From positions 92,401-156,400 of the forward strand of contig JAIWZP010000060.1 of NCBI GenBank assembly GCA_025201375.1: DNA of 64,000 nucleotides. Direction: 5' to 3'. The stretch is from Gongronella butleri. Taxonomy: Eukaryota; Mucoromycota; Mucoromycetes; Mucorales; Cunninghamellaceae. Position 1 is the stretch's first letter, and every line of letters begins with the position of its first letter. Below the pieces are notes generated by a model, which worked only from the letters and a program-made list of their open reading frames with translations, did not search any database and was not told the origin of the DNA. The position numbers and the translations under genes are program-made. This document shows, piece after piece, positions 1 to 64,000 of the stretch.

Positions 1-556
1 CAAGCAATTGTACAAGCGCGTGGAAGACGAGAAGCTGCTGCGCGGCAAATCGAGCGACGCGATCATTGCCGCGTGCATCTTCATTGCGTGCCGCCAGGAA
101 AAGGTTGGCCGCACGTTTAGGGAAATCTGCGCGTTGACACGTGTGCCGAAAAAGGAGATTGGCCGCTGCTACAAGACATTGCAAGCCAAGCTGCAGACAA
201 ACACCACCATCATGAATTCCGAGGACCTCATGTCGCGCTTTTGCTCCAATTTGCAGCTGCCAAACTTTGTGCAAAAGGCCGGCATCGACCTGGTCAAGCG
301 CGCCAAGGAGGTCGGCACCCTTGCCGGCAAATCGCCCATTTCCGTCGCCGCCGCTTGCATCTACCTCGTGTCTTACCTCTATCGTATACCCAAAACCACC
401 CGTGAAATCGCCCATGTCGCTGGCGTCTCCGAAGTCACCATCAAATCCGCTTACAAGACCCTCCATGCCGAACGTACAAAGCTCATTGACATTGATGCCT
501 TGCGCGCCAAGCCCAATGGCGAGGGTTTGTCCTTTGAGGATCTCGCCTCTCCTTGA
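1..556 (+). CDS. SUA7: Transcription initiation factor TFIIB, C-terminal part (5' truncated by window)
   Basis: The reading frame is open from base 2 and ends at TGA 554-556, giving about 184 residues. The first part carries a cyclin-like fold typical of TFIIB (IIAACIFIACRQE, then FREICALTRVPKKEIG), and a second cyclin repeat follows (SPISVAAACIYLVSYLYR, then TTREIAHVAGVSEVTIKSAY). These are the two core repeats that bind TBP-DNA and RNA polymerase II during preinitiation complex assembly in the nucleus. The N-terminal zinc ribbon and linker lie upstream of the window; family members are about 300-345 residues, so about half is present. No intron is seen in this part. The alternative, a TFIIB paralogue such as Brf1, is unlikely because the protein ends directly after the second repeat. 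Confidence 0.93.
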   Translation, partial: KQLYKRVEDEKLLRGKSSDAIIAACIFIACRQEKVGRTFREICALTRVPKKEIGRCYKTLQAKLQTNTTIMNSEDLMSRFCSNLQLPNFVQKAGIDLVKRAKEVGTLAGKSPISVAAACIYLVSYLYRIPKTTREIAHVAGVSEVTIKSAYKTLHAERTKLIDIDALRAKPNGEGLSFEDLASP

Positions 557-1022
557 TTTCACCCCCTCCCCTTCTTCCCGCTCTCCTTTAGGCTCTCATC
601 CCCCATCCTGTCAATCATCCATTCCCTTTTTTTTTTTCTTTTTTCTTTTTTTGTTATAGTGGCTCTTTTTTTCTCCCCCCCCCCCAGATACGCTTTGCTT
701 TGCCAATTGTGTGTCTCACTTGTGCCTCTTTTTCCCTCCCCCCCTTTTTTTTTATGGGCCAATGCCGATTGAAAAAAAACCCCAATTGTAAAATAAAAAA
801 AAACAAACACGCATTTGAAAACAACGTGACCACCAGAAAAAAAAAACCAGTATATAAAATAACGAGCTGCCATGGCCACCGCGCCTTTTTCTCTCTCCCT
901 CTCTCCGCTCCGGCGCCTGCAAACCCTTTTTTTTCACCCCCGTCCCACTCCCCCAATTTATCAATTTCTCTTTTTCCAAAATTTATTTTCATATCCAACG
1001 GCTTTATTCACAACAGCGTGCC
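557..1022. promoter_or_regulatory. Intergenic region with TATA-like box upstream of the beta-galactosidase gene
   Basis: This 466 bp gap is rich in T and C tracts on the + strand and holds no credible gene. A TATA-like element, TATATAAAAT, lies at 851-860, about 165 bp before the ATG at 1023. That is compatible with a core promoter for the downstream gene. The TFIIB 3' end must also lie here, but no canonical AATAAA is obvious. Confidence 0.45.
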
Positions 1023-4000
1023 ATGGGCGATATGACTCCGTTGTATTCCTTGTTCGCCTTGCTGCCCATCTTGCTGTCTGGCTTTATCCTGTACACGCAC
1101 CGCCGCACGTATGGGTCGCTTGATATTTCAACCGAGTCTGTGGCCTACCAGCGCCAAGAGTATCACTCGCTGCTGGACTGGGACAAGTATGCCTTGCAAA
1201 TTGTCGGCCGGCCGTCGTTGGTGCTTGCAGGCGAGTTTCATTATTGGCGCTATCCAGACCGGTCGCGTTGGGAGCACATTTTGCAGCAATACCGCGCGCT
1301 CGGATTCAATGCCATTCGTATCTATTTCCATTGGGGATTCCACTCGCCGGACGATGGCGTCTACCTGTTTGACGACAATCGCGACGTGGACTATCTTTTG
1401 AATCTTTGTGAGGCCATGGGGATCTATGTGCTCGCTGCACCAGGTCCATACATCTGTGCCGAGTCGCAAGGTGGTGGCTACCCGGCGTGGCTCGTTGCCA
1501 AGCGTCAATTGCGCATCCGACACAACAAAATCATGCTCTGGCGCACATACGACCCCGAATTCGCCTCCTACGAGGTCCAATGGATGGACAACATCCTGCC
1601 CATCCTTGCGCGCCATCAAATCACCGACAACACTGACACAAAACGCGGCTGCGTCCTTGGCGTCCAAATCGACAATGAGCTCTTTGAGACAATGAATGGC
1701 ATCTTGCCTGTCGGTCTCCACGACCAGATGCGCATCCTTGCAAAGGCCGCACGCGACGCGGGCATCACGGTCCCGCTCTTCACCAACGATGGCTTTGAGG
1801 AAGGCGGATGGATCCCTCATCGTCCGTCCAATTTTTGGTCAAAGCATCCCTTTGGCATTGATCTTTATGGTTTTGACAAATATGTTGGTGAGTTTCCCCA
1901 CCCCCCAAATTGGCCACGTCATGTGGTGCTGAGCGCCTTTTTTTTTTGTTCTTTTATGGATAGTCTTTGCCCCAGCAAGCTCGCCAAAGTCATGGCTCAT
2001 TGATGGCGACACCGTGGCCAATGATTGGCAGGATTGGGATCCCAAGACCGTGGAAAAGGGCATGGACAAGCTCGAAAAGACCGTTCGTGGCTACGGCGGC
2101 GGCGCCGCACAGGTAAAAGAAAAAAAAAAACGAAAAAAAAAAACGAAAAAAGCGCGTTTTACTGCCATTTACCCATGGGCTGACGACATTTTTTTTTGTT
2201 TTCTAGTCGCCCATGTTCCTCCCCGAAATGCAAGGCGGCTGGTTCAACCACTATCAATTGCAGCACACGTACGACCAGATTTACGACTTTTATGGCGAGC
2301 ATCTGACACGCATCCTCTTTGAAACGTCCTTGGCTCAAGGTGTTACGGCGCTTGGCGTTTATATTCCCTATGGTGGTACCAATTGGGGCACGTTGGGTGA
2401 CCCGTGAGTACCAGAACAGAAAAAAAAAAGAACAGAGAAACAGAAAAAAAAAACAAATGAGGCACGCGTATTGATTGCTTTTTTTCCCAGGGACGTCTAT
2501 ACATCGTATGACTATTCCGCGTGCATTCGTGAATATGGCTACACGTCGTCACGGGGGCGGCAGTTGCGCAAGGCGCTCTTGTTTGTGCAATCGTTTGAAT
2601 CGCTGTTTGCCCGCACCGATGCCACGCGGCACCCTTCTGTAACGTCGCGCACGCCGCACGTGATCCAGCGCCAACGTGTGTCCGTGGATGCCGAACAAAA
2701 CGCCACGTTTACGTTTTTCCGCAACTTTGATCGCGAAAAGCGCGCGGTCCACGATGTTTTCGTCAACCACGAAGGCCACACGTTCACCATGGGCGTGCAA
2801 TTCCCGTACCGCACGTCGTTCATCGCGCTCGGCAATTACACCACGGTCAATGGCCTGCATCTCGTCCAATCGACACTGCCCATCCTGGCTCGCATGGTTC
2901 AACCGCGTACAAACGAGGAAATCTGGTTCATTGAGCCCAATGCCGTGGGCGCTCTCGCTTTTGTCGACAAGGCCATGGATGTCACGGGTGATATGCAGCA
3001 TCCGGTCCTGCAGCGCCAGGATGGCGTGTCGTTGCTGCGCTTTGACAAGCCACGCGGGTGGACAAAGCTCACAACGACCACAGGTTACCTTTATTTGTTG
3101 GGTTTGGACAAGGAAGAGGCCATGACCATCTATGCGGACTTTCAATTACCGTACTGGCACAAGGACACGCCCAATGCGGCCGCGTCTGGAGCGCCACATC
3201 TCGTTGCTTGGGGCGCAGACACGCTCTATTTTGACAAAAAGACCAATGCGCTGCAAATCGAGCAAAATGTCCACGATCAAAAGGTGCACGTGGTGACGTG
3301 GACACACAGCAAGGACGCACGTCTGCAGCCGGCCACGCCGCAGCCACCGAAAATGCAAACGCAAGCGCAGGATGACGACAGTGCCATATTGTCCAGTCCG
3401 TCGCTCGGTGTGCCATATCACACCGTGTTGCCCCTGGCCGACCATCACCAGGACACGCTCGTCATCGATCGTCCACTCACGCATTGGCAGACCAGAGACA
3501 TGCAATGGGACAAATTGGCATGGGCGCCGCTTGCAAAGGACAAAAAGGGCAATTTGCTCTTTGACGCCATTGATTACCATTTCACGAGCGGCCACGTTTT
3601 GTATCGCAATGTGTTTACGACCCCGCCCACATCCAGCCCACGTGTCCAACTCACGCTCAATGCTCGCCATCGCGCCACCGTGATCATGAATGGCCGCATC
3701 CTCGGCGGCCACACCACATACTCGCGCCAATTGTTCATGCCTGGCGCCAAGATTGGGCCTGATCCTTACTTCCTTGGGTCGCGCACTTATGATCTCACCC
3801 CGTACTTGTCTCATGAAGGTGATTTGAACAACACGCTCATTGTCCTCGTCGACAGCTTCGGCCTCAATCGCCAGGCATTCATCATGAACGATATTCGAAA
3901 CCCGCGCGGCATCATCAAGGCCAAATTGCACGGCATTCCGCTGTCCACGCACCCGACCCATCAATGGCACATTGCCGGCGTCGATGTGCGCAAGCTGCAT

Positions 4001-4486
4001 GAGCCGTTCAACAGTGCAGGATTCCCCGATGAGAAATTGGATGTGCCAATGGCCTCGTTTAAGCCACAAACGTCGCTTTCCGGAGGCGCGTCCCTCACCA
4101 CCATCCCGCTGGACCCCGCACAGGGCGTGCAATGGTGGCAGGCGTCCTTTAGCCACAAGGTGCCCAGCAAGCAGCGCATCCCGCTCTGCATGCACCTCGA
4201 TGGCGAGTGGACAGGCAAGGTATTCCTCAATGGCAAACTCATTGGCCTCTACTATGGCAACGGCGACGGCCCACAACACGACTTTTATTTGCCAGACGAC
4301 TGGATCCAGTCGTCAAACAACGTGCTGCGCATCCTCGCCTATGCTTGGACACCCACAGAGGCCGCCGTCGCCATCCGCGGCTGGCGCACGGATTTCCCAG
4401 GATCCGGCAACGTCCTCAACGTCTCCCAGGTCGATACCCGTCTCGCAGCTGACTACATGGTGTGGTCGGATCAAATCGCGTTCTAG
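1023..4486 (+). CDS. Glycoside hydrolase family 35 beta-galactosidase, membrane-anchored or secreted
   Basis: Four exons (1023-1887, 1964-2112, 2207-2403, 2491-4486; all GT-AG) keep frame and encode 1068 residues. GH35 enzymes hydrolyse terminal beta-galactosyl residues with retention. A hydrophobic N-terminal segment (about residues 7-24) followed by HRR suggests a signal anchor or signal peptide. The TIM barrel starts near LVLAGEFHYWR (residue 67) and includes AAPGPYICAE (about 138-147). The acid/base Glu is probably E219 in QIDNE, and the nucleophile E345 in PEMQGGWF. The third and fourth exons meet exactly at the conserved stretch GGTNWG...DVYTSYDY, which supports the splice calls. The C-terminal beta-rich half contains two probable jelly-roll modules. 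The length is usual for fungal GH35 enzymes. The substrate, lactose or cell-wall galactan, cannot be told from sequence. Confidence 0.93.
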
Positions 4487-5519
4487 CTTATCTATTGTTT
4501 TTTCTTCTCTTTTTCGTTTCTCTCTCTCTCTCTCTCTCTCTCTCTTGCGCACCCCCTCCTTGCTTTTCTCTCCTTGTTACACAAAAATAAACGCGACAGG
4601 CGTGCTTCTTTCTTTCTTTCTTGGTCGGCTGATCACCTCGCTGTGCGCCCGATGGTTTGCTCCTTGACAAATCACTAAACAACCGGCGCCATGGTGCCAA
4701 TTCCTCCTTGGCAGGCCAAGTTTTATTTTTATTTTCTCTTCTTTCTTGTTCGCCGCCATCTAACAAGGCGCTTTGCATGGATGAATGGCGCAATCGGGGG
4801 TGCGCGTATTTAAAATCAGTGGGTTTAATTGCATTTCATCTAATTTTTTCTTTTCTGGAGGCTCATTTCGGGGTCAAATGGGCTCAATGACGATCAAAGT
4901 TTGCAATTTATTGTCATTGTGCGTGCGCAGGTTCGTCAATGGAGATCCCATTTGCACAAATAAAAGAAAAAGGGCAGCCAATGAGACCTCCCTCTTTTTT
5001 TTCTGCCTTTTTTTTTTTTTTTACTCGCTCCTTTGTCTCAGGTTCCCCCCCTTTTTTTTTTTAATCTTTTCGCTCCCTAATTGCCAATGGGAACGCGCAA
5101 ATTTCTGCCTCCTCCCAATTTTTTTTCATTTGTTCCGCTAGGCCCTATTTTTATGACTGCCAACAACGTGATGACCAGCTCAATTGGGGCTGTGGGCAGA
5201 CACCATTCAGCAAACAACACTTGGCTTTGGTCCAGGATGCAATGCTACTGATTTAGGGGCAAAAAAGGCGTGCCCTTTTTCTATGGGCATTAGAAATCAG
5301 ATGGCCTCACGTTTCTCCTTGAAAAAGGAGGGAGAGGGCAAGCGCGCGCGCAAGGACGAGGAGGTGAAAAGAGACACGACTTGGGTATAAAAGACGCGTC
5401 AATGCCGCGCGTCCCGGCGCTTTCGTCTTGTAAGATTTTATCAATTCTTTCATTTTTGAACCCACACACTTTTTTTTTTCGTGCCCCACTTCATTCCTTT
5501 TTTTTTTTCTCAAAACACT
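4487..5519. promoter_or_regulatory. Intergenic region with TATA box of the Kre9/KNH-like gene
   Basis: The gap contains a CT-repeat just after the beta-galactosidase stop (4519-4545) and several T-tracts, but no coding potential. A clear TATA box, GTATAAAAG, is at 5385-5393, about 130 bp before the ATG at 5520, in a position expected for a strongly expressed fungal gene. Confidence 0.5.
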
Positions 5520-6101
5520 ATGAAGCCCTTTATGTCTTTGATGGTCATTGCCACAATGATGGCGACATTGAGCCAAGGTATGCCCGTGGTCAAGCGCGAC
5601 GAGCCTGTTGTCGCCATCACGTCGCCGCTCGAGGGTGCCACGCTGCAAAAGAACCAGCAGGTGACCATCACGTGGGATCTGCACAACGAACTGGAAAAAA
5701 AGACCGTCGAGGACGATGGCGAGGGATTGACCGTCGAGCTGTACCGTGGCGACCCCACAAAGTTGCAAATGGTCCGCACACTGGCCGAAAGCGTCGACAT
5801 CAACGATGACAGCGCGCAAATCACCATCCCCCAGGACCTGGAGAATGGCAACGACTACGCCCTGGCCGTTGGATCTAATGCCGACAACATGAATTACATT
5901 GGCAAGCTCACCATCAATGACGGCACCGCCTCGCCCGCGCCCCCCACAGCCGCCAATGCCCCGGTCCCTGCCACCCAGCAACAACAGACAAAGGTCGCAG
6001 CCGCTTCTATCAATCCCCACCAGCACGGTGCCACCAACCCCGCTGCACCAGCATCCGTCGCAGCTCATGCTCAACAGCAAGACGCCCCCGCCGTCATGTA
6101 A
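5520..6101 (+). CDS. Secreted Kre9/KNH-like Ser-Thr-rich wall protein
   Basis: A single exon of 193 residues starts at ATG 5520; I chose this start because it opens a textbook signal peptide (about residues 1-20, MSLMVIATMMATLSQG) followed by a possible Lys-Arg processing site (VVKRDEP). The mature N-terminal half is an Ig-like beta domain with the family pattern ITSPLEGATLQKNQQVTITW, then VELYRGDP and IPQDLENGNDYALAV. This is the Kre9/Knh1-type N-terminal domain found in GPI-anchored fungal wall proteins. The second half is Pro/Ala/Gln-rich and disordered. No hydrophobic GPI-attachment tail is present, so it is likely secreted or wall-trapped rather than GPI-anchored. Kre9/Knh1 act in beta-1,6-glucan assembly in yeast; the same role here is only inferred. 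A poly(A) signal AATAAA follows at 6139-6144. Confidence 0.8.
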   Translation: MKPFMSLMVIATMMATLSQGMPVVKRDEPVVAITSPLEGATLQKNQQVTITWDLHNELEKKTVEDDGEGLTVELYRGDPTKLQMVRTLAESVDINDDSAQITIPQDLENGNDYALAVGSNADNMNYIGKLTINDGTASPAPPTAANAPVPATQQQQTKVAAASINPHQHGATNPAAPASVAAHAQQQDAPAVM

Positions 6102-6138
6102 TGCCGATTTTTTCTCTTGCCCCCCTCTCCCCCGTTGG

Positions 6139-6144
6139 AATAAA
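6139..6144 (+). terminator. Poly(A) signal AATAAA
   Basis: The canonical hexamer lies 38 bp past the stop codon of the Kre9/KNH-like gene, inside an A/T-rich stretch, so it is the likely polyadenylation signal of that gene. Confidence 0.5.
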
Positions 6145-6309
6145 TTAAATCTACTGCTTTATTAATCAATTAATGTCGAGCGGCAATGCGCAATCTGGCT
6201 CAAAATGTGCCGCTTTTCTCTTTTTTTTTTTTTTTACGCCTTTTCACGCGACACGCGCGGGTCATGACGTGTATAGCCATTCAGGGCCAATATGCCTTTT
6301 TAAAATGAA

Positions 6310-6480
6310 GGCTAAATTCAGCGTATGATATTCAGGCGTATACAACGCGTATTCAGGCCATGTAACAGGCGCGTTCAGCCCGTGTTCAACGCGCATTCAA
6401 GCCACATTCGGGTGTATTCAGGCCGTGTTTGGGTGTGTTCAGCCCGTATTCAGGCGTGTTTGGGCGTATTCAGGTATGTT
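6310..6480. repeat. Short-period tandem repeat based on CGTATTCAGGC
   Basis: Degenerate units of about 10-20 bp (variants of GTATTCAGGC, GTGTTCAGCCCG and CGCATTCA) run through this stretch. The same unit type resumes after the longer-period array, at 7160-7200, which suggests that the 45-bp minisatellite arose or inserted inside this array. No coding function is supported. Confidence 0.8.
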
Positions 6481-7159
6481 CGTAAAAGATCGAATGAACA
6501 ACACTGTGAAGAATTTGCAAACGTTCGCAAAAAAGTCAAACAAACGTTGAGAAGTCTTCGCGAACAACGTTTGTAAAAAATCGAACGAACGCCGTGAAGA
6601 CTTCGCAAACGTTCGTAAAAAAACTTAACAAACATTGTGATTTGTAAAGACTTCGCGAACAACGTTCGTAAAAATCAAACGAATGTTGTGAAGACTTCGC
6701 GAACGACAACGTTTCGTTAAAAAATCAAACAAACGTCATGACTCATGACTTGTATACTCGCGAACAATTTTCGTACGTAAAAACTCAAACGAACAACAAC
6801 GCTGTGAAGACTTCGCGAATAACAAGGTAAAAAAATCAAACGAATATTGTGACTTGTGAAGACTTCGCGAACAACGTTCGTAAAAAATCAAACAAACGTT
6901 GTGAGGACCGTGCGAAAAACAACTTTCGTAGAAATACCAAACGAACAACAACGTTTTGACTTGTGAAGACTTCGCGAACAACAACGTTGTTCTCTTGTTC
7001 ATAATAAAAAAATAAAACGAACGCTGTTGTGAAGACTTCGTGAACAACAACGTTCGTAAAAAAACCAAACGAATACAGTACATTATTATTTTGACTTGTC
7101 AAGACTTCGCGAGCGACGTTCGTAGAAAATAAAATAAACGTTTTGAAGACTTCACGAAA
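6481..7159. repeat. Minisatellite of about 11 units, roughly 45-60 bp each
   Basis: Recurring modules GAAGACTTCGCGAACAACG, then TTCGTAAAAAATCAAACGAA, then a variable spacer with GTTGTGA. GACTTCGCGAA or a one-base variant recurs near 6550, 6600, 6650, 6692, 6810, 6863, 6970, 7038, 7110 and 7148. Each unit has short inverted parts (CGAACAACGTTCG), so it can fold. Open frames on both strands here are products of the repeat and not genes. Confidence 0.85.
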
Positions 7160-7564
7160 GCCCGTGTTCAGGCGTATTCAACGCGTATTCTTCGGGCCAT
7201 GTTGTTCGGGCGTACAGTATTCTTCATCAGGCATGAGCCATTGCTGCACCCCAAGGCCCCAACTCGCCCAGATTTCAACTCAATGTCTCCTCCAAAACAT
7301 GCACAAGTGCTTTCAGACTGTCTTTGATCACAAATTCATTTGAGGTGACTCGCGCGTCGATACTGTACGTTGGGCCGTTGTCGCGTCGTCGTACGCTACC
7401 AAAAAAATGGAATACTACTGTAGAATTTACATATCATCATATCCGCTTTTTGCAAGGCGCGACCTCCGGATCTTGTTCATCGGGGCCTATATTCGAGCTA
7501 CTGTAAATGATGCTGATCAGAAAAAGCGGGCGACGACGTCAAGAATTTTTTTCGATCGGAACGC
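7160..7564. other. Intergenic, no gene seen
   Basis: About 400 bp. It begins with a few more units of the short GTATTCAGGC repeat (to about 7200) and then contains no recognisable gene. TACTGTA-type motifs occur at about 7360, 7430 and 7500, as they do in other repeat-rich parts of the window. Confidence 0.5.
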
Positions 7565-7745
7565 AGAGAAAATTCACTTTTTCATCAAAGTCTTTGATCG
7601 CGATTTGCTTGACAAGTACGGTCTAGTTGGTTCCCGATTTTTATTGCAGCTTTGATAACAAACAGGGGGCAAAGCATCTAATGGGATGACTTGCAGCGCG
7701 CTACAGTAGCTTGGGTTTAAACTATTTGCATCGGTCATTTCACTA
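7565..7745 (+). repeat. Dispersed repeat R1, copy a (partial)
   Basis: From GCAGAGAAAATTCACTTTTT through AACAAACAGGGGGCAAAGCA this stretch closely matches 40259-40440 and, more weakly, 47885-48030. All three copies run in the same direction. There is no intact reading frame in common. It is followed, after an interruption, by repeat R2, as in the copy at 40 kb. Confidence 0.8.
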
Positions 7746-7769
7746 GCAGCCTGCAATCCACCACTCATG

Positions 7770-8545
7770 AACGCATAAAAATGTGCAAATTACTGTGTAG
7801 AATTGGTGGGTGGAGAATGTGACAAGAAAACAAAAGACAAGAAATACAATCGCAAACAGATACGGTTTATTGAAATGTAAAACGATTCTCTATTTATACA
7901 AAACGTGAAAGGACAATGGTATCAGATCGTGAGATGCGGAGAAACAACGCTGTAAGAGAGAGCTGTCGAGACTCTCCGTATCTGAGGCAAAACATACTAT
8001 CTGTCGCTTTGCATCAATTGTTAAAAGACCTCGGATCGGTATCAAGGGCGTTTGTTTCAATCCATTGAATGCCATCGACATGCATATACATGGGGCTGAT
8101 CAGGGCATGGCCATTGAGCCGGTGAAACCAGCGCCTGCGGCGCGCGGCTCTTTTTTTTTTTTTATATTCTATTTTTGCCATGCTTGGCCCGAGCTCGTGG
8201 CTGGTCATAGCCGAGCCACGACTCTGCATGTCTGGATCATTTGTATTAAGGGCATAGATGGATGCATCACGTATTGAGCGCGTACAATTCAATGTGAGAG
8301 CATAAAGGATGATAAAGGTGCGCATTCCTTATTTCGGGCATCATGATTACAATGCGATGCGGATGACGGCCCGACAGCGGCCTGAGCGAGAGCGGGGAAT
8401 CAAACCCCAGATTAGGAAGGAGCGTCGGAGCGACGTGTGCGGCAATTGCCTATATTTACAGCACTGGTAAAAATACCAAGTACTCGCCATTGCGCGTCTA
8501 AACAACTTGATCGCTTATGCTCTGAGGACGGCAAATACAACATAC
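7770..8545. mobile_element. Interruption of about 780 bp between R1 and R2, possible inserted element
   Basis: In the copy at 40 kb, R1 passes into R2 with only a short A/T-rich joint (about 40460-40500). Here the same joint is split by about 780 bp that has no counterpart there. The interruption begins near TTACTGTG (about 7790) and ends near ATACTGTA (about 8542). It contains a tRNA-Arg-like sequence on the minus strand. I found no convincing inverted ends or target-site duplication, so an insertion here and a deletion in the other copy remain equally possible. Confidence 0.4.
8384..8455 (-). tRNA. tRNA-Arg-like sequence, probably degenerate
   Basis: On the minus strand a perfect T-arm-like hairpin (GGGG-TTTGATT-CCCC) is followed by CTCTCGC, a plausible 3' acceptor strand. 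Upstream lies CTCCGACGCTCCTTCCTAATC, which resembles the anticodon region of arginine tRNAs reading AGR codons. The 5' acceptor strand (GCGAGAG) is not found at the expected place, and the D and anticodon arms do not pair well. I read it as a tRNA pseudogene or a tRNA-derived element such as a SINE head. Confidence 0.35.
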
Positions 8546-8549
8546 TGTA

Positions 8550-9190
8550 AAAAAATAAAAAAATGAAAAAATAAAAATTCCATGCAATCCAGCCACGCGC
8601 TTAATTTGGAAGTTTCATATCTTAAATTTTTGCAAAAAAATCTTGCCCAAAGTAGGCACTTTTCTCAATCGATCGCCATTCATGCGTCACTCTTTGGGCC
8701 TTTTTTTTCTTACGCTGGGGCAAGCAATCTGCCATTTTGTCTGCCAATGTCAAATTGTCGGAGTGACCTGCCTGTTTGGGATGCATTGATCACTCGGAGT
8801 TCGAAATTCCCCAAATTTGGCATTTTCTGAGATTGAAAAGTGTAACCCCTGAGTGACCCCTGGATTTTTCAAAAGTGATCGTAGCGCTTGGGGTTTTAAG
8901 CTTTTTTGTTGCAAACTTTGCGTTGAATCCGATGCAGCCATTTTTGAACGGACTCTACCAAGCAGATGGCGAAATAAATGCAAAATAGGACAAATTTGGT
9001 GTTTTCTGAATTGGTGGGCTCAAAAAAAATCGGGCGCACCCATTCAGTGCACTGGCCATCATAGTTCATGCAGTGGCGCATTTTTCATCGGCGGGAAGGC
9101 AGGCAGTAAAAATTTTTCTGGAGGAACAACGGGTCATCAATGTCCCTAGGTAAATCACGCCTTGTCATTTTCTAAAGGCAAGTGGGTCCT
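8550..9190 (+). repeat. Dispersed repeat R2, copy a
   Basis: This matches 40493-41545 along its full length once the 440-bp solo LTR in that copy is removed. Shared landmarks are CCATGCAATCCA, CGTCACTCTTTGGG, GATGCATTGATCACTCGGAG and CCCCTGAGTGACCCCTG. A short frame from about 8880 to 9149 resembles the corresponding frame in the other copy at protein level (for example the ending FSGGTTGHQ against ISGGTTGRQ), but it is too short and diverged to call a gene. Confidence 0.85.
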
Positions 9191-11607
9191 TCTTGTTCAG
9201 TGTACTGTACAGTACAGTAGCACGCTGCTGCAAGCATCGAAAATTCGAAATGCAGTAACAGAAAGCTCCAGGTTCTATCTACAGTATTGTGATTTACGTA
9301 CTGTATGATTAAAAAATGCACGGATCAAACACTTTATTTGTGGTGTACTGTAAAATCACCACGAAATCATAAAGATTGTGATTTTGTGCATTTTCTCTGT
9401 CGCTTGTTCACTTAATCACTTGTTTTTTAAGCAAGTACGTGCGCACGTCGCTAAATCCATTCTTGCCAGCACTTAATGTAATCATAGATGGCCGTTCACG
9501 ACACCCATCAAGGGACGAAAAAATGGTCAGTGACCAACAGTGATGTCGAGCGGTGGAGCGCGATGGCTAATTTTAAATCAAGACGGGTTGCTGCAAGTGC
9601 ATCTGCACATGATCATTTGAGACCTTGCCGTCGGCTGGGGGAATTTGAGAGGGCGTGAGTTGCCGGCTGGCAAGAGCGCAAGACGTGGAGGTGCGTGCTT
9701 TCACATTGGCTCCCTGGTGTGCCTGGGCCCGTACAATTGAATTCCGCGGATCAGGGCGATTTCGCATTGACAACAGGAATGGCATGCAACGCTAATCTTA
9801 GCCTGGTCATTGCCTTTTTTTTTTTTTCTTTTGACGTCCGCGTTTGGCACGATCCGCAATGGAACGGTCAACATGCTTATTGGTGCATACGGAGTTGAAG
9901 CAAAGCAAGCTAGTGCAAATCTATGACAGGTTGTGGCACGGTCAGGTGAAGGGCGTGAAGGGCGTGAAGAGCGCGTTGAAGCCCTGCTTCCCGGGAATGG
10001 CAATTGTCGGTGCCAATTTTAGCTTGCGTCGCGCCATTCTTGGCGATTGCATGAATTTTGCTCATAGTTCACGAGACACCAATGGGCCATCGTGGAAGGT
10101 CTGCGATGGCAAGAAGCGTTCCCATCTTGGGACGCAAGGCCGCTCGCGCTTCATGTGACCAACAAGGACTAAAATTTTAAAAACACTCGCTGATCCATGG
10201 ATGATGATGATGACTAGGGACCATGCGGCAAATCCATTAGCGTGTCTATATTTTTCCCTATTGAATCTTGTTTTCGTGGATCGTCGCTCTCTCTTTTGTG
10301 TTTTTTTCCCAGCGCCATTAGGCGGAAATGACCAGATGATGAATGGAAATAGTATTCCGCCGGGGCGAGGCCCATGATGCACAAAAGGACGGAAAGGGGC
10401 CGGCCTGGCTGTCGGGAAATCCTTCGCGTTGTCTAGGTCTCGCCAAGGAACCTCTCATTTTTGGTCTAGTACAGGTACAAAAGAATGGGGTCATTTCAGA
10501 AATCAAGTAGAAAAAGAGCCGTCCATGGCAGAAAGAGCATTGACACCTATGCAAAACGGCGCGCCAGAAAAAAAAAAAGAGAGCGAGAGCGGTGTTTCTA
10601 AAAATACATATTGACGGGGGCAAGCGGCGACAATCAAGGGAGCATGAAAAAAGCGACCAGCCTATTTTTAATGGGGGAGCTGGGACAGGGCCCATCACAC
10701 TTGCAGAAGATCATTCATTACGTCTTGTGTCACCATGATCAGAGGGCCATGGCCGCCCTTTTGGAAGACAAAGATCCACCAGGAATTCGGTGTTGGAAAG
10801 TATCAAAACAAAACAACATGCGCGCTACACGCCTCCACGCGCCTCTTTCGGTCATCTGTTCTTTGGCAATGGATGGTTGCGCGACTCGTGGCAAAAGGAT
10901 GGTGAGAAGGGGAAAGAGCCATCTGTTTTGATTGTGCCTGACAAAGGTGCCACCACCGTCATCTTTTCATGGCAAAAAAAAAAAAGAAAAAGTCGCTGCT
11001 GTTTTTAGCACTGGGCGCAAGGGTCCAGGCTTTTACTCCATTTTGGCATCCTATTCAGACATGCATGCAAGCTGACGCTTATTTTTTTTTCTTGTTGTTT
11101 TTTTTGTTCTTTCTTCCATGTTCCTGGAAAAAAAAGATGATGACTGGGAGAGGACAGGGGCGCGGGTTCGCATGGATGCATGAGAGGGTGCCGTTTTTGT
11201 TCTTTCTTATTTTATTGCATTTGCCATTTAACCAAGGTTGCACGATGAAGCATTATAAAGCAATCCATGAGCACGCTCCCGTTGCCAAAACACACACTAA
11301 AGAGGACAGATGCGTGAGGTTGTACAAAGCGAGCAGGCGTGAGCAGGGGAGTCATGAATTCAGGCAAACCGGCCATGTAACAAAGACGATGCCTTTTTTG
11401 TGTGTACCGCTGCCATGTCGGGAAACGAAACGCAAAAAAAAAGGCAGTGGTCCAAAATGAGGGGGAGCCCCTTTTTTTTTTATTTCTCTCTTCTTTTTTT
11501 TCTTTTTTCTTTTCGCTTTTACACGCTTTGTGTCAACATTTTTTTTATTTTTGCATTTTATATGGTGTTTTAGTTTGTTTGTTCTCTTTTTTTATATTTA
11601 ATTTACC
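9191..11607. other. Intergenic 2.4 kb, no gene seen
   Basis: I find no reading frame with recognisable protein features and no RNA gene. A palindromic cluster TACTGTACAGTACAGTA lies near 9207-9224, further TACTGTA motifs occur to about 9350, and long T and A tracts occur from 9810 on. The last kilobase presumably contains the promoter of the Slm1-like gene; a clear TATA box was not identified. Confidence 0.5.
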
Positions 11608-14371
11608 ATGACTGAAGTCTTACCGCCCTCGGACGCGCCTGTCAAGCTGATGAGCCGGTTCACGGAGCACTTTGATATTGTGCTGACGCCGGACCAACTG
11701 CAGCCCTTTTTGCACAAGCACGGCGCGCATGATCAATCGCAAGATCAGCAGGCAAACGCGTCATCCGTGCCGATGGCATTGTCATCGAGCACGCCGGGCC
11801 CGCCACGGCCGATGCGCATGAATTCGACGCCGGCCATGATGTTGAACAACAACGCGTCCACCGGGTTTTTGCCGTCGTCGCCCAAGATGGCCGCCGATCA
11901 GCGCACCATTGCGACGATGGGACCGTCCAGCAAGTCGCCACCACAGCCGCTCGTGCCGCCACCATTGCCGTCGTCGACATCCACCTCCAATGGTGCGCAC
12001 CATGATCCTACGGGCCTCGAGATCTCGCGCAAAAAGATGCTCGAGCAGCAGCGGCAGCAGATCGCCGTGTTCTTGCCCGATTACAAGCCCAGTGCAGGCA
12101 TCTTTTACCGCGGCGACCACATGGTGAAGCGCCTGAGCAACTGGCTCATCCTGTTGAAATTGGCTTCTGGATGGACAGATGAAATCAGCAGGCTATTAAG
12201 CACCGCGTATTACAAAAAGATGAAAAAGGAACGTCATGATGTTTATGGTAATAACGAACCTAAAAGGTGGCAAGCGACAAAAAGAGAGACAAAAGAGAAA
12301 AAAGAAAAAGCCATAAAAAACAGGAGCTCACCGTGACTCACTGCCTTTTTTTTTCCCAATTATTTTCTAGATCGCCTGAACAAAGGCAAAAAGCAAGTGC
12401 AAGCGCAACTGTCACAATACAAACGCGAGTGTCGCGAGCAATTGCATGATCTCAAGACAAATCCGGCCTTGCGCACCGAGGAGCTGCTGACGCGCGCCAA
12501 CCAGACGAAAAAGTGCCTGCGACACCTCGCCCAGCTGTGCGATTATGCGGACGACCCCAACAACTTGAAGGTGCCCGAAAAGGACCCCTGGTTGGGCAAT
12601 CTTTGTAAGCAAAAAGCAAAAAGCAAAAAAAAAAATCAAAATAAAAGTACGCGTCGTGGCGCTCATTTCGATCTTTTTTATTCTTTTCTTGTTGTTGGTT
12701 TTTGCCAGTGGTGCTGCGTTACCTGAAACGCGAGACGACCGAGGAAAACCGTCTGCGTGCACTGATGGCGGGCATTCAAAAGGAAATGCATGATCTCGAA
12801 ACGCAAATCACCGAGACGCTGGCTGTGCTTGTGGATCTGGGCGTGGAGATGCAGACGACCATCACGCACTATGGCACGACGGTCGACACGGTGCTCGGGG
12901 CCATTTTGCCATATGCCTCGTGGAACGTCTTTGTCGACACGGTGCAGCAAGAATGGGTTGACGAGAATCACATTGAAAAGAACTACCTAAAGATCAATTA
13001 TCCAAACAAGATGCATCCGCTCGTTGCCACCGCCCAGCGAGGTGTCCTTGGCCGCCGCGCCGGCGTCCTCAAGCAATATCACAAGAAATATTACATCCTG
13101 ACACATTGTACGACCGGCCTCCGCCTCAATTCCTTTTGAAATGGGATGCTGACACTTTTTTTTTTTTTTGTTCATTAGATGGCTTTTTGCACCAGTACAA
13201 GATGAACGACCGATACAAGCCCGAGGGCTCGATCCTTGTTGCTGGCGGGTCGGTGGAGAAAAAGTCGTCGACGGACAGCATGGATGATGATGTGGTGGAC
13301 GAGTCGCGGCCGATCAAAAAGGAGCACAAAAAGGGCTACTTTTTTGACGTGCGACTTCCGAAGAAGAGCGGCAAGACGTTGCATTTTTGCACGAAGAACA
13401 AGCGCGAATGGGAAATGTGGTGCCGACGCATGGCCGAGGTGACGTCTGGCCAATCGGTGGCGATTTTACTCGAAAAACGCGAGCGTATCGCGTTGCAACA
13501 AAAGGAAAAACGCAATGGTGCGGCGTCGCTCACGCCAAGCGGCCAGCCACGGCCTGCCAACCACACGATCGGCAGCAGCTGCAATGAATCCACTAGCTTT
13601 GGCACGGACGACACGGATGATGATGACGACGACGACGATGTTCAGGACGACGTGGATGCCATGGATTATCACGATGATGATGACGATGACGACGACGACA
13701 ACGAAGAAGAACGCGCTAGACACGATCACGCGCACGCGACGCGTCGTGTTCCGCCACCACCGGCGGCATCTTCCTCATTGGCACCTGCCAGTAGCATGAG
13801 CAACCATGACGATGACGACGATGACAGGGATTCGCATTTCCACTCAATTGACGCGTCCATGCGATCGAGCAACACGACCGCGGATCACATGCACGTGGAT
13901 GACAGCTCATCGTTGCGCATCATGACGGAAAGCGACATCATGTCGCTGGATGTTGGCCAAACGACGCCTCCTTCCATCAATTCGCCCGCATCCACGCAAA
14001 ACAACACGACTGCTGCCGGTCCACCAGCCGTGGCTGCCATTGCTACACCTTTGGGTCCAATGACCACTGCATCTGCCCCCACACCAGAGGCACACATCAC
14101 CACCGCCCTGTCGCCCCCTCCCACCCGCCGTAAACAAATCCAAACTCAACCACAGCAACCCAATGGTGACATCCATCCCCACACAGACATCGCCGCCAAC
14201 GAAAGTGAATCTGGCATCTACTTTTCGTCCACGTCGTCCGTCGCCTCCGACGCATCCCCACCACCCATGGCCTCCCTCGACAATCAGCTGAGGAATGACT
14301 CCCATCGCATGGACAGACACGGCGCACAGACATACCAACCCGGCCTCAATCTCGCGTCACTGGACGTCTAA
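11608..14371 (+). CDS. SLM1: Slm1/Slm2-like F-BAR and PH domain protein
   Basis: Exons 11608-12247, 12371-12604, 12709-13107 and 13179-14371 (GT-AG) encode 821 residues. A disordered Pro/Ser/Gln-rich N-terminus (to about residue 150) precedes a helical region with the F-BAR-like order seen in Slm proteins: a short motif around IFYRGDHMVKRL, a coiled coil (RLNKGKKQVQAQLSQYKREC), a loop and a second coil (MAGIQKEMHDLETQITETL). A PH domain follows, starting near RRAGVLKQYHKKYYILT, passing FLHQYK and FFDVRLP, and ending EWEMWCRRMAE. The remaining tail of about 300 residues is very acidic (Asp runs encoded at 13611-13705 and 13808-13831) and low in complexity. Slm1/2 bind PI(4,5)P2 at eisosomes and relay signals to TORC2 in yeast. 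The domain order supports the family; the symbol is by analogy. Confidence 0.82.
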
Positions 14372-15532
14372 TCCCCCCGCCCCATCCAATTCTTTTAGTT
14401 TTTATACTTTTTTTTCCCCCTGTATTCCATATCCCGCAAAATTGGTCATTTCCCTCTTACAATCCACACATCTCCATGCCATGCTGCCTAATAATGAAAA
14501 GGCTTTTTTTTTGCCACCCCTTTTTTTTATTTTTTCTTCTCTTTTTCTCGTTTTTACTTGTTTCTGCCACGTCATGCATGTTACTGCGCGACATGCACAA
14601 CCTGTAGGCTTCCTCAGCCGCCGCTGAGCATGTCTTGCATGAATGCACGCATGGCCATGCCCCTGGTTTTCCCAGCAGATTAGGCGCTCCAATTGGGCTT
14701 TTTTTTTTTTTTTTTTTTGTGATGTTTTCCTATTTTTATCCATCTTTTCATTTCACTTTTTTTGTGAGTGGTCAGACTGCTTGGCACGTTTGACTTCTTG
14801 AAAAGGCAGCAGTCAATGTGGATCACCTGCTTTTTTGTCGCAGGCCCTTGCTGCCTTCAAACTCATTTTTTTTATCGACTTTTTCCACAAAACCTTGCAC
14901 AAATTCCAGGAAAATAAAACAAGGAGCATTTGGAGGATTTGAGGACAAGTTCTCGGCCAACTCGCGCAAATGACCCCCTCTCGCGCCCAATTTTGCTTTT
15001 TGGCTACTTTATAAGCCCAGGTTTCAAAAAAAATCACATCTAATTTATTACAAAAAAGGGGTGCGGCATGACCCGACGCGAATAAAAAGACAAAAAAAAA
15101 AGCGATGAACCTAGCGTCGCGTGGGAGGGGAATGGTGGAACACAGAGCAGAGGGCAAGACCAACAGTGCCATTGGTATCCATGTTGAAGCAAAATACAAA
15201 GAAAACAAGGCAAAAAAACAAGGTAAAAGGAGGTCAAAAAAAAGAGGGGGAGGGGGCATGATGGCACGGATGGTCATCCATGGAGCAATTGAGCCAAAAA
15301 AAAAAGAGAGAGTGAGTGAGAGGAGCAAGGGAGTGGGACCAGATGATGTGACAATGACAGAAAAGAAAAAGAGCGAGCCAGGCGCCCTTTTGAACCAGAC
15401 AAAAGGGGGCCGACGTAACGAGAGGGGGCTCAGGGGCAAGACAAAGAAAAAGTAAAAGAGGGTGAGGGAGAGTGAGAGAGAGAGGGGGGGAATCAAGTTG
15501 TACAATGGAGAAAGGGAGGAAAAAAAAGCCAT
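14372..15532. other. Convergent intergenic 1.2 kb, no gene seen
   Basis: This lies between the 3' ends of the + Slm1-like gene and the - small orphan gene. It is rich in T-tracts in its first half and A/G-rich in its second, which fits 3' untranslated regions on opposite strands. No protein or RNA gene is recognisable. Confidence 0.5.
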
Positions 15533-15978
15533 CTACATGTGGTGCGAGTGGGCATAGTTGGAATTGTAGGTTTCTGAGCATCGCGGGTGAGGCAACGACC
15601 CGTTGGACGGCTTCTTCTTGATCATGACGCTCATGCGCTTTGACAAGCTTTTGCGGTTGTATTGAGGTGCGCCGGGTTGTGGCGATGCCGGTGATGGTGG
15701 CGGCATTTGATCATTGTAATAGACACCGTCGCGATAATGTTGCTTGTAGTATTCCGAGTCTGAAGGAATTAAAAAAAAGGAAAAAAAAAGAGAGCCCTTG
15801 CTTAGTCAAACAGGCAACAGGCTGCATTTTTGGGGTAGCCAGTGGTGTCTTTTTTTTTTTTTTTTTTTTTTTTTTTACCTCGCGAGTCATACTCGGGCAG
15901 AAACGTGCGTCGCTTCGTGTACCGCTCAATCTTCCAGATTTCAATCTGGGATTTCACCTTGTCAATCAAGCCAACCAT
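15533..15978 (-). CDS. Small conserved-looking protein of unknown function, 108 aa
   Basis: Two exons on the minus strand, 15978-15879 and 15759-15533, join in frame (phase 1) to give 108 residues. The start at 15978 is the ATG giving MVGLIDKVKSQIEIWKIERY; a GTAAAA donor follows a Ser-Arg codon pair and a TTCAG acceptor precedes the second exon. The N-terminal half is charged, aromatic and probably helical (RYTKRRTFLPEYDSRDSEYY); the rest is Pro-rich then basic (RKSLSKRMSVMIKKK) and ends in His. There is no signal peptide or membrane segment. I do not recognise the family. An upstream ATG at 16270 followed by a good GTAAGC donor may mark a spliced 5' untranslated exon, since no acceptor keeps it in frame. 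Confidence 0.6.
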
Positions 15979-16586
15979 TGCAACAAAACCCAAAAAGCAA
16001 AACAATAAAAAAAAAAGAAACAAAAACAAGAAAAAAAAAAAAAAAGAAAGAAAGAAAAGCAATAGAAAATAGGCTAGGAGCGTGCTGTCGAGACAACATG
16101 GGCAAGTCCATTTCAAGTTTTGAGCGGAGATGAACATTGTCCGCGTTACACAAGGAAAAACAGGGGCAACAAAAAATGACGGGAAACGGGGAAAGTGCTG
16201 GGCCAAATCCCTCCTTGTCGCAGAAAAATAAACATGGGGCACGGGCTTACTTGATTGTGATGCAAACATGGTCATTTGAGCAAAAGCCGAAAAGAAAAGC
16301 CCATTGGGCTTGTTCTTTTTTTTTTTTCTCTCTGTCTCTCTCCCTCTGTCTCTTTTGTCTGCTTGTCGCGCGACGCGCCAACGAGACCTATTGGCCCCAT
16401 TGACATCCCGATTGGCCACGCCGGACGCCCGGCTGTTATTTTTAGGGCCAATTTACCCATGGATCGCCGCATCGGATAAAGTTCCAAGCACAGCAAGGGC
16501 AATGCAAGACGCAATCGCAAGAAAAGAAAAAAAATCTTATTCTTTTAAAAGTCTATGGGAGAAAAAAAAAAACACACACAATTGGC
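15979..16586. other. Intergenic 0.6 kb between tandem minus-strand genes
   Basis: It contains the upstream region of the small orphan gene and the 3' region of the GT49 gene. A long A-rich stretch (about 16000-16060) sits just upstream of the orphan's start. Apart from the possible untranslated exon near 16250-16270, I see nothing coding. Confidence 0.5.
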
Positions 16587-18412
16587 CTAATGATGGATGA
16601 TCTTTTCGTGCTGCAATGCTTTGGCACACTCGAGCTTGACATGCGTGGCACGCTCCGTGCTGTACAGGTGATGCTGGTCGAATTGGCGCGCAAAAAAGGC
16701 ACACTGCTCAATACGGAAGTTTTTGTACATGGCATCTTGCAAGACACGCTATAAAAACAAGAAAAAAAAAAAGTTCATCCGAGGTGAGACCAAGAAGCGG
16801 GCATCACAAGACCCTGATGTTCTTTTTTTTTTTTTTTTTCCTCGATTCCAGTCTGCCCGTGCGCTGTGTACACAATCCATTGCCATTGCACAATTGGCAC
16901 CCCAACAACTTGCCTCAGCATAAGAAAGATAATTTTCAGGTTCTTGGCCAGAGCGGACCACAAACACATCGTTCAAAACATAGAATTCGGCGCCATTGAG
17001 GTACGTCGTGTACACACATGCAGGCAATTGGTCTTCAAATCGCTCCTCGCACCTAGAAATGAAGGAGGGTAAACAAAAGGACATGAGCAAAAAAAAATGC
17101 CACTTTTGTTTTTGTTTTTTTTTACCATGGATGATTCTCTTTTGTCGTGATATAAATGGGTCCATAGTGGTAATCAAAGTCGCCAAGCATGTAAGGTTCG
17201 TCGCTGGTCTTCCATTCTTGGTAATTGGAAGGGCCGGCATTGAGGGGCCAGTGGTAATCCATAAGACCCAAGCCCATTTGGCCCTCATCGACCCAATTGA
17301 TGACCTCTTCCTTTGTGGTGGGGAATGTGTCAATGGGATTCTCTTGATAGTGGCGATTGGGCGGGAAGGCAAACGTGGGCACGACGAGCGCGTCGCCCTC
17401 ATCGAGCAGCTGTCGCTTGGTATCATCGTTGGCCACCGCCGCTTGATTCGGCAGCCACAGCACGTGGATCGGCGTGTGCATCACGTACTGCGACCGGCTA
17501 AACAGACGCGACAAATTGCGCCCCGCCTGCAGACGCGTGCGCTTCGTCCCGCGCGGCTGCACAATGATGTGTAGATCGACATGCTGCTGCAAAATCGGCG
17601 CAGCCTCAAACGCATGGTGGATCCGCATCAATCCTTCCATTGTCTGTCCAGACCCCATCCCATCATTGTTCTCAATCTGAATCGTCGCGGAAATCGACCC
17701 TAAAATGAGAGAAAAAAAAAAAAAAACGTTAAAATCATGTCCATTGGTGATGGCTTTTTGATCTTTCTTGATTTTTTTTTGATTTTTTTGATTTTACCTT
17801 GCCACATATCTGCCATGGCCTTGAGTGCCGGCAAATCCTCGAGGGCAAGCACCGTGGAGATGCTGACGGGGGTGACGGGGCCCTTGGCCTTGAACCAAAA
17901 GGGATGCATGTTTTTGGCTTGCAATTGCGTCGATTTGCTAAACATTTTGCCTAGACGTAGCCGTGTCGTGAGATCATTGATGTGCAATGGCTTGGCCACG
18001 GCCTCCTCGAGCGGAGACGGATCGACCATGGTATCAGGGCGCGCCGCTTCAGGGGGAACTGGAGTAAAAAAAAAAAAAAAATCGAAATTTTAGCAAAAAG
18101 GGGCCATTGAAACGTGTTTTTTTTTGTGTTTTTGTTTTTACCAAGATGACCTTGTCGAGACGATGCCAATGACCTTGACGGTGGCGGTGGCGCAAAGAGG
18201 TGGGTTGTGGAAAAAAGCATACAAAAGATGAGGTAGCCAAACGTCGCATAGCGTATTATCCGTAGGGCCCACAGCCGTTGCAGCCACGACACCACGCTGC
18301 CCGATACCGGCGCGTGCGACGGCAGCTTGTCTGCACGCTGTGTGCTAGGTGGACACGCAGACGTCAAAGATATCTTGCGCTGGTGCACCTGGTGGCTCGG
18401 TCGACCTGCCAT
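16587..18412 (-). CDS. GT49-family (LARGE/B4GAT1-like) type II membrane glycosyltransferase
   Basis: Five exons (18412-18142, 18058-17798, 17699-17126, 17052-16914, 16748-16587) encode 468 residues. The last intron has a GC donor: AG|GCAAGT matches the GC-AG consensus and is the only nearby choice I found that keeps frame. A short cytoplasmic tail and one membrane segment (about residues 52-73) mark a Golgi-type enzyme. The lumenal part shows family features of the dystroglycan-type GT49 domain: ALVVPTFAF, the DYHYGPIYIT region, HPWCEERFEDQ, ACVYTTYLNGAEFYVLNDVF and a closing MYKNFRIEQC. GT49 enzymes add GlcA or Xyl in animals; the fungal acceptor is unknown. Where relatives carry the DxD metal site, this protein reads YVMHTPIHVLW, so catalysis may be altered or lost. 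It is probably transcribed divergently from the Myb gene. Confidence 0.8.
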
Positions 18413-21048
18413 AGTGAATATAGAAAATAAAATAAAAAAGCTGAAAAAGAAAAAAGAAAAAAAAAATTTAGACTTCATTTTTCTTCGCTTTCCAGACAGG
18501 GCGTCGCCCTGCCAAAAAGCCGAACCTATTTGATCATCAAATCGCGGATCCCCCGCCAACAACACACCCGCAAATGCAAAATGTTGCTGCAAAAAGCGTG
18601 CTTTTGCCTTTGTGTTACCTGGCCATCCGCCTAAAAAAGCGATCTCTGCACGTGCTCCATCCACATTGTGTCACGTCGCCGCTGATTTTGTGCTTTTTGC
18701 TTTGCTTTTGCTCCCACATGCCTCGTTTTCTTTTCTTGGCCCAAATGGCCAGATTGTGTTCTTTTGCTATTCAGATCGCGTCAATTGCTAATCCCCGGGT
18801 TACGTTGACATGTTATCGTTGTTTTACAATCTGTCTGAGATTTGGCGGCAGCACGTTTGGCATCGTGCCCCGAACCCTGATCTTTTGCGCTGTTTTTCCG
18901 TTTTTATCAGCCTGATCTGTGCCCGAGCGCATCACATCGCACTGTGGTGCCACTCGATCTCTTGATCCGTGTGTGCCGCTGCTAGTTGAGCTTGTGGAGC
19001 GGCAAAAAAAAAAAGGGAGGAATAACCATTAAAAACCTCAAAAAACCGCAAAAAACGAGCATGGCCTCTGATCTGGCTTTATATTTGCCAGCTGGCAACA
19101 AATCGACCTTGCCATTGGGGCGGCTTTTAAAGGCAATTTGTGTTGGTGCGAGGAGGCGTTACATGCCTCCGGTCATTTTTGCTGCACACCTCCGGTTTTG
19201 AGTTTTCAGAAGTATTCAGAGCGTTTGTGCGCGACGAGAGTTAATAAAAAAGTGATTCAACATGTCGCAGTGGAACCACCAAGCTCCAAGGGACGCGTTC
19301 TCGTTCTCGTTGATATTTGTTTCTTGCTTCTTGTGCAGCATTTCATGCAGCCAGAATGGCATGGATGGTATCTTTGCGCGAGAGCAGGCAAGGATGGTGG
19401 GGGCAGGCGCGTCGAGAGCATGGCAAGGATGTGTGATGTGATGATAGTGCTGGCGAGTGAGCGAATGTGGCCCTGGATGCGATTCTAGCGAAGATCAGGC
19501 GGCGTGTAACCGGAGGTGTTTAACAAAAATGATCCAGCAATGGCGGCATCAACAGCGTGTCGCACGTCCTACCCCTTTTTTTTCTCAAAAGCTCAGACAA
19601 TTGGCACGATCGTCCGACAGGAAGCGCATAGCCAATAGGCTTTGCTCATTTTCGGCCGCCCAGGGCAACGCAGTGACAGGCTGACTTGAAATGATTCATG
19701 CAGCAAAATATCGGATGCCGCCCATTTCAAGTCGTCTGATTGGCCAGATCGAAGAATGCGCAGGGGCAGTAACAAAAAAAAAAAGAGTGGGCAAGCTCTT
19801 AAATATTTCTCCATTGCAACTGAGACGTGGAATCAAGAGTGCAAACATGACAGGATGCAAAAAAAAAAAAAATAAGGATGATGCATTCATTTTTGTTGTC
19901 ATCTTGTGTCCAAGTGGCCCAATTGACACCAAAAAAACACGAGGAGACTGCGCAGCGGCTTGCTTGCCGCGCGTCCGTTCCATCATGCCGCTCAAAATCG
20001 TGTTGCGGGCGTCTTGTTCCTGAAAATGGGGTTGATCCTGCCACTTTTTGACTATTAAAAACATTTAACGATTGGTGCAAGGATGCTTGTGCGACGCGTC
20101 TGAACCACACCACTTTTCTTCTCCACAGAAAAGCGTCCGTGCCATTTGCGCGCAAAAAAAAAAAAAAGTGTGGGGGAGCCACCAAAAAAAAACAAACGAT
20201 GCGTCATCGGACGATCAGATTTGCCCACGATGCGTAGATCCATCCTTTTGCCCTGCATAGTAGCATGATAACCGCATACGCACGACGGTGCTGTGGTGCA
20301 GATTTCACACGACCAAGGGGTCCGTTTATGGTAGCAATTCCTCGGCAAGCGCGATTTTCATAAAAAAATAAAAAAAAAAAGAGCGGGGAGGGGGAGCCAC
20401 GCGGCGCGCATGGTCATGCCATTGGAGCAAAAGCACGCATCCACATGGCCGCTCGGCTTTCAATGGATGTGCTTCTCAATGGCAACAAACATGACATTTG
20501 AATCAGAACGAGATCAAAAGTCTATTTTTAATTTGGCAAGTGAATGTTGGGGAAAAAGGGGGAGAGCGATAGACACAAGAGCAAGCGCGGGGGGACAGGG
20601 GGGCAGAGCGTGGGGGGAGACACGAAAATGCAAAAAAAACAAAAAGAAAAATATAGCCTTGGGGTTGCCGTGGGCAACAATGGCTCTCATGGACTTCCCA
20701 TCGCCCCCAGCGCCCCTTGACGCCCAACTCGGACTTTCACTGAGTCAGGTTTCTCATGGCCTTGAAGCGGCCTTGCTTTTTTTTTATGGTCATAAAAATA
20801 GCCAAGATCAGATTATAGCCCCCCCTTTTCGCCCAAAAAGCTCGTCATCCCAAGCCCGTTTGTGTGCCGTATGTGTGTGGAGTTGCATGGGCCCAAAAGA
20901 CAAATAAAACGAACGGCATCGACACGCCAGATTTCCCAATGTTTTCCCTTATTTTTCCCATTGTTCCCGTCCTTCTCTTTCACTCTTTTTTTCTCTCCTT
21001 TTTGCTCGTTTTCATCCCCTTTTTCGCCTCTACTCTCGTTTAAATACC
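18413..21048. promoter_or_regulatory. Divergent intergenic region of 2.6 kb
   Basis: This separates the minus-strand GT49 gene from the plus-strand Myb gene and must contain both promoters. I see no recognisable gene. Stretches rich in A/T and G/C homopolymers occur throughout. A weak TATA-like TTTAAATA lies at about 21040, right next to the Myb ATG and so too close to act as its core promoter. Confidence 0.4.
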
Positions 21049-21270
21049 ATGGAACATGACACGTCGCTTTCAATTGGCAGCTTCTCCGTGTTTAAGCAGG
21101 AGGGCGTGCGTCAATTCTACTGTCGCTGGACGGAAAAAGAGGATGAGCTTCTCATGACCGCCGTCAAAAAGTATGGTCCGCACAAATGGTCATTGATCTC
21201 GCAGACCATCCCCGGACGCACGCCTGCACAATGCTCCACGCGATGGCATGGCGCACTAAAGTAAGTGGAC

Positions 21271-21301
<31 letters not shown>

Positions 21302-22443
21302 AAGAAAAGCGACTTATTTTTTTCTCTTATCTTTTTTTTTTGTCAATTGACAGCTCGACGGTGCACAAAGGGCGGTGGTCCGCGGATGAGGACGAGATCC
21401 TGATCGAGTGCGTGCGTGCGGAGCTCAAGACGAACAACAATGACACGAGTCGGCTGCCGTGGAACGCGATTGCCAAGTCGATTCCGCATCGGACGGGGAT
21501 CCAGTGCCAATCGCGCTGGACCGAGGCGCTGGACCCGTCCGTACGCAAGGGCCGTTGGGACAAGTACGAAGACGAGCTCCTGCGCAAGGCCGTGGGCCAA
21601 TTGGGCTGCTGCTGGATCAGAGTGGCTAATTGCATCCCCAGCCGCACACAGCGTCAATGCAGGACACGCTGGAATCAGATCAAAAATATGCGTCGACCAA
21701 ACAAGCAGCGCCAGCAGCAACAACAACAGCAACAACAGCAACAACAGCAGAAATTGGTCACTGCCCCGCCGTCACCAGCACCCATGTCACCCGTCTTGTC
21801 GCAAACAACCTTTTCCACCTCGTCCTCGTCTTTCCCAACCACCCCGCAGGACGAAACAGATCAATTGCTGCTGCATCATCCAAATCACTCGTCGTTGGCC
21901 CTCACCATGCCAATGAACACCAATGCATCGTCGTCATCGTCGCCACTCATGGACGACACGCATCAAACGCATCATCATCATCATCATCATCACCATCAAG
22001 CGCCCTTCTCTCCCCCCGATGATTTCTCGACCTGCAGCACGTCGCCATCGTTGTTGTCGCTCATGACTCCAACGGCAACACCCGCCATGCTCACACTGTC
22101 CACACACGCAAGCATCACCATGCCCGAAACAACACACCATACGTCCAATTTGTCGCCACCGACCTCCATACCGGCATTGATCATCCCAACAAGCACCTCG
22201 CCCGCATCCTCAGGCACCGCCATGGATCTGCACCAGCTCTTGCTGCCCTCGCACCACAATTCCATCACAATCCCAAAGGATCCGTATTCTTTCCTCCTCG
22301 ATCACCACCCACCCCCCTTTTTAAACCCATCCTCCATGTCCACCATCCTCACAACAACACCCGCCGCACAACAATCCACTGCCTCGTGCGTCCTACCAAA
22401 CGTCCGCCATCTCGATGCCTCGCTGTCATGGCTTTACGACTGA
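21049..22443 (+). CDS. Three-repeat Myb-type (R1R2R3) DNA-binding protein
   Basis: Exons 21049-21260 and 21354-22443 (GTAAGT donor, CAG acceptor) encode 433 residues. Three Myb/SANT repeats with regularly spaced Trp occur: R1 CRWTEKEDELLMTAVKKYG...STRWHGAL, R2 KGRWSADEDEILIECV...QSRWTEALDP, and R3 KGRWDKYEDELLRKAV...CRTRWNQIKN. The intron falls exactly between R1 and R2. After R3 comes a basic stretch (MRRPNKQRQ), a poly-Gln tract (encoded at 21712-21750), a poly-His tract (21970-22000) and a Ser/Thr/Pro-rich tail likely to activate transcription. The layout resembles animal c-Myb and early-fungal Myb factors; Cdc5 and Reb1 differ in repeat number and spacing. It is expected to act in the nucleus. 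An AATAAA signal lies at 22617-22622. Confidence 0.88.
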
Positions 22444-22616
22444 AAATGGCTTTTTTTATTATTTTTCGCACTTGTTGCCCCGGCAATAGATCATCTTTAA
22501 GCACACACACGCACTTTCAATCCCATTATGCACATAGCCCTTTTATTGTTCACCATTTCTCTTATGCATCCGCTTCCTCCCCTTCGTTTTTTCCTTGTAC
22601 ACACTTATGCTCTGGT

Positions 22617-22622
22617 AATAAA
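22617..22622 (+). terminator. Poly(A) signal AATAAA
   Basis: The hexamer sits about 175 bp after the Myb stop codon in an A/T-rich context and is the best candidate polyadenylation signal for that gene. Confidence 0.4.
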
Positions 22623-22979
22623 TTAAAAATCCCTTGCACTGACCTTAGAAAAAAAGATGCGCCGAGTCACAACGAGCGCGTGGCGTCTCAAACTGGAAGA
22701 GAATCAAGCACAAAAATGCCAGTATATCACGAATTGGTTGTTTTTTATTTTTGATCTTTTGCCAATGGGCACTTTGGCTACTAATCTTCCAATTTGCTGT
22801 ATAAGTTTTACGGGCGCACCTCGCGGCAGCAGCACGCTGTGTACTAAAACCAACGATTTATCATATCAACGTTTGGGCGAGAAATAGCCATTGATCAATT
22901 ATTTGCTGTGTTTTTGTCGTTTATCGGCAAATATGCTACGTGCAACGAAACAAACACATTGAATGTGTTGTTCCAGCTC

Positions 22980-23960
22980 TTCTCGTTCAAATGAGCTAAC
23001 CCACGTGGCGCTGCGACCACTGAATCGCGCCCAATGACGACGTTTGAAAATCGTGGATTTGCCTAGGGATACAGTCGATTCAGTGTAATTTAGGTCCTTA
23101 GATCGACACGCCGTTCCACCACATAGTGAGCCACACTCTCATAACCGATAGAAATGCCGTAAAACCCAGGGGCCCATTGACTGGTTCGCGCGAAAAACGA
23201 AAAGCGGCGATTTTTCTTTGCAAAAGCAAACTCAGCGAGGATTGGCCACACTGCCTTCAAAGTTGCATCATCAGAAAGAGTGCGCTCGGGCGCGTACGTG
23301 GATATCCGTGATCAATGAAAAAAATGAGTTTTAGACAGGATGAACGCGACCAACGTGTTTGCGGGTAAACTTGGACGCGTGATATACCGCGTCAAACGTC
23401 GCGTGACGCGCGCCTGTTTGCGATGAAATCCATGTCCCTGGCGTGTCTCTTTCTCGTGGACGCGTCGACTAGGGTTTAGCGACGCGTTTTTGTGCCGAAA
23501 AGCGCCTTTGAAACTAAAGCTTAAATGCTCATTGCTCGTCAACCAGCAAGTCGATCCCGCTCTTTTAGTCATTTTCCGTGGTTTCTCCATCCACGTTAAT
23601 TGATGTGTAAGTTTGAGAGGATTCTGGAGATATGAGTTTTCAATTTTGGTTTCGGTGCCTCGCCACGACGAATTTCCAATTTTTGTTTTACGCGTCAAAA
23701 TGATGGCGGACGGCTGCAAGTAGTCGTTTCACTCGAAGTTTCTAGTGTTCATTCTCACATGGGCATGCGTTTTGCGCGCCCTTTGTGTTTTTTATTTGTG
23801 CCTTTTCAGAAGACCAACCTATTAAAATGCTCTTTTTTGGTGAGTGGCTCTTGTGACACATAAACCGATGCGGCCCAAATTTGGTAAAACGCGCAAGGGA
23901 ACGCGACGATTCATGCGTGTTACGTTTCGCTCGGTTCCACCAAACTGATTCCGAGAATAA
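22980..23960 (+). repeat. Dispersed repeat R3, copy a
   Basis: This matches 63077-63960 and 48030-48830 in the same direction. Landmarks shared with the last copy include CTCTCATAACCGATAGAAAT, GAGGATTGG, ATCAGAAAGAG and a run around GACGCGTGA...CGCGTCA. Divergence between copies is high, and no reading frame is shared intact. The region between it and the MFS gene (23961-24375) shows nothing else. Confidence 0.8.
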
Positions 23961-24375
23961 TTACAAAAAACGTTCAAATCACAGGTTTTGGATTATTTAC
24001 GTTATCTCCACTCTTTCAAAGTGGCTCAAAGTGGTTTGATTCATAGACTGCAAGTGTGCAATAATCAATATGCAAAAGTTTCAAGAAAATCCAATCAGAT
24101 ACAAAATTAAAATAGCACACCATGCCAAATTTCGACTTTTTGACGCAACATTATGTGAAAATAGATGGTTATTTTTAATGGTGCATTGCAACACCTGAGG
24201 GAGCAGAGGTTGTTTGTGTGTTTCAAAAGAGGCGGCAACGTGGCGACCAATGGCTGTCAAAGGCATGATCAAGAAGAAAAGAAGAAAAAAATAAAAAGGA
24301 AGGGAGAGTGACAAGAATAATAAAATTACAATAATAGAAATACATCAAAGAAGAGGGGGGAATGGAGGGACAAGC

Positions 24376-26576
24376 TTAAAGCTTGTAGATAAAGTTGGGG
24401 TCTTCGCGATCGGTCAGATTGAGATGCGCGTCGGTTTCGCCCACAGGGCCGTTGCGGAGACGTTCCTTGTTGGTGCGGCTCGCAAGGTAGCTCGTTGTGG
24501 CAATGCACAAGAACACGGTCAAATTGCCCGCGGCAAACGTGATCATGCCGGTGCGGTACACGGGCGCCTCATAGGACAACATGATCACTAAAAAACAAAG
24601 AAAAAGTGTGAGTTTATGAATTGACACCTCCATGCGATGCAATTGAGTTCTTACATGGTCCGGCAAAGTTGCCCAAGGTATACATGATCATTACCATTGC
24701 ATTGTAAAAGAGCTAAATAGGCGAAAAAAGCGCATCAGATCACGTAATCGCGTCAAAGTGCTTTTGTTCTTACCTTTTTAGAGTAACCAGAGACGTTGCT
24801 GGCAACCATGGTGAGCAGCATGACGTACGAGCCAGAGCAGGCCCACGAGGGGTAATAGCCCAGAAGCTTGATGGTGGAATGGGGGAGACACACGAGCAAA
24901 ATGCAGCCAATCATGGCAATGCCGGAGCACACAGCCGCGGCAATGACGTAGCTGTTGGTCTTGCGGTGGATGAACACACCCACAAAGCAAAAGAGCACGC
25001 TCACAGCCGCACTGGGCATTTGCAACAGAATGGAATCAACGGACTACAGCAAAAAAAAAAAATCACAATTAAAAAATAGCAATTAGCAATTGTGATTTTT
25101 TTTTCAAAAAAGAGTTTTGCGCAGGCCTTACGCTGAAGCCGAGGGTCTTGACAAAGGGCGTGCTAAAGACAACGAGGCCACCATTGCTGAGATGGTTGGC
25201 AAAGGTGGCAAGGCCGATCAAGTAAAAGCGGGGTTCCTTGAGACACTCCCAGTATTGGTAGACCTTGACCTCGCGATTGCGCACGACCGAATTGTCCTGG
25301 ATGCGCTGCTCTACAATTTCCTTTTCGTCCTCAGTCAAGCGGAACCAGCGCGAGAGAGGGATGTCAGGCATGAAAAAGAAGGTGACGATGCCCGTCAGCA
25401 CGGTCATGACGCCAAAGATAATGTAATTCCAGCGCCACAGACTGATGCCGTGAGTGTCCTTCATGTTGACAATGCCATAGGTGATTAGCGCACTAATGAT
25501 TGTGCCGCTGCCATTGGACATATACAAAAAGCCATAAATGGCACTTTGTTCTTGCCGACTGGTTGAGTCAAAAATATAACAGTTAGCCGAAATCTTGCAC
25601 AATTGCCGCCCCACACAAAAAACCCTCAAGCCCGGTGAACTCCGCCCTGCCCACCCGCAAATTGGGGATCTGCAATTCTAACCTACCGGTACATCGCATT
25701 GACCAAGATGAAAAGACAGGGATACTAAAAAAAAAAAGTCAAAAATCAAAGTTCAAGTATGAGTGATTGGCACGGCAAAAGAAAGTTGGCACGGCAAAAA
25801 GTAGAGTTTGCTTACAGTGCCAGCTTCAAAGAGACCGAGCAAGATGCGGCAAGCTGCCAACTGGCCAAAGGTGTGACACAATGCCGTGCATGCCACGGAA
25901 ATGCCCCAAAAGACAAGCAATGTGCCAAGGTATTTGCTGATGGGAAGGCGCTGGATGATGAAACTATTGGGCAGCTAATGATACGTCATTCAAAAAAAAA
26001 AAAGGGCGTGTGAATGGGCCAATGTCGCGTTTTTTTTTGTTGTTTTTCGGCGCCCCTTGCGTGGCAAGACTATGCTTTACTTGGTAGGCAATGTAGCCAA
26101 CAAAGAAAATGGAACCTATGGGAAAAAAAGAAAGAATTAGAGTTGATCAATTTCAGGGTTCAGAAGCCGCATGATTGGAGAATTTGCGTACCAAGCAAGC
26201 TGTATTGGGTTGGACTTGTGCCTGTCTCCTCGAGCATGCCCAGCACAGCCGCACCAGACAGCGCGGACTTGTCCGCAAATTGGATAAAGACAATGAACCA
26301 ACTTTATGCGACAAGAGGACGAAAACATCAAAGAATAAAGAAAAAAGGCTCGTTTAGCAAGTCAACTTTTTTTTTTTTTTTTTGTACGTGGGTGTATTTT
26401 TACATAAAGGGCAGGACGGTCCAATTGATCTTCTTTACGAGTTTCTGTTCCGCTGGCGACTTTTGCACTGCTGCTGTGATTTGGCCATTGTCCGAGTGTT
26501 CCTCGCCCACCGACGACATTTCTGTCTTTTCGATGTGCTCCGCGACAGAGTCGTCTTTGAATTCAGTTTTGGCCAT
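24376..26576 (-). CDS. MFS permease, anion:cation symporter (Dal5/Tna1-like) family
   Basis: Nine exons (26576-26404, 26301-26192, 26115-26081, 25974-25816, 25724-25687, 25558-25132, 25043-24774, 24712-24655, 24587-24376) stay in frame and encode 493 residues. After a polar N-terminus of about 45 residues, the order typical of fungal Dal5-type carriers appears: LPFIWFIVFIQFADKSALSG (TM1), the short TM2 segment with VGYIAYQ, CRILLGLFEAG with the following MYRRQEQ loop, ALITYGI, WRWNYIIFG and a central polar loop, then six further hydrophobic segments ending in a polar tail (NFIYKL). Dal5 relatives import allantoate, nicotinate, vitamins or small peptides; the substrate here cannot be told. Two exons are only 35 and 38 bp long. 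Confidence 0.88.
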
Positions 26577-28606
26577 GTAAAAAAAAAACAAAAAAGAAAG
26601 AGAAAAAGGGGAGAGATGTTTTTTCTTAAAAAAAAAAGAAAAGGGATGAAGATGGAAGGAAAAAGAGGTTTGATTTGTTCCTTGGCCCTTTTTATATCCA
26701 TTTCCCCGCATTTTTCAGATGCGCGGCGCTTGTAGAGTCATTCCAGGAAGCTGGAGCTTAATTGTTAGATTTCTGATCCATGTCCCACCGCGCGTTTGGC
26801 GGGATTTTCGATCAGTCAAGTCCTTTCACACGAAGGAGAGACAATGACGTGCATGCGAACTTCAGTGATTCGCGTTTATGTGCGTGTGGCCCACCATGCC
26901 CACACGATCTCCCCCATTGAAGAAAGCAAAGAACACCATGAATGCATTGACCCCCAGACTCCGCCCTCTTGGGTTTGCCTTTTTGAATCAAAAAGGCAAG
27001 TGTTTAGATTTGGAGAATTCCATGCCGCTCGCCATCTTCCAATGGGCGTTGATCCTGCTCCCCACCTCTTTCCCTAACAAGCTCCGCGTGTGAACCTATC
27101 AAGGTCCAAAAACAACGATAAAAAAAAAAAGAGTCGCACGCCCGTGTGGTGTGAAAAAAAGCACACATCCCCTCACTTTTTGCGCCCGTGAAAGCGCGTG
27201 TCCAGGGGGATAGGACACCGCCTTGTTTTGCCCAACAGGGGCAGGGAAGAATAGGAAAAAAAAAGTCAAAAGGTCAAATGACAATGGATTTTTTTTTCAA
27301 ATTGACCGATGGGCGTCGCATTTTGTACCATGGTCCATTTTGTTCACCTTGGATGGGCGTTGCTCGTTTTGCTTCCAGGGAAGCCAGAGAAAAAGCTGTC
27401 AGTCCGTCTGCAACTCCAAAAGAGGCAAAAAGTCACCGGTAGACGCGTTGCATGGCGAACAATTGGCATGAATCGATGTTGGTCATTGAGGCAAGTTCTT
27501 TTTTTTGTTTCGTTTCAGCAAGCGTAAGATCGAATTGGAACCACTTGGGTCACTTGTGTGACGCCATCTTGGGCCGCAAGTGCTCCAAATGAGACCAATT
27601 GGGATGGTTGGAAGCGCGCCGCATTGGCACTAGGCTTTATTTTAGATTCGCCTCCCAATTCGTGAGATTGCAGGCGGCCATCCATATCGCGCGTTGAAAA
27701 GACACGCTAAGCACGACATGGCGTGCTTTTCTTGATGACGCAAAAGCGCGACAAGCGCGGAAAAAAAAACAAAAAGCTTCAAAAGAAAAGATAAAAACGA
27801 GGCAAGATGCGCTCGCCAGGGGCCATGTCCAAGCCCTGTCAGAGTATCACGCGCCATGCGTGCATCAGATGCGTACTAGTCGTTTGTCTGACAGATTCCA
27901 AAATACAAGGGACGTTAGAGATTTTCATCTTTCTTCCACTTTTTGGCCTTTTAATCACCTGATGCCGTGCTACCTGAGCAAACCATCTGCACGCTCGTAG
28001 AGTCACTGTCATTGCCCAATCCTCGGTCCATCTCGCATCGACTATTTTTGTCGTGGACGCCGCGGCACTCACCGTTGAAAATCGATGTTTTTTTTTTGGT
28101 CCGCAGCGCGTCGGATAGACGGAAAACGGCAAAAATATGACAAACCCGATTTCCCACACCGCCACATTCCACCTACTCTCTTGGCCTCCAGTCAATTGGC
28201 CTGTCATTCGCGTCAAAACAACCAGGAAAAAAAAAGAATGAGAAACAAACAGCCATGCATGGCTTTCATGCACAACAAAAAGACATGCGCGCCACACAGA
28301 GAGACAGAGGGAGGTAAACACACTCATTGGTAACTGGATCAGGTGTGTCTGTGCCTCTTGAATAGACTGATCCACAAGCAACTTTCCTTTTTGGGGTCAT
28401 TTGCATTGTTGAACGCGTAAATAAAAAAAAAAACAGGTGAGGGAGAAAACACGAAACAAGTTCTTTTTTAATTACTGTAGCAAGCTGTATCAAATTAAAT
28501 AACAAAAAAAAGGGAGAGGAGCAACAAGGAGTGGCAAGGTAAAAGGACAGACAGTGGGAGGGAAATCAAGAAGAAAAAAAGGGGAAAAAAGGGGGAAAAA
28601 AAAAAA
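26577..28606. other. Intergenic 2.0 kb, no gene seen
   Basis: This separates two minus-strand genes. It holds the promoter of the MFS gene and the 3' region of the TTC7-like gene. Frames of up to 180 codons occur but have no recognisable protein composition and are interrupted by A/T tracts. No RNA gene was identified. Confidence 0.5.
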
Positions 28607-31600
28607 CTAGGTAAATCGTGGCAAGAGGGCAAACGAGCGGATGGGGCTTGTTTCTGAGAGTTCGAGGGCGTACATGTAGCAATCCTTTGCGCGCTGCATG
28701 TCGTTTTGCTGCTGGTAGACGCGGCCAAGCAGGTACCAGGCGTGTTGTTGGTCCCAACCAAGCGATTTCGTGGTGCGTTCCAACATGGCCTCTGCCAATT
28801 CCCATTGCGGCGCGCTGGTGTGCTCGATGAAAGCCGTGGCCATATCGATGTGGGTGGCAATGTGGTCGGGGTCGATGGCCAATGCCTTTTTAAACGCGTC
28901 CATGGCAGTGTCATACAATGCATCGGGGTTTTCATCGTCTGTGGCGCCATTGTCGCTCGAGGTGGCATGGTCGCGAGCCAATTTGTACGCATGCCAACAC
29001 AGCACGCCCAGTTGGTGCCAGACATTGGCATCGGTCAGGCCAATTTCCTCGGCTTCCATAATGGCATGCACAGCCTGATCCAAGCGGCCCGCCTTGATAA
29101 ACGAAGACGTGCACGTGACCCAAATCTTGACCATGAGCGCGTCCCAACGCTCGCGTTGATGTCGCACAAACGCGTTCTCTTTTTGCACAGGCTGCAGCGT
29201 GCTCCATGTCGTCGACACCTCGCTATTGCGACGCCCAAGCGTCGTCAATGACGAAAACGATGGCGCCACCATCGATGCAAGCGACACCTTGGTATCTAAC
29301 ACACGCTTGGACGAGGTGTCTATCAATTTTTTTTAAAAAAAAAAAACCAGTGACATATAAATAAATATTCGTGGTTTTTTTTTTTGGTCCTTTTTGTCCT
29401 TTTTTGTCCTTTTTGCTTTTTTGGTCCCTTTTTCATCCTTTTTCATCTCTGCGTTGTCATTTACCCGTGGAAGCTGCATCATGTTGCGAGGCGGTGCGCG
29501 TTGCATTGAGCTGCTGAGCAGAGGCGTTGTGCTTGTCTGCATTGGAGACTGAATGGATGCGTCTGCCAAGGCGCATGTCGATGAGTCCGCGCTTCTTTTT
29601 CTCCTTTGATTTGGTCGTGGAGGGCAAGGATGCGGCGTAGACTGGCGTCTGGTGGCGCTCGGACGCGGCCATGCGCTGGCTGACGATTTCTTCGCTATGG
29701 CTGGGCTTGGCAGTGACAATGGTCGATGCGACCGAGCCATTCTGCGACATGTTGGCGGCAGACGCCGGGTGCAGGTGCTGGTGCGAGCGGCTAGAGACAG
29801 AGAGACGGCGTGTGGGCGTCGTGGAGGCCGAAGAAGGCGGAATGGACAAATTGTCGACGATAAAGGACGCATTGGACGATTTCGAGCCTTGATCGATGCC
29901 GGGGGCATTGGCCAATTCGCCATAGACAAGGCCCAATTGCTGCGACAGCTTGCCGTACGTGGCAAAGAGATCCGTGTACGAGGCAAGCACAGCCTCGGCG
30001 CCTTCGAGCATCTCGAGCATCTCAATTTGCGTCATGCGCACCGAAAGATACGCCTCGGCAAGGTCCACGTGGCGCGAAAAATTGGGTTCGTCTTGGCGCC
30101 ACGATGTCATGGCCATGGACCCAATCATGGTTGCCTGGAACGACGAAAGATCCACTTGCTTAAGCCCGGCCTCCAATGCTTGCAATGCCTTGGGATACTG
30201 GTGGATCTGCTTGCACGACGACAGCAACGCCAATAGATGCCACGAAGGCAAATGCGATGGCTGTCGCTGCAGCGCCTGGCTCACATTGTGCAATGCGTGC
30301 ACAACATCGCGCATCTGCGCCTGCTGAACAGCAAGCTCGTAAAACCCAATCGCCGACGCATTGTCCAGATCTACGCTCTTGGTCAGCGAGTGCACCGCCT
30401 CGCCATGATACTCGGCGCGTTGCTCGGGCGCGTCACCTATTGCGGGATGGAGGAAAAAAAAGAGGGAAAAAGAGAAGAAAAAAAAGGGAGGAAAAGGGGG
30501 AAAAGGGGGAAAAGGGGGAAAAGGGGCGGGGGAAATCGAAAATGAGCGCGTTTAGCCCTCTTTTTTTCTTTTTTTTTTTCTTTTTTTTTTTCAATGCAAA
30601 TGGCATGCTTACATTGCGACGCGCGCACACCATAGGCGGTGCCGCGGATGCGGTAGCAGGTGGCTAGGAGCGACGACGGAATAGTGGCGTCGGTGGCCTC
30701 GCGCGCGAGTTCGAGCGCGATATCGGCGAGTTGCGTGGCGACGTGGCCATCCATAAAGTCGCGCGCATACATGAGCACGGCGGCGTGCAGAACCTCGAGA
30801 ATGGTCGCCTCGTTCTCGTCAATAGCTGCGGCTTTTTCGTCCTTGCCGACACTGGCATGGATCTTGAGCTTGCGCTGAATCAGCGCCACCTTGTCCGCGA
30901 CGTCAAACGCGTCATCCAGAGGCACGTCGCTGTCCGGCAGGCCCACGGTCTCCATGTAGCTGCGGAACGCGTGCTTGGCTTCGTCAAATTCGCCCAGACG
31001 CACAAGCGTAAAGAACAAAAGGCGCGTGATCGACGCGCTGTTGAACGTCTTGGCCTTGGCCCGGTACAAGAATTGCTGCACGCGGCGCAAATTCGACAAG
31101 TCGCCCCACCCAATCACGTCGTGCGACAGGAAAATCAAATGCGCAAGGTCCAAAAGCGACGCATTCGCCAATTGCCGCGAAAGCGACGGTTCCATCGCGT
31201 GGTACAGCTGCCGGAAATGCGAAAGCACGTCTACAAGCTCGTCCACAATCGATCCGTGCGCCTGGTACGACGCAGGACCGCTGTTGGACGGTGTAAACGA
31301 CACAGTGCTGCATTAAGAGAAAATAAAATGAAAACTAAATGAGGACGCTCTTTTTGCCCCTCTCCCTTTACCCCTTTTTTTTGGTACCTTTCATTGGGCG
31401 GCGCAGCATAGCTCATGGCCACGTAGGTATCGTCCTGATGCGTTTTGATCAGGTATTGCGTGTAAAGGCAGTAAATGTTCCATCGGCGGCGCGCTTGCCA
31501 CGCAGGCGCCCAATGGCGCGCCGCGAGCGCGTGATAGCATCGCAGCGACTTTAGCGTCTGCTTGACAGGGGCACTGGAAGAGAAAAACAGGGGGGGCGAG

Positions 31601-32539
31601 GGGTCAAATGCTGCGATTTTTTTTGTATGTTTTTTTTTGCTTTACTTTTGATAGACGCGCAGCAAAATGGCACGGTGCAGAGCTTCCTCCATCCAATAGG
31701 CGGTGTGGTCGTTTTTCTCGTTGAAATGATTGTCCATGACCTCCCATGCGGCGTCATAAGCATCCAATGCCTCGGGGATGCGATTTTCCATCTCGAGCGA
31801 GATGCCCTTGATGACGCGTGCCTGGATCAGCAGCACAAGGCCATAGCCCCAATTCACATCCTCAAAACGCAACGCAAGACGCTCCAGGGCCTCGAGCGCC
31901 TTTTTGTACCGCCCACTCTCAAAATAAATGCGTGCAACCACAATTTTCGAAAGCTAAAATGAGGCGTGGAGGGTCAATTGAGCCGCTGCGACATGTCCCT
32001 TGATTTTTTTTTTTGGAAAGAGGGGGTTTACCTGTGCCTGCCAATCGTCGGGTGTCTCGAGGTGCTCGGCGTCGAATTGCTTGAAAATGATGTCCTGGAG
32101 GCGCGTGAGCATATTTTGCGTTTGTGACGCCGTCAGCGGCGGATAATGCGGCAAATGATCGCCATCGTCGACAAACAGATGGCTCGGTGCCGACAGATCA
32201 ATGTGGATGTGCGCAATCGTGGCCTTGGGCGATGATGGCACGGCGACGTGGTATGCGAATTGATCCTTGTGTCCGTGCAGCATTTGCACAAGCTCTTGCT
32301 CGACGAGCACCGTCGTGGGCAGCACTAAAAAAAAGAAAAGAAAAAAGAACGGGGCAAACACGTCAATTTCAAAAAGAGCACCTTTTTTATTATTATTTTG
32401 TTGTAGCTATAGTGAACCTACCCTTCTCATCGGGGTGATACTTTTTGTATCGGCGGATCAGGTCAGGCAACGCGGCCCAATTGCTTTGTACGCGTGCACG
32501 GTCGATATCCGAGTATGCTTGCTCTGCCTTTGACTCCAT
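28607..32539 (-). CDS. YPP1: TTC7/Ypp1-like TPR scaffold of the PI4-kinase complex
   Basis: Seven exons (32539-32422, 32324-32032, 31953-31646, 31573-31388, 31307-30613, 30436-29465, 29319-28607) join in frame to give 1094 residues. The protein is mostly helical repeats. TPR-like units occur near the N-terminus (VARIYFESGRYKKALEALER), in the middle (LLFFTLVRLGEFDEAKHAFR; SAIGFYELAVQQAQMRDVVHAL) and at the C-terminus (ALAIDPDHIATHIDMATAFI; AWYLLGRVYQQQNDMQRAKD). A Ser-rich loop of about 150 residues interrupts them before the last exon. Length, repeat layout and long central loop fit TTC7/Ypp1, which with Efr3 anchors PI4KIII-alpha (Stt4) at the plasma membrane to make PI4P. A generic TPR protein is the alternative. 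Confidence 0.8.
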
Positions 32540-33367
32540 AGCTGTCTGAAAAAAAAAAGAGTGGAGAGGGAGAACGAGAGAGTCGAGGGGGACTGCAACG
32601 AGCGGCAAAAAGTGAAAATAAAAGAAAGAAAAGCGAGTAAAAGACGAGAAAACGAAGAAAAAACGAGCCCAATGCAATCTAAAAGTGGACAAAAAAAGAT
32701 GTGGGGTCAACCAAGGCACGGAGGGGCCAATTTGGGCTTGCAGCAAATGGGCAAATGGGCATGTCGGGCAGACAAATCATCACGCCCAGTTGCTGTAAAT
32801 CCGCTCATGATGGACCAGACCTGCCAATGGTGATTTGGGGGGCCCTTGCTTGGCCTTGCGTCCGCGCCAATCCAGCCTCTGGTCACACGTGTTGGCAAAC
32901 CTAAAAAAGGCGCACACGCCCTTGCCTTCCCCCAAAGCCAAAAATCATATGATAGAAAAGAGCAAAAATCCAATGCCACTCAGGTCAAAAAAAAGAGCTA
33001 GCCAACACCAACGTGCAGCCACCCATTTGGATATCGTCATTTTTTTTTTTTTTTTGACATGTTGGTTTTTTTTTATTTCTTTGTTCCTTCTTTGCAACAA
33101 AAAAAAAGAGTCTTGGAGCATCCATTCCCTATTTTTTTTCTTTTTCCCAAGGACGGATGAGAGACAGGGTACGAGGAAAGAAATAAGGAGAGGAAATATA
33201 CAATAAAAAAAAGAGGGAGAAAGTGAAGAAAGAAAGAAAAAAGTGGGTGTAGGGTTGAAAGAGCAAAGGGAAAGGGAAAAAAAGGGAATGAGGGCGGAAA
33301 TCCACATTAGACCAAATTGCCAATCCCAATTACGCGCAGGTGATAAGCAAAAGGAAGGGGGGCAAGT
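32540..33367. other. Intergenic 0.8 kb, no gene seen
   Basis: Promoter region of the TTC7-like gene and 3' region of ARF1, both on the minus strand. Purine- and A-tract-rich; nothing else recognisable. Confidence 0.5.
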
Positions 33368-35223
<1,856 letters not shown>

Positions 35224-37661
35224 CTAGACGGAAGGGTATATAGGATTGGAGGGTGAGCGGTGTAGACTGGCGCAGAGCGTGTGTTCAATGTGGTCAAAGT
35301 AATCAATGAGCGGTGCTTGGGCGAAATTGAAGAAACAGCCGTGGTGTAAGATTGAAAAGCACTGGAGGAGCGATTGGCGCGCGCGGCTGATGAGTTGTGT
35401 GGATAAAAACGCGGCAGCATCGTTCATTTCCTGGCCGAGACACGCATTGCGCAAGTGGACGTCCCAGGGAGACAACAGCAGACTAATGTCAATGTCGCAG
35501 GCAAAGCCCAGATGTTGCGTATATTCCAAGAAAAAAACGAGCAACGTGGCGGCCTGTGTGCATCGCTCGTGCGCCAACTGTTGCACAGGCACCATGGCCA
35601 CGGACGTGGGCGACAAGGGAGGCGACGGCTGCGGCGATTGTGGCAAAAGAGGCGGTGCAGGTTTTTGATTTGCCTCATTTTGTGATGATGCCGACGACGA
35701 TGAAGACGGTGACAATGTCATGGAAGGCATGGTGTCCGAGGAAGGATCCACCGGCTTGGATGATGATGACGACGACAACGATGAATGGACAATAGGCAGC
35801 CCTTGTTCATCCAAAAGACCCAAAAGACGCGCACGATGTGCATCTTGCAAATCCGGGAAAAACGGCTCGTACAAAGAAATAAGACCTTGCACATAGTGAA
35901 TGGCTAGGAATAATTTTGGCAATTGTTCATGGCGCACAGAGCCATCGGACGCGACAAATCGTTGATCCAGGAGGCGGCGCAGTGCCGCGGGCAAATTTTC
36001 ATTTCCAGAGGTCGTGAGGGCCAGCAGCGGCTTGAGATCCATGCGCAGATGCGTCGGCACCTGCGCATAGAATTGTGCATAGTCAGCTTCGGTCTCGGTC
36101 AGCAAAGGCACGTCAATGGCATCGCTTTTGCCCCATCGCACGCGCTGGATAAATCGCGACAGGATCTTGGTCATCTCAAACGTCACGTGGTGCATGCGCA
36201 GCGTCGCCTGCACGCGCTTGGGCTCGTCTGGCAGCGCCGTGCGTACGAATTGCTGGTGTTGCTCGCGTAACAGGCGAGCCACGGGGTGTGGCTGAGGAGT
36301 TGCCTCGGCTTTGTTGGTTGCGCGCTTTTTCGAGACATCCATGGGCACGCCGCGGCGATTGGCCATGAATTCAAGGCTGACGGCCACGCGCAGCATGGCC
36401 CAATGCACGCGCTTGAACAATTCCTGCATTCTCGGGTCTCTTTTTTCCGGCGCCGACGATACCGACGCACCGCCGTCGTCCAACCACAAATGCCGCATTC
36501 GAAACGCCATGTCCAAGTACAATGCTGCGTCCGCCCGATTGTACGTCTTGACGTGGAAAAGCGCCATAAATGTCAGCGTGATCAGCGAACCCATCGACAC
36601 GTCGTCAAAACACACCAAATCGTGTGCACGCTCATAAAACGCGCGCGCCGCCGCCTCTTGTTGGTCACGCAGAACAAGCTGCCGCGTGTGCTGGCAAGGA
36701 ATCACAAGCGCATACGCGCACAGCGCGCAAATGACGGGCGACGAGATCAAATCGCTTGCATCCACCGGATCCACAAACCACGCATAAAACGTCGCGCGGT
36801 GCAATAAAACATGGTAGCTGAAATGACATGCAAACAACGCGTGCAGCAGCGGAAGACAAAGCGCGTTCAATGCAGCATCATCGAGGGTCGCTGGTGCCGC
36901 CGTGAGCAGCAATGGGTTACGTTTAGTCGCATTGGCCGATTTTGACGAGGTGCTGTCGAGCATCTGGCGGATGATCTCGAAAGTGCCCCTGCGCAGCAAC
37001 CACATGGGCATCAGACGCTGCAGGTGCTTGCCCGGATCACTCACTGGCGAGCCAATGAGCAGCGTGCTTGGCGACGACGGCGCCGTTAAAAAGAACACAA
37101 GGTCGCTGAATGTCCGGATCCCCGTCTCAATCGACAGCCCGTGCTTGCGCACCGTCAATTGCCATGGGTGCTGGTTCAATCGCACATCGTCATCGCCATC
37201 ATCTCCTTCCAATCCTGATGGTGGCGTCCAATTGGTCTCTTCTTTTTCGCCATTTTGTGCTTGTTCTGCAAAAGCGTCGTCGTCGTCTTTGGCCACCAAT
37301 GGGTCGAGTTGCTTTTGCTTTTGCTTTTGTAGCTGCAGCTGCCGGTAGTGCGCAACCAGCCGCTCAAATTCGGCTATCTGTTGTTGAAGCAGCGTAATAT
37401 CGGTAGTCACGTCGCGCTGCTGCAGCCAATTGGTGTATGTATGGTCTGGAGGCGCGGTAGGCTGCAGGTACACACACTCAATACCAAGACGGTGGCACCT
37501 AAAAAGACCAAAAGAGCCATGAGCATGGGGGTTCGCCACAACACAGACTTGCGTTTTTTTTTTTTTTTTTACCTTTCACAAGGGTGTATGCCGCTACACC
37601 GCTTTTTTCTCTCTCGGCACCCTTCACAAGGATGCGTTTTCTTGCGTGGAGAGGTAGCCAT
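35224..37661 (-). CDS. Zn(II)2Cys6 transcription regulator with fungal-specific TF domain
   Basis: Two exons (37661-37573 and 37498-35224) encode 787 residues. The intron splits the zinc cluster; joined, it gives the exact pattern Cx2Cx6Cx5Cx2Cx6C (CEGCRERKKRCSG...CERCHRLGIEC). A linker and leucine/glutamine-rich coiled coil follow (LLQQQIAEFERLVAHYRQLQ, about residues 65-95), suitable for dimerisation. The middle region holds the fungal-specific transcription factor domain, with the typical ALCAYALVIP...ARAFYERAHDLV...YNRADAALYLDMAFRM...RVHWAMLRVAVSLEF. A Ser/Pro-rich disordered stretch precedes the last helical part. Target genes cannot be predicted. Its 5' end lies only 207 bp from the Bet5 stop codon. 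Confidence 0.9.
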
Positions 37662-37868
37662 GGGCCATAGGAAAGCGGAATCGTGCTGAAACAGAAAGAA
37701 AAAAAAAAAAAAAAAAAGGTAAAAAAAGAAAGAGAAAAAAAAAGAAATGGCGATCCCAAAAAAAAAAAAAAAAAATCTGATAATGCTCATCATCATCTAT
37801 GCCCGAGAGCCCGCGCTCCCTTTTTTTTTCGGCTTTTGGTTCTTTTTTTGTTTTATTTAAATGACAAT

Positions 37869-38609
37869 TTATTCAAAGGCGGTGAGGCTGCGGATGAAGC
37901 GATCGACGGCGAGGCGAAAGAGCTCGTTGGAAATGTTGCCTGGGGGAGCCATTGAGTTGGACAGCGCGGTCTGGGGTTGATCGTGTTGCTGCTGCTGCTG
38001 ATGCTGTAGTTTGTCTTGCTGCAAGAAGCCACGGCTGATCTCCCAGCGCGTGTCGTCAAAGCGCATCAGGCCGTTTTTCACCACGAATTCAACATACAGC
38101 TGGATGTGGATCTGCTTTAGCACCGCCTTCATGCCCTCGGTGTGAGGATCCGTGTTGAGTACGAATTTCAACCCTGTGGGCGTCTCGTAATAATGCAGCC
38201 GATACGTCGTTGTGCGATAAGAAATAAACCCGTCCTGCTCCGTCAGCTTGCGCACGAAATTGCGCAGCGACAGAATCACGCCGTACACGAGCTTGGCCTC
38301 CTCCTCCATGGAAATCATGCTGCCGGCCGCCATGCCACTCTGCTGCGTCAGCAATGTCGTATTTGTCGTCGTCGTCGCCGTCGGGTCGGCCATGATGCTG
38401 CCCCCGTGCCCATGCGATGCCTGCGTCGTGCTGCTCGTCAGCGGCTCGCCGCCACCACCGCTCGACGACGTCGTCGAATGCGACAGCCGCGACCCAAGAC
38501 GGCTGGACGCTTGACTCGTGTTGCCGCTCATCTTGGGCGCATGACTCCACTTTTGAAAATAAATACACTGGCAGTGCCGATCAAAGATATACAGATTGTG
38601 AATCGTCAT
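37869..38609 (-). CDS. BET5: TRAPP complex subunit Bet5 / TRAPPC1 with two low-complexity insertions
   Basis: A single exon of 246 residues. The start (MTIHNLYIFDRHCQCIYFQ) and the core (EEEAKLVYGVILSLRNFVRK, DGFISYRTTTYRLHYYETPT and FVLNTDPHTEGM, then LYVEFVVKNGL) match the longin/sybindin-like fold of TRAPPC1 very closely. TRAPP is the Rab1/Ypt1 exchange factor for ER-Golgi and autophagy traffic. Yeast and animal proteins are about 145-160 residues; the extra length comes from a Ser/Thr/Gly-rich insertion at about residues 27-100 and a Gln-rich insertion at about 195-215, before the conserved end (ELFRLAVDRFIRSL). The second insertion lies just before the last helix. Confidence 0.9.
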   Translation of the reverse strand: MTIHNLYIFDRHCQCIYFQKWSHAPKMSGNTSQASSRLGSRLSHSTTSSSGGGGEPLTSSTTQASHGHGGSIMADPTATTTTNTTLLTQQSGMAAGSMISMEEEAKLVYGVILSLRNFVRKLTEQDGFISYRTTTYRLHYYETPTGLKFVLNTDPHTEGMKAVLKQIHIQLYVEFVVKNGLMRFDDTRWEISRGFLQQDKLQHQQQQQHDQPQTALSNSMAPPGNISNELFRLAVDRFIRSLTAFE

Positions 38610-39284
38610 CTTGGTATCGAAATTGGTCCTTGCTTCACAACAAAACGCGCGTCAAACACAAGATGGAAGGGGTCGCCAATAAGTTGAAAAAAAAAGCGGG
38701 AAAGCAACGCACAAAAAGAGGGCGAAATCAGGGCCGCCAACCCCCGCCCCTTGATCATTTCGCATTCAGCTCCCGCCAAAGTGCCAAATGTTTGCCAGCC
38801 TTAGGTTTCGCGGCAAAAGCACGTTCATTCTTTTTACTTTTTTTTTTTACGCATTGCGCGATTTCGGCCCATATGATAGCACAATGACCACGCGCGCTCA
38901 AAGACGCGCACATTGTATGACTTACGCCGTTTATCTTGTACATGCCAAAGCGGGTGGATTTTGAGATGATTAACCTTTTTTTTCTTAAATTTGTAAAAAA
39001 AAAATCACTACCAAGGACATTTTGCGACACCACGATCCACGAAACTTTCTCACGTGGTGGATTTGACCACTCTCTTCTCAGAATAAACTAACCAGACTAC
39101 CAGAGAGCGAGCGAGTTGTTGTTGTTGTGCAGATACAGTAGATGCATTCGAAAGATCGAAACCTCCTCGACATTTTACAAATAAAGACTTCAGCACTTCA
39201 CCACAAATCTTGCTTGGTTGGATTGCCCAAATATTCACGTTACAGTACCTATCTCTTTTTCAATACAGTATGGCTCTATGGCAT
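38610..39284. other. Intergenic, no gene seen
   Basis: About 675 bp with the Bet5 promoter at its start. TACAGTA-type motifs occur at about 39127, 39241 and 39264. Nothing coding was recognised. Confidence 0.5.
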
Positions 39285-39885
39285 TGAAAACCAGGCCTAG
39301 CTAGGATTTTCTGTTCATAAATCGAGAATTGGGCAGCTGCATTTTTGACTTTAATCTCTTGCTGAGCGCCCAGTAATGCACTGAGATGAACTAACGCGAT
39401 GCCCCTGGATGTAAAATTTTATTTGGAATCGAATGGTGTTACTTTCGAGCCTTGCTCGTTTAATAAAAACACCTGATAATCGCACTTTTACCGCCGCCAA
39501 AGGCCAAAATCGCGTAAAATCGCGTAAAGTGCGATTATCTCGAAATTTTATTAAGTTAACGGACATCGTGTGAGAACTTTATTCGATTCTAAATCAAATT
39601 TTACATCTGGTTACGTGAACAGAATTACGAATTGAGCGATTTTTGAAGCACTTGTATTAGAGCAAACTTCAAAGACAGGGCGAAATCGGCGCAAATCGCT
39701 TAAGTGCTCCAAATCCAGCAACCTGACATGCATTTCAGACTTCACCATGCGATTTAGAATCATCAATTACCCCTAGAACGTCTGTCAAAGCATCGCAAAT
39801 GCAAAGCCAAGTGCATTCAAAGTGCCAATTCGATTGCCCAATTCTCGATTTATCAACAGAAAATCCTATCTAGGCTGAAAACCAG
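39285..39885. mobile_element. 581-bp non-autonomous DNA transposon (MITE), with 41-bp TIRs and 10-bp TSDs
   Basis: The element spans 39295-39875. Its ends are inverted repeats of 41 bp (39295-39335 and 39835-39875) that begin GCCTAG and differ at only two positions. It is flanked by the perfect direct repeat TGAAAACCAG (39285-39294 and 39876-39885). A 10-bp target duplication is in the range known for Mutator-like (MULE) elements. It has no transposase, so it would need an enzyme supplied in trans. It inserted into repeat R1: the sequence right of the element continues R1, and the 47.5 kb copy has a related uninterrupted version of the target (AAAACCCGAAGGTC). Confidence 0.85.
39404..39610. 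repeat. Inner palindrome of about 207 bp inside the MITE
   Basis: The outer arms (GGATGTAAAATTTTATTTGG...ATCGAAT at 39407-39433 and the reverse complement at about 39580-39609) and the inner arms (GATAATCGCACTTTT at 39475-39489 against AAAGTGCGATTATC at 39526-39539) are inverted repeats of each other. The whole block can form one long hairpin. It may be a second small foldback element nested in the MITE. Confidence 0.75.
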
Positions 39886-40440
39886 AGGTCAGTTGAGCCA
39901 CTATGCAGATGAATGCAAAATCTCGACATTTTCACAAATCTAGCACGATCTCTTGAAATATTTTGTGGATCGCGATGAAAATCTTGACACCGATCGAAAG
40001 AGACATACACATTCGGGTGCCATTTCTTGATTGTTTGGCCGCCCGATGGACGATCTTTGCATGCTTGCAAAAGTTGATCAAACTTTGCATTAATTTTCAA
40101 ACTTTATTTTCTCGACAACTGGAAAAATAACCAAACAGTGCCCTAGCAAAAAAACGTTTACACTGGCAACGGTGACTTCAACGTGTTGAATGCAGCTGTT
40201 GAATACTGTATCTATTTCGAATGAGATCAGTTTCATCAATGGATGGTTACGTAAAACTCGCAGAGAAAATTCACTTTTTCATCAAAATCTTTGATCACGA
40301 TTTGCTCGACAATGGTCTGGTCGAGCCCCGATTTTCATTGCAATTTTACTAACAAACAGGGGGGCAAAGCACTTAATGGGATGGCTTGCAGCGCGCTAGC
40401 TTTGGTTTGAACGTTTTGCATCGGTCTTGTTGTCACCAGC
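39886..40440 (+). repeat. Dispersed repeat R1, copy b
   Basis: This matches 47565-48030 over most of its length (GCAGATGAAT, ATATTYTGTGGATCG, CATGCTTGCAAAA, TCGACAAYGG, AACAAACAGGGGG) and 7565-7745 over its second half. All copies run in the same direction. Several stop codons interrupt every frame. Confidence 0.85.
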
Positions 40441-40492
40441 CTGCTGCAGCCCACTCAGCGCACAAAAGTGCGCAAAATATAAAATAAAAAAA

Positions 40493-41545
40493 ATAAAAAT
40501 TCCATGCAATCCACGCACTTAATTTGGAAGTATCAAACCTTAAATTTTTGCAAAAATATCCTGCCCAAAGTAGGCACTTTTTCTCGGTCGATCGCCGTTC
40601 ATGCGTCACTCTTTGGGCTTTTTTCTTAAGGTGGGGCGACCTGCCATGTTGTCTGCTAGTAGGAAACCGCCGGAGTTACTTGTTTGGGATGCATTGATCA
40701 CTCGGAGTTCGAAATGTCCCAAATTTGGCATTTTCTGAGATTGAAAAGTGTGACCCCTGTCAATCTTGACATGGATCATTAGAGCATGCAAGGCAGCGGA
40801 TCACAGCCAAGATTCATTCTCGGTCGCACACAGGGCCTGACATCTTGCTTTTCCTAGCACATGCTCCATATTAGTGCATAAAGCACAGCATCAGCAGCAT
40901 GTGCTATGGCTACGCGTGATGCTCATTAGCACTCACATTGCCCCTTAGTGTAGCATGACGCGCTGGATGCAAAGGGTGCCTAATGCAATGCATTGATTCC
41001 CATGATCGGACCCTTTGCACAGCCCGAGACTCCGGTCAGATCGCCACACAGCTGAATGTCTGACCCTGAATCATCCATTCCCCTCTATTTAAGCTCGCCT
41101 CCCCTTAGTCTCTCTTTCTCTTCCCTCTCATCTTTCTTCTCCTCATTAAAGCCGTACTTTTAGTCCCGTCTTTTCTGTCTTGTTCACTAGATTCACAACC
41201 CCTGAGTGACCCCTGAATTTTTCAAAAGTGGTCGTATGATAGCGCTTTGGGGGGTTTACGTAACCTTTTTTATTGCAATTCTTTCGCTAAATGCAACGCA
41301 GCCGTTTTTGAGCCGAGTCGACCAAGCAGACGGCCAGATGAATACAAAATAGTACAAATACACCGCTTTTTGCGTTTTCGAGTCCAAAAAAAATCGAGTG
41401 GACGCATCCCGCTCACAGCAGGCAATAGTTCACGCCGCGACGCAACTTTCGTCGGCGGGCAGCTAGGCTGTAAAAAAATTTCTGGAGGCACAACAGGCCG
41501 TCAAAGTTCGAAAAACACGCCTTTTTTCATTCTCAAAGGTAAATG
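40493..41545 (+). repeat. Dispersed repeat R2, copy b, split by a solo LTR
   Basis: The same sequence as 8550-9190, interrupted at 40758-41197 by an LTR insertion. Outside the insertion the two copies align continuously, which fixes the original target site. A short frame on the + strand (about 41247-41510) resembles the matching frame in copy a, but I do not call it a gene. Confidence 0.85.
40758..41197 (+). mobile_element. Solo LTR of a retrotransposon, 440 bp, with 5-bp target-site duplication
   Basis: The element starts TGTCAATC and ends GATTCACA (the TG...CA ends of LTRs) and is flanked by the perfect direct repeat ACCCC (40753-40757 and 41198-41202). The uninterrupted target is seen in the related repeat at about 8847-8868. 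Promoter-like features lie near the 3' end: TCTATTTAAG at 41085-41094 followed by a pyrimidine-rich start region, then ATTAAAG at 41145-41151 as a possible poly(A) signal. An internal inverted repeat (TAGCACATGCT/AGCATGTGCTA) lies at about 40856-40908. No internal gag-pol remains, as expected after LTR-LTR recombination. Ty1/copia or Ty3/gypsy origin cannot be decided. Confidence 0.9.
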
Positions 41546-42698
41546 TCTGTTCTATTTTGGCAATTTAATTACGTATCATAGCGCGATGGTACCATTATTC
41601 AAGTGGATGCGCGTGTCATGTTCTGTCCACAGCCGCCCTGAGGCTTGCATTGGAGAGGATGATCAAGCGTGAAAGGTGCGCAAAAGCAAAGAAACACGAA
41701 GAAGCGCATACAGTATTTTTTTTAGTATCAATCTTACTGCACAACAGACATTAAACAACCTGGATACTGATGCAAGCAAAAAAAAAATAAAGTGCAGGAC
41801 TGTAAAATGATACTGTACGCAGCAGCGATGGTCGTATTTATGACAAGAAAGAGTGCACAACAAAATAAAAAATAATGCGAAAATCCAAGTTGCTTCTTGC
41901 TTGGTAAGCTTGTTTTTTTACACGCTCGTGTAGCACTTCATTGAAAGATGAAAACCGAGCAAGCCAGCGCGTTTGGTGCAGGGCGCAGTGTTCTTGGGTT
42001 TAAAAGAAATGACTGACTGGAAGCTTGCGAAGATGGTATTAGGCAATACTCGAGAAAGAATTTTTTTGTCGTGATTGGTGATTCGCCACGACATTGTTAA
42101 TGTGTCAATCATGCTGCGGACGGCAACGCGCTGCAGCTGCTATGATAAAGCACACACAAATGTCCAGCTCTCCCCAATTTCCGTTTGACTGCCATGACCA
42201 AAGAGTCGCTTGGTGGTTGTTGATCACGACGCGCGATTTAGGTGTCTTTTTCTTTTTGTTTACAATTTCGTGTGATGAAATATTCACAATCATCTTGTGC
42301 CAATCCATGTGTACATTGCAGCAGACAAGCAAATGGGGGGGGGATCAAAAAGGGATTGTCGGCGATGACCACACAAGCACACACCAAACAGGAATGGCAG
42401 AGCAAAAAAGCGCAGCGCTGGAGCGGAATGTCAAATCCTTTTTTGTAGTATACAATTATAGGCTGATTTTTTCAGCCATTTCATTACAACTGGCTTGTAG
42501 CCTAATTATTTATTTATTTTTTTTTTGGATGCGGGGATTCACTACACTGTAAAAAAAAAACACGAAGATTAGCTGCCAATCAAATTTCTTGGGATCAGCT
42601 TCTATGCTCCCCTCGTCCCCTTAGGTAACCAGCTTTTTTTTTTTTTTTGTGCCAGTGGCGAGATGCTTACCAATAGCCTAAACAGCCGATTGTGAAAT
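41546..42698. other. 3' flank of the Fanzor gene; no gene seen
   Basis: About 1.15 kb downstream of the minus-strand Fanzor stop codon. It holds a 109-bp stretch bounded by TACAGTAT (41709-41716) and ATACTGTA (41810-41817), a possible tiny Tc1/mariner-like MITE with TA target sites. T-tracts and another CACTGTA lie near 42543. Guide RNAs of Fanzors usually derive from the region around the 3' end of the gene, so the stretch nearest 42698 is the first place to look for one; nothing in the sequence alone proves it. Confidence 0.4.
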
Positions 42699-45600
42699 CT
42701 AGGACGACTTTTGTGGTCTCCAATAAGGGGGGTTTGTGGGATCGGCTTCAACGAATTCCTTGGTAAAGACTTGAGGTCGCTTGGGATTGTCCGGGTTGAG
42801 TGCCTTTCGATCTTGACCATATATGTGGAGCAGCGCAATCGAGCGAATGTTGCGGGCGGCGTTGACGTCTCTTTGCCAAAGGCGCGCGCACCAATTGCAG
42901 GAGAGTGCGCCATGCAAATTAAACGTGCTTGTGCCGCAGTCGCGCTTTGTGACATTCGTCAAAGATCGACGACCGCATGTGGAACAAGTTTTGCTCGTAA
43001 AAGGCTCTGGGACAGCCACGACCATCAGACGCCAGTCGCGCTGGGCGAGAATCAGAGCGCGCTTGAGTAGGGCGGCTTGGCCAGTCGGTTTTCCTCGCCA
43101 ATTCATGCGATTGAACGTCGCGTCACCAATACAAATCAGCGGACAAGAATAAAATCGTCGGCGGGGCGAGGCCTTGCGCCACCTATGATAGAGTTAAAAA
43201 AAAAAAAGTCAATTGGCAAGACTCTCTCGTGACAGGGTCGCTTTGCTCGTTTGCTCACTTGATGTCGCTCTGGCTGTCGTGTGCTTGTCGCGTAGCGTTG
43301 TGTGGATTGTATTTTTTACCGCCGTGTGCCAGGATATTGACCATCTCGTTGACGGCCAGCTGCTTGCCTCTAAAATTTAAGAATCGCAGCTCTTGATGCC
43401 GGAGCCCATAGTACGCTAGAAGCCGCGGTAGCGCACGGAGGACACCTTGGACATGCAGGGCCATTTTTTCGGGGCGTGTGGTCCTGGCGGTGGGCAATTC
43501 GGATTCCAAGGTGGTGATGGTGACGCCCTGCTCGTCGGCGGAATTTTCTTTCCATTGGCGGAGGTGCTGGTTCGTACGAGTAATTCCAGACAGATGATTG
43601 TATTCCTGCGCAGAAAATCGACGCACTTGATGAGCCTCGCTCGTGGTAAAGAGACGGCGAGAACGCTCGGGAAGAACCGACGCAGATCTGGGGCGTGCTG
43701 GTGACTTGGGATCGCGCATGTTGCCTATTTTTGTCTCTGGCGCTTCGGCCGACCATCTGATTTTCCGGCCAGCGGATGGTGGCAGCGGCGGCAATGTGGG
43801 CCGCGAGGTGCCATAAATGCCGCTCTGGTGGTTGGACCCGTCGACAGCTACAAATATCTCGGAGACGCCCGGATCGACGCCCCATACATGGCATTGTTGT
43901 AGATCTTGAGGATCAATGTCGTCCAGTGCAAGCAGTGGTGGAGCCTTGCCAGTAGTGGGGACACGGTAAAAGACCGACGTGGAGAAGGCATCGGTCATGA
44001 GCGCATTGTCAAACACGGCGCGCTTCGGCCTAGCGGGGTCGAGAAAAAAAAAAAGAGGTTAGGTCACCCTCTTTCTTTCTTTTTCAAAAGATTCATCTTA
44101 CGGTCGGATTCGTGTCCAATCAAATAGGCGATGGAAGACGAGATGCATCTCGCCGTCATCCGGGGCGCTTTCCTTGCAGTCCTTTTGGTATTTCGATAAG
44201 CCGCTGAATTTCAAGAGTCCCATGATGGATCGGTGGTGCAGGTGGATGTATCGGAGGCGGAATGATGGGGCCGGGACAAGAGCAAAGAGGCGGATGGCGG
44301 GGCGGGCGATGATCACTTCCGGCTTGAATGTTTTGTCGTTGATCAGCTGGCGGGTATTTTTGAAGAGGGAATCGATGGCGTCTGTGGATGGTTGGGTCAA
44401 TTTGTTTTTGTAGGGCAGCTTCTCCACGTCGAGCGTCGCTTTCTTGGTGTTGATGAGTTTCATGAGGACGCGTGTCAGACGCGTTCGCTGTCTGTAATTG
44501 AGGTATTGGAAGTCTGGCACCTGATCTTTGAGTTTACTGCGCGTCCATGCGAATGTGACTTCCTCGGCGGTCTCGGCTGGCTTGGCTGCGTCTTGTTCGT
44601 TCCATTCCTCAATTTCTCGAAGCGCGTCGTGTAATACTTTGAGGAAAAAATGCGGGTATTTTGTGATGGCAGCTGTAGTGATCGAGAGGCGCTCTGACAC
44701 GTGCATTTCCGACATGCCCATTGATCCGACCGTGCTTGGAGACATTGCATCCGAGATTTCCACGTCAGGAATGGGATCCACGCTCATTGCGCCCACGCTG
44801 TCGGCGTCATGGATGGGATCGATCATCATTTCCGAATCGATGTGGCCGGATTGGGCGTCCGAGGCCGACAAGAGGAAGCTGGCGACCATTGCATCGGCGT
44901 CGGCAGCTGTGGAGGCGGCGGCATTGGCAGCTGCGTTGGCGGCGGCGGCTGTATCTATGGCGGCGGCATGGATCTGGGCGGCGGCCATGGCTTCGGCATG
45001 CGCTGTGACTTGACGCTGCGCCGCTCTGTTGCACGTGTTGGCGAGCATCACCGCAAAATTGATCGCGTTTTGGTGGGTCTCGGCGGCGGATGCAGCCAAT
45101 TCTTGCGCCTCTACATCCAAAGGCGGGTCTGTATGCTCTGCCATTGCCTGAGTAGCAGCAGCTGCAGCAGCCAAGGCCGGGATGGTTGCAGAATGTGACA
45201 TGTATGCGTGGCTGGCGGCATTGTGCGCAGCAATCGCGTGTTGCGCCGCGGTATGCTTTCTGGCGGCGACGTCGGCAGCAGCTTGGCATGCAGCAGCTTG
45301 TGCATTGGCAATCTCTCGCGCCTCATTGGCCACAGCATGCGCAATAGTGGCCCGATCCACGGCAGCTTGGTGCTGAGCAGCAATCACGCCCGGTGCCTGC
45401 TCTTGGATGGCCAGGGCGGCGACGGCAGCATCATCGGCAGCAGCATCAGCAGCTTGTTGGGCGCCAGTCGACGATTCGGCGACAACCACAGGCGACGAAT
45501 TGGGCTCCATGGGCGTCCGAGCGGATTGCGCAAATGTCAGGCCGGCAAGAAGAGCATCACGGTTCGCCAATGATGTTTGTCGCGCTCGTTCATTCGCCTC

Positions 45601-47158
45601 GGTGCGCTTGCGCGTCGCTTCGGCAATCTCGAACTTCTCCGTCACCACATAAGAGTACACACACCGCCATTTGGACTCCGCGTGCTGCGCCAGCGCGTCG
45701 GCATCCGCCGCCAGCTTCTCCTTGGCTGCATCCTTCATCTTGTATTTGGGAAGTTCTGCCGGGAACTTTTCATCCTTGGCGGCCTTATCGTACGCATACA
45801 TTGCGTAACCACGGCATTGATAGGGCTTGAGATCCTAAAAAATATCGAGAAAAAAAAAAAAAAAAAGGTCAGGTCGCTCGCTCTCTCGTTCTCTCTCTCT
45901 CGCTTTATCCTTACCGGATGATCCACCGCAAACTTGGCCGCAAGGTATCGCATGAAGAATTCCTCAAAGTTCTCGACGACATTGTTCTTCATGATGACGG
46001 CAAGCTGGACGGCCGTCTGGCTGGTGATGTCCGTGAAGCCATTGGCCTTGTTGTTGGTGCCAATGGGTTTTGACATGGTGATGGACGGGTGGGCTTGTTT
46101 GAATCGATCAAATGCTTCCAAAAAGGCCATGCGCGTGTCATCGTCCGAAAAGAGAGCCTTGTTGGACGCCTGGCCACCAAGGATGAGCTGGAACACCGCC
46201 GTGAAAAAATCTTGGGTGAAAATGGCGCGTGGGACGTGTTGACCAGCGCCAAGGACATCCACCACGTATTGCTGGGTAAAGAGCATGGCATGGATGACGA
46301 GCTTGCGGTTGAAGGAAGCAACTTGGTGGACAGCGTCCATAAAAGTGTTCTTGTCGTTCTCCGGGATATCGTCGTGTAAGAGAGTGCGTAAACCGTGCTT
46401 GATCACCATCATTCGCGTCTTGCCCAAGCGCTCCTTGGTCTTGACCGATTTTCTCGCCATGTACTCAGGGCACACTTTGTTCGTCGGCCGCGAGTGAGTG
46501 TAGGCAAGCTCCAAGCGTGCCTTTGCCTCGGCACGCAGGCGCACATAGTCGCCATTGTCTTGCTCCATGCGCGCTAGGGCCGCCACGGGGTCGCTGGTGA
46601 AATCAGGTTGTGCCTCAAGCATCGCCGACGCTTCGCCGTCCAGTCGATCGGCGGCCGCCTTGCACCGTGGGCACGGATTCTTCACGGCAGCCGAGCTGGC
46701 CTTTGTTGACGCGGCGAATTCCTCTTTGGCGCTTCGTTTGTCTTTCTTTTCGTCGCTCTTTTGTCGTCGTTTCGATGTCATGCGACCCTTTCCTTTTTTT
46801 GCGCGACGGCCTATTAAAAAAAACAAAAAAAAAAAAATAGGCAGTGAGAAGGGCTGGTCAGGGCCAACCGTTTTCCCTAGCTCTGCTTACTGTTGTCTAC
46901 GACAGGCTGTTGTTGTTGTTGCTGTTGCTGTTGCTGCACACCGCCCTCCGTGTCGTCATTGTCTTGCGCCGTCGTCACGACATGCGTGTTTTGCTGCCCA
47001 GTCCCTGTCGCACCAGAATCCGTCACGGCTTCAGCCTCTACACGGGGCGACGCCTCCACAGCTGCTTCCCCCGCTTCCGTCACCTCTTGGCCCACGTTCT
47101 CCTGGTCCGCAGCTATCTTGGCAGCAAGCTTCTCCTTGACAATGGCAAAACGCGGCAT
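42699..47158 (-). CDS. Fanzor: eukaryotic TnpB-family putative RNA-guided endonuclease
   Basis: Five exons (47158-46891, 46810-45915, 45834-44102, 44029-43259, 43182-42699; all GT-AG, frame kept) encode 1383 residues with no internal stop. The C-terminal third shows the split RuvC nuclease of TnpB/Fanzor: RuvC-I Asp1018 in HVWGVDPGVSEIFVAVD; CIGDATF at 1240-1246, where the usual RuvC-II Glu is replaced by Gly1242; Glu1282 in VPEPFTSKTC, matching the relocated Glu reported for Fanzors; a zinc ribbon C1289/C1292 and C1318/C1321; and RuvC-III Asp1328 in LWQRDVNAARNI. The N-terminal part has poly-Gln (about residues 75-84), a basic stretch with a likely nuclear signal (SRRAKKGKGRMTSKRRQK) and a CPRC motif. 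An alanine-rich insertion covers about residues 515-705. Prokaryotic TnpB is about 400 residues. Autonomous spread or a domesticated role cannot be decided here. Confidence 0.88.
44886..45459 (-). other. Alanine-rich insertion coding region in the Fanzor gene
   Basis: About 190 residues, roughly half alanine with Gln, His, Asn and Thr, encoded within exon 3 in frame. Codons GCG, GCA, GCC and GCT are all used, so this is not a simple triplet expansion. A Ser/Met/Asp-rich segment (SEMMIDPIHDADS...) follows before conserved-looking sequence resumes at about LSITTAAITKYPHFF. Confidence 0.8.
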
Positions 47159-47559
47159 GGAAACAAAGAGGGAAAAAGAGGAAGCGAGAGGAAGCGAGAG
47201 GATGCAGAAAAAGAAGCTGGAAAGAAAAGCAAAAAAAAAAAGGTGGCTCCTTTTTTTTTTTTTCTATCTTCCTTTGACCGCGTCTTCTTTTCCAACCCCG
47301 CCCATCCCATCCATGACCGCCAAATGCAAGCGCCTCGGATGACTAAAGGCATCAGCTTCAATGTACCACCGATGCTGTGCATTATGTAAAAGGGACCGCT
47401 AGCTAGGTGGTGACCGATAAAATCGCTTTTATCGTTACAAGGTCCAGCGGCCCTTGCCTGGCCTGGCAAGATGCGGGGCCACTTTTAGCTTTGAAAGGTG
47501 CGAGGCCACTTGAAACACGTATTTTTTGATTTCCTCTTCTCATGAGAAATTAAAACCCG
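47159..47559. promoter_or_regulatory. 5' flank of the Fanzor gene
   Basis: About 400 bp between the Fanzor start codon and repeat R1. An A/T- and purine-rich segment adjoins the start codon on the + strand. A perfect 8-bp hairpin (CGATAAAA-TCGC-TTTTATCG) lies at 47415-47434. No TATA box was convincing and no inverted repeat matching the 3' flank was found. Confidence 0.4.
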
Positions 47560-48030
47560 AAGGTCGACTCGATCATTTTGCAGATGAATCCAAAATTCCG
47601 TTATTTTTCAACTTTAGCACTGGATCTCGAAATATTCTGTGGATCGTGGTGAAACTGGTACGAATTGAATCAGGCACACTCGGGTGTCGTCATTTCCTGC
47701 TTGTTTGCTTGCCCGATAAACGATGTTTCCATGCTTGCAAAATCCATTTAAACTTTTGAACAATTTTCTAACTCATTTTTCTCGACAACGGAAACAACGA
47801 CGTCCAGAACTTTTAACGTGTCGAAAGCACCATTTGAATGTCTCCCAGATGAGTCCAACTTCATTACGATCCGATCAAAACCGACGGAGAAAACAGCTTT
47901 TTTTCGATATTTTCGTTAATGGCACTTTGCTCGACAACGGTCTAGTCTATCTGTGATTTTTATTCCAGATTTGCTAACAAACAGGGGGAAAAGCGTCTAA
48001 TGGGTTGATTTGTAGGGCGCTTACTTGAGC
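47560..48030 (+). repeat. Dispersed repeat R1, copy c
   Basis: This matches 39886-40440 in the same direction, without the MITE and with fewer interruptions. It passes straight into R3 rather than R2. Copies b and c therefore bracket the Fanzor gene as direct repeats about 7.6 kb apart. Confidence 0.85.
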
Positions 48031-48830
48031 AATCGCCATGTTCGAATATCTCGGATTTTCCAAGGGGTGCAGACGAGGATTTGAAAAGAGCAAAATGTAA
48101 GTCCTCAGATCGCCACGCCATTCAACCGTAGGGTTATGTCACCCCAATGACCGATACTGATGCAATAAAAAAAGGAGGTGCATCAGCTGATTTCTGCGTA
48201 AATTGCAATTTGCCTCGTTTTTTCGCCTCAAGTCAAAGTCGACGAAGATTGGACATAGAGCCGCGAAACAGAGATCATCAGAAAGACCACGGCCTGTTGC
48301 ACACGTAGTTGTCAATGATCACTGCAAAAAATGAGTCCCAGGCAGAACTGATGCGAACAGATCGTTTGCGGGGCAACTTTGACGCGTGAAAAACCGCATC
48401 AGACGTCGCGTTACACGCGCTTGATCATCATCAAATCCATACTTCCGGAGTCTCTCTTGCTAGTGGACGCATCAGCGCGGCTCTATGGACGCGTTTTTCC
48501 CATGCAATTCGCGCTTGAAATTTAATCTAAAATCATGAATTTCTCGTCAGCCACCTGGGCGATCCCACTCTTTTTTGGTGTTTTCTGTGGTTTCTTCCTG
48601 CATTGTCTTTTGTGTGGAAATTTGGTGGAAATCTGAAGACCTATTTTCTCAATTTTGGTTTTGGGTGCTCGCCACGACTAAAATTTTATTTGCGTGTGGC
48701 GCGCCCCGATGCCTTTTGGTACCTTGCAAATTGGGTGTCCCTCGAGGTTTCTAGCCTGCCATTTCACGCTACACTGTATTTTGAGTCATCATCGGGATTG
48801 GCTGATCAGTTTTAGTTGCCCTTCTGTTAA
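48030..48830 (+). repeat. Dispersed repeat R3, copy b
   Basis: Related to 22980-23960 and 63077-63960. The last part contains a frame (about 48603-48815) whose translation resembles the corresponding frame at 63630-63818 (KFGGNLKTYFLNFGFG against KFGAILETHISHFGLG), which hints at an eroded coding sequence inside the repeat. Confidence 0.75.
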
Positions 48831-49964
48831 AATGGACCATCTGGGGGTGTTTCTCCTGGTATACTCGTGCGAATGGTCACAAATGCATGTCGAGGGCGAA
48901 GCACCTCGGTCGTGCCTGTCCACGGCATCAATAAAACGAGTGCAGGCTTGCAAAATAATCTCAATTTCCTTTTTCCTTGTCAATGCATCAAAGAGTGCTA
49001 AAAAAATGCAAACAATCTCTCTCTCCTTTTTTTTTTTTTTTGTTGCTGCAACACGATTTCCCACTCCATATCGCTGCTGGACACACGGTGCTGCAACGAG
49101 ACCAACTAAAAATATTGCCACAGTACAACGCCTTTTTCCTTTTGTCATCACACACAATACAGTAGCAATCCTTCTCTCCTTGTTTGTTTTGGTCAACATC
49201 ATACCTTAAAGAGAACCGCATTCGGATGCAGAGAGGAGGTTAAAACGGTCGCTGGCTCGTTACTGGGCGACGAAAAAAAAAGGATGCAAAAAATAAAAAA
49301 GGATGCACGCCCATAAAGGGGAAAGGAAGCGAGATCAACCACAAAAAAAAAGGATGCCGGACATGCCAATTTTTTTTTTGGTCCGATGCGCAACAGGGTC
49401 GCTCCCTTCAATTTTTGTTCTACAGCTTAATGAAGCTTTTTGTATGGAAACCAAAGGACATGTCGCAAAAGTAAAAGAAATATCGGAAAAAGGAAGGAAA
49501 TAACAATCTCTTAAGATTGAGGTTAGACATGTTGTGTGAAAATTTGAAGGCAATCTACTTTGTAGAAAAAAGAAAAAATGGGCCTTTGATATTTTGGGTT
49601 TTAATTCTAGAAGATGTGGCTGTTGACCTGTTAATAATAAAATAATAAAAATAACTTTTCATCATTTTATGCAAGTAAAAAAAAAAAAAAGGACGCAGGA
49701 AGACTGAGACCTGGGGGCAACGTCAATTATTCACCCATTTTTTGTGATCCCGCAGCCACATTAGGATTTCTGTAAAATGTGACCAATCAACGAATTAGTA
49801 CCCTAATTTAGGAAGTTCTCTTTGAGTGTTTTTTTAACGTGCTAGTGGCCCCCCGGAAAAATCCAAGCCATTCACCTAAAATAAACAGGATCCTGCAAAC
49901 TTTAGCTCGCTTTTCCTTTTTTTTTTTTTTTTTTTCTTTTTGCTTTCCATTTAAACTTTTAAAC
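48831..49964. other. Intergenic 1.1 kb upstream of TIM13
   Basis: No gene was recognised. It includes several A/T tracts, an A/T-only stretch near 49630-49690 and the TIM13 promoter. A very long T-tract lies 30-50 bp before the ATG. Confidence 0.5.
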
Positions 49965-50546
49965 ATGAGCGACTATTCTAACTTTGGCAGCGGCGAACTG
50001 GTAAGCAGCCGCACGATCACGCTGCAACACGGGCGACTGACGTGGGGTTTCTATTGTAGAGCAACAAGAAGCAGGAGGTTATGGACCAAGTCCGTGGCGA
50101 GCTTGCCATGGCCAACGCCCAAGAGCTGATCAACGTAAGTGGGCGCCACCTGTCAATCTTTAAACACGTGTCGGCAGCAGCAAGAGGGGAGGAGGCAGCA
50201 TCAATTGGCAACAACGACAGAGAAAGCACGCATAGAAGGTGCTTTTTATGTGCTTTTTCTCCAAAAGTTTTGCCCATCGATGACGCGCAGCCAAAGGATC
50301 GCACGCCGTGGCGAAGGGAGGTTGCACAGTTCTCACTCTTTTTTTTTGTTTTTTTTTACTTTTTTGCAGAAAATCAACGAAAAGTGCTACTTGAAGTGTG
50401 TCCCCAAGCCCGGTGCCCGCCTCGAGAGCGGTGAGCAGCAATGCTTGTCCAAGTGCATGGACCGCTACATGGAGGCCTGGAACGTCGTCTCGCGCTCGTA
50501 CGTCAATAGAATCCAACGCGAATCCCAGGGCGGCCAAATGATGTAA
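49965..50546 (+). CDS. TIM13: Mitochondrial small Tim chaperone Tim13
   Basis: Three exons (49965-50000, 50060-50134, 50370-50546) encode 95 residues. The twin Cx3C motif (CYLKC and CLSKC, 15 residues between the motifs) that makes two disulfides is present. [20 protein letters not shown] before the first motif and [20 protein letters not shown] after the second are typical of Tim13 rather than Tim8, Tim9 or Tim10. Tim8-Tim13 hexamers guide hydrophobic precursors across the intermembrane space. Folding of such proteins depends on Mia40, also encoded in this window at 61556-62128. The first exon codes for only 12 residues. Confidence 0.93.
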
Positions 50547-50659
50547 ACCGATTTGCATTGTACATAAAATCTTTTTCCCGATACACGAAAAATTAAAAAA
50601 AAGCAACAACTAGCGCTCCTTGCGGGCTCAAAAGTTCAAAAGTAGGGGGGTATCGTCTT
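50547..50659. terminator. Convergent 3' ends of TIM13 and CNOT11
   Basis: Only 113 bp separate the two stop codons, so both 3' untranslated regions must be short or overlap. A candidate signal ATAAAA lies at about 50564 for TIM13. Confidence 0.4.
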
Positions 50660-52139
50660 TTATTGATTGGTGATTGCCTGGTACAATGCAGATGCGCCAG
50701 GATTGTGGATGAATTCGAGGCAAAATACTTGTAAATCCAAGACATAGTCACTGAGAGGCTGCAGCGCTTGCATTTTGATCAGCGAGAAGATGAATTTAGA
50801 GACCTAGCAACGGGAGGGTGGGGATCAGTTCAATTCCAATTCCTCAAGAAAAACAGTAAAACAAGGGAGAGGGGAGGGGAGGCTTACGTGGCGTACGAGC
50901 TTGTCTTGCCAGGGTCCATCGACATCATAACACGACTGTATGGCTTTGAGGATGTAGGCGTGAACAAAGTCCGCATTGAACAAGTGTGGTTCCTGGGTCA
51001 GCACATGGTGGACAACCTCGATGCTATTCATGCTGACGGGCTGGCCAATGAGTGCATCCATGTACATGGGCGCGAGCAGCGTGTGCTGCAGCAGCAGCGG
51101 CACCACGTTGGTCGCCAGCAGCAGGTTCAAATCGATCAATGGCACTAGCTGCGTAGGCACCAACGGCAGCGTGTCCACAAGACGCGGCCACGTCGTGCAC
51201 GCGCGGATCAAAATCTAAAAACGAGGACAATTTTAATAAATTTAGCCCATCGGCCGGTTTTTTGCGCTTGCAATCTTGCATTGTTCTCCGTGATGGTCAG
51301 TGTCCGCGTGGGCGCAGCATGCATGAGTGCAGCCAGGTGGGCCATGGCCGCCGCATTGCCCAGTAAACGTGTTTTTGAGGAAATCTAGTGAAAATACAAG
51401 GCGCAACGTGGTTCCAATGAGTCTGCGCGTTCTCTTTTCGAAACCATCCACTTTTTTTTTTTTTTTTTTGGAATTTACCAGCGCATCCCAGTCGATGGTG
51501 GTGGCATTGTCGAGTTTTACGTTGTCCATGGATGGTGACGACGTGACGACGGCATCCGGGGCAACGAGCCACCTCGCCACCGCCTGCTTGAGCTCTGCAT
51601 GGCGTTCCATGGACAACACAGGGTGGCTGAGGACCGTGTCGGGACGTTGTGCCAGGGCATTGGGCGATTGCTGCGCAAACTAGAGCGGCAAAACGAAAAA
51701 GAAGGAATTAAAAAAAATAATCAATGCAACGTGACGCGTGACGCAAAGCTTACGTTGTCGGCCTTGCCCGACAACAGCGAGGCAACAAAACGCCGTTCGA
51801 CCCACTGGCCGCGCACGCACGGGTCGAGACACTCGAGAAAGAGGCACAAGAACGGATTTTGCGTCGTTTCCTCGGCCGCATAATAGGCATACAGCACGTA
51901 CAGCGCGAAAAGTCGGTGTGCGAGATCCTGACGCATAAAAAAAAAAAGGCCAAAGAGGGTGAGAGCCGCTCAGGGATGGCAACGAAGCGTGCAAAAAAGA
52001 AAAAAAAAGTCGCGTGTTTTACCGTGTTTGGCGCGTCATAAAGGTAAAAGGCTTCAAGTGCGGCGTCAAAGGTGACCCTCGCTTTGTGCTGGCGCCGGTG
52101 GCGGTCGAACAACTCCTGGAACGACAGCGTCAGGTCCAT
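50660..52139 (-). CDS. CNOT11: CCR4-NOT complex subunit 11 (CNOT11)
   Basis: Six exons (52139-52023, 51927-51754, 51679-51479, 51384-51280, 51214-50888, 50803-50660) encode 355 residues in frame. The intron after exon 4 seems to use a GC donor (AAT|GCAAGA), because the only GT sites in that exon would destroy it. Family features are ALYVLYAYYAAEETTQNPFLCLFLECL, ERRFVASLLSG, the C-terminal helices MNSIEVVHHVL, DFVHAYILKAIQSC, KLVRHVSKFIFSLIKMQAL, and the closing VFCLEFIHNPGASALYQ. CNOT11 binds the NOT1 N-terminus with CNOT10 in animals and is absent from budding yeast, which fits an early-diverging fungus. It acts in cytoplasmic mRNA deadenylation and decay. Confidence 0.85.
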
Positions 52140-52745
52140 AGCCAAAGGGAGAATGGATCGAAAACGGAGAGGGGGGCGAGGGAAAAAAAAAGGTTCTGTG
52201 CGCCAATTCGATTTACAGGTGACACAACATGAGCGGGGCGAGCGGGCGTGGCTAGCCTTTTGTGACACAGCCAATTTTCACAAAGAAAAAAAAGGGGGTT
52301 CGAGGCAGTGGGCTGATTTTAGTGTCTGATTCTTCGAGAAAATCAATCAAATTGAAAGATGGTTGAATTTTTTTTATTACGTGGGATGTGTGTATAAATA
52401 GACAAAAGGAAAGGAACGAGGGGGTTGCGGCGCGGTGGGGGGCAAGTTGGCAGGACGAGGGGGGGAATATGAGCATTGGATGTGCAAGAAAAGCAAAAAA
52501 AAAAAAATCTAAAGGGTGTTTTGCGTGGAGGCGCGGAGGGTGGTGTATGGATGAATTGTCAAACCAGAAAAAAAAAAGGAGTGAACAAAAGAGGTGGGAG
52601 AATAAGGAGACTGGCGTGAGCAGCAGCAGCACCAGCAGCAGAAAGGGATAGAGAAAGAGGGCGAGAGCAACAGATGAGGGAGGACGGCGAGGAGGGAGAA
52701 GAAAAAAAAAAGAGGAATGGGGGAGAAGAGGGGGGAGGGGAAGGA
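52140..52745. other. Intergenic 0.6 kb, no gene seen
   Basis: CNOT11 promoter and GT31 3' region, purine-rich on the + strand. It includes a CAGCAG run at 52618-52640. Nothing coding. Confidence 0.5.
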
Positions 52746-53549
52746 TTATGGCTGTCGTGCCTTTTCCATGATCTGATGGACGTTTAAAAAGTGATTGTCC
52801 TTTTTAAGTGCATGGACGACCATGGTGGAATTGAGGTCGATGAGCTTTGAATAGATGGTGTTTGACTCGATATAATCGTGGATTCTGCAGTTCCTGACTT
52901 GATAATCCACTCTGGTATTGCTCCAGTCAAACCATTTTTGGACCTGTGAGTCTTCGTGGCCGGCCTTGTAGGTGGCGGGGACGTCGTTTGTGGCGACCCA
53001 TTGGACAAGGTCAAACGACAAGCCATAGCACTCGCCACCCATGAATGTGTTGCCCACCAGGTAGCCCCAATAGCTCATGTTGCGCGGTGTGCGTGCCAGG
53101 TCCGTGGCGAGCCTGTCAAGATACAAGTACGAGTCGTCGTCGGCCTTTAGGACGAAATCCACGGGGTGGTCGCGGAACACCTGGGCCATGAGCTTGAAAT
53201 ACTCGTAAGTTTTGCCGTCGTTCATGTTCTCGACAATGTCCAAGGGCAAAATATCGCGATACGTGTCCATTTCATCGCGCGGCGCGTCATTGCCCATGAC
53301 AAACTTGTAAGTGACGCCCTCTGGTATATGCTGCAAATAGGTGTCGCGGATCAGTTGCCGCCGCTGATAATTGCTCGCTGTGGTGAAGATGCCAATAAAG
53401 ATCTGTGTCGTGTCGTCCACCTCCATATACGAGTCTGTGCACCGCCAGTCCACTGGCATCCCGAGATTCGGCGCATTGATATGATACAGGTGTGAGCTCA
53501 GGTAGATCAGCGCGTAAATCGCAACAACCACTAGTACTTTGCGTAGCAT
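52746..53549 (-). CDS. GT31-type beta-1,3-galactosyltransferase-like type II membrane protein
   Basis: A single exon of 267 residues. A short cytoplasmic start and one membrane segment (about residues 4-20) suggest a Golgi enzyme. The GT31 hallmarks appear in order: IFIGIFTTASNYQRRQLIRDTYL (about 50-72), KFVMGND, the DxD metal-binding motif in VLKADDDSYLYL (Asp137-139), WGYLVGNTF, ECYGLSFDLV and GHEDSQVQKWF, where Glu199-Asp200 match the conserved E-D pair of the family. The stem region is very short and the protein is smaller than most animal relatives (about 320-400 residues) although the catalytic core is complete. The acceptor glycan is unknown. Confidence 0.9.
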   Translation of the reverse strand: MLRKVLVVVAIYALIYLSSHLYHINAPNLGMPVDWRCTDSYMEVDDTTQIFIGIFTTASNYQRRQLIRDTYLQHIPEGVTYKFVMGNDAPRDEMDTYRDILPLDIVENMNDGKTYEYFKLMAQVFRDHPVDFVLKADDDSYLYLDRLATDLARTPRNMSYWGYLVGNTFMGGECYGLSFDLVQWVATNDVPATYKAGHEDSQVQKWFDWSNTRVDYQVRNCRIHDYIESNTIYSKLIDLNSTMVVHALKKDNHFLNVHQIMEKARQP

Positions 53550-55011
53550 TCAACAAAATAAGAGATGTCTGCTGCCGTGGAAAGAATAAATAAAAAGGAA
53601 TAGGGCGGGGGGAGGAGAGAGTGGTGACAAAAAGGGAAGGCGGGCGAAAGAGTGAGGAAAAAAGAAGGGGCAAACAAAATGAGCAAAAGGGCGAAAACAA
53701 GAAAAAAAAAAGAAAAGAAGAAAGAAAAAGGGAACTCAAATTCAATCCGTAGGAGCTTTTTTTCCATGCGCTGACTCCGCCTTTTTTTTTTTTCGATGGT
53801 GCCTGTTTTTTTTCGTTGTCCTCCCTCCCCCCAAACACTCTTTTGTCTTTTTGCACCTCATCCAAGACCTTGGCTGCGCCTGGTGTTCCGCCGCTCGAAT
53901 TGAACGTGGCATCATTTCCGTTGCCCACGGCATCCTCTTTTTTTCTTTTGTTGCCAACGTGTCAATATATCGTTTTTCTCCATTTTTTATGTGTTTCCGT
54001 CCATTGGGATGTTTGCTGCTCAGATTTTTTTAGGAGGGGTGGAAGGGGGATCAGGGCCCAATCATTGGCTGGTGTTTATTTCGTGGGGGGAGGGGCAACA
54101 GGCGTGCCATTTCTCATGTTTCTCCACTAATCCTTTCTTGGCCATCGGAAGAAAATCACTGGGCTTGTTCTTGGCCTGATCCAAAAATACAGCGCTCGCC
54201 AAGCTTGCCTTTTTCTTTCGGATTTGATTGTGGCTCATGGGTCTTTGAGCGGAGGAAGGGGGGACGCAAGCCGCTTTGCACGGCAAAAAAAAAAGAAAGC
54301 CGCCATAGCCATGGGGTTCACTTTTTTTCATGGTTTTTTTTTCTCAAAAAGATGAAAAAATGGGTAATCGGCTGGTGTTGCACACTCAATTGAGCCAATT
54401 GATCCTTGGAGAGAGGCATCATGCCAAACTTGGAATGTCAGCTTGTGGCGTTCCGCTGACGAAGGATTGGCTAGATCAAAAACTAGGGCCGAAGGGATCG
54501 ACATTCATTGCGGATCCCTCTGTGTCGCCTGTTCCCCTAGCTCTCGGAGCAAGCTGAAACGTGGGTCCTTTCCACCAGTCACAGACCAAGACGGCAGGCC
54601 AAATGCGCAAAATGAGCAAAAATGCGCGTCATTTGCCGTTCCTGGCAATGAAAAAACACCATCAGCTGGTTCCCCCCTTTGTGCCACAATCTGTCACATG
54701 ACACGCAGGCTGTTGATTCCTCACTCACCCATCAGCCACAATGCAAAAATAAAGAGATTAAAAAAAAAAGCTCATCGCGCACGCGGATGAGCCATAAATA
54801 CATTTTTATTTGTTTTGTGTGTGATCTTGCGATCTTTCTTGTTTAAGAATAAAGCAAAGATAAGAGAGAAAAGGGGGGATGACAATGAAAAAGTGAGTGA
54901 GGGGGGTAATGCATGCGAATTGGGGTATTTTTTTGGATTTTGTAAAGCTTTGTCAAAGAAAACGGACGAATGAATGGAGGGGGGAGCAAAGGAATGGAGA
55001 GTTTGACGCGC
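53550..55011. other. Intergenic 1.5 kb, no gene seen
   Basis: It contains the promoter of the GT31 gene and the 3' region of the Ecl1-like gene. I recognise no protein domain, repeat or RNA gene in it. Confidence 0.5.
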
Positions 55012-55413
55012 CTAGGCAACGAATGGCTTGGGTGCGAAAAAGGCGGTGGCCGTTGTCAATGAGCTTGCCACCATGGGCTGGCAGCGTTTGACGAGAATGG
55101 GGCGTTTGCTGCGCGACCGCGTGTAATTCATGACCCAAGGATACGAGGACGCGGGCTTGTTTGCCTGCTGTTTGGCGCGCAGGGTCTTGAAGCGATGCGC
55201 CACCTTGTTGGTCGCGTCGTGACCTCCCAACATCATCATTTCTTCATCTTGTGCCTGTTTCTCCTCATCCAGCAGCAATGCCGCCGACTTGTTTTCGCTG
55301 TTGTGGCTGCTGTGGTTGACGTCCTGAACACGGCACTGATCCGAGCAATACAAGCTCGAGTCTTCGAGATCGTCAATGCGCTGGTCACACATGATACACC
55401 AAGACAAGTCCAT
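55012..55413 (-). CDS. Ecl1-like small zinc-finger protein
   Basis: A single exon of 133 residues. The N-terminus carries a compact Cys motif (WCIMCDQRIDDLEDSSLYCSDQC) of the Ecl1/2/3 family, small fungal proteins that extend chronological lifespan and respond to nutrient and zinc stress in fission yeast. The rest is charged and low in complexity, with a basic patch (YTRSRSKRPILVKR) and no membrane segment. Family proteins are usually short, so the length fits. The family call rests on the Cys spacing and neighbouring residues; the cellular role is by analogy. Confidence 0.7.
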   Translation of the reverse strand: MDLSWCIMCDQRIDDLEDSSLYCSDQCRVQDVNHSSHNSENKSAALLLDEEKQAQDEEMMMLGGHDATNKVAHRFKTLRAKQQANKPASSYPWVMNYTRSRSKRPILVKRCQPMVASSLTTATAFFAPKPFVA

Positions 55414-55932
55414 TGTATATAAAGAAGAAAACGGGGAAAGAAGAAAAAAAAAAGTGACGAAAGAAAGAGGTGAAGAAAAAAAGGAAAGAGGAAAAAGAGG
55501 TTCTCTCTTTCCCAGAAAAGGGCTCTTTTTATAGTCATCTGCGCCTTTTGGGCGGAGCTTTCTTTTTTTTTTTTTTGCAATTCGTGAAAGTGCTGGAATT
55601 TTTTTTTTTCTGTGTGTGCCTGCGGCACCGCCGCCGCTTTAATTCAATTCCATGATACATTTCCATAAAGCATGCGCGACAACGTGGTCATCCACGCGAT
55701 TGCAAAGTGCTTTTGTCTTGATGTTGCTCCAAATGACAAGAAAATGAGGCAAATTGCCGCGTGCTGCGGCTTGGTGTTTTGTTGACAGGTCACCTTGCCG
55801 CAGCCCCGTGGAGTGCAGAAAATTTTTTTTCATGCGCCTCCCAATCACGTCAATTCAGCATCCAATCAATGCCAAAGGGTGACAAATGGTTCCTTTTTTT
55901 TCATCTAAAAAGTTTATTTCACCATCTATCAT
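55414..55932. other. Intergenic 0.5 kb, no gene seen
   Basis: Promoter region of the Ecl1-like gene and 3' region of the helicase gene. Contains A- and T-tracts; nothing else identified. Confidence 0.5.
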
Positions 55933-58900
55933 CTATAAACCGTCCTTGGCCAACAATTCCACCATGGCTTGCACCACACCAGACGACGAAACTAGTAATA
56001 TGCATAGAAAAAAAGAGGTCAGTCAAACTAAAATGAGACAACACATGAAAAACACTTACCGTCTGCCTGCGGGTCGTGGATTTTGGCGTCCAATTCCACG
56101 GAAAAGAGGCGCTTCAGTTGGTTGACGAGGACACCGACGCGCGACCATGCGCGGAAACGGACCCAGTTGCCCTGGCCAATCGTCAAGCCGCGACCCTGGT
56201 GATCCACCTGCACCTGGCCGCCGAAAAAGAGCAATGCATAGTTGGGCACCTCGGTGCCGTCGCGCAGAAACGTCTTGGATGTGGCCATGCGCGAAAAGTA
56301 CGTCAGGTACGCGGCATCATACTGGTTGTGATTGAACAAGATGGACGACGGATGCAAAAAGACGCGTCCTAGAATAGAAACAAAAAGCAATGAGACGCGC
56401 CTTTTCGCCTTTTTTTTTGTCCTTGGTCTTTTTTTTTTTACCATCATCCTTGGTATAATACTTGAATTCGCGCGCATCCTTTTTGCGCTCGACGGTGCCA
56501 CTGATGATCTTGTCATATTTTGTTTCTGGGGTCTTGATGCGTGCGAGGTGCGGATTGAGGCCAGCAAACACAATGGCCTTGAGCAGGTTGATGTGGTCGA
56601 CATTGACATTGTAGTGGTCGTGCTTGCTGCGCGTGTAGAACCCAATGTCCGCGAGGGCATCGGCGTACTGGCGCCGCAGCGCCTGGATCTCGTTCATGGT
56701 AGCAAACGACACGTAATTCGACTCGCAGAATTGCCGCGCCGCGCGCATCCCTTGCTGCTTGATCGCCGCGTGCCATCCATCGTACGCGCGCTGGTCTGTC
56801 AGCCAATCGCTGCGACCAAAGAAGAATTGCTCGCGGGCCCTATGAAAAAAATGGTCAATTGAACCCGCAAACCATAAAAAGAGAGAGAGAGAGAGAAAAA
56901 AAGAAAAAAAATGAGGTCTTACTTGCGCGCCTCCTCGCGTTTGTCCATGGGCGAGACAAAGGGGCTCTTTAGCGACATGGTGGCGGCAATGGTCAAAATC
57001 GGATCCAAGCATTGGAAGATGGCGCCAAGCAGCAGCATTTTGCTAATACGCAGATCGGCAGGGATCGACGCCTACAAGGAGGAATCAAGAAAAAAAATGA
57101 GAAAATGGTTCACTTGGTTTTTTTCTTTTCTTTTTTTCGTTTCTCTTCGTTTTCTTTTTCTTTTTCGCGCACCATGTGTGTGCCGAGGGGCGTCAATTGC
57201 TCCATGTCATCGAGGGCGTCGACGGCCTTTAGAGTATTGACGGCTGTTTCGAGTGCGGCGACGGACGGCGGGTCAATTGCCTTGCGGAGGAAGGGGACGA
57301 CGTCTTTTTCGCCCATGGCCTTGACTTGCAGACACAATTGTTCGAGAGGCGTGCGCAGAAGCTCTGGGGTCTGTTGCGGTGCCATCTTGTCGTGCTCGGT
57401 GGCGCGTGTGAACATTTTGAAGCACTGACCAGGGCGCGTACGGCCTGCACGACCGCGGCGCTGCTTGCACGACGCGCGCGACGCATACGTCTCGACGAGA
57501 TGCATCATGTTGCTACGCGGATCGTATTGCGTCTCCTTGACGCGGCCGCTGTCAATCACATACACCATCCCGTCAATCGTAATCGACGTTTCTGCCACGT
57601 TGGTCGCCACAACCACCTTGCGTGCCCCGGCGGGAGCGCGTTTGAACACACGTGCTTGCTCCGCAGGCGCCAATGCCGAGTGCAATGGTACCACCTCGAG
57701 CTTCTTGCCACGCACTTGCTGTTGGACCATCTCACAGCACTTTTTGATCTCCATGGCACCAGGCATAAAGATCAGAATACCCGGACGCGTGCCTTGGTCG
57801 TCCACCACTTGGCCCGCATCCTGCGAAACAATGTACTCGACCGTCTTGGCAACAAGATCGTAATCAATGCCGTCCTGAGATCGATATTTTGCAAGCCAAT
57901 GCACTGTCTTTTCATCGTATCCGAGAGCCAGATACGGCTTTTGCCAAGCAGCCCACTTGCTCTCCTTTTCATCCTCGTTGTCTTCTTGCACGGCCACGGT
58001 GGCCGCTACCTTGGCACGCGTCTCGTCCGAAATCGCCAGCGGCGAGCCAACAGACAGCATTTGCAGCACGTCCTCCATATAGCTACACAAAAAAAAGGGG
58101 GATCAATCGCTGAAAAAAAAGAGCATAAACACAAAACGCCTTCTTACAAATCTTGGACAGGGTGCGTGAAACCAGGGATGGTCAAGCAAGGCGAGCCTCC
58201 AAAGTAATCTGCGCGTGAAAAAAGAAAAAAAAAAAGTGAATTTGCGCTCTTTTTATCTGTTTTTTTTTTTTTTTTTTGGCCGATTTACCTGAGAAGAGCT
58301 CTTGGTTGATGGTGGCACTCATCAACACGATCTTGATGTCCTTTCGCTTCTGCATCAGCTCGCGCAGCAAGACCAGCAAAAAATCGCTGTCGACTATTAT
58401 AAAAAGTGAGAAAAAAAGGGTCGAATGGGCCATTGGGTCCCTCTTTTTTACCTGAGCGTTCGTGCACTTCATCGACCATGATATGGCTGATGCCCTGCAG
58501 CATGGGGTCGCTCTGCAGACGGCGCAGCAGCACACCGGTCGTGACAAATTGCAAGCGCGTCGCCTTGGACACCTTTGTCTCGCCACGAATCGCGTAACCG
58601 ACCGTGTCGCCAATGGATTCACATCGCTCCGCAGCCACGCGCTCTACACAAAAAAAAAAAAAATGAGCAATGAGTAAACCTGGCAAATTGAGGGGAGGAG
58701 TGTAAAAAAAGAAACGAAAAGATATCTTACCAGCGACACCAATGGCAGAGATTTTGCGTGGTTGCGTACAGATGATCTGGCATGTCGAGCCGTGGCCCTG
58801 GTTAATTCGGTCGTCCAGAATGAATTGAGGCACCTGGGTGGTTTTGCCTAAGGGGGAAAGGGGAATTGAGCGTGTTTTTCTAATGATTTTTTTGTTTTTT

Positions 58901-61022
58901 CTCTTTTTCTCTTTTTTTTTTTTCAATGCTTACCACAGCCTGTTTCACCCGAGACAATGGTGACTTGGTGCTTGTTGACGGCACGGACGACTTTTTCTTC
59001 AAAGGTAGCGGCAGGGAGCTTTGCACGAACTTTTGCAAAGGGTGCGTATGCGTCCGAGGCGTGCATAGCGTTGAGAGCCTCGATGAGCTGGGTGTTTTGA
59101 GCATTGTCGTTCTTTGCAGGCCCCGAGCGATGATGATGATTGCGGCGCTGCTTCTTTTGCTTGCGATGGGTGTTGCTGAGCCACTCTTGGTGCATGAGCA
59201 GCATGCCATCCGTGACTTTGCGCAGCTTGGGTGGATGGGCAATCATGTCGTTTGCGTGATCTTGCAGCCATTCTGCGCACATGTAGATCATGGGCGTGCC
59301 CAAATGGTGCTGCGCCTCTTGCACGAGGCCCTGGATCATGGCAAGCTTCAAATAGGATGGCAAGCCGTCGCATTGGATCATAAACACAGGCAGCGCATCA
59401 GGATATTGGCCCAAGGACGCATCCGTCGTGGTCGCAAACATGACATCCAAGATGAGCGGGTGTTGCGGGTGCTTGGCGTCCAAACGCACGGGGATATGCA
59501 CCTTGAAATGGCGCCGCCCATCCTCATCCTGGGCCTCGATGAAATTCGCGTCGTAAATCGACTGCAGCGTCATCTTTTCTTCGTCAATAAACGTGGCGCG
59601 CATCTCGTCGTCCGTGATCGTCGGCTCCAATGGCTCCTGCTCGCCTTGTTGCTCTTGTTCTTCGTCGCCAAGCGCCAATTGTCGCTGCAGCCACAGCAAC
59701 GCCACATCGTCACGCTCACCATGTGCCTTCATCGCCTCGTCGCACGCCGCAGAAGGGTACCCGAGCTCGTTCATCCGCTTGATCCGCCAGTCGCGGCTCA
59801 GCGACTCCACCGTGTGCGAAATCGTCGTCATCTTGGGATTGTAGCTCGCATGCAAGAATTGACTCGGCAAATCTAAATGTTAAAAAAAACCGCGTCAGAC
59901 AAGTTTGTTTTGTGTTTTTTTTTTTTTTGCAATGGACGGACCATCCTCAGGCACATGCAGACCTAAAGAAAAAGAAAGAAAAAGAAAAAAAAATAAGACC
60001 ATTTGGACGCGTCGTTTTTCGTGTTTTTTTTTTCCAATTTTACACAACCAATCCAGCGCAGCATTGACGTCTGTACAATACTCGAGTGCTTCTTGGGCGT
60101 GGGTTTTGCGGAATCCCATGGCGACAAGCTTGTTGACAATGTCGTTGGCTTGTTGCTTTGGCAATGGCTGTTTCACGGGCTCGTAGATGGCTGCCGACTG
60201 GCGCACGACGTGCTCGACCATCTCACGATTCTCGGAAGCCATGTGGATGGTTGGCAGGCTTGCCCAGAACTTGCGCACGGCGTCGTCATCTTGCTCGGGA
60301 TGGACAGACAGGCCACTGACGGATTTTTTCGAGCCATTGGACGACGAATTCGAAGAGTTTGTGCTCTCCTGAAGAGGCACGAGCGCCGACGGGGGCAATG
60401 GGATGGCTGCGTGGCCGCGCTCCTTGGGCGGTAATTCCTTGTCGCGCTTGTTGCCTGATTTGCCGGCAGGCGCGGGTGGTTGCGCATTAAAGGGGTCGGC
60501 GGCATATTGCCAGGAGTTGGCAGGTGTCTTCCACTCGTCGAATTGACGCCAATAATCGCGATACTGTGGCGGCAGGATCCGGTACATGGGCACGTGAGAA
60601 TTTACCCGATGCAGTGCATAAGTTGCCGCAGCATGGCGAGCCTCAATGGCTGTCGGAAGGCTGATCTCCGGCGGAGGCGTCAACGTCACAATCTGCATCT
60701 GCGCCGTCTTTTTGTTGCGCTTGCTCAGACGCACCGTACCGAGGCATCCGCTCTTTTTTTGGCTCATGTCAATCACAGGCTTCTCCCATCCATTCTTCTG
60801 CGCATGCTCGTGCAACAGCGTCACAGGCGTCTTGCCCGTCCACTGTCCAAAGATCGACTTTTTGTTGTCATTCGCCCCATTCGTCGCCTCGGCTGCCGCC
60901 GCGGCTGCTGCACCGCCCTTGCCAACGCCCTTTTTGCCGCCCAACGTGCCACCTTTGCCACTCAGCGTGCTCGTCGTCGCATTACTCGAGTTTATCTTGC
61001 CCTTGCTCTTCTTGCTGGACAT
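55933..61022 (-). CDS. DHX57: DHX57-like DExH-box RNA helicase with UBA and RWD domains
   Basis: Twelve exons (61022-60044, 59962-59942, 59872-58934, 58847-58731, 58643-58452, 58393-58289, 58208-58148, 58082-57173, 57071-56923, 56839-56442, 56368-56060, 55991-55933) keep frame and encode 1412 residues. Domains in order: a disordered Ala/Lys-rich start; UBA (ANDIVNKLVAMGFRKTHAQEAL); RWD (DEEKMTLQSIYDANFIE); helicase core with SGETGCGKTTQVPQ, TQPRKISAIGVA, DEVHERS in place of DEAH, LMSATIN, VVVATNVAETSITIDG and QRRGRAGRTRPG; then winged-helix/HA2 and OB-fold parts. This arrangement is that of DHX57 and yeast YLR419W, and the length fits. Substrates are unknown. Exon 2 is only 21 bp and its donor, GTCCGT, is unusual. 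Confidence 0.92.
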
Positions 61023-61555
61023 GCCAATGCGCCAAAAAAAAAAAAGAAAAAAAAAAAAGAGGAAAGAAGAGGTACGATTTTCAAAAATTGAGAGCCCGCC
61101 CCCCTTTTTTTGTCTTTTGTGAATGCGAGCTGTCAAATGTCCACCAGGCCCCCATTGTGTCTAAAAATCAGGCCGTGGTTCGCCTCATTTGATTCCTTGT
61201 GATTAAGAGCAATCAATGGAGCGACGCCTTGCTCTATGCATTGTTTTTTAACGCGTTAAATGCTGTAAATTTTGTAAAAGACGTAAAAAAGGTGGAATTG
61301 GCCGCCTTTTGGCATATTTTTTAAGTTACGATAACACGTCGCGCGCGTCACTCCATGCAGGACGCGATTGTGTCGCGTCCAATCGCACCCAAAGGTATTT
61401 AAAAGAGGTGAAAATGAGTAATTTGAAAGAAAAAAGCTTTTTAATTGGAGAAGGGTGGGGGTGGGGAGGGGGCAAAAATGTAAATGTACAAGGTATTGTT
61501 GGTCTATGAAAAAAAAAGTGAAAGAATGGAAGCGAAAAAAAAGAGCACACACTCT
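61023..61555. other. Intergenic 0.5 kb, no gene seen
   Basis: Helicase promoter and Mia40 3' region. G-rich on the + strand near 61450-61480. No gene recognised. Confidence 0.5.
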
Positions 61556-62128
61556 TTAGGCGAACCAAGAAGAGAACCACGACGAAGACGACGAGGACTC
61601 TTCAAAAGGCGACGACGCGGTGACGTCGTCCTTTTTGGGCTCCTCGGCGGCGTCTTCTTCCTTGGGTTGCTCAGCAGCCTTTGGCGCTTCGTCATCATTG
61701 TCCTCGTCATCGTCCAATTCGTCGCCATACACGTCGGGGTGCTCGCGGAAGCAGTCCTGCATCGCCTTGAACTTTTCAACGCAATCCACGCCCTTGGGTT
61801 CCGCCTCGGAATACACAAAGCAGCTGAATGCCGCCTTGAATTGCTCGCCACAGGGACCCTGAGCCATGCCGCCGAGACCTAGCAAAAGAATAAAAGGGTA
61901 AATAACGCTGTAAACAGGCCAATACCAGGCCAAAACCAGCTACTTACAAGGACAATCCCAGTTGATTTCACCAGTCTCAGGGTCGTACGCCGCCGCAGAA
62001 GGGTCCACATTCTCGTCGGCCGCCGCCTGCTCCTTGGACACAGGCACAGACTCTTCTTGCTGGCTGTCAACATATTCCTTGTCCACAAACACCACCGTGT
62101 CCTTGCCGTCCTTGGTTGCGTACGCCAT
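61556..62128 (-). CDS. MIA40: Mia40/CHCHD4 disulfide relay oxidoreductase
   Basis: Two exons (62128-61948, 61878-61556) encode 167 residues. The redox-active CPC motif is at residues 59-61, formed across the splice junction (CP|C), and the twin Cx9C helices follow (C70-C80 [11 protein letters not shown] and C93-C103 [11 protein letters not shown]). The tail is acidic and Ser-rich and ends [13 protein letters not shown]. Mia40 oxidises incoming proteins such as small Tims in the mitochondrial intermembrane space. Yeast Mia40 has an N-terminal presequence and membrane anchor (about 400 residues); this protein lacks both and is short like animal CHCHD4, an arrangement known from other early lineages. 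The start was chosen at ATG 62128, the only one near the exon start. Confidence 0.93.
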
Positions 62129-62275
62129 GTTCAATAAGAGATGTAGAGAGAGAAAGAGAGGGAAAAAAAAAGTGAAAGGGGACCAAGGGGGAAATCGTCC
62201 TGATTAGCAATCAAACCAAAAAGAAAAAGAAAGAAATAGAAAAAATGGGAGAAAAAGACCCAATTCATGCTAGCC

Positions 62276-62350
62276 ATGTCGGCCGGGGGGTGGCTGCGAC
62301 GAGGATTTGAATCTCCGCTCCTGGTAAGGCAAGCAGCTTTATGCTGCGCG
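62276..62350 (-). tRNA. tRNA-like B-box sequence, doubtful
   Basis: On the minus strand GATTCAAATCC resembles a tRNA T-loop/B-box and is followed by CGTCGCAGCC, which could be an acceptor 3' strand. GCGCAGCATAAAGCTGC upstream vaguely resembles an A-box and D-arm. The T-stem has only three pairs, the anticodon stem does not pair and no 5' acceptor strand matches, so this is at best a decayed tRNA or tRNA-derived element. Confidence 0.15.
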
Positions 62351-62439
62351 TATGGCGGGATTGGCGCAAGACGAACATACCGGACAAAAGGATCACTTTT
62401 TCTCAAGTTTATCCTGGTAGATTTGCCCCAGCAATTCTA

Positions 62440-63960
62440 ATTAAAAACTAGTTGGATGATGGACACAAAAAGACATCATTGTAAAGATTTTGTGGTGATC
62501 GGACAGCACAATCCCGCGCGTTGTCTGTAAAATGACAGAAATGGCGGGTTTATTAGCACGATTTTCCTAGACTTTTAATATGATTGCAAGCCAGGTGTGT
62601 TTGAGCCTGCAACGTCTATGAAGCACGTCCGTCTCAAATTTGATTATGATCGGATCACTGTAAAGCCGAGCTATCGCGAATGGCTGATTTTTGGAATCGT
62701 TGATGCCTTTTCAAGGCTCGAACTCATGCACGTGCGCATCGAGTATTCTGCAGACCAAATGCGCTTCGGTTACTCTATTAACGTGCTGGGCAATACCAAG
62801 CAAGCTTGGAATTGTAATGATCGAGAAAATCACGTAAAATGTTGATTTGCTGGTTTTTTGCTTATTCTTGAGTGAATTAACAATGTATCGATGGCATCCT
62901 CTCGTAGATAAAATGCGCTCCTATTGCTTCGCTAACGCGCTGGGCAATGCAAAGAATGATTAGAAATGCAATGATGAAGAAAATCGCGTCAGAGCTTGAT
63001 TTGCTGTTTTTGTTTAGTTTTGAACGTGTACACAATGCACAAGTTCATCCCTCCTTTGAATCAACTAATTCCACGCCTTGTCGTTCGAATGAGCCCACTC
63101 TTGGCGCGCTGTGATCACCGGACGACATGCAATCATCTTTTTTGAAAACCACGAATTTTCCTAGGAGTACAGTCGACGAGTTGAAAATGGTGAACTGATC
63201 GCCACGCCTTTCAATCACATACTGAGCCACCCTCTCATAACCGATAGAAATGCTGTAAAACCCAAAGGTCTATGGACGCGTTCTCGCGTAAAACGCGAAA
63301 AGCTGCTATTTTTCAGCTCAAGGTAAACTCAACGAGGATTGGACGCAGCACCTTGAAAGTCATTTTATCAGAAAGAGCACGGCTTGAAGCATACGTGGGC
63401 ACCAATGATCTCTGAAAGAAGATGCGTTTTGGCAGCATTGACGCGACCGCAAAGTTAGGCCTACGGTTGCGACGCGTGAAAACCCGCGTCAGACGTCGGG
63501 TTGAACACGCCTGCTCCTAATCAAATCCATATATATGGAGCTTCTTTTGCTAGTGGACACGTCAGCGGAGCTCGATGGACGTGTTTTTCCTGCACAATTC
63601 GCTGTTGAAATTTAAAACAAAATCGCACATTGCTCGTGATTCAACATATGGACTGTCCTCTTTTTTGGCATTTTTGTCGGTTTTCCTATGCCCTTCATCT
63701 TGTGTGTAAGTTTGGCGCAATTCTGGAGACCCATATTTCACATTTTGGTTTGGGAGCTCAAAACGGTCAAAATTTGATCTTGCGTGTTGCGCGCTTCAAT
63801 TCCTTGCGATTTGCGTAAATTGAGTCCAGCTCGCGGTATTCAGCCCCTCTGTTCACGAGAAGACACGTTTGGTGCCTTTTCGGTGCCTGGCGGGCGAGTT
63901 ACACTTCAAAGGATCGCCATAAATAGTACCTCTAATGAGTTTCCATGACTTTGTTCTTCA
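62440..63960 (+). repeat. Dispersed repeat R3 copy c, with R1-related leader
   Basis: From about 63077 to 63960 this matches 22980-23960 closely (CTCTCATAACCGATAGAAAT, GAGGATTGGAC, ATCAGAAAGAGCACGGC). The part before, 62440-63070, shows weaker similarity to the middle of R1 copy c (TTATGATCGGATCACTGTAAAG against TTACGATCCGATCAAAACCG). It includes an internal near-duplication (CAATGCAAAGAATGA...AAAATCGCGTCA against CAATACCAAGCAAGC...AAAATCACGTAAA). No intact gene is present. Confidence 0.75.
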
Positions 63961-64000
63961 AGCGGTCTCAAATTTGAACGAGCTGATGTCTGAGGCAACG

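What the first reader, a model, noticed from the sequence alone, without database searches (positions are those of the whole stretch)
42699..47158. Intact five-exon Fanzor gene, candidate eukaryotic RNA-guided nuclease
Splicing five exons by GT-AG rules gives 1383 codons with no stop. All three RuvC acidic positions (Asp1018, Glu1282, Asp1328) and the CxxC...CxxC ribbon remain, so the protein may be active. The architecture is much larger than TnpB and than most described Fanzors, and it has its own introns, so it has been in the nucleus for some time.
Basis: partly seen in the sequence, partly recalled or inferred. Interest (0 to 1): 0.9.

Follow-up and report, generated by a model that had tools for sequence, protein, structure and literature searches.

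The report
Fanzor element ending in an intron
A fungal jumping gene carries an intact gene for an RNA-guided DNA-cutting enzyme, and its far end looks like a removable intron, so the cell's splicing machinery may be what joins the two halves of the enzyme's guide RNA.

Summary
The gene is real. Five exons splice to 1383 codons with D1018, E1282, D1328 and the zinc ribbon. It is a Fanzor1 in a 4.9-kb mobile element (42545-47437) with a second copy, 97% identical, elsewhere. Divergent paralogues keep introns 2-4 and the catalytic residues, under purifying selection. The host is a mucoralean fungus near Hesseltinella.

In 14 of 20 Fanzor 3' ends examined, the element stops in an intron-like module: GTAA donor, branch-like site, T-run, AG. 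In four families whose end could be mapped, the AG lies within five bases of it. Upstream lies a covarying hairpin like published Fanzor1 guide-RNA SL1. A second hairpin lengthens across the junction, in five of seven lineages, only if the module is spliced out. Best explanation: the spliceosome removes the element's right end and joins guide-RNA scaffold to guide. There are no RNA data; five loci lack a complete module, and two lineages fail the hairpin test.

The parts
42545..47437 (-). whole Fanzor element (family A); shared with G000:C39:336127-341048 at 97%, immediate flanks unrelated
46891..47158 (-). coding exon 1 (Q-rich, low complexity)
45915..46810 (-). coding exon 2 (CPRC..THSR..CP motif, N-terminal core)
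44102..45834 (-). coding exon 3 (includes the alanine-rich insert)
43259..44029 (-). coding exon 4 (TDA motif, RuvC-I D1018 in DPG)
42699..43182 (-). coding exon 5 (E1282, zinc ribbon, D1328, stop codon)
42702..42721 (-). hairpin SL1 (7-nt loop CACAAAA), overlapping the last codons; candidate guide-RNA stem-loop 1
42671..42694 (-). hairpin SL2, exon part, ending at the base before the terminal donor
42547..42670 (-). terminal intron-like module, 124 nt: GTAAGC...GGGGAGCATAG...ATTGGCAGCTAAT...T10...ACAG
42545..42546 (-). last two bases of the element (TG); would pair with CA at the base of SL2 after splicing
42527..42544 (-). flanking DNA next to the right end; predicted guide (its length is inferred)
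   Evidence: inference; a 14-15-nt guide next to the right end is reported for SpuFz1 in PMC10432273
47414..47437 (-). left end of the element (TAACGATAAAAGCGATTTTATCGG), unlike the left ends of families B, C and F

Best explanation
The window holds a mobile Fanzor1 element of a mucoralean fungus. Shown: an open, splice-consistent reading frame under purifying selection, several divergent paralogue families, mapped element ends, and intron-like signals at the right end. Inferred: the Fanzor transcript runs through the right end into flanking DNA. The spliceosome removes introns 1-4 and also 42670-42547, a 124-nt stretch that ends two bases before the element's right end. This joins the guide-RNA scaffold (SL1 + SL2, around the stop codon) directly to the flanking DNA copy, which is the guide. 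Splicing completes SL2, because the element's last bases (TG in family A, TGCAA in family B) pair with bases on the 5' side of SL2. The part removed holds the T-run and other end sequences that a transposase may need, so they do not sit between scaffold and guide. The protein would then use this RNA to cut the matching empty site and favour retention of the element, as thought for other OMEGA systems.
For: (1) Modules with GTAA donor, branch-like site, T-run and AG at 14 of 20 Fanzor 3' ends: 9 of 9 main loci by a regex with branch CTRAY and 5 of 11 further loci with the looser branch YTNAY and AG|TG. Background for the first regex: 17 of 3158 overlapping 260-nt windows of this 64-kb window. 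(2) The AG lies 0-5 bases from the element's end in the four families mapped by flank divergence: A, B, C, F. (3) A strict right-end pattern finds 7 separate places in 33 Mb, each beside a Fanzor coding match; reversed control 0. (4) SL1 upstream of the donor covaries: 90% of cells paired and covariation score 0.557, each reached by 0 of 500 shuffles, in 8 of 10 lineages; I left out the two that do not fit and chose the columns around the loop. RNAalifold finds no pairs in the module itself (8 sequences). (5) Adding the four bases after the AG improves the fold at or beyond the 5% level in 7 of 13 loci (families A, B, C and singles C100, C16; the window copy itself 0.051). The four unspliced bases do so in 0 of 13. 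Fisher p with one locus per lineage is 0.0026 for conservative representatives and 8.5e-5 for others, 0.45 and 0.67 unspliced. (6) Published Fanzor1 RNAs are SL1-SL2-guide in SpuFz1 and PpFz1, and the scaffold's last bases form a duplex stem in Fanzor1. (7) The T-run that would lie between scaffold and guide if unspliced varies from 6 to 23 in the nine main loci, which would be odd in a working scaffold.
Against: No RNA data. Of 20 3' ends, C2 and C32 have no module; C1b, C28 and C23b have pieces only; C47 has donor, CTGAC and a TCAG that is not followed by TG. C55, C15 and family F as it stands fail the SL2 test; F fits only after removing a second intron that I inferred. The lineages share ancestry, so Fisher values overstate independence. 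With two bases instead of four, p is 0.023 for chosen and 0.28 for conservative representatives. The internal-intron control has 3 of 18 below 0.05, all at intron 4. Two of the five SL1 covariation measures are not significant: pairs with a change on both sides 47 of 500 shuffles, further pair types 104 of 500. A hairpin touching the donor is found in 5 of 10 lineages (p 0.012 against internal introns, 0.042 against shuffles). For the window copy the spliced fold is not unusual (z -0.82). GtFz1 RNA has three stem-loops after SL1, so a longer scaffold is possible. Conserved GGGGAGCATAG and ATTGG inside the module are not needed for splicing and are unexplained.
Confidence: 0.52

Rival explanations
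1. The module is a real intron, but the working guide RNA is the unspliced form. Splicing and guide-RNA production compete for one transcript, as reported for bacterial TnpB elements with introns (title of the Science 2024 paper seen in reference lists; content recalled).
For: Splice signals and conserved blocks inside the module that splicing does not need.
Against: No conserved pairing found in the module; T-run of variable length next to the guide; the unspliced bases improve SL2 in 0 of 13 loci.
Confidence: 0.2
2. The module is an ordinary 3'-UTR intron that happens to end at the element border. It affects mRNA export or stability only, and the guide RNA comes from a separate transcript.
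For: Donor lies 17-68 nt after the stop in the nine main loci; the window gene's coding introns look alike.
Against: AG lies 0-5 bases from the element end in four families; SL1 and the SL2 extension.
Confidence: 0.13
3. The module is not spliced. A short A/T-rich inverted repeat (CACTG with an A-run) read from the right end looks like T-run + CAG, and the GTAAG upstream is kept for another reason, e.g. protein binding to DNA.
For: Left ends of B, C and F read CACWKC + A-run; TGATTGG-type motifs occur at both ends of C55 and, with changes, of B and F.
Against: Donor, branch-like site and AG are kept together in divergent families; background rate 0.5%. Family A keeps the right module although its left end is different.
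Confidence: 0.12
4. The Fanzor here is a passive passenger or pseudogene with no nuclease activity.
For: Some loci are decayed: C39b changes frame inside exon 3; matches at C17, C24, C2 and C32 contain stops, some of which may be introns.
Against: Eight open frames from residue 91 on, with the catalytic residues in 8 of 8; dN/dS 0.27 for the window pair.
Confidence: 0.06

Closest known systems
Fanzor1 (SpuFz1, GtFz1, PpFz1; PMC10432273, PMC11423790, PMC10711439: sections and passages seen)
   Same: RuvC with DPG and alternative glutamate, zinc ribbon, in a mobile element, SL1- and SL2-like hairpins next to the right end
   Different: 1383 aa with alanine-rich insert; scaffold and guide separated in DNA by an intron-like module; transposase family not identified
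Mucoralean Fanzor elements MCi-2, MCi-4, MCi-5, ROr-4 (Bao and Jurka, PMC3627910: one section and passages seen)
   Same: same fungal order, Fanzor1, some without clear inverted repeats
   Different: the word intron does not occur in that main text; these elements have 6-12 bp target duplications, none consistent here
Bacterial IStrons (PMC4227781: listing and start of abstract seen)
   Same: IS element combined with an intron
   Different: group I ribozyme that renders insertions harmless by self-splicing; here only the right end, by spliceosomal signals, and no GTAAG at the left end
Introners (PMC9860276: listing and start of abstract seen)
   Same: mobile DNA that brings a splice site
   Different: introners insert as introns; this element has no GTAAG donor at its left end and so cannot be removed whole that way

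Membership tests
Fanzor1 | motif D-X(125,275)-[TS][TS]-XX-C4 zinc finger-X(5,50)-RD (PMC3627910) | tested here: met
   D1018, TS at 1285-1286, C1289/1292/1318/1321, RD at 1327-1328 (motif text)
Fanzor1 | DPG in RuvC-I and glutamate six residues before the zinc finger (PMC10711439) | tested here: met
   DPG at 1018-1020, E1282 with six residues before C1289; both kept in 8 of 8 frames compared
Fanzor1 | closer to Fanzor1 than to TnpB or Cas12 | tested here: met
   profile search of solved structures; no tree was built
Fanzor1 | TDG motif in the WED domain (PMC10711439) | tested here: inconclusive
   TDG in 5 of 8 paralogues compared (C55, C71, C75, C1, C16); TDA in the window copy, C39a and C100
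Fanzor1 | encoded in a mobile element | tested here: met
   two copies with different flanks
Fanzor1 | RNA-guided DNA cutting | not testable with these tools
   needs protein and RNA
Fanzor1 | predicted fold compared with solved structures | not tested
   structure prediction answered busy
IStron | group I intron ribozyme | tested here: not met
   no group I intron among the six Rfam matches up to E 1 in 42000-48000
IStron / introner | 5' splice site at the left end, so that the whole element can be spliced out | tested here: not met
   no GTAAG or GTGAG in the first 110 nt of nine left ends of families A, B, C, F; GTAAA at one place in both F copies

The most novel reading that the evidence does not exclude
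A guide RNA assembled by the spliceosome. These Fanzor elements keep scaffold and guide apart in DNA by an intron that ends at the transposon border, so the transposase can keep its end sequences while the nuclease receives a scaffold joined to the neighbouring DNA's sequence. The guide would be rewritten at every new insertion and made ready by host splicing.
Probability: 0.48. Interest if true: 0.92.

Novelty: new variant of a known kind. Interest (0 to 1): 0.8.

Why it matters
Some Fanzors and IS607 TnpBs are thought to solve the clash between transposon ends and guide RNA by building end sequences into the scaffold (PMC10711439, passages). Here the clash may be solved by splicing the end away. 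If true, guide-RNA production of a nuclease would depend on the host spliceosome and hence on the nucleus, and such a Fanzor could fail in tests that use only the DNA next to the right end as its RNA. It can be tested with ordinary RNA-seq.

Tried and rejected
Terminal inverted repeats and target duplications: B, C and F have a weak CACWKC + A-run repeat, A has none that I saw. Three-base repeats at C39b (GAT) and C1 (CAA, but shared by the other B copies at the right) are too little to name a transposase. Gene-less copies: none for the A ends, none with the strict end patterns; the right-end pattern is strict and finds 7 of the 14 modules counted. Whole-element splicing: rejected, no left donor. 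Conserved structure in the module: none by RNAalifold. Predicted guide elsewhere (16 bases): exact only at the flank itself, three places with two mismatches, one reversed-control match. Viral contigs: no relative. Rfam: six weak matches, all within 47152-47321, the low-complexity DNA upstream of and around the start codon. Structure prediction: never accepted, queue full. TAM: left flanks show no common motif by eye.

Rows dropped before counts: C39b from dN/dS because its frame is broken; C100 (D) and F from the SL1 covariation table because they do not fit the 7-nt loop; exon 1 from dN/dS. Of the 20 places, C12 was not read at its 3' end; C55:48.5k was added, making 20.

Full report
THE GENE. 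Splicing the five minus-strand exons gives 1383 codons with GT..AG introns of 80, 80, 72 and 76 nt and all named residues. Pfam finds only the zinc-ribbon domain PF07282 (35.3 bits, cut-off 26.3). NCBIfam models of TnpB and Cas12f2 match the C-terminal 417 aa only weakly, below their cut-offs. A profile of this protein with eight database relatives matches Spizellomyces Fanzor1 (8gkh, E 2.2e-12) and Guillardia Fanzor1 (9cer, 2e-9) before LaTranC (4.4e-6), a viral TnpB-like protein and Cas12 chains. It has the Fanzor hallmarks DPG and the glutamate six residues before the zinc finger (PMC10711439, passages seen). The search found eight proteins: Hesseltinella vesiculosa 1246 and 1180 aa first, then Apophysomyces, two metagenome proteins, Mucor flavus (two) and Absidia.

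THE HOST. The window lies in a 33-Mb, 110-contig genome. A galactosyltransferase in the window is 80% identical to a Hesseltinella protein over 88% of its length; apart from the window's own protein, every other listed protein is 61% or less. I place the host in Mucorales near Hesseltinella; the species is not known.

MOBILITY AND COPIES. Window 47437-42545 matches C39:336127-341048 at 97%; the immediate flanks differ. Paralogues form families: A (window, C39a), B (C1, C71, C75; about 95% identical), C (C55, C39b; 90%), singles C100 (D) and C16 (E), and F (C23, C18; 98-99% where compared). Protein identity to the window is 97% for C39a, 57-59% for B and C55, and 42-43% for C100 and C16. Splice sites of intron 2 were recovered in seven other loci (C1), of intron 4 in eight, and of intron 3 in nine loci, the window included. 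dN/dS over residues 91 on is 0.27 for the window pair (z 4.7), 0.30-0.34 within B, and 0.12-0.20 in four more distant pairs with high dS; for window against C16 dS could not be computed. By region in the window pair it is 0.22 for the RuvC part and 0.49 (z 1.4) for the alanine-rich part. D1018, E1282 and D1328 are kept in 8 of 8 frames compared. C39b has a broken frame.

THE RIGHT END. The nine main loci have, 17-68 nt after the stop, GTAAG (GTAAA in C39a), then 100-126 nt in all, with a CTRAY site 19-34 nt before the end, a T-run and AG. The coding introns of the window gene look alike; three of four have CTGAC or CTAAC, intron 4 does not by that pattern. Of 11 further loci, five have a module ending AG|TG by a looser regex (C15, C24, C23, C18, C55b), C47 has one ending TCAG|CG, and C1b, C28, C23b, C2 and C32 have none by it; by eye C1b and C23b keep a donor and the ATTGG block, C28 a donor, C2 and C32 nothing. 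So I count 14 of 20, including C55, whose AG is followed by GT instead of TG. In A, B, C and F the border where copies diverge follows the AG directly or by a few bases: TG in A, TGCAA in B, none or TG in C, TG(A) in F. By the first regex the module is in 9 of 9 main loci and in 17 of 3158 overlapping background windows; with AG|TG in 8 of 9 and 3 of 3158. A strict right-end pattern occurs at 7 separate places in the genome, each beside a Fanzor coding match, and not in the reversed control. A left-end pattern occurs at 6 places, all Fanzor elements of B, C and F.

THE RNA READING. Upstream of the donor, a hairpin with a 7-nt loop ending in AAAA or AGAA can be drawn in eight of ten lineages, weakly in C47. 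In the eight lineage rows, 90% of cells pair and the covariation score is 0.557 against 0.236 shuffled, neither reached by any of 500 shuffles; two other measures are not significant (47 and 104 of 500) and sliding by +3 still pairs 81% of the 16 cells left. Its place relative to the stop codon varies (before, across or after it), so coding does not explain it. Published Fanzor1 RNAs have a conserved seven-pair SL1, then SL2 before the guide in SpuFz1 and PpFz1, more stem-loops in GtFz1 (section read), and a duplex stem at the end of the scaffold (passage). A second hairpin ends at the donor in 5 of 10 lineages. After splicing it lengthens across the junction: to 13 pairs in B (..GGTTATTG|TGCAA), 14 in C100 and C16, by two pairs in A, and in C39b. 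Ranking the true four bases among all 256, 7 of 13 loci lie at or below 0.05 and the window copy at 0.051; the unspliced GTAA does so in 0 of 13; 18 internal junctions give 3, all of intron 4. C55, C15, C24 and F as it stands do not reach that level; F does (0.020) once an inferred second intron is removed. I judge the evidence good for an intron and moderate for its role in the guide RNA.

MECHANISM. I propose that splicing of 42670-42547 joins scaffold to guide. Splice-like signals and hairpins are shown in sequence; transcription, splicing, RNA binding and cutting are inferred.

LITERATURE. Searches covered an open-access library for Fanzor or TnpB with splicing, intron, spliceosome, IStron, guide RNA and Mucor, and for introners. 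No listed title suggests a spliced Fanzor guide RNA, and none of the passages I read reports one. I opened seven papers (PMC3627910, PMC10711439, PMC10432273, PMC11423790, PMC12558985, PMC11870625, PMC13236599), in sections or passages, not whole; most listed papers were not opened. Subscription papers are mostly not held. A 2023 survey that reports introns in Fanzor genes is recalled and was not found there.

Noticed in passing
47438-48884 and on to about 49611: Non-coding repeat with dozens of listed places in the genome; its end (..CTGGACCTTG) abuts the Fanzor left end exactly in the window but not in copy C39a. Related repeat DNA also lies near Fanzor loci C39a, C100 and C16.
   Followed up: partly
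42612-42602 and 42580-42568: GGGGAGCATAG and ATTGG blocks inside the terminal module, conserved with changes in families A-E, function unknown; ATTGG-type motifs also lie near left ends of B, C and F.
   Followed up: partly
L073 and L074 (C2, C32): A further Fanzor pair (94% identical) with stops in the match, whose similarity runs on about 850 nt past the stop and shows no terminal module.
   Followed up: partly
L069 and L070 (C23, C18): Family F seems to have a second intron just upstream of the terminal one; removing it lets the hairpin close across the junction.
   Followed up: partly
exon 2, residues 136-205: CPRC..TH.R..CP motif conserved in the paralogues, and in part in other Mucorales Fanzors, possibly an extra zinc site.
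   Followed up: no
2408-4486, 37869-38651, 52746-53549, 57110-59879: Ordinary fungal genes: beta-galactosidase domains, sybindin, galactosyltransferase, helicase and RWD domains.
   Followed up: no
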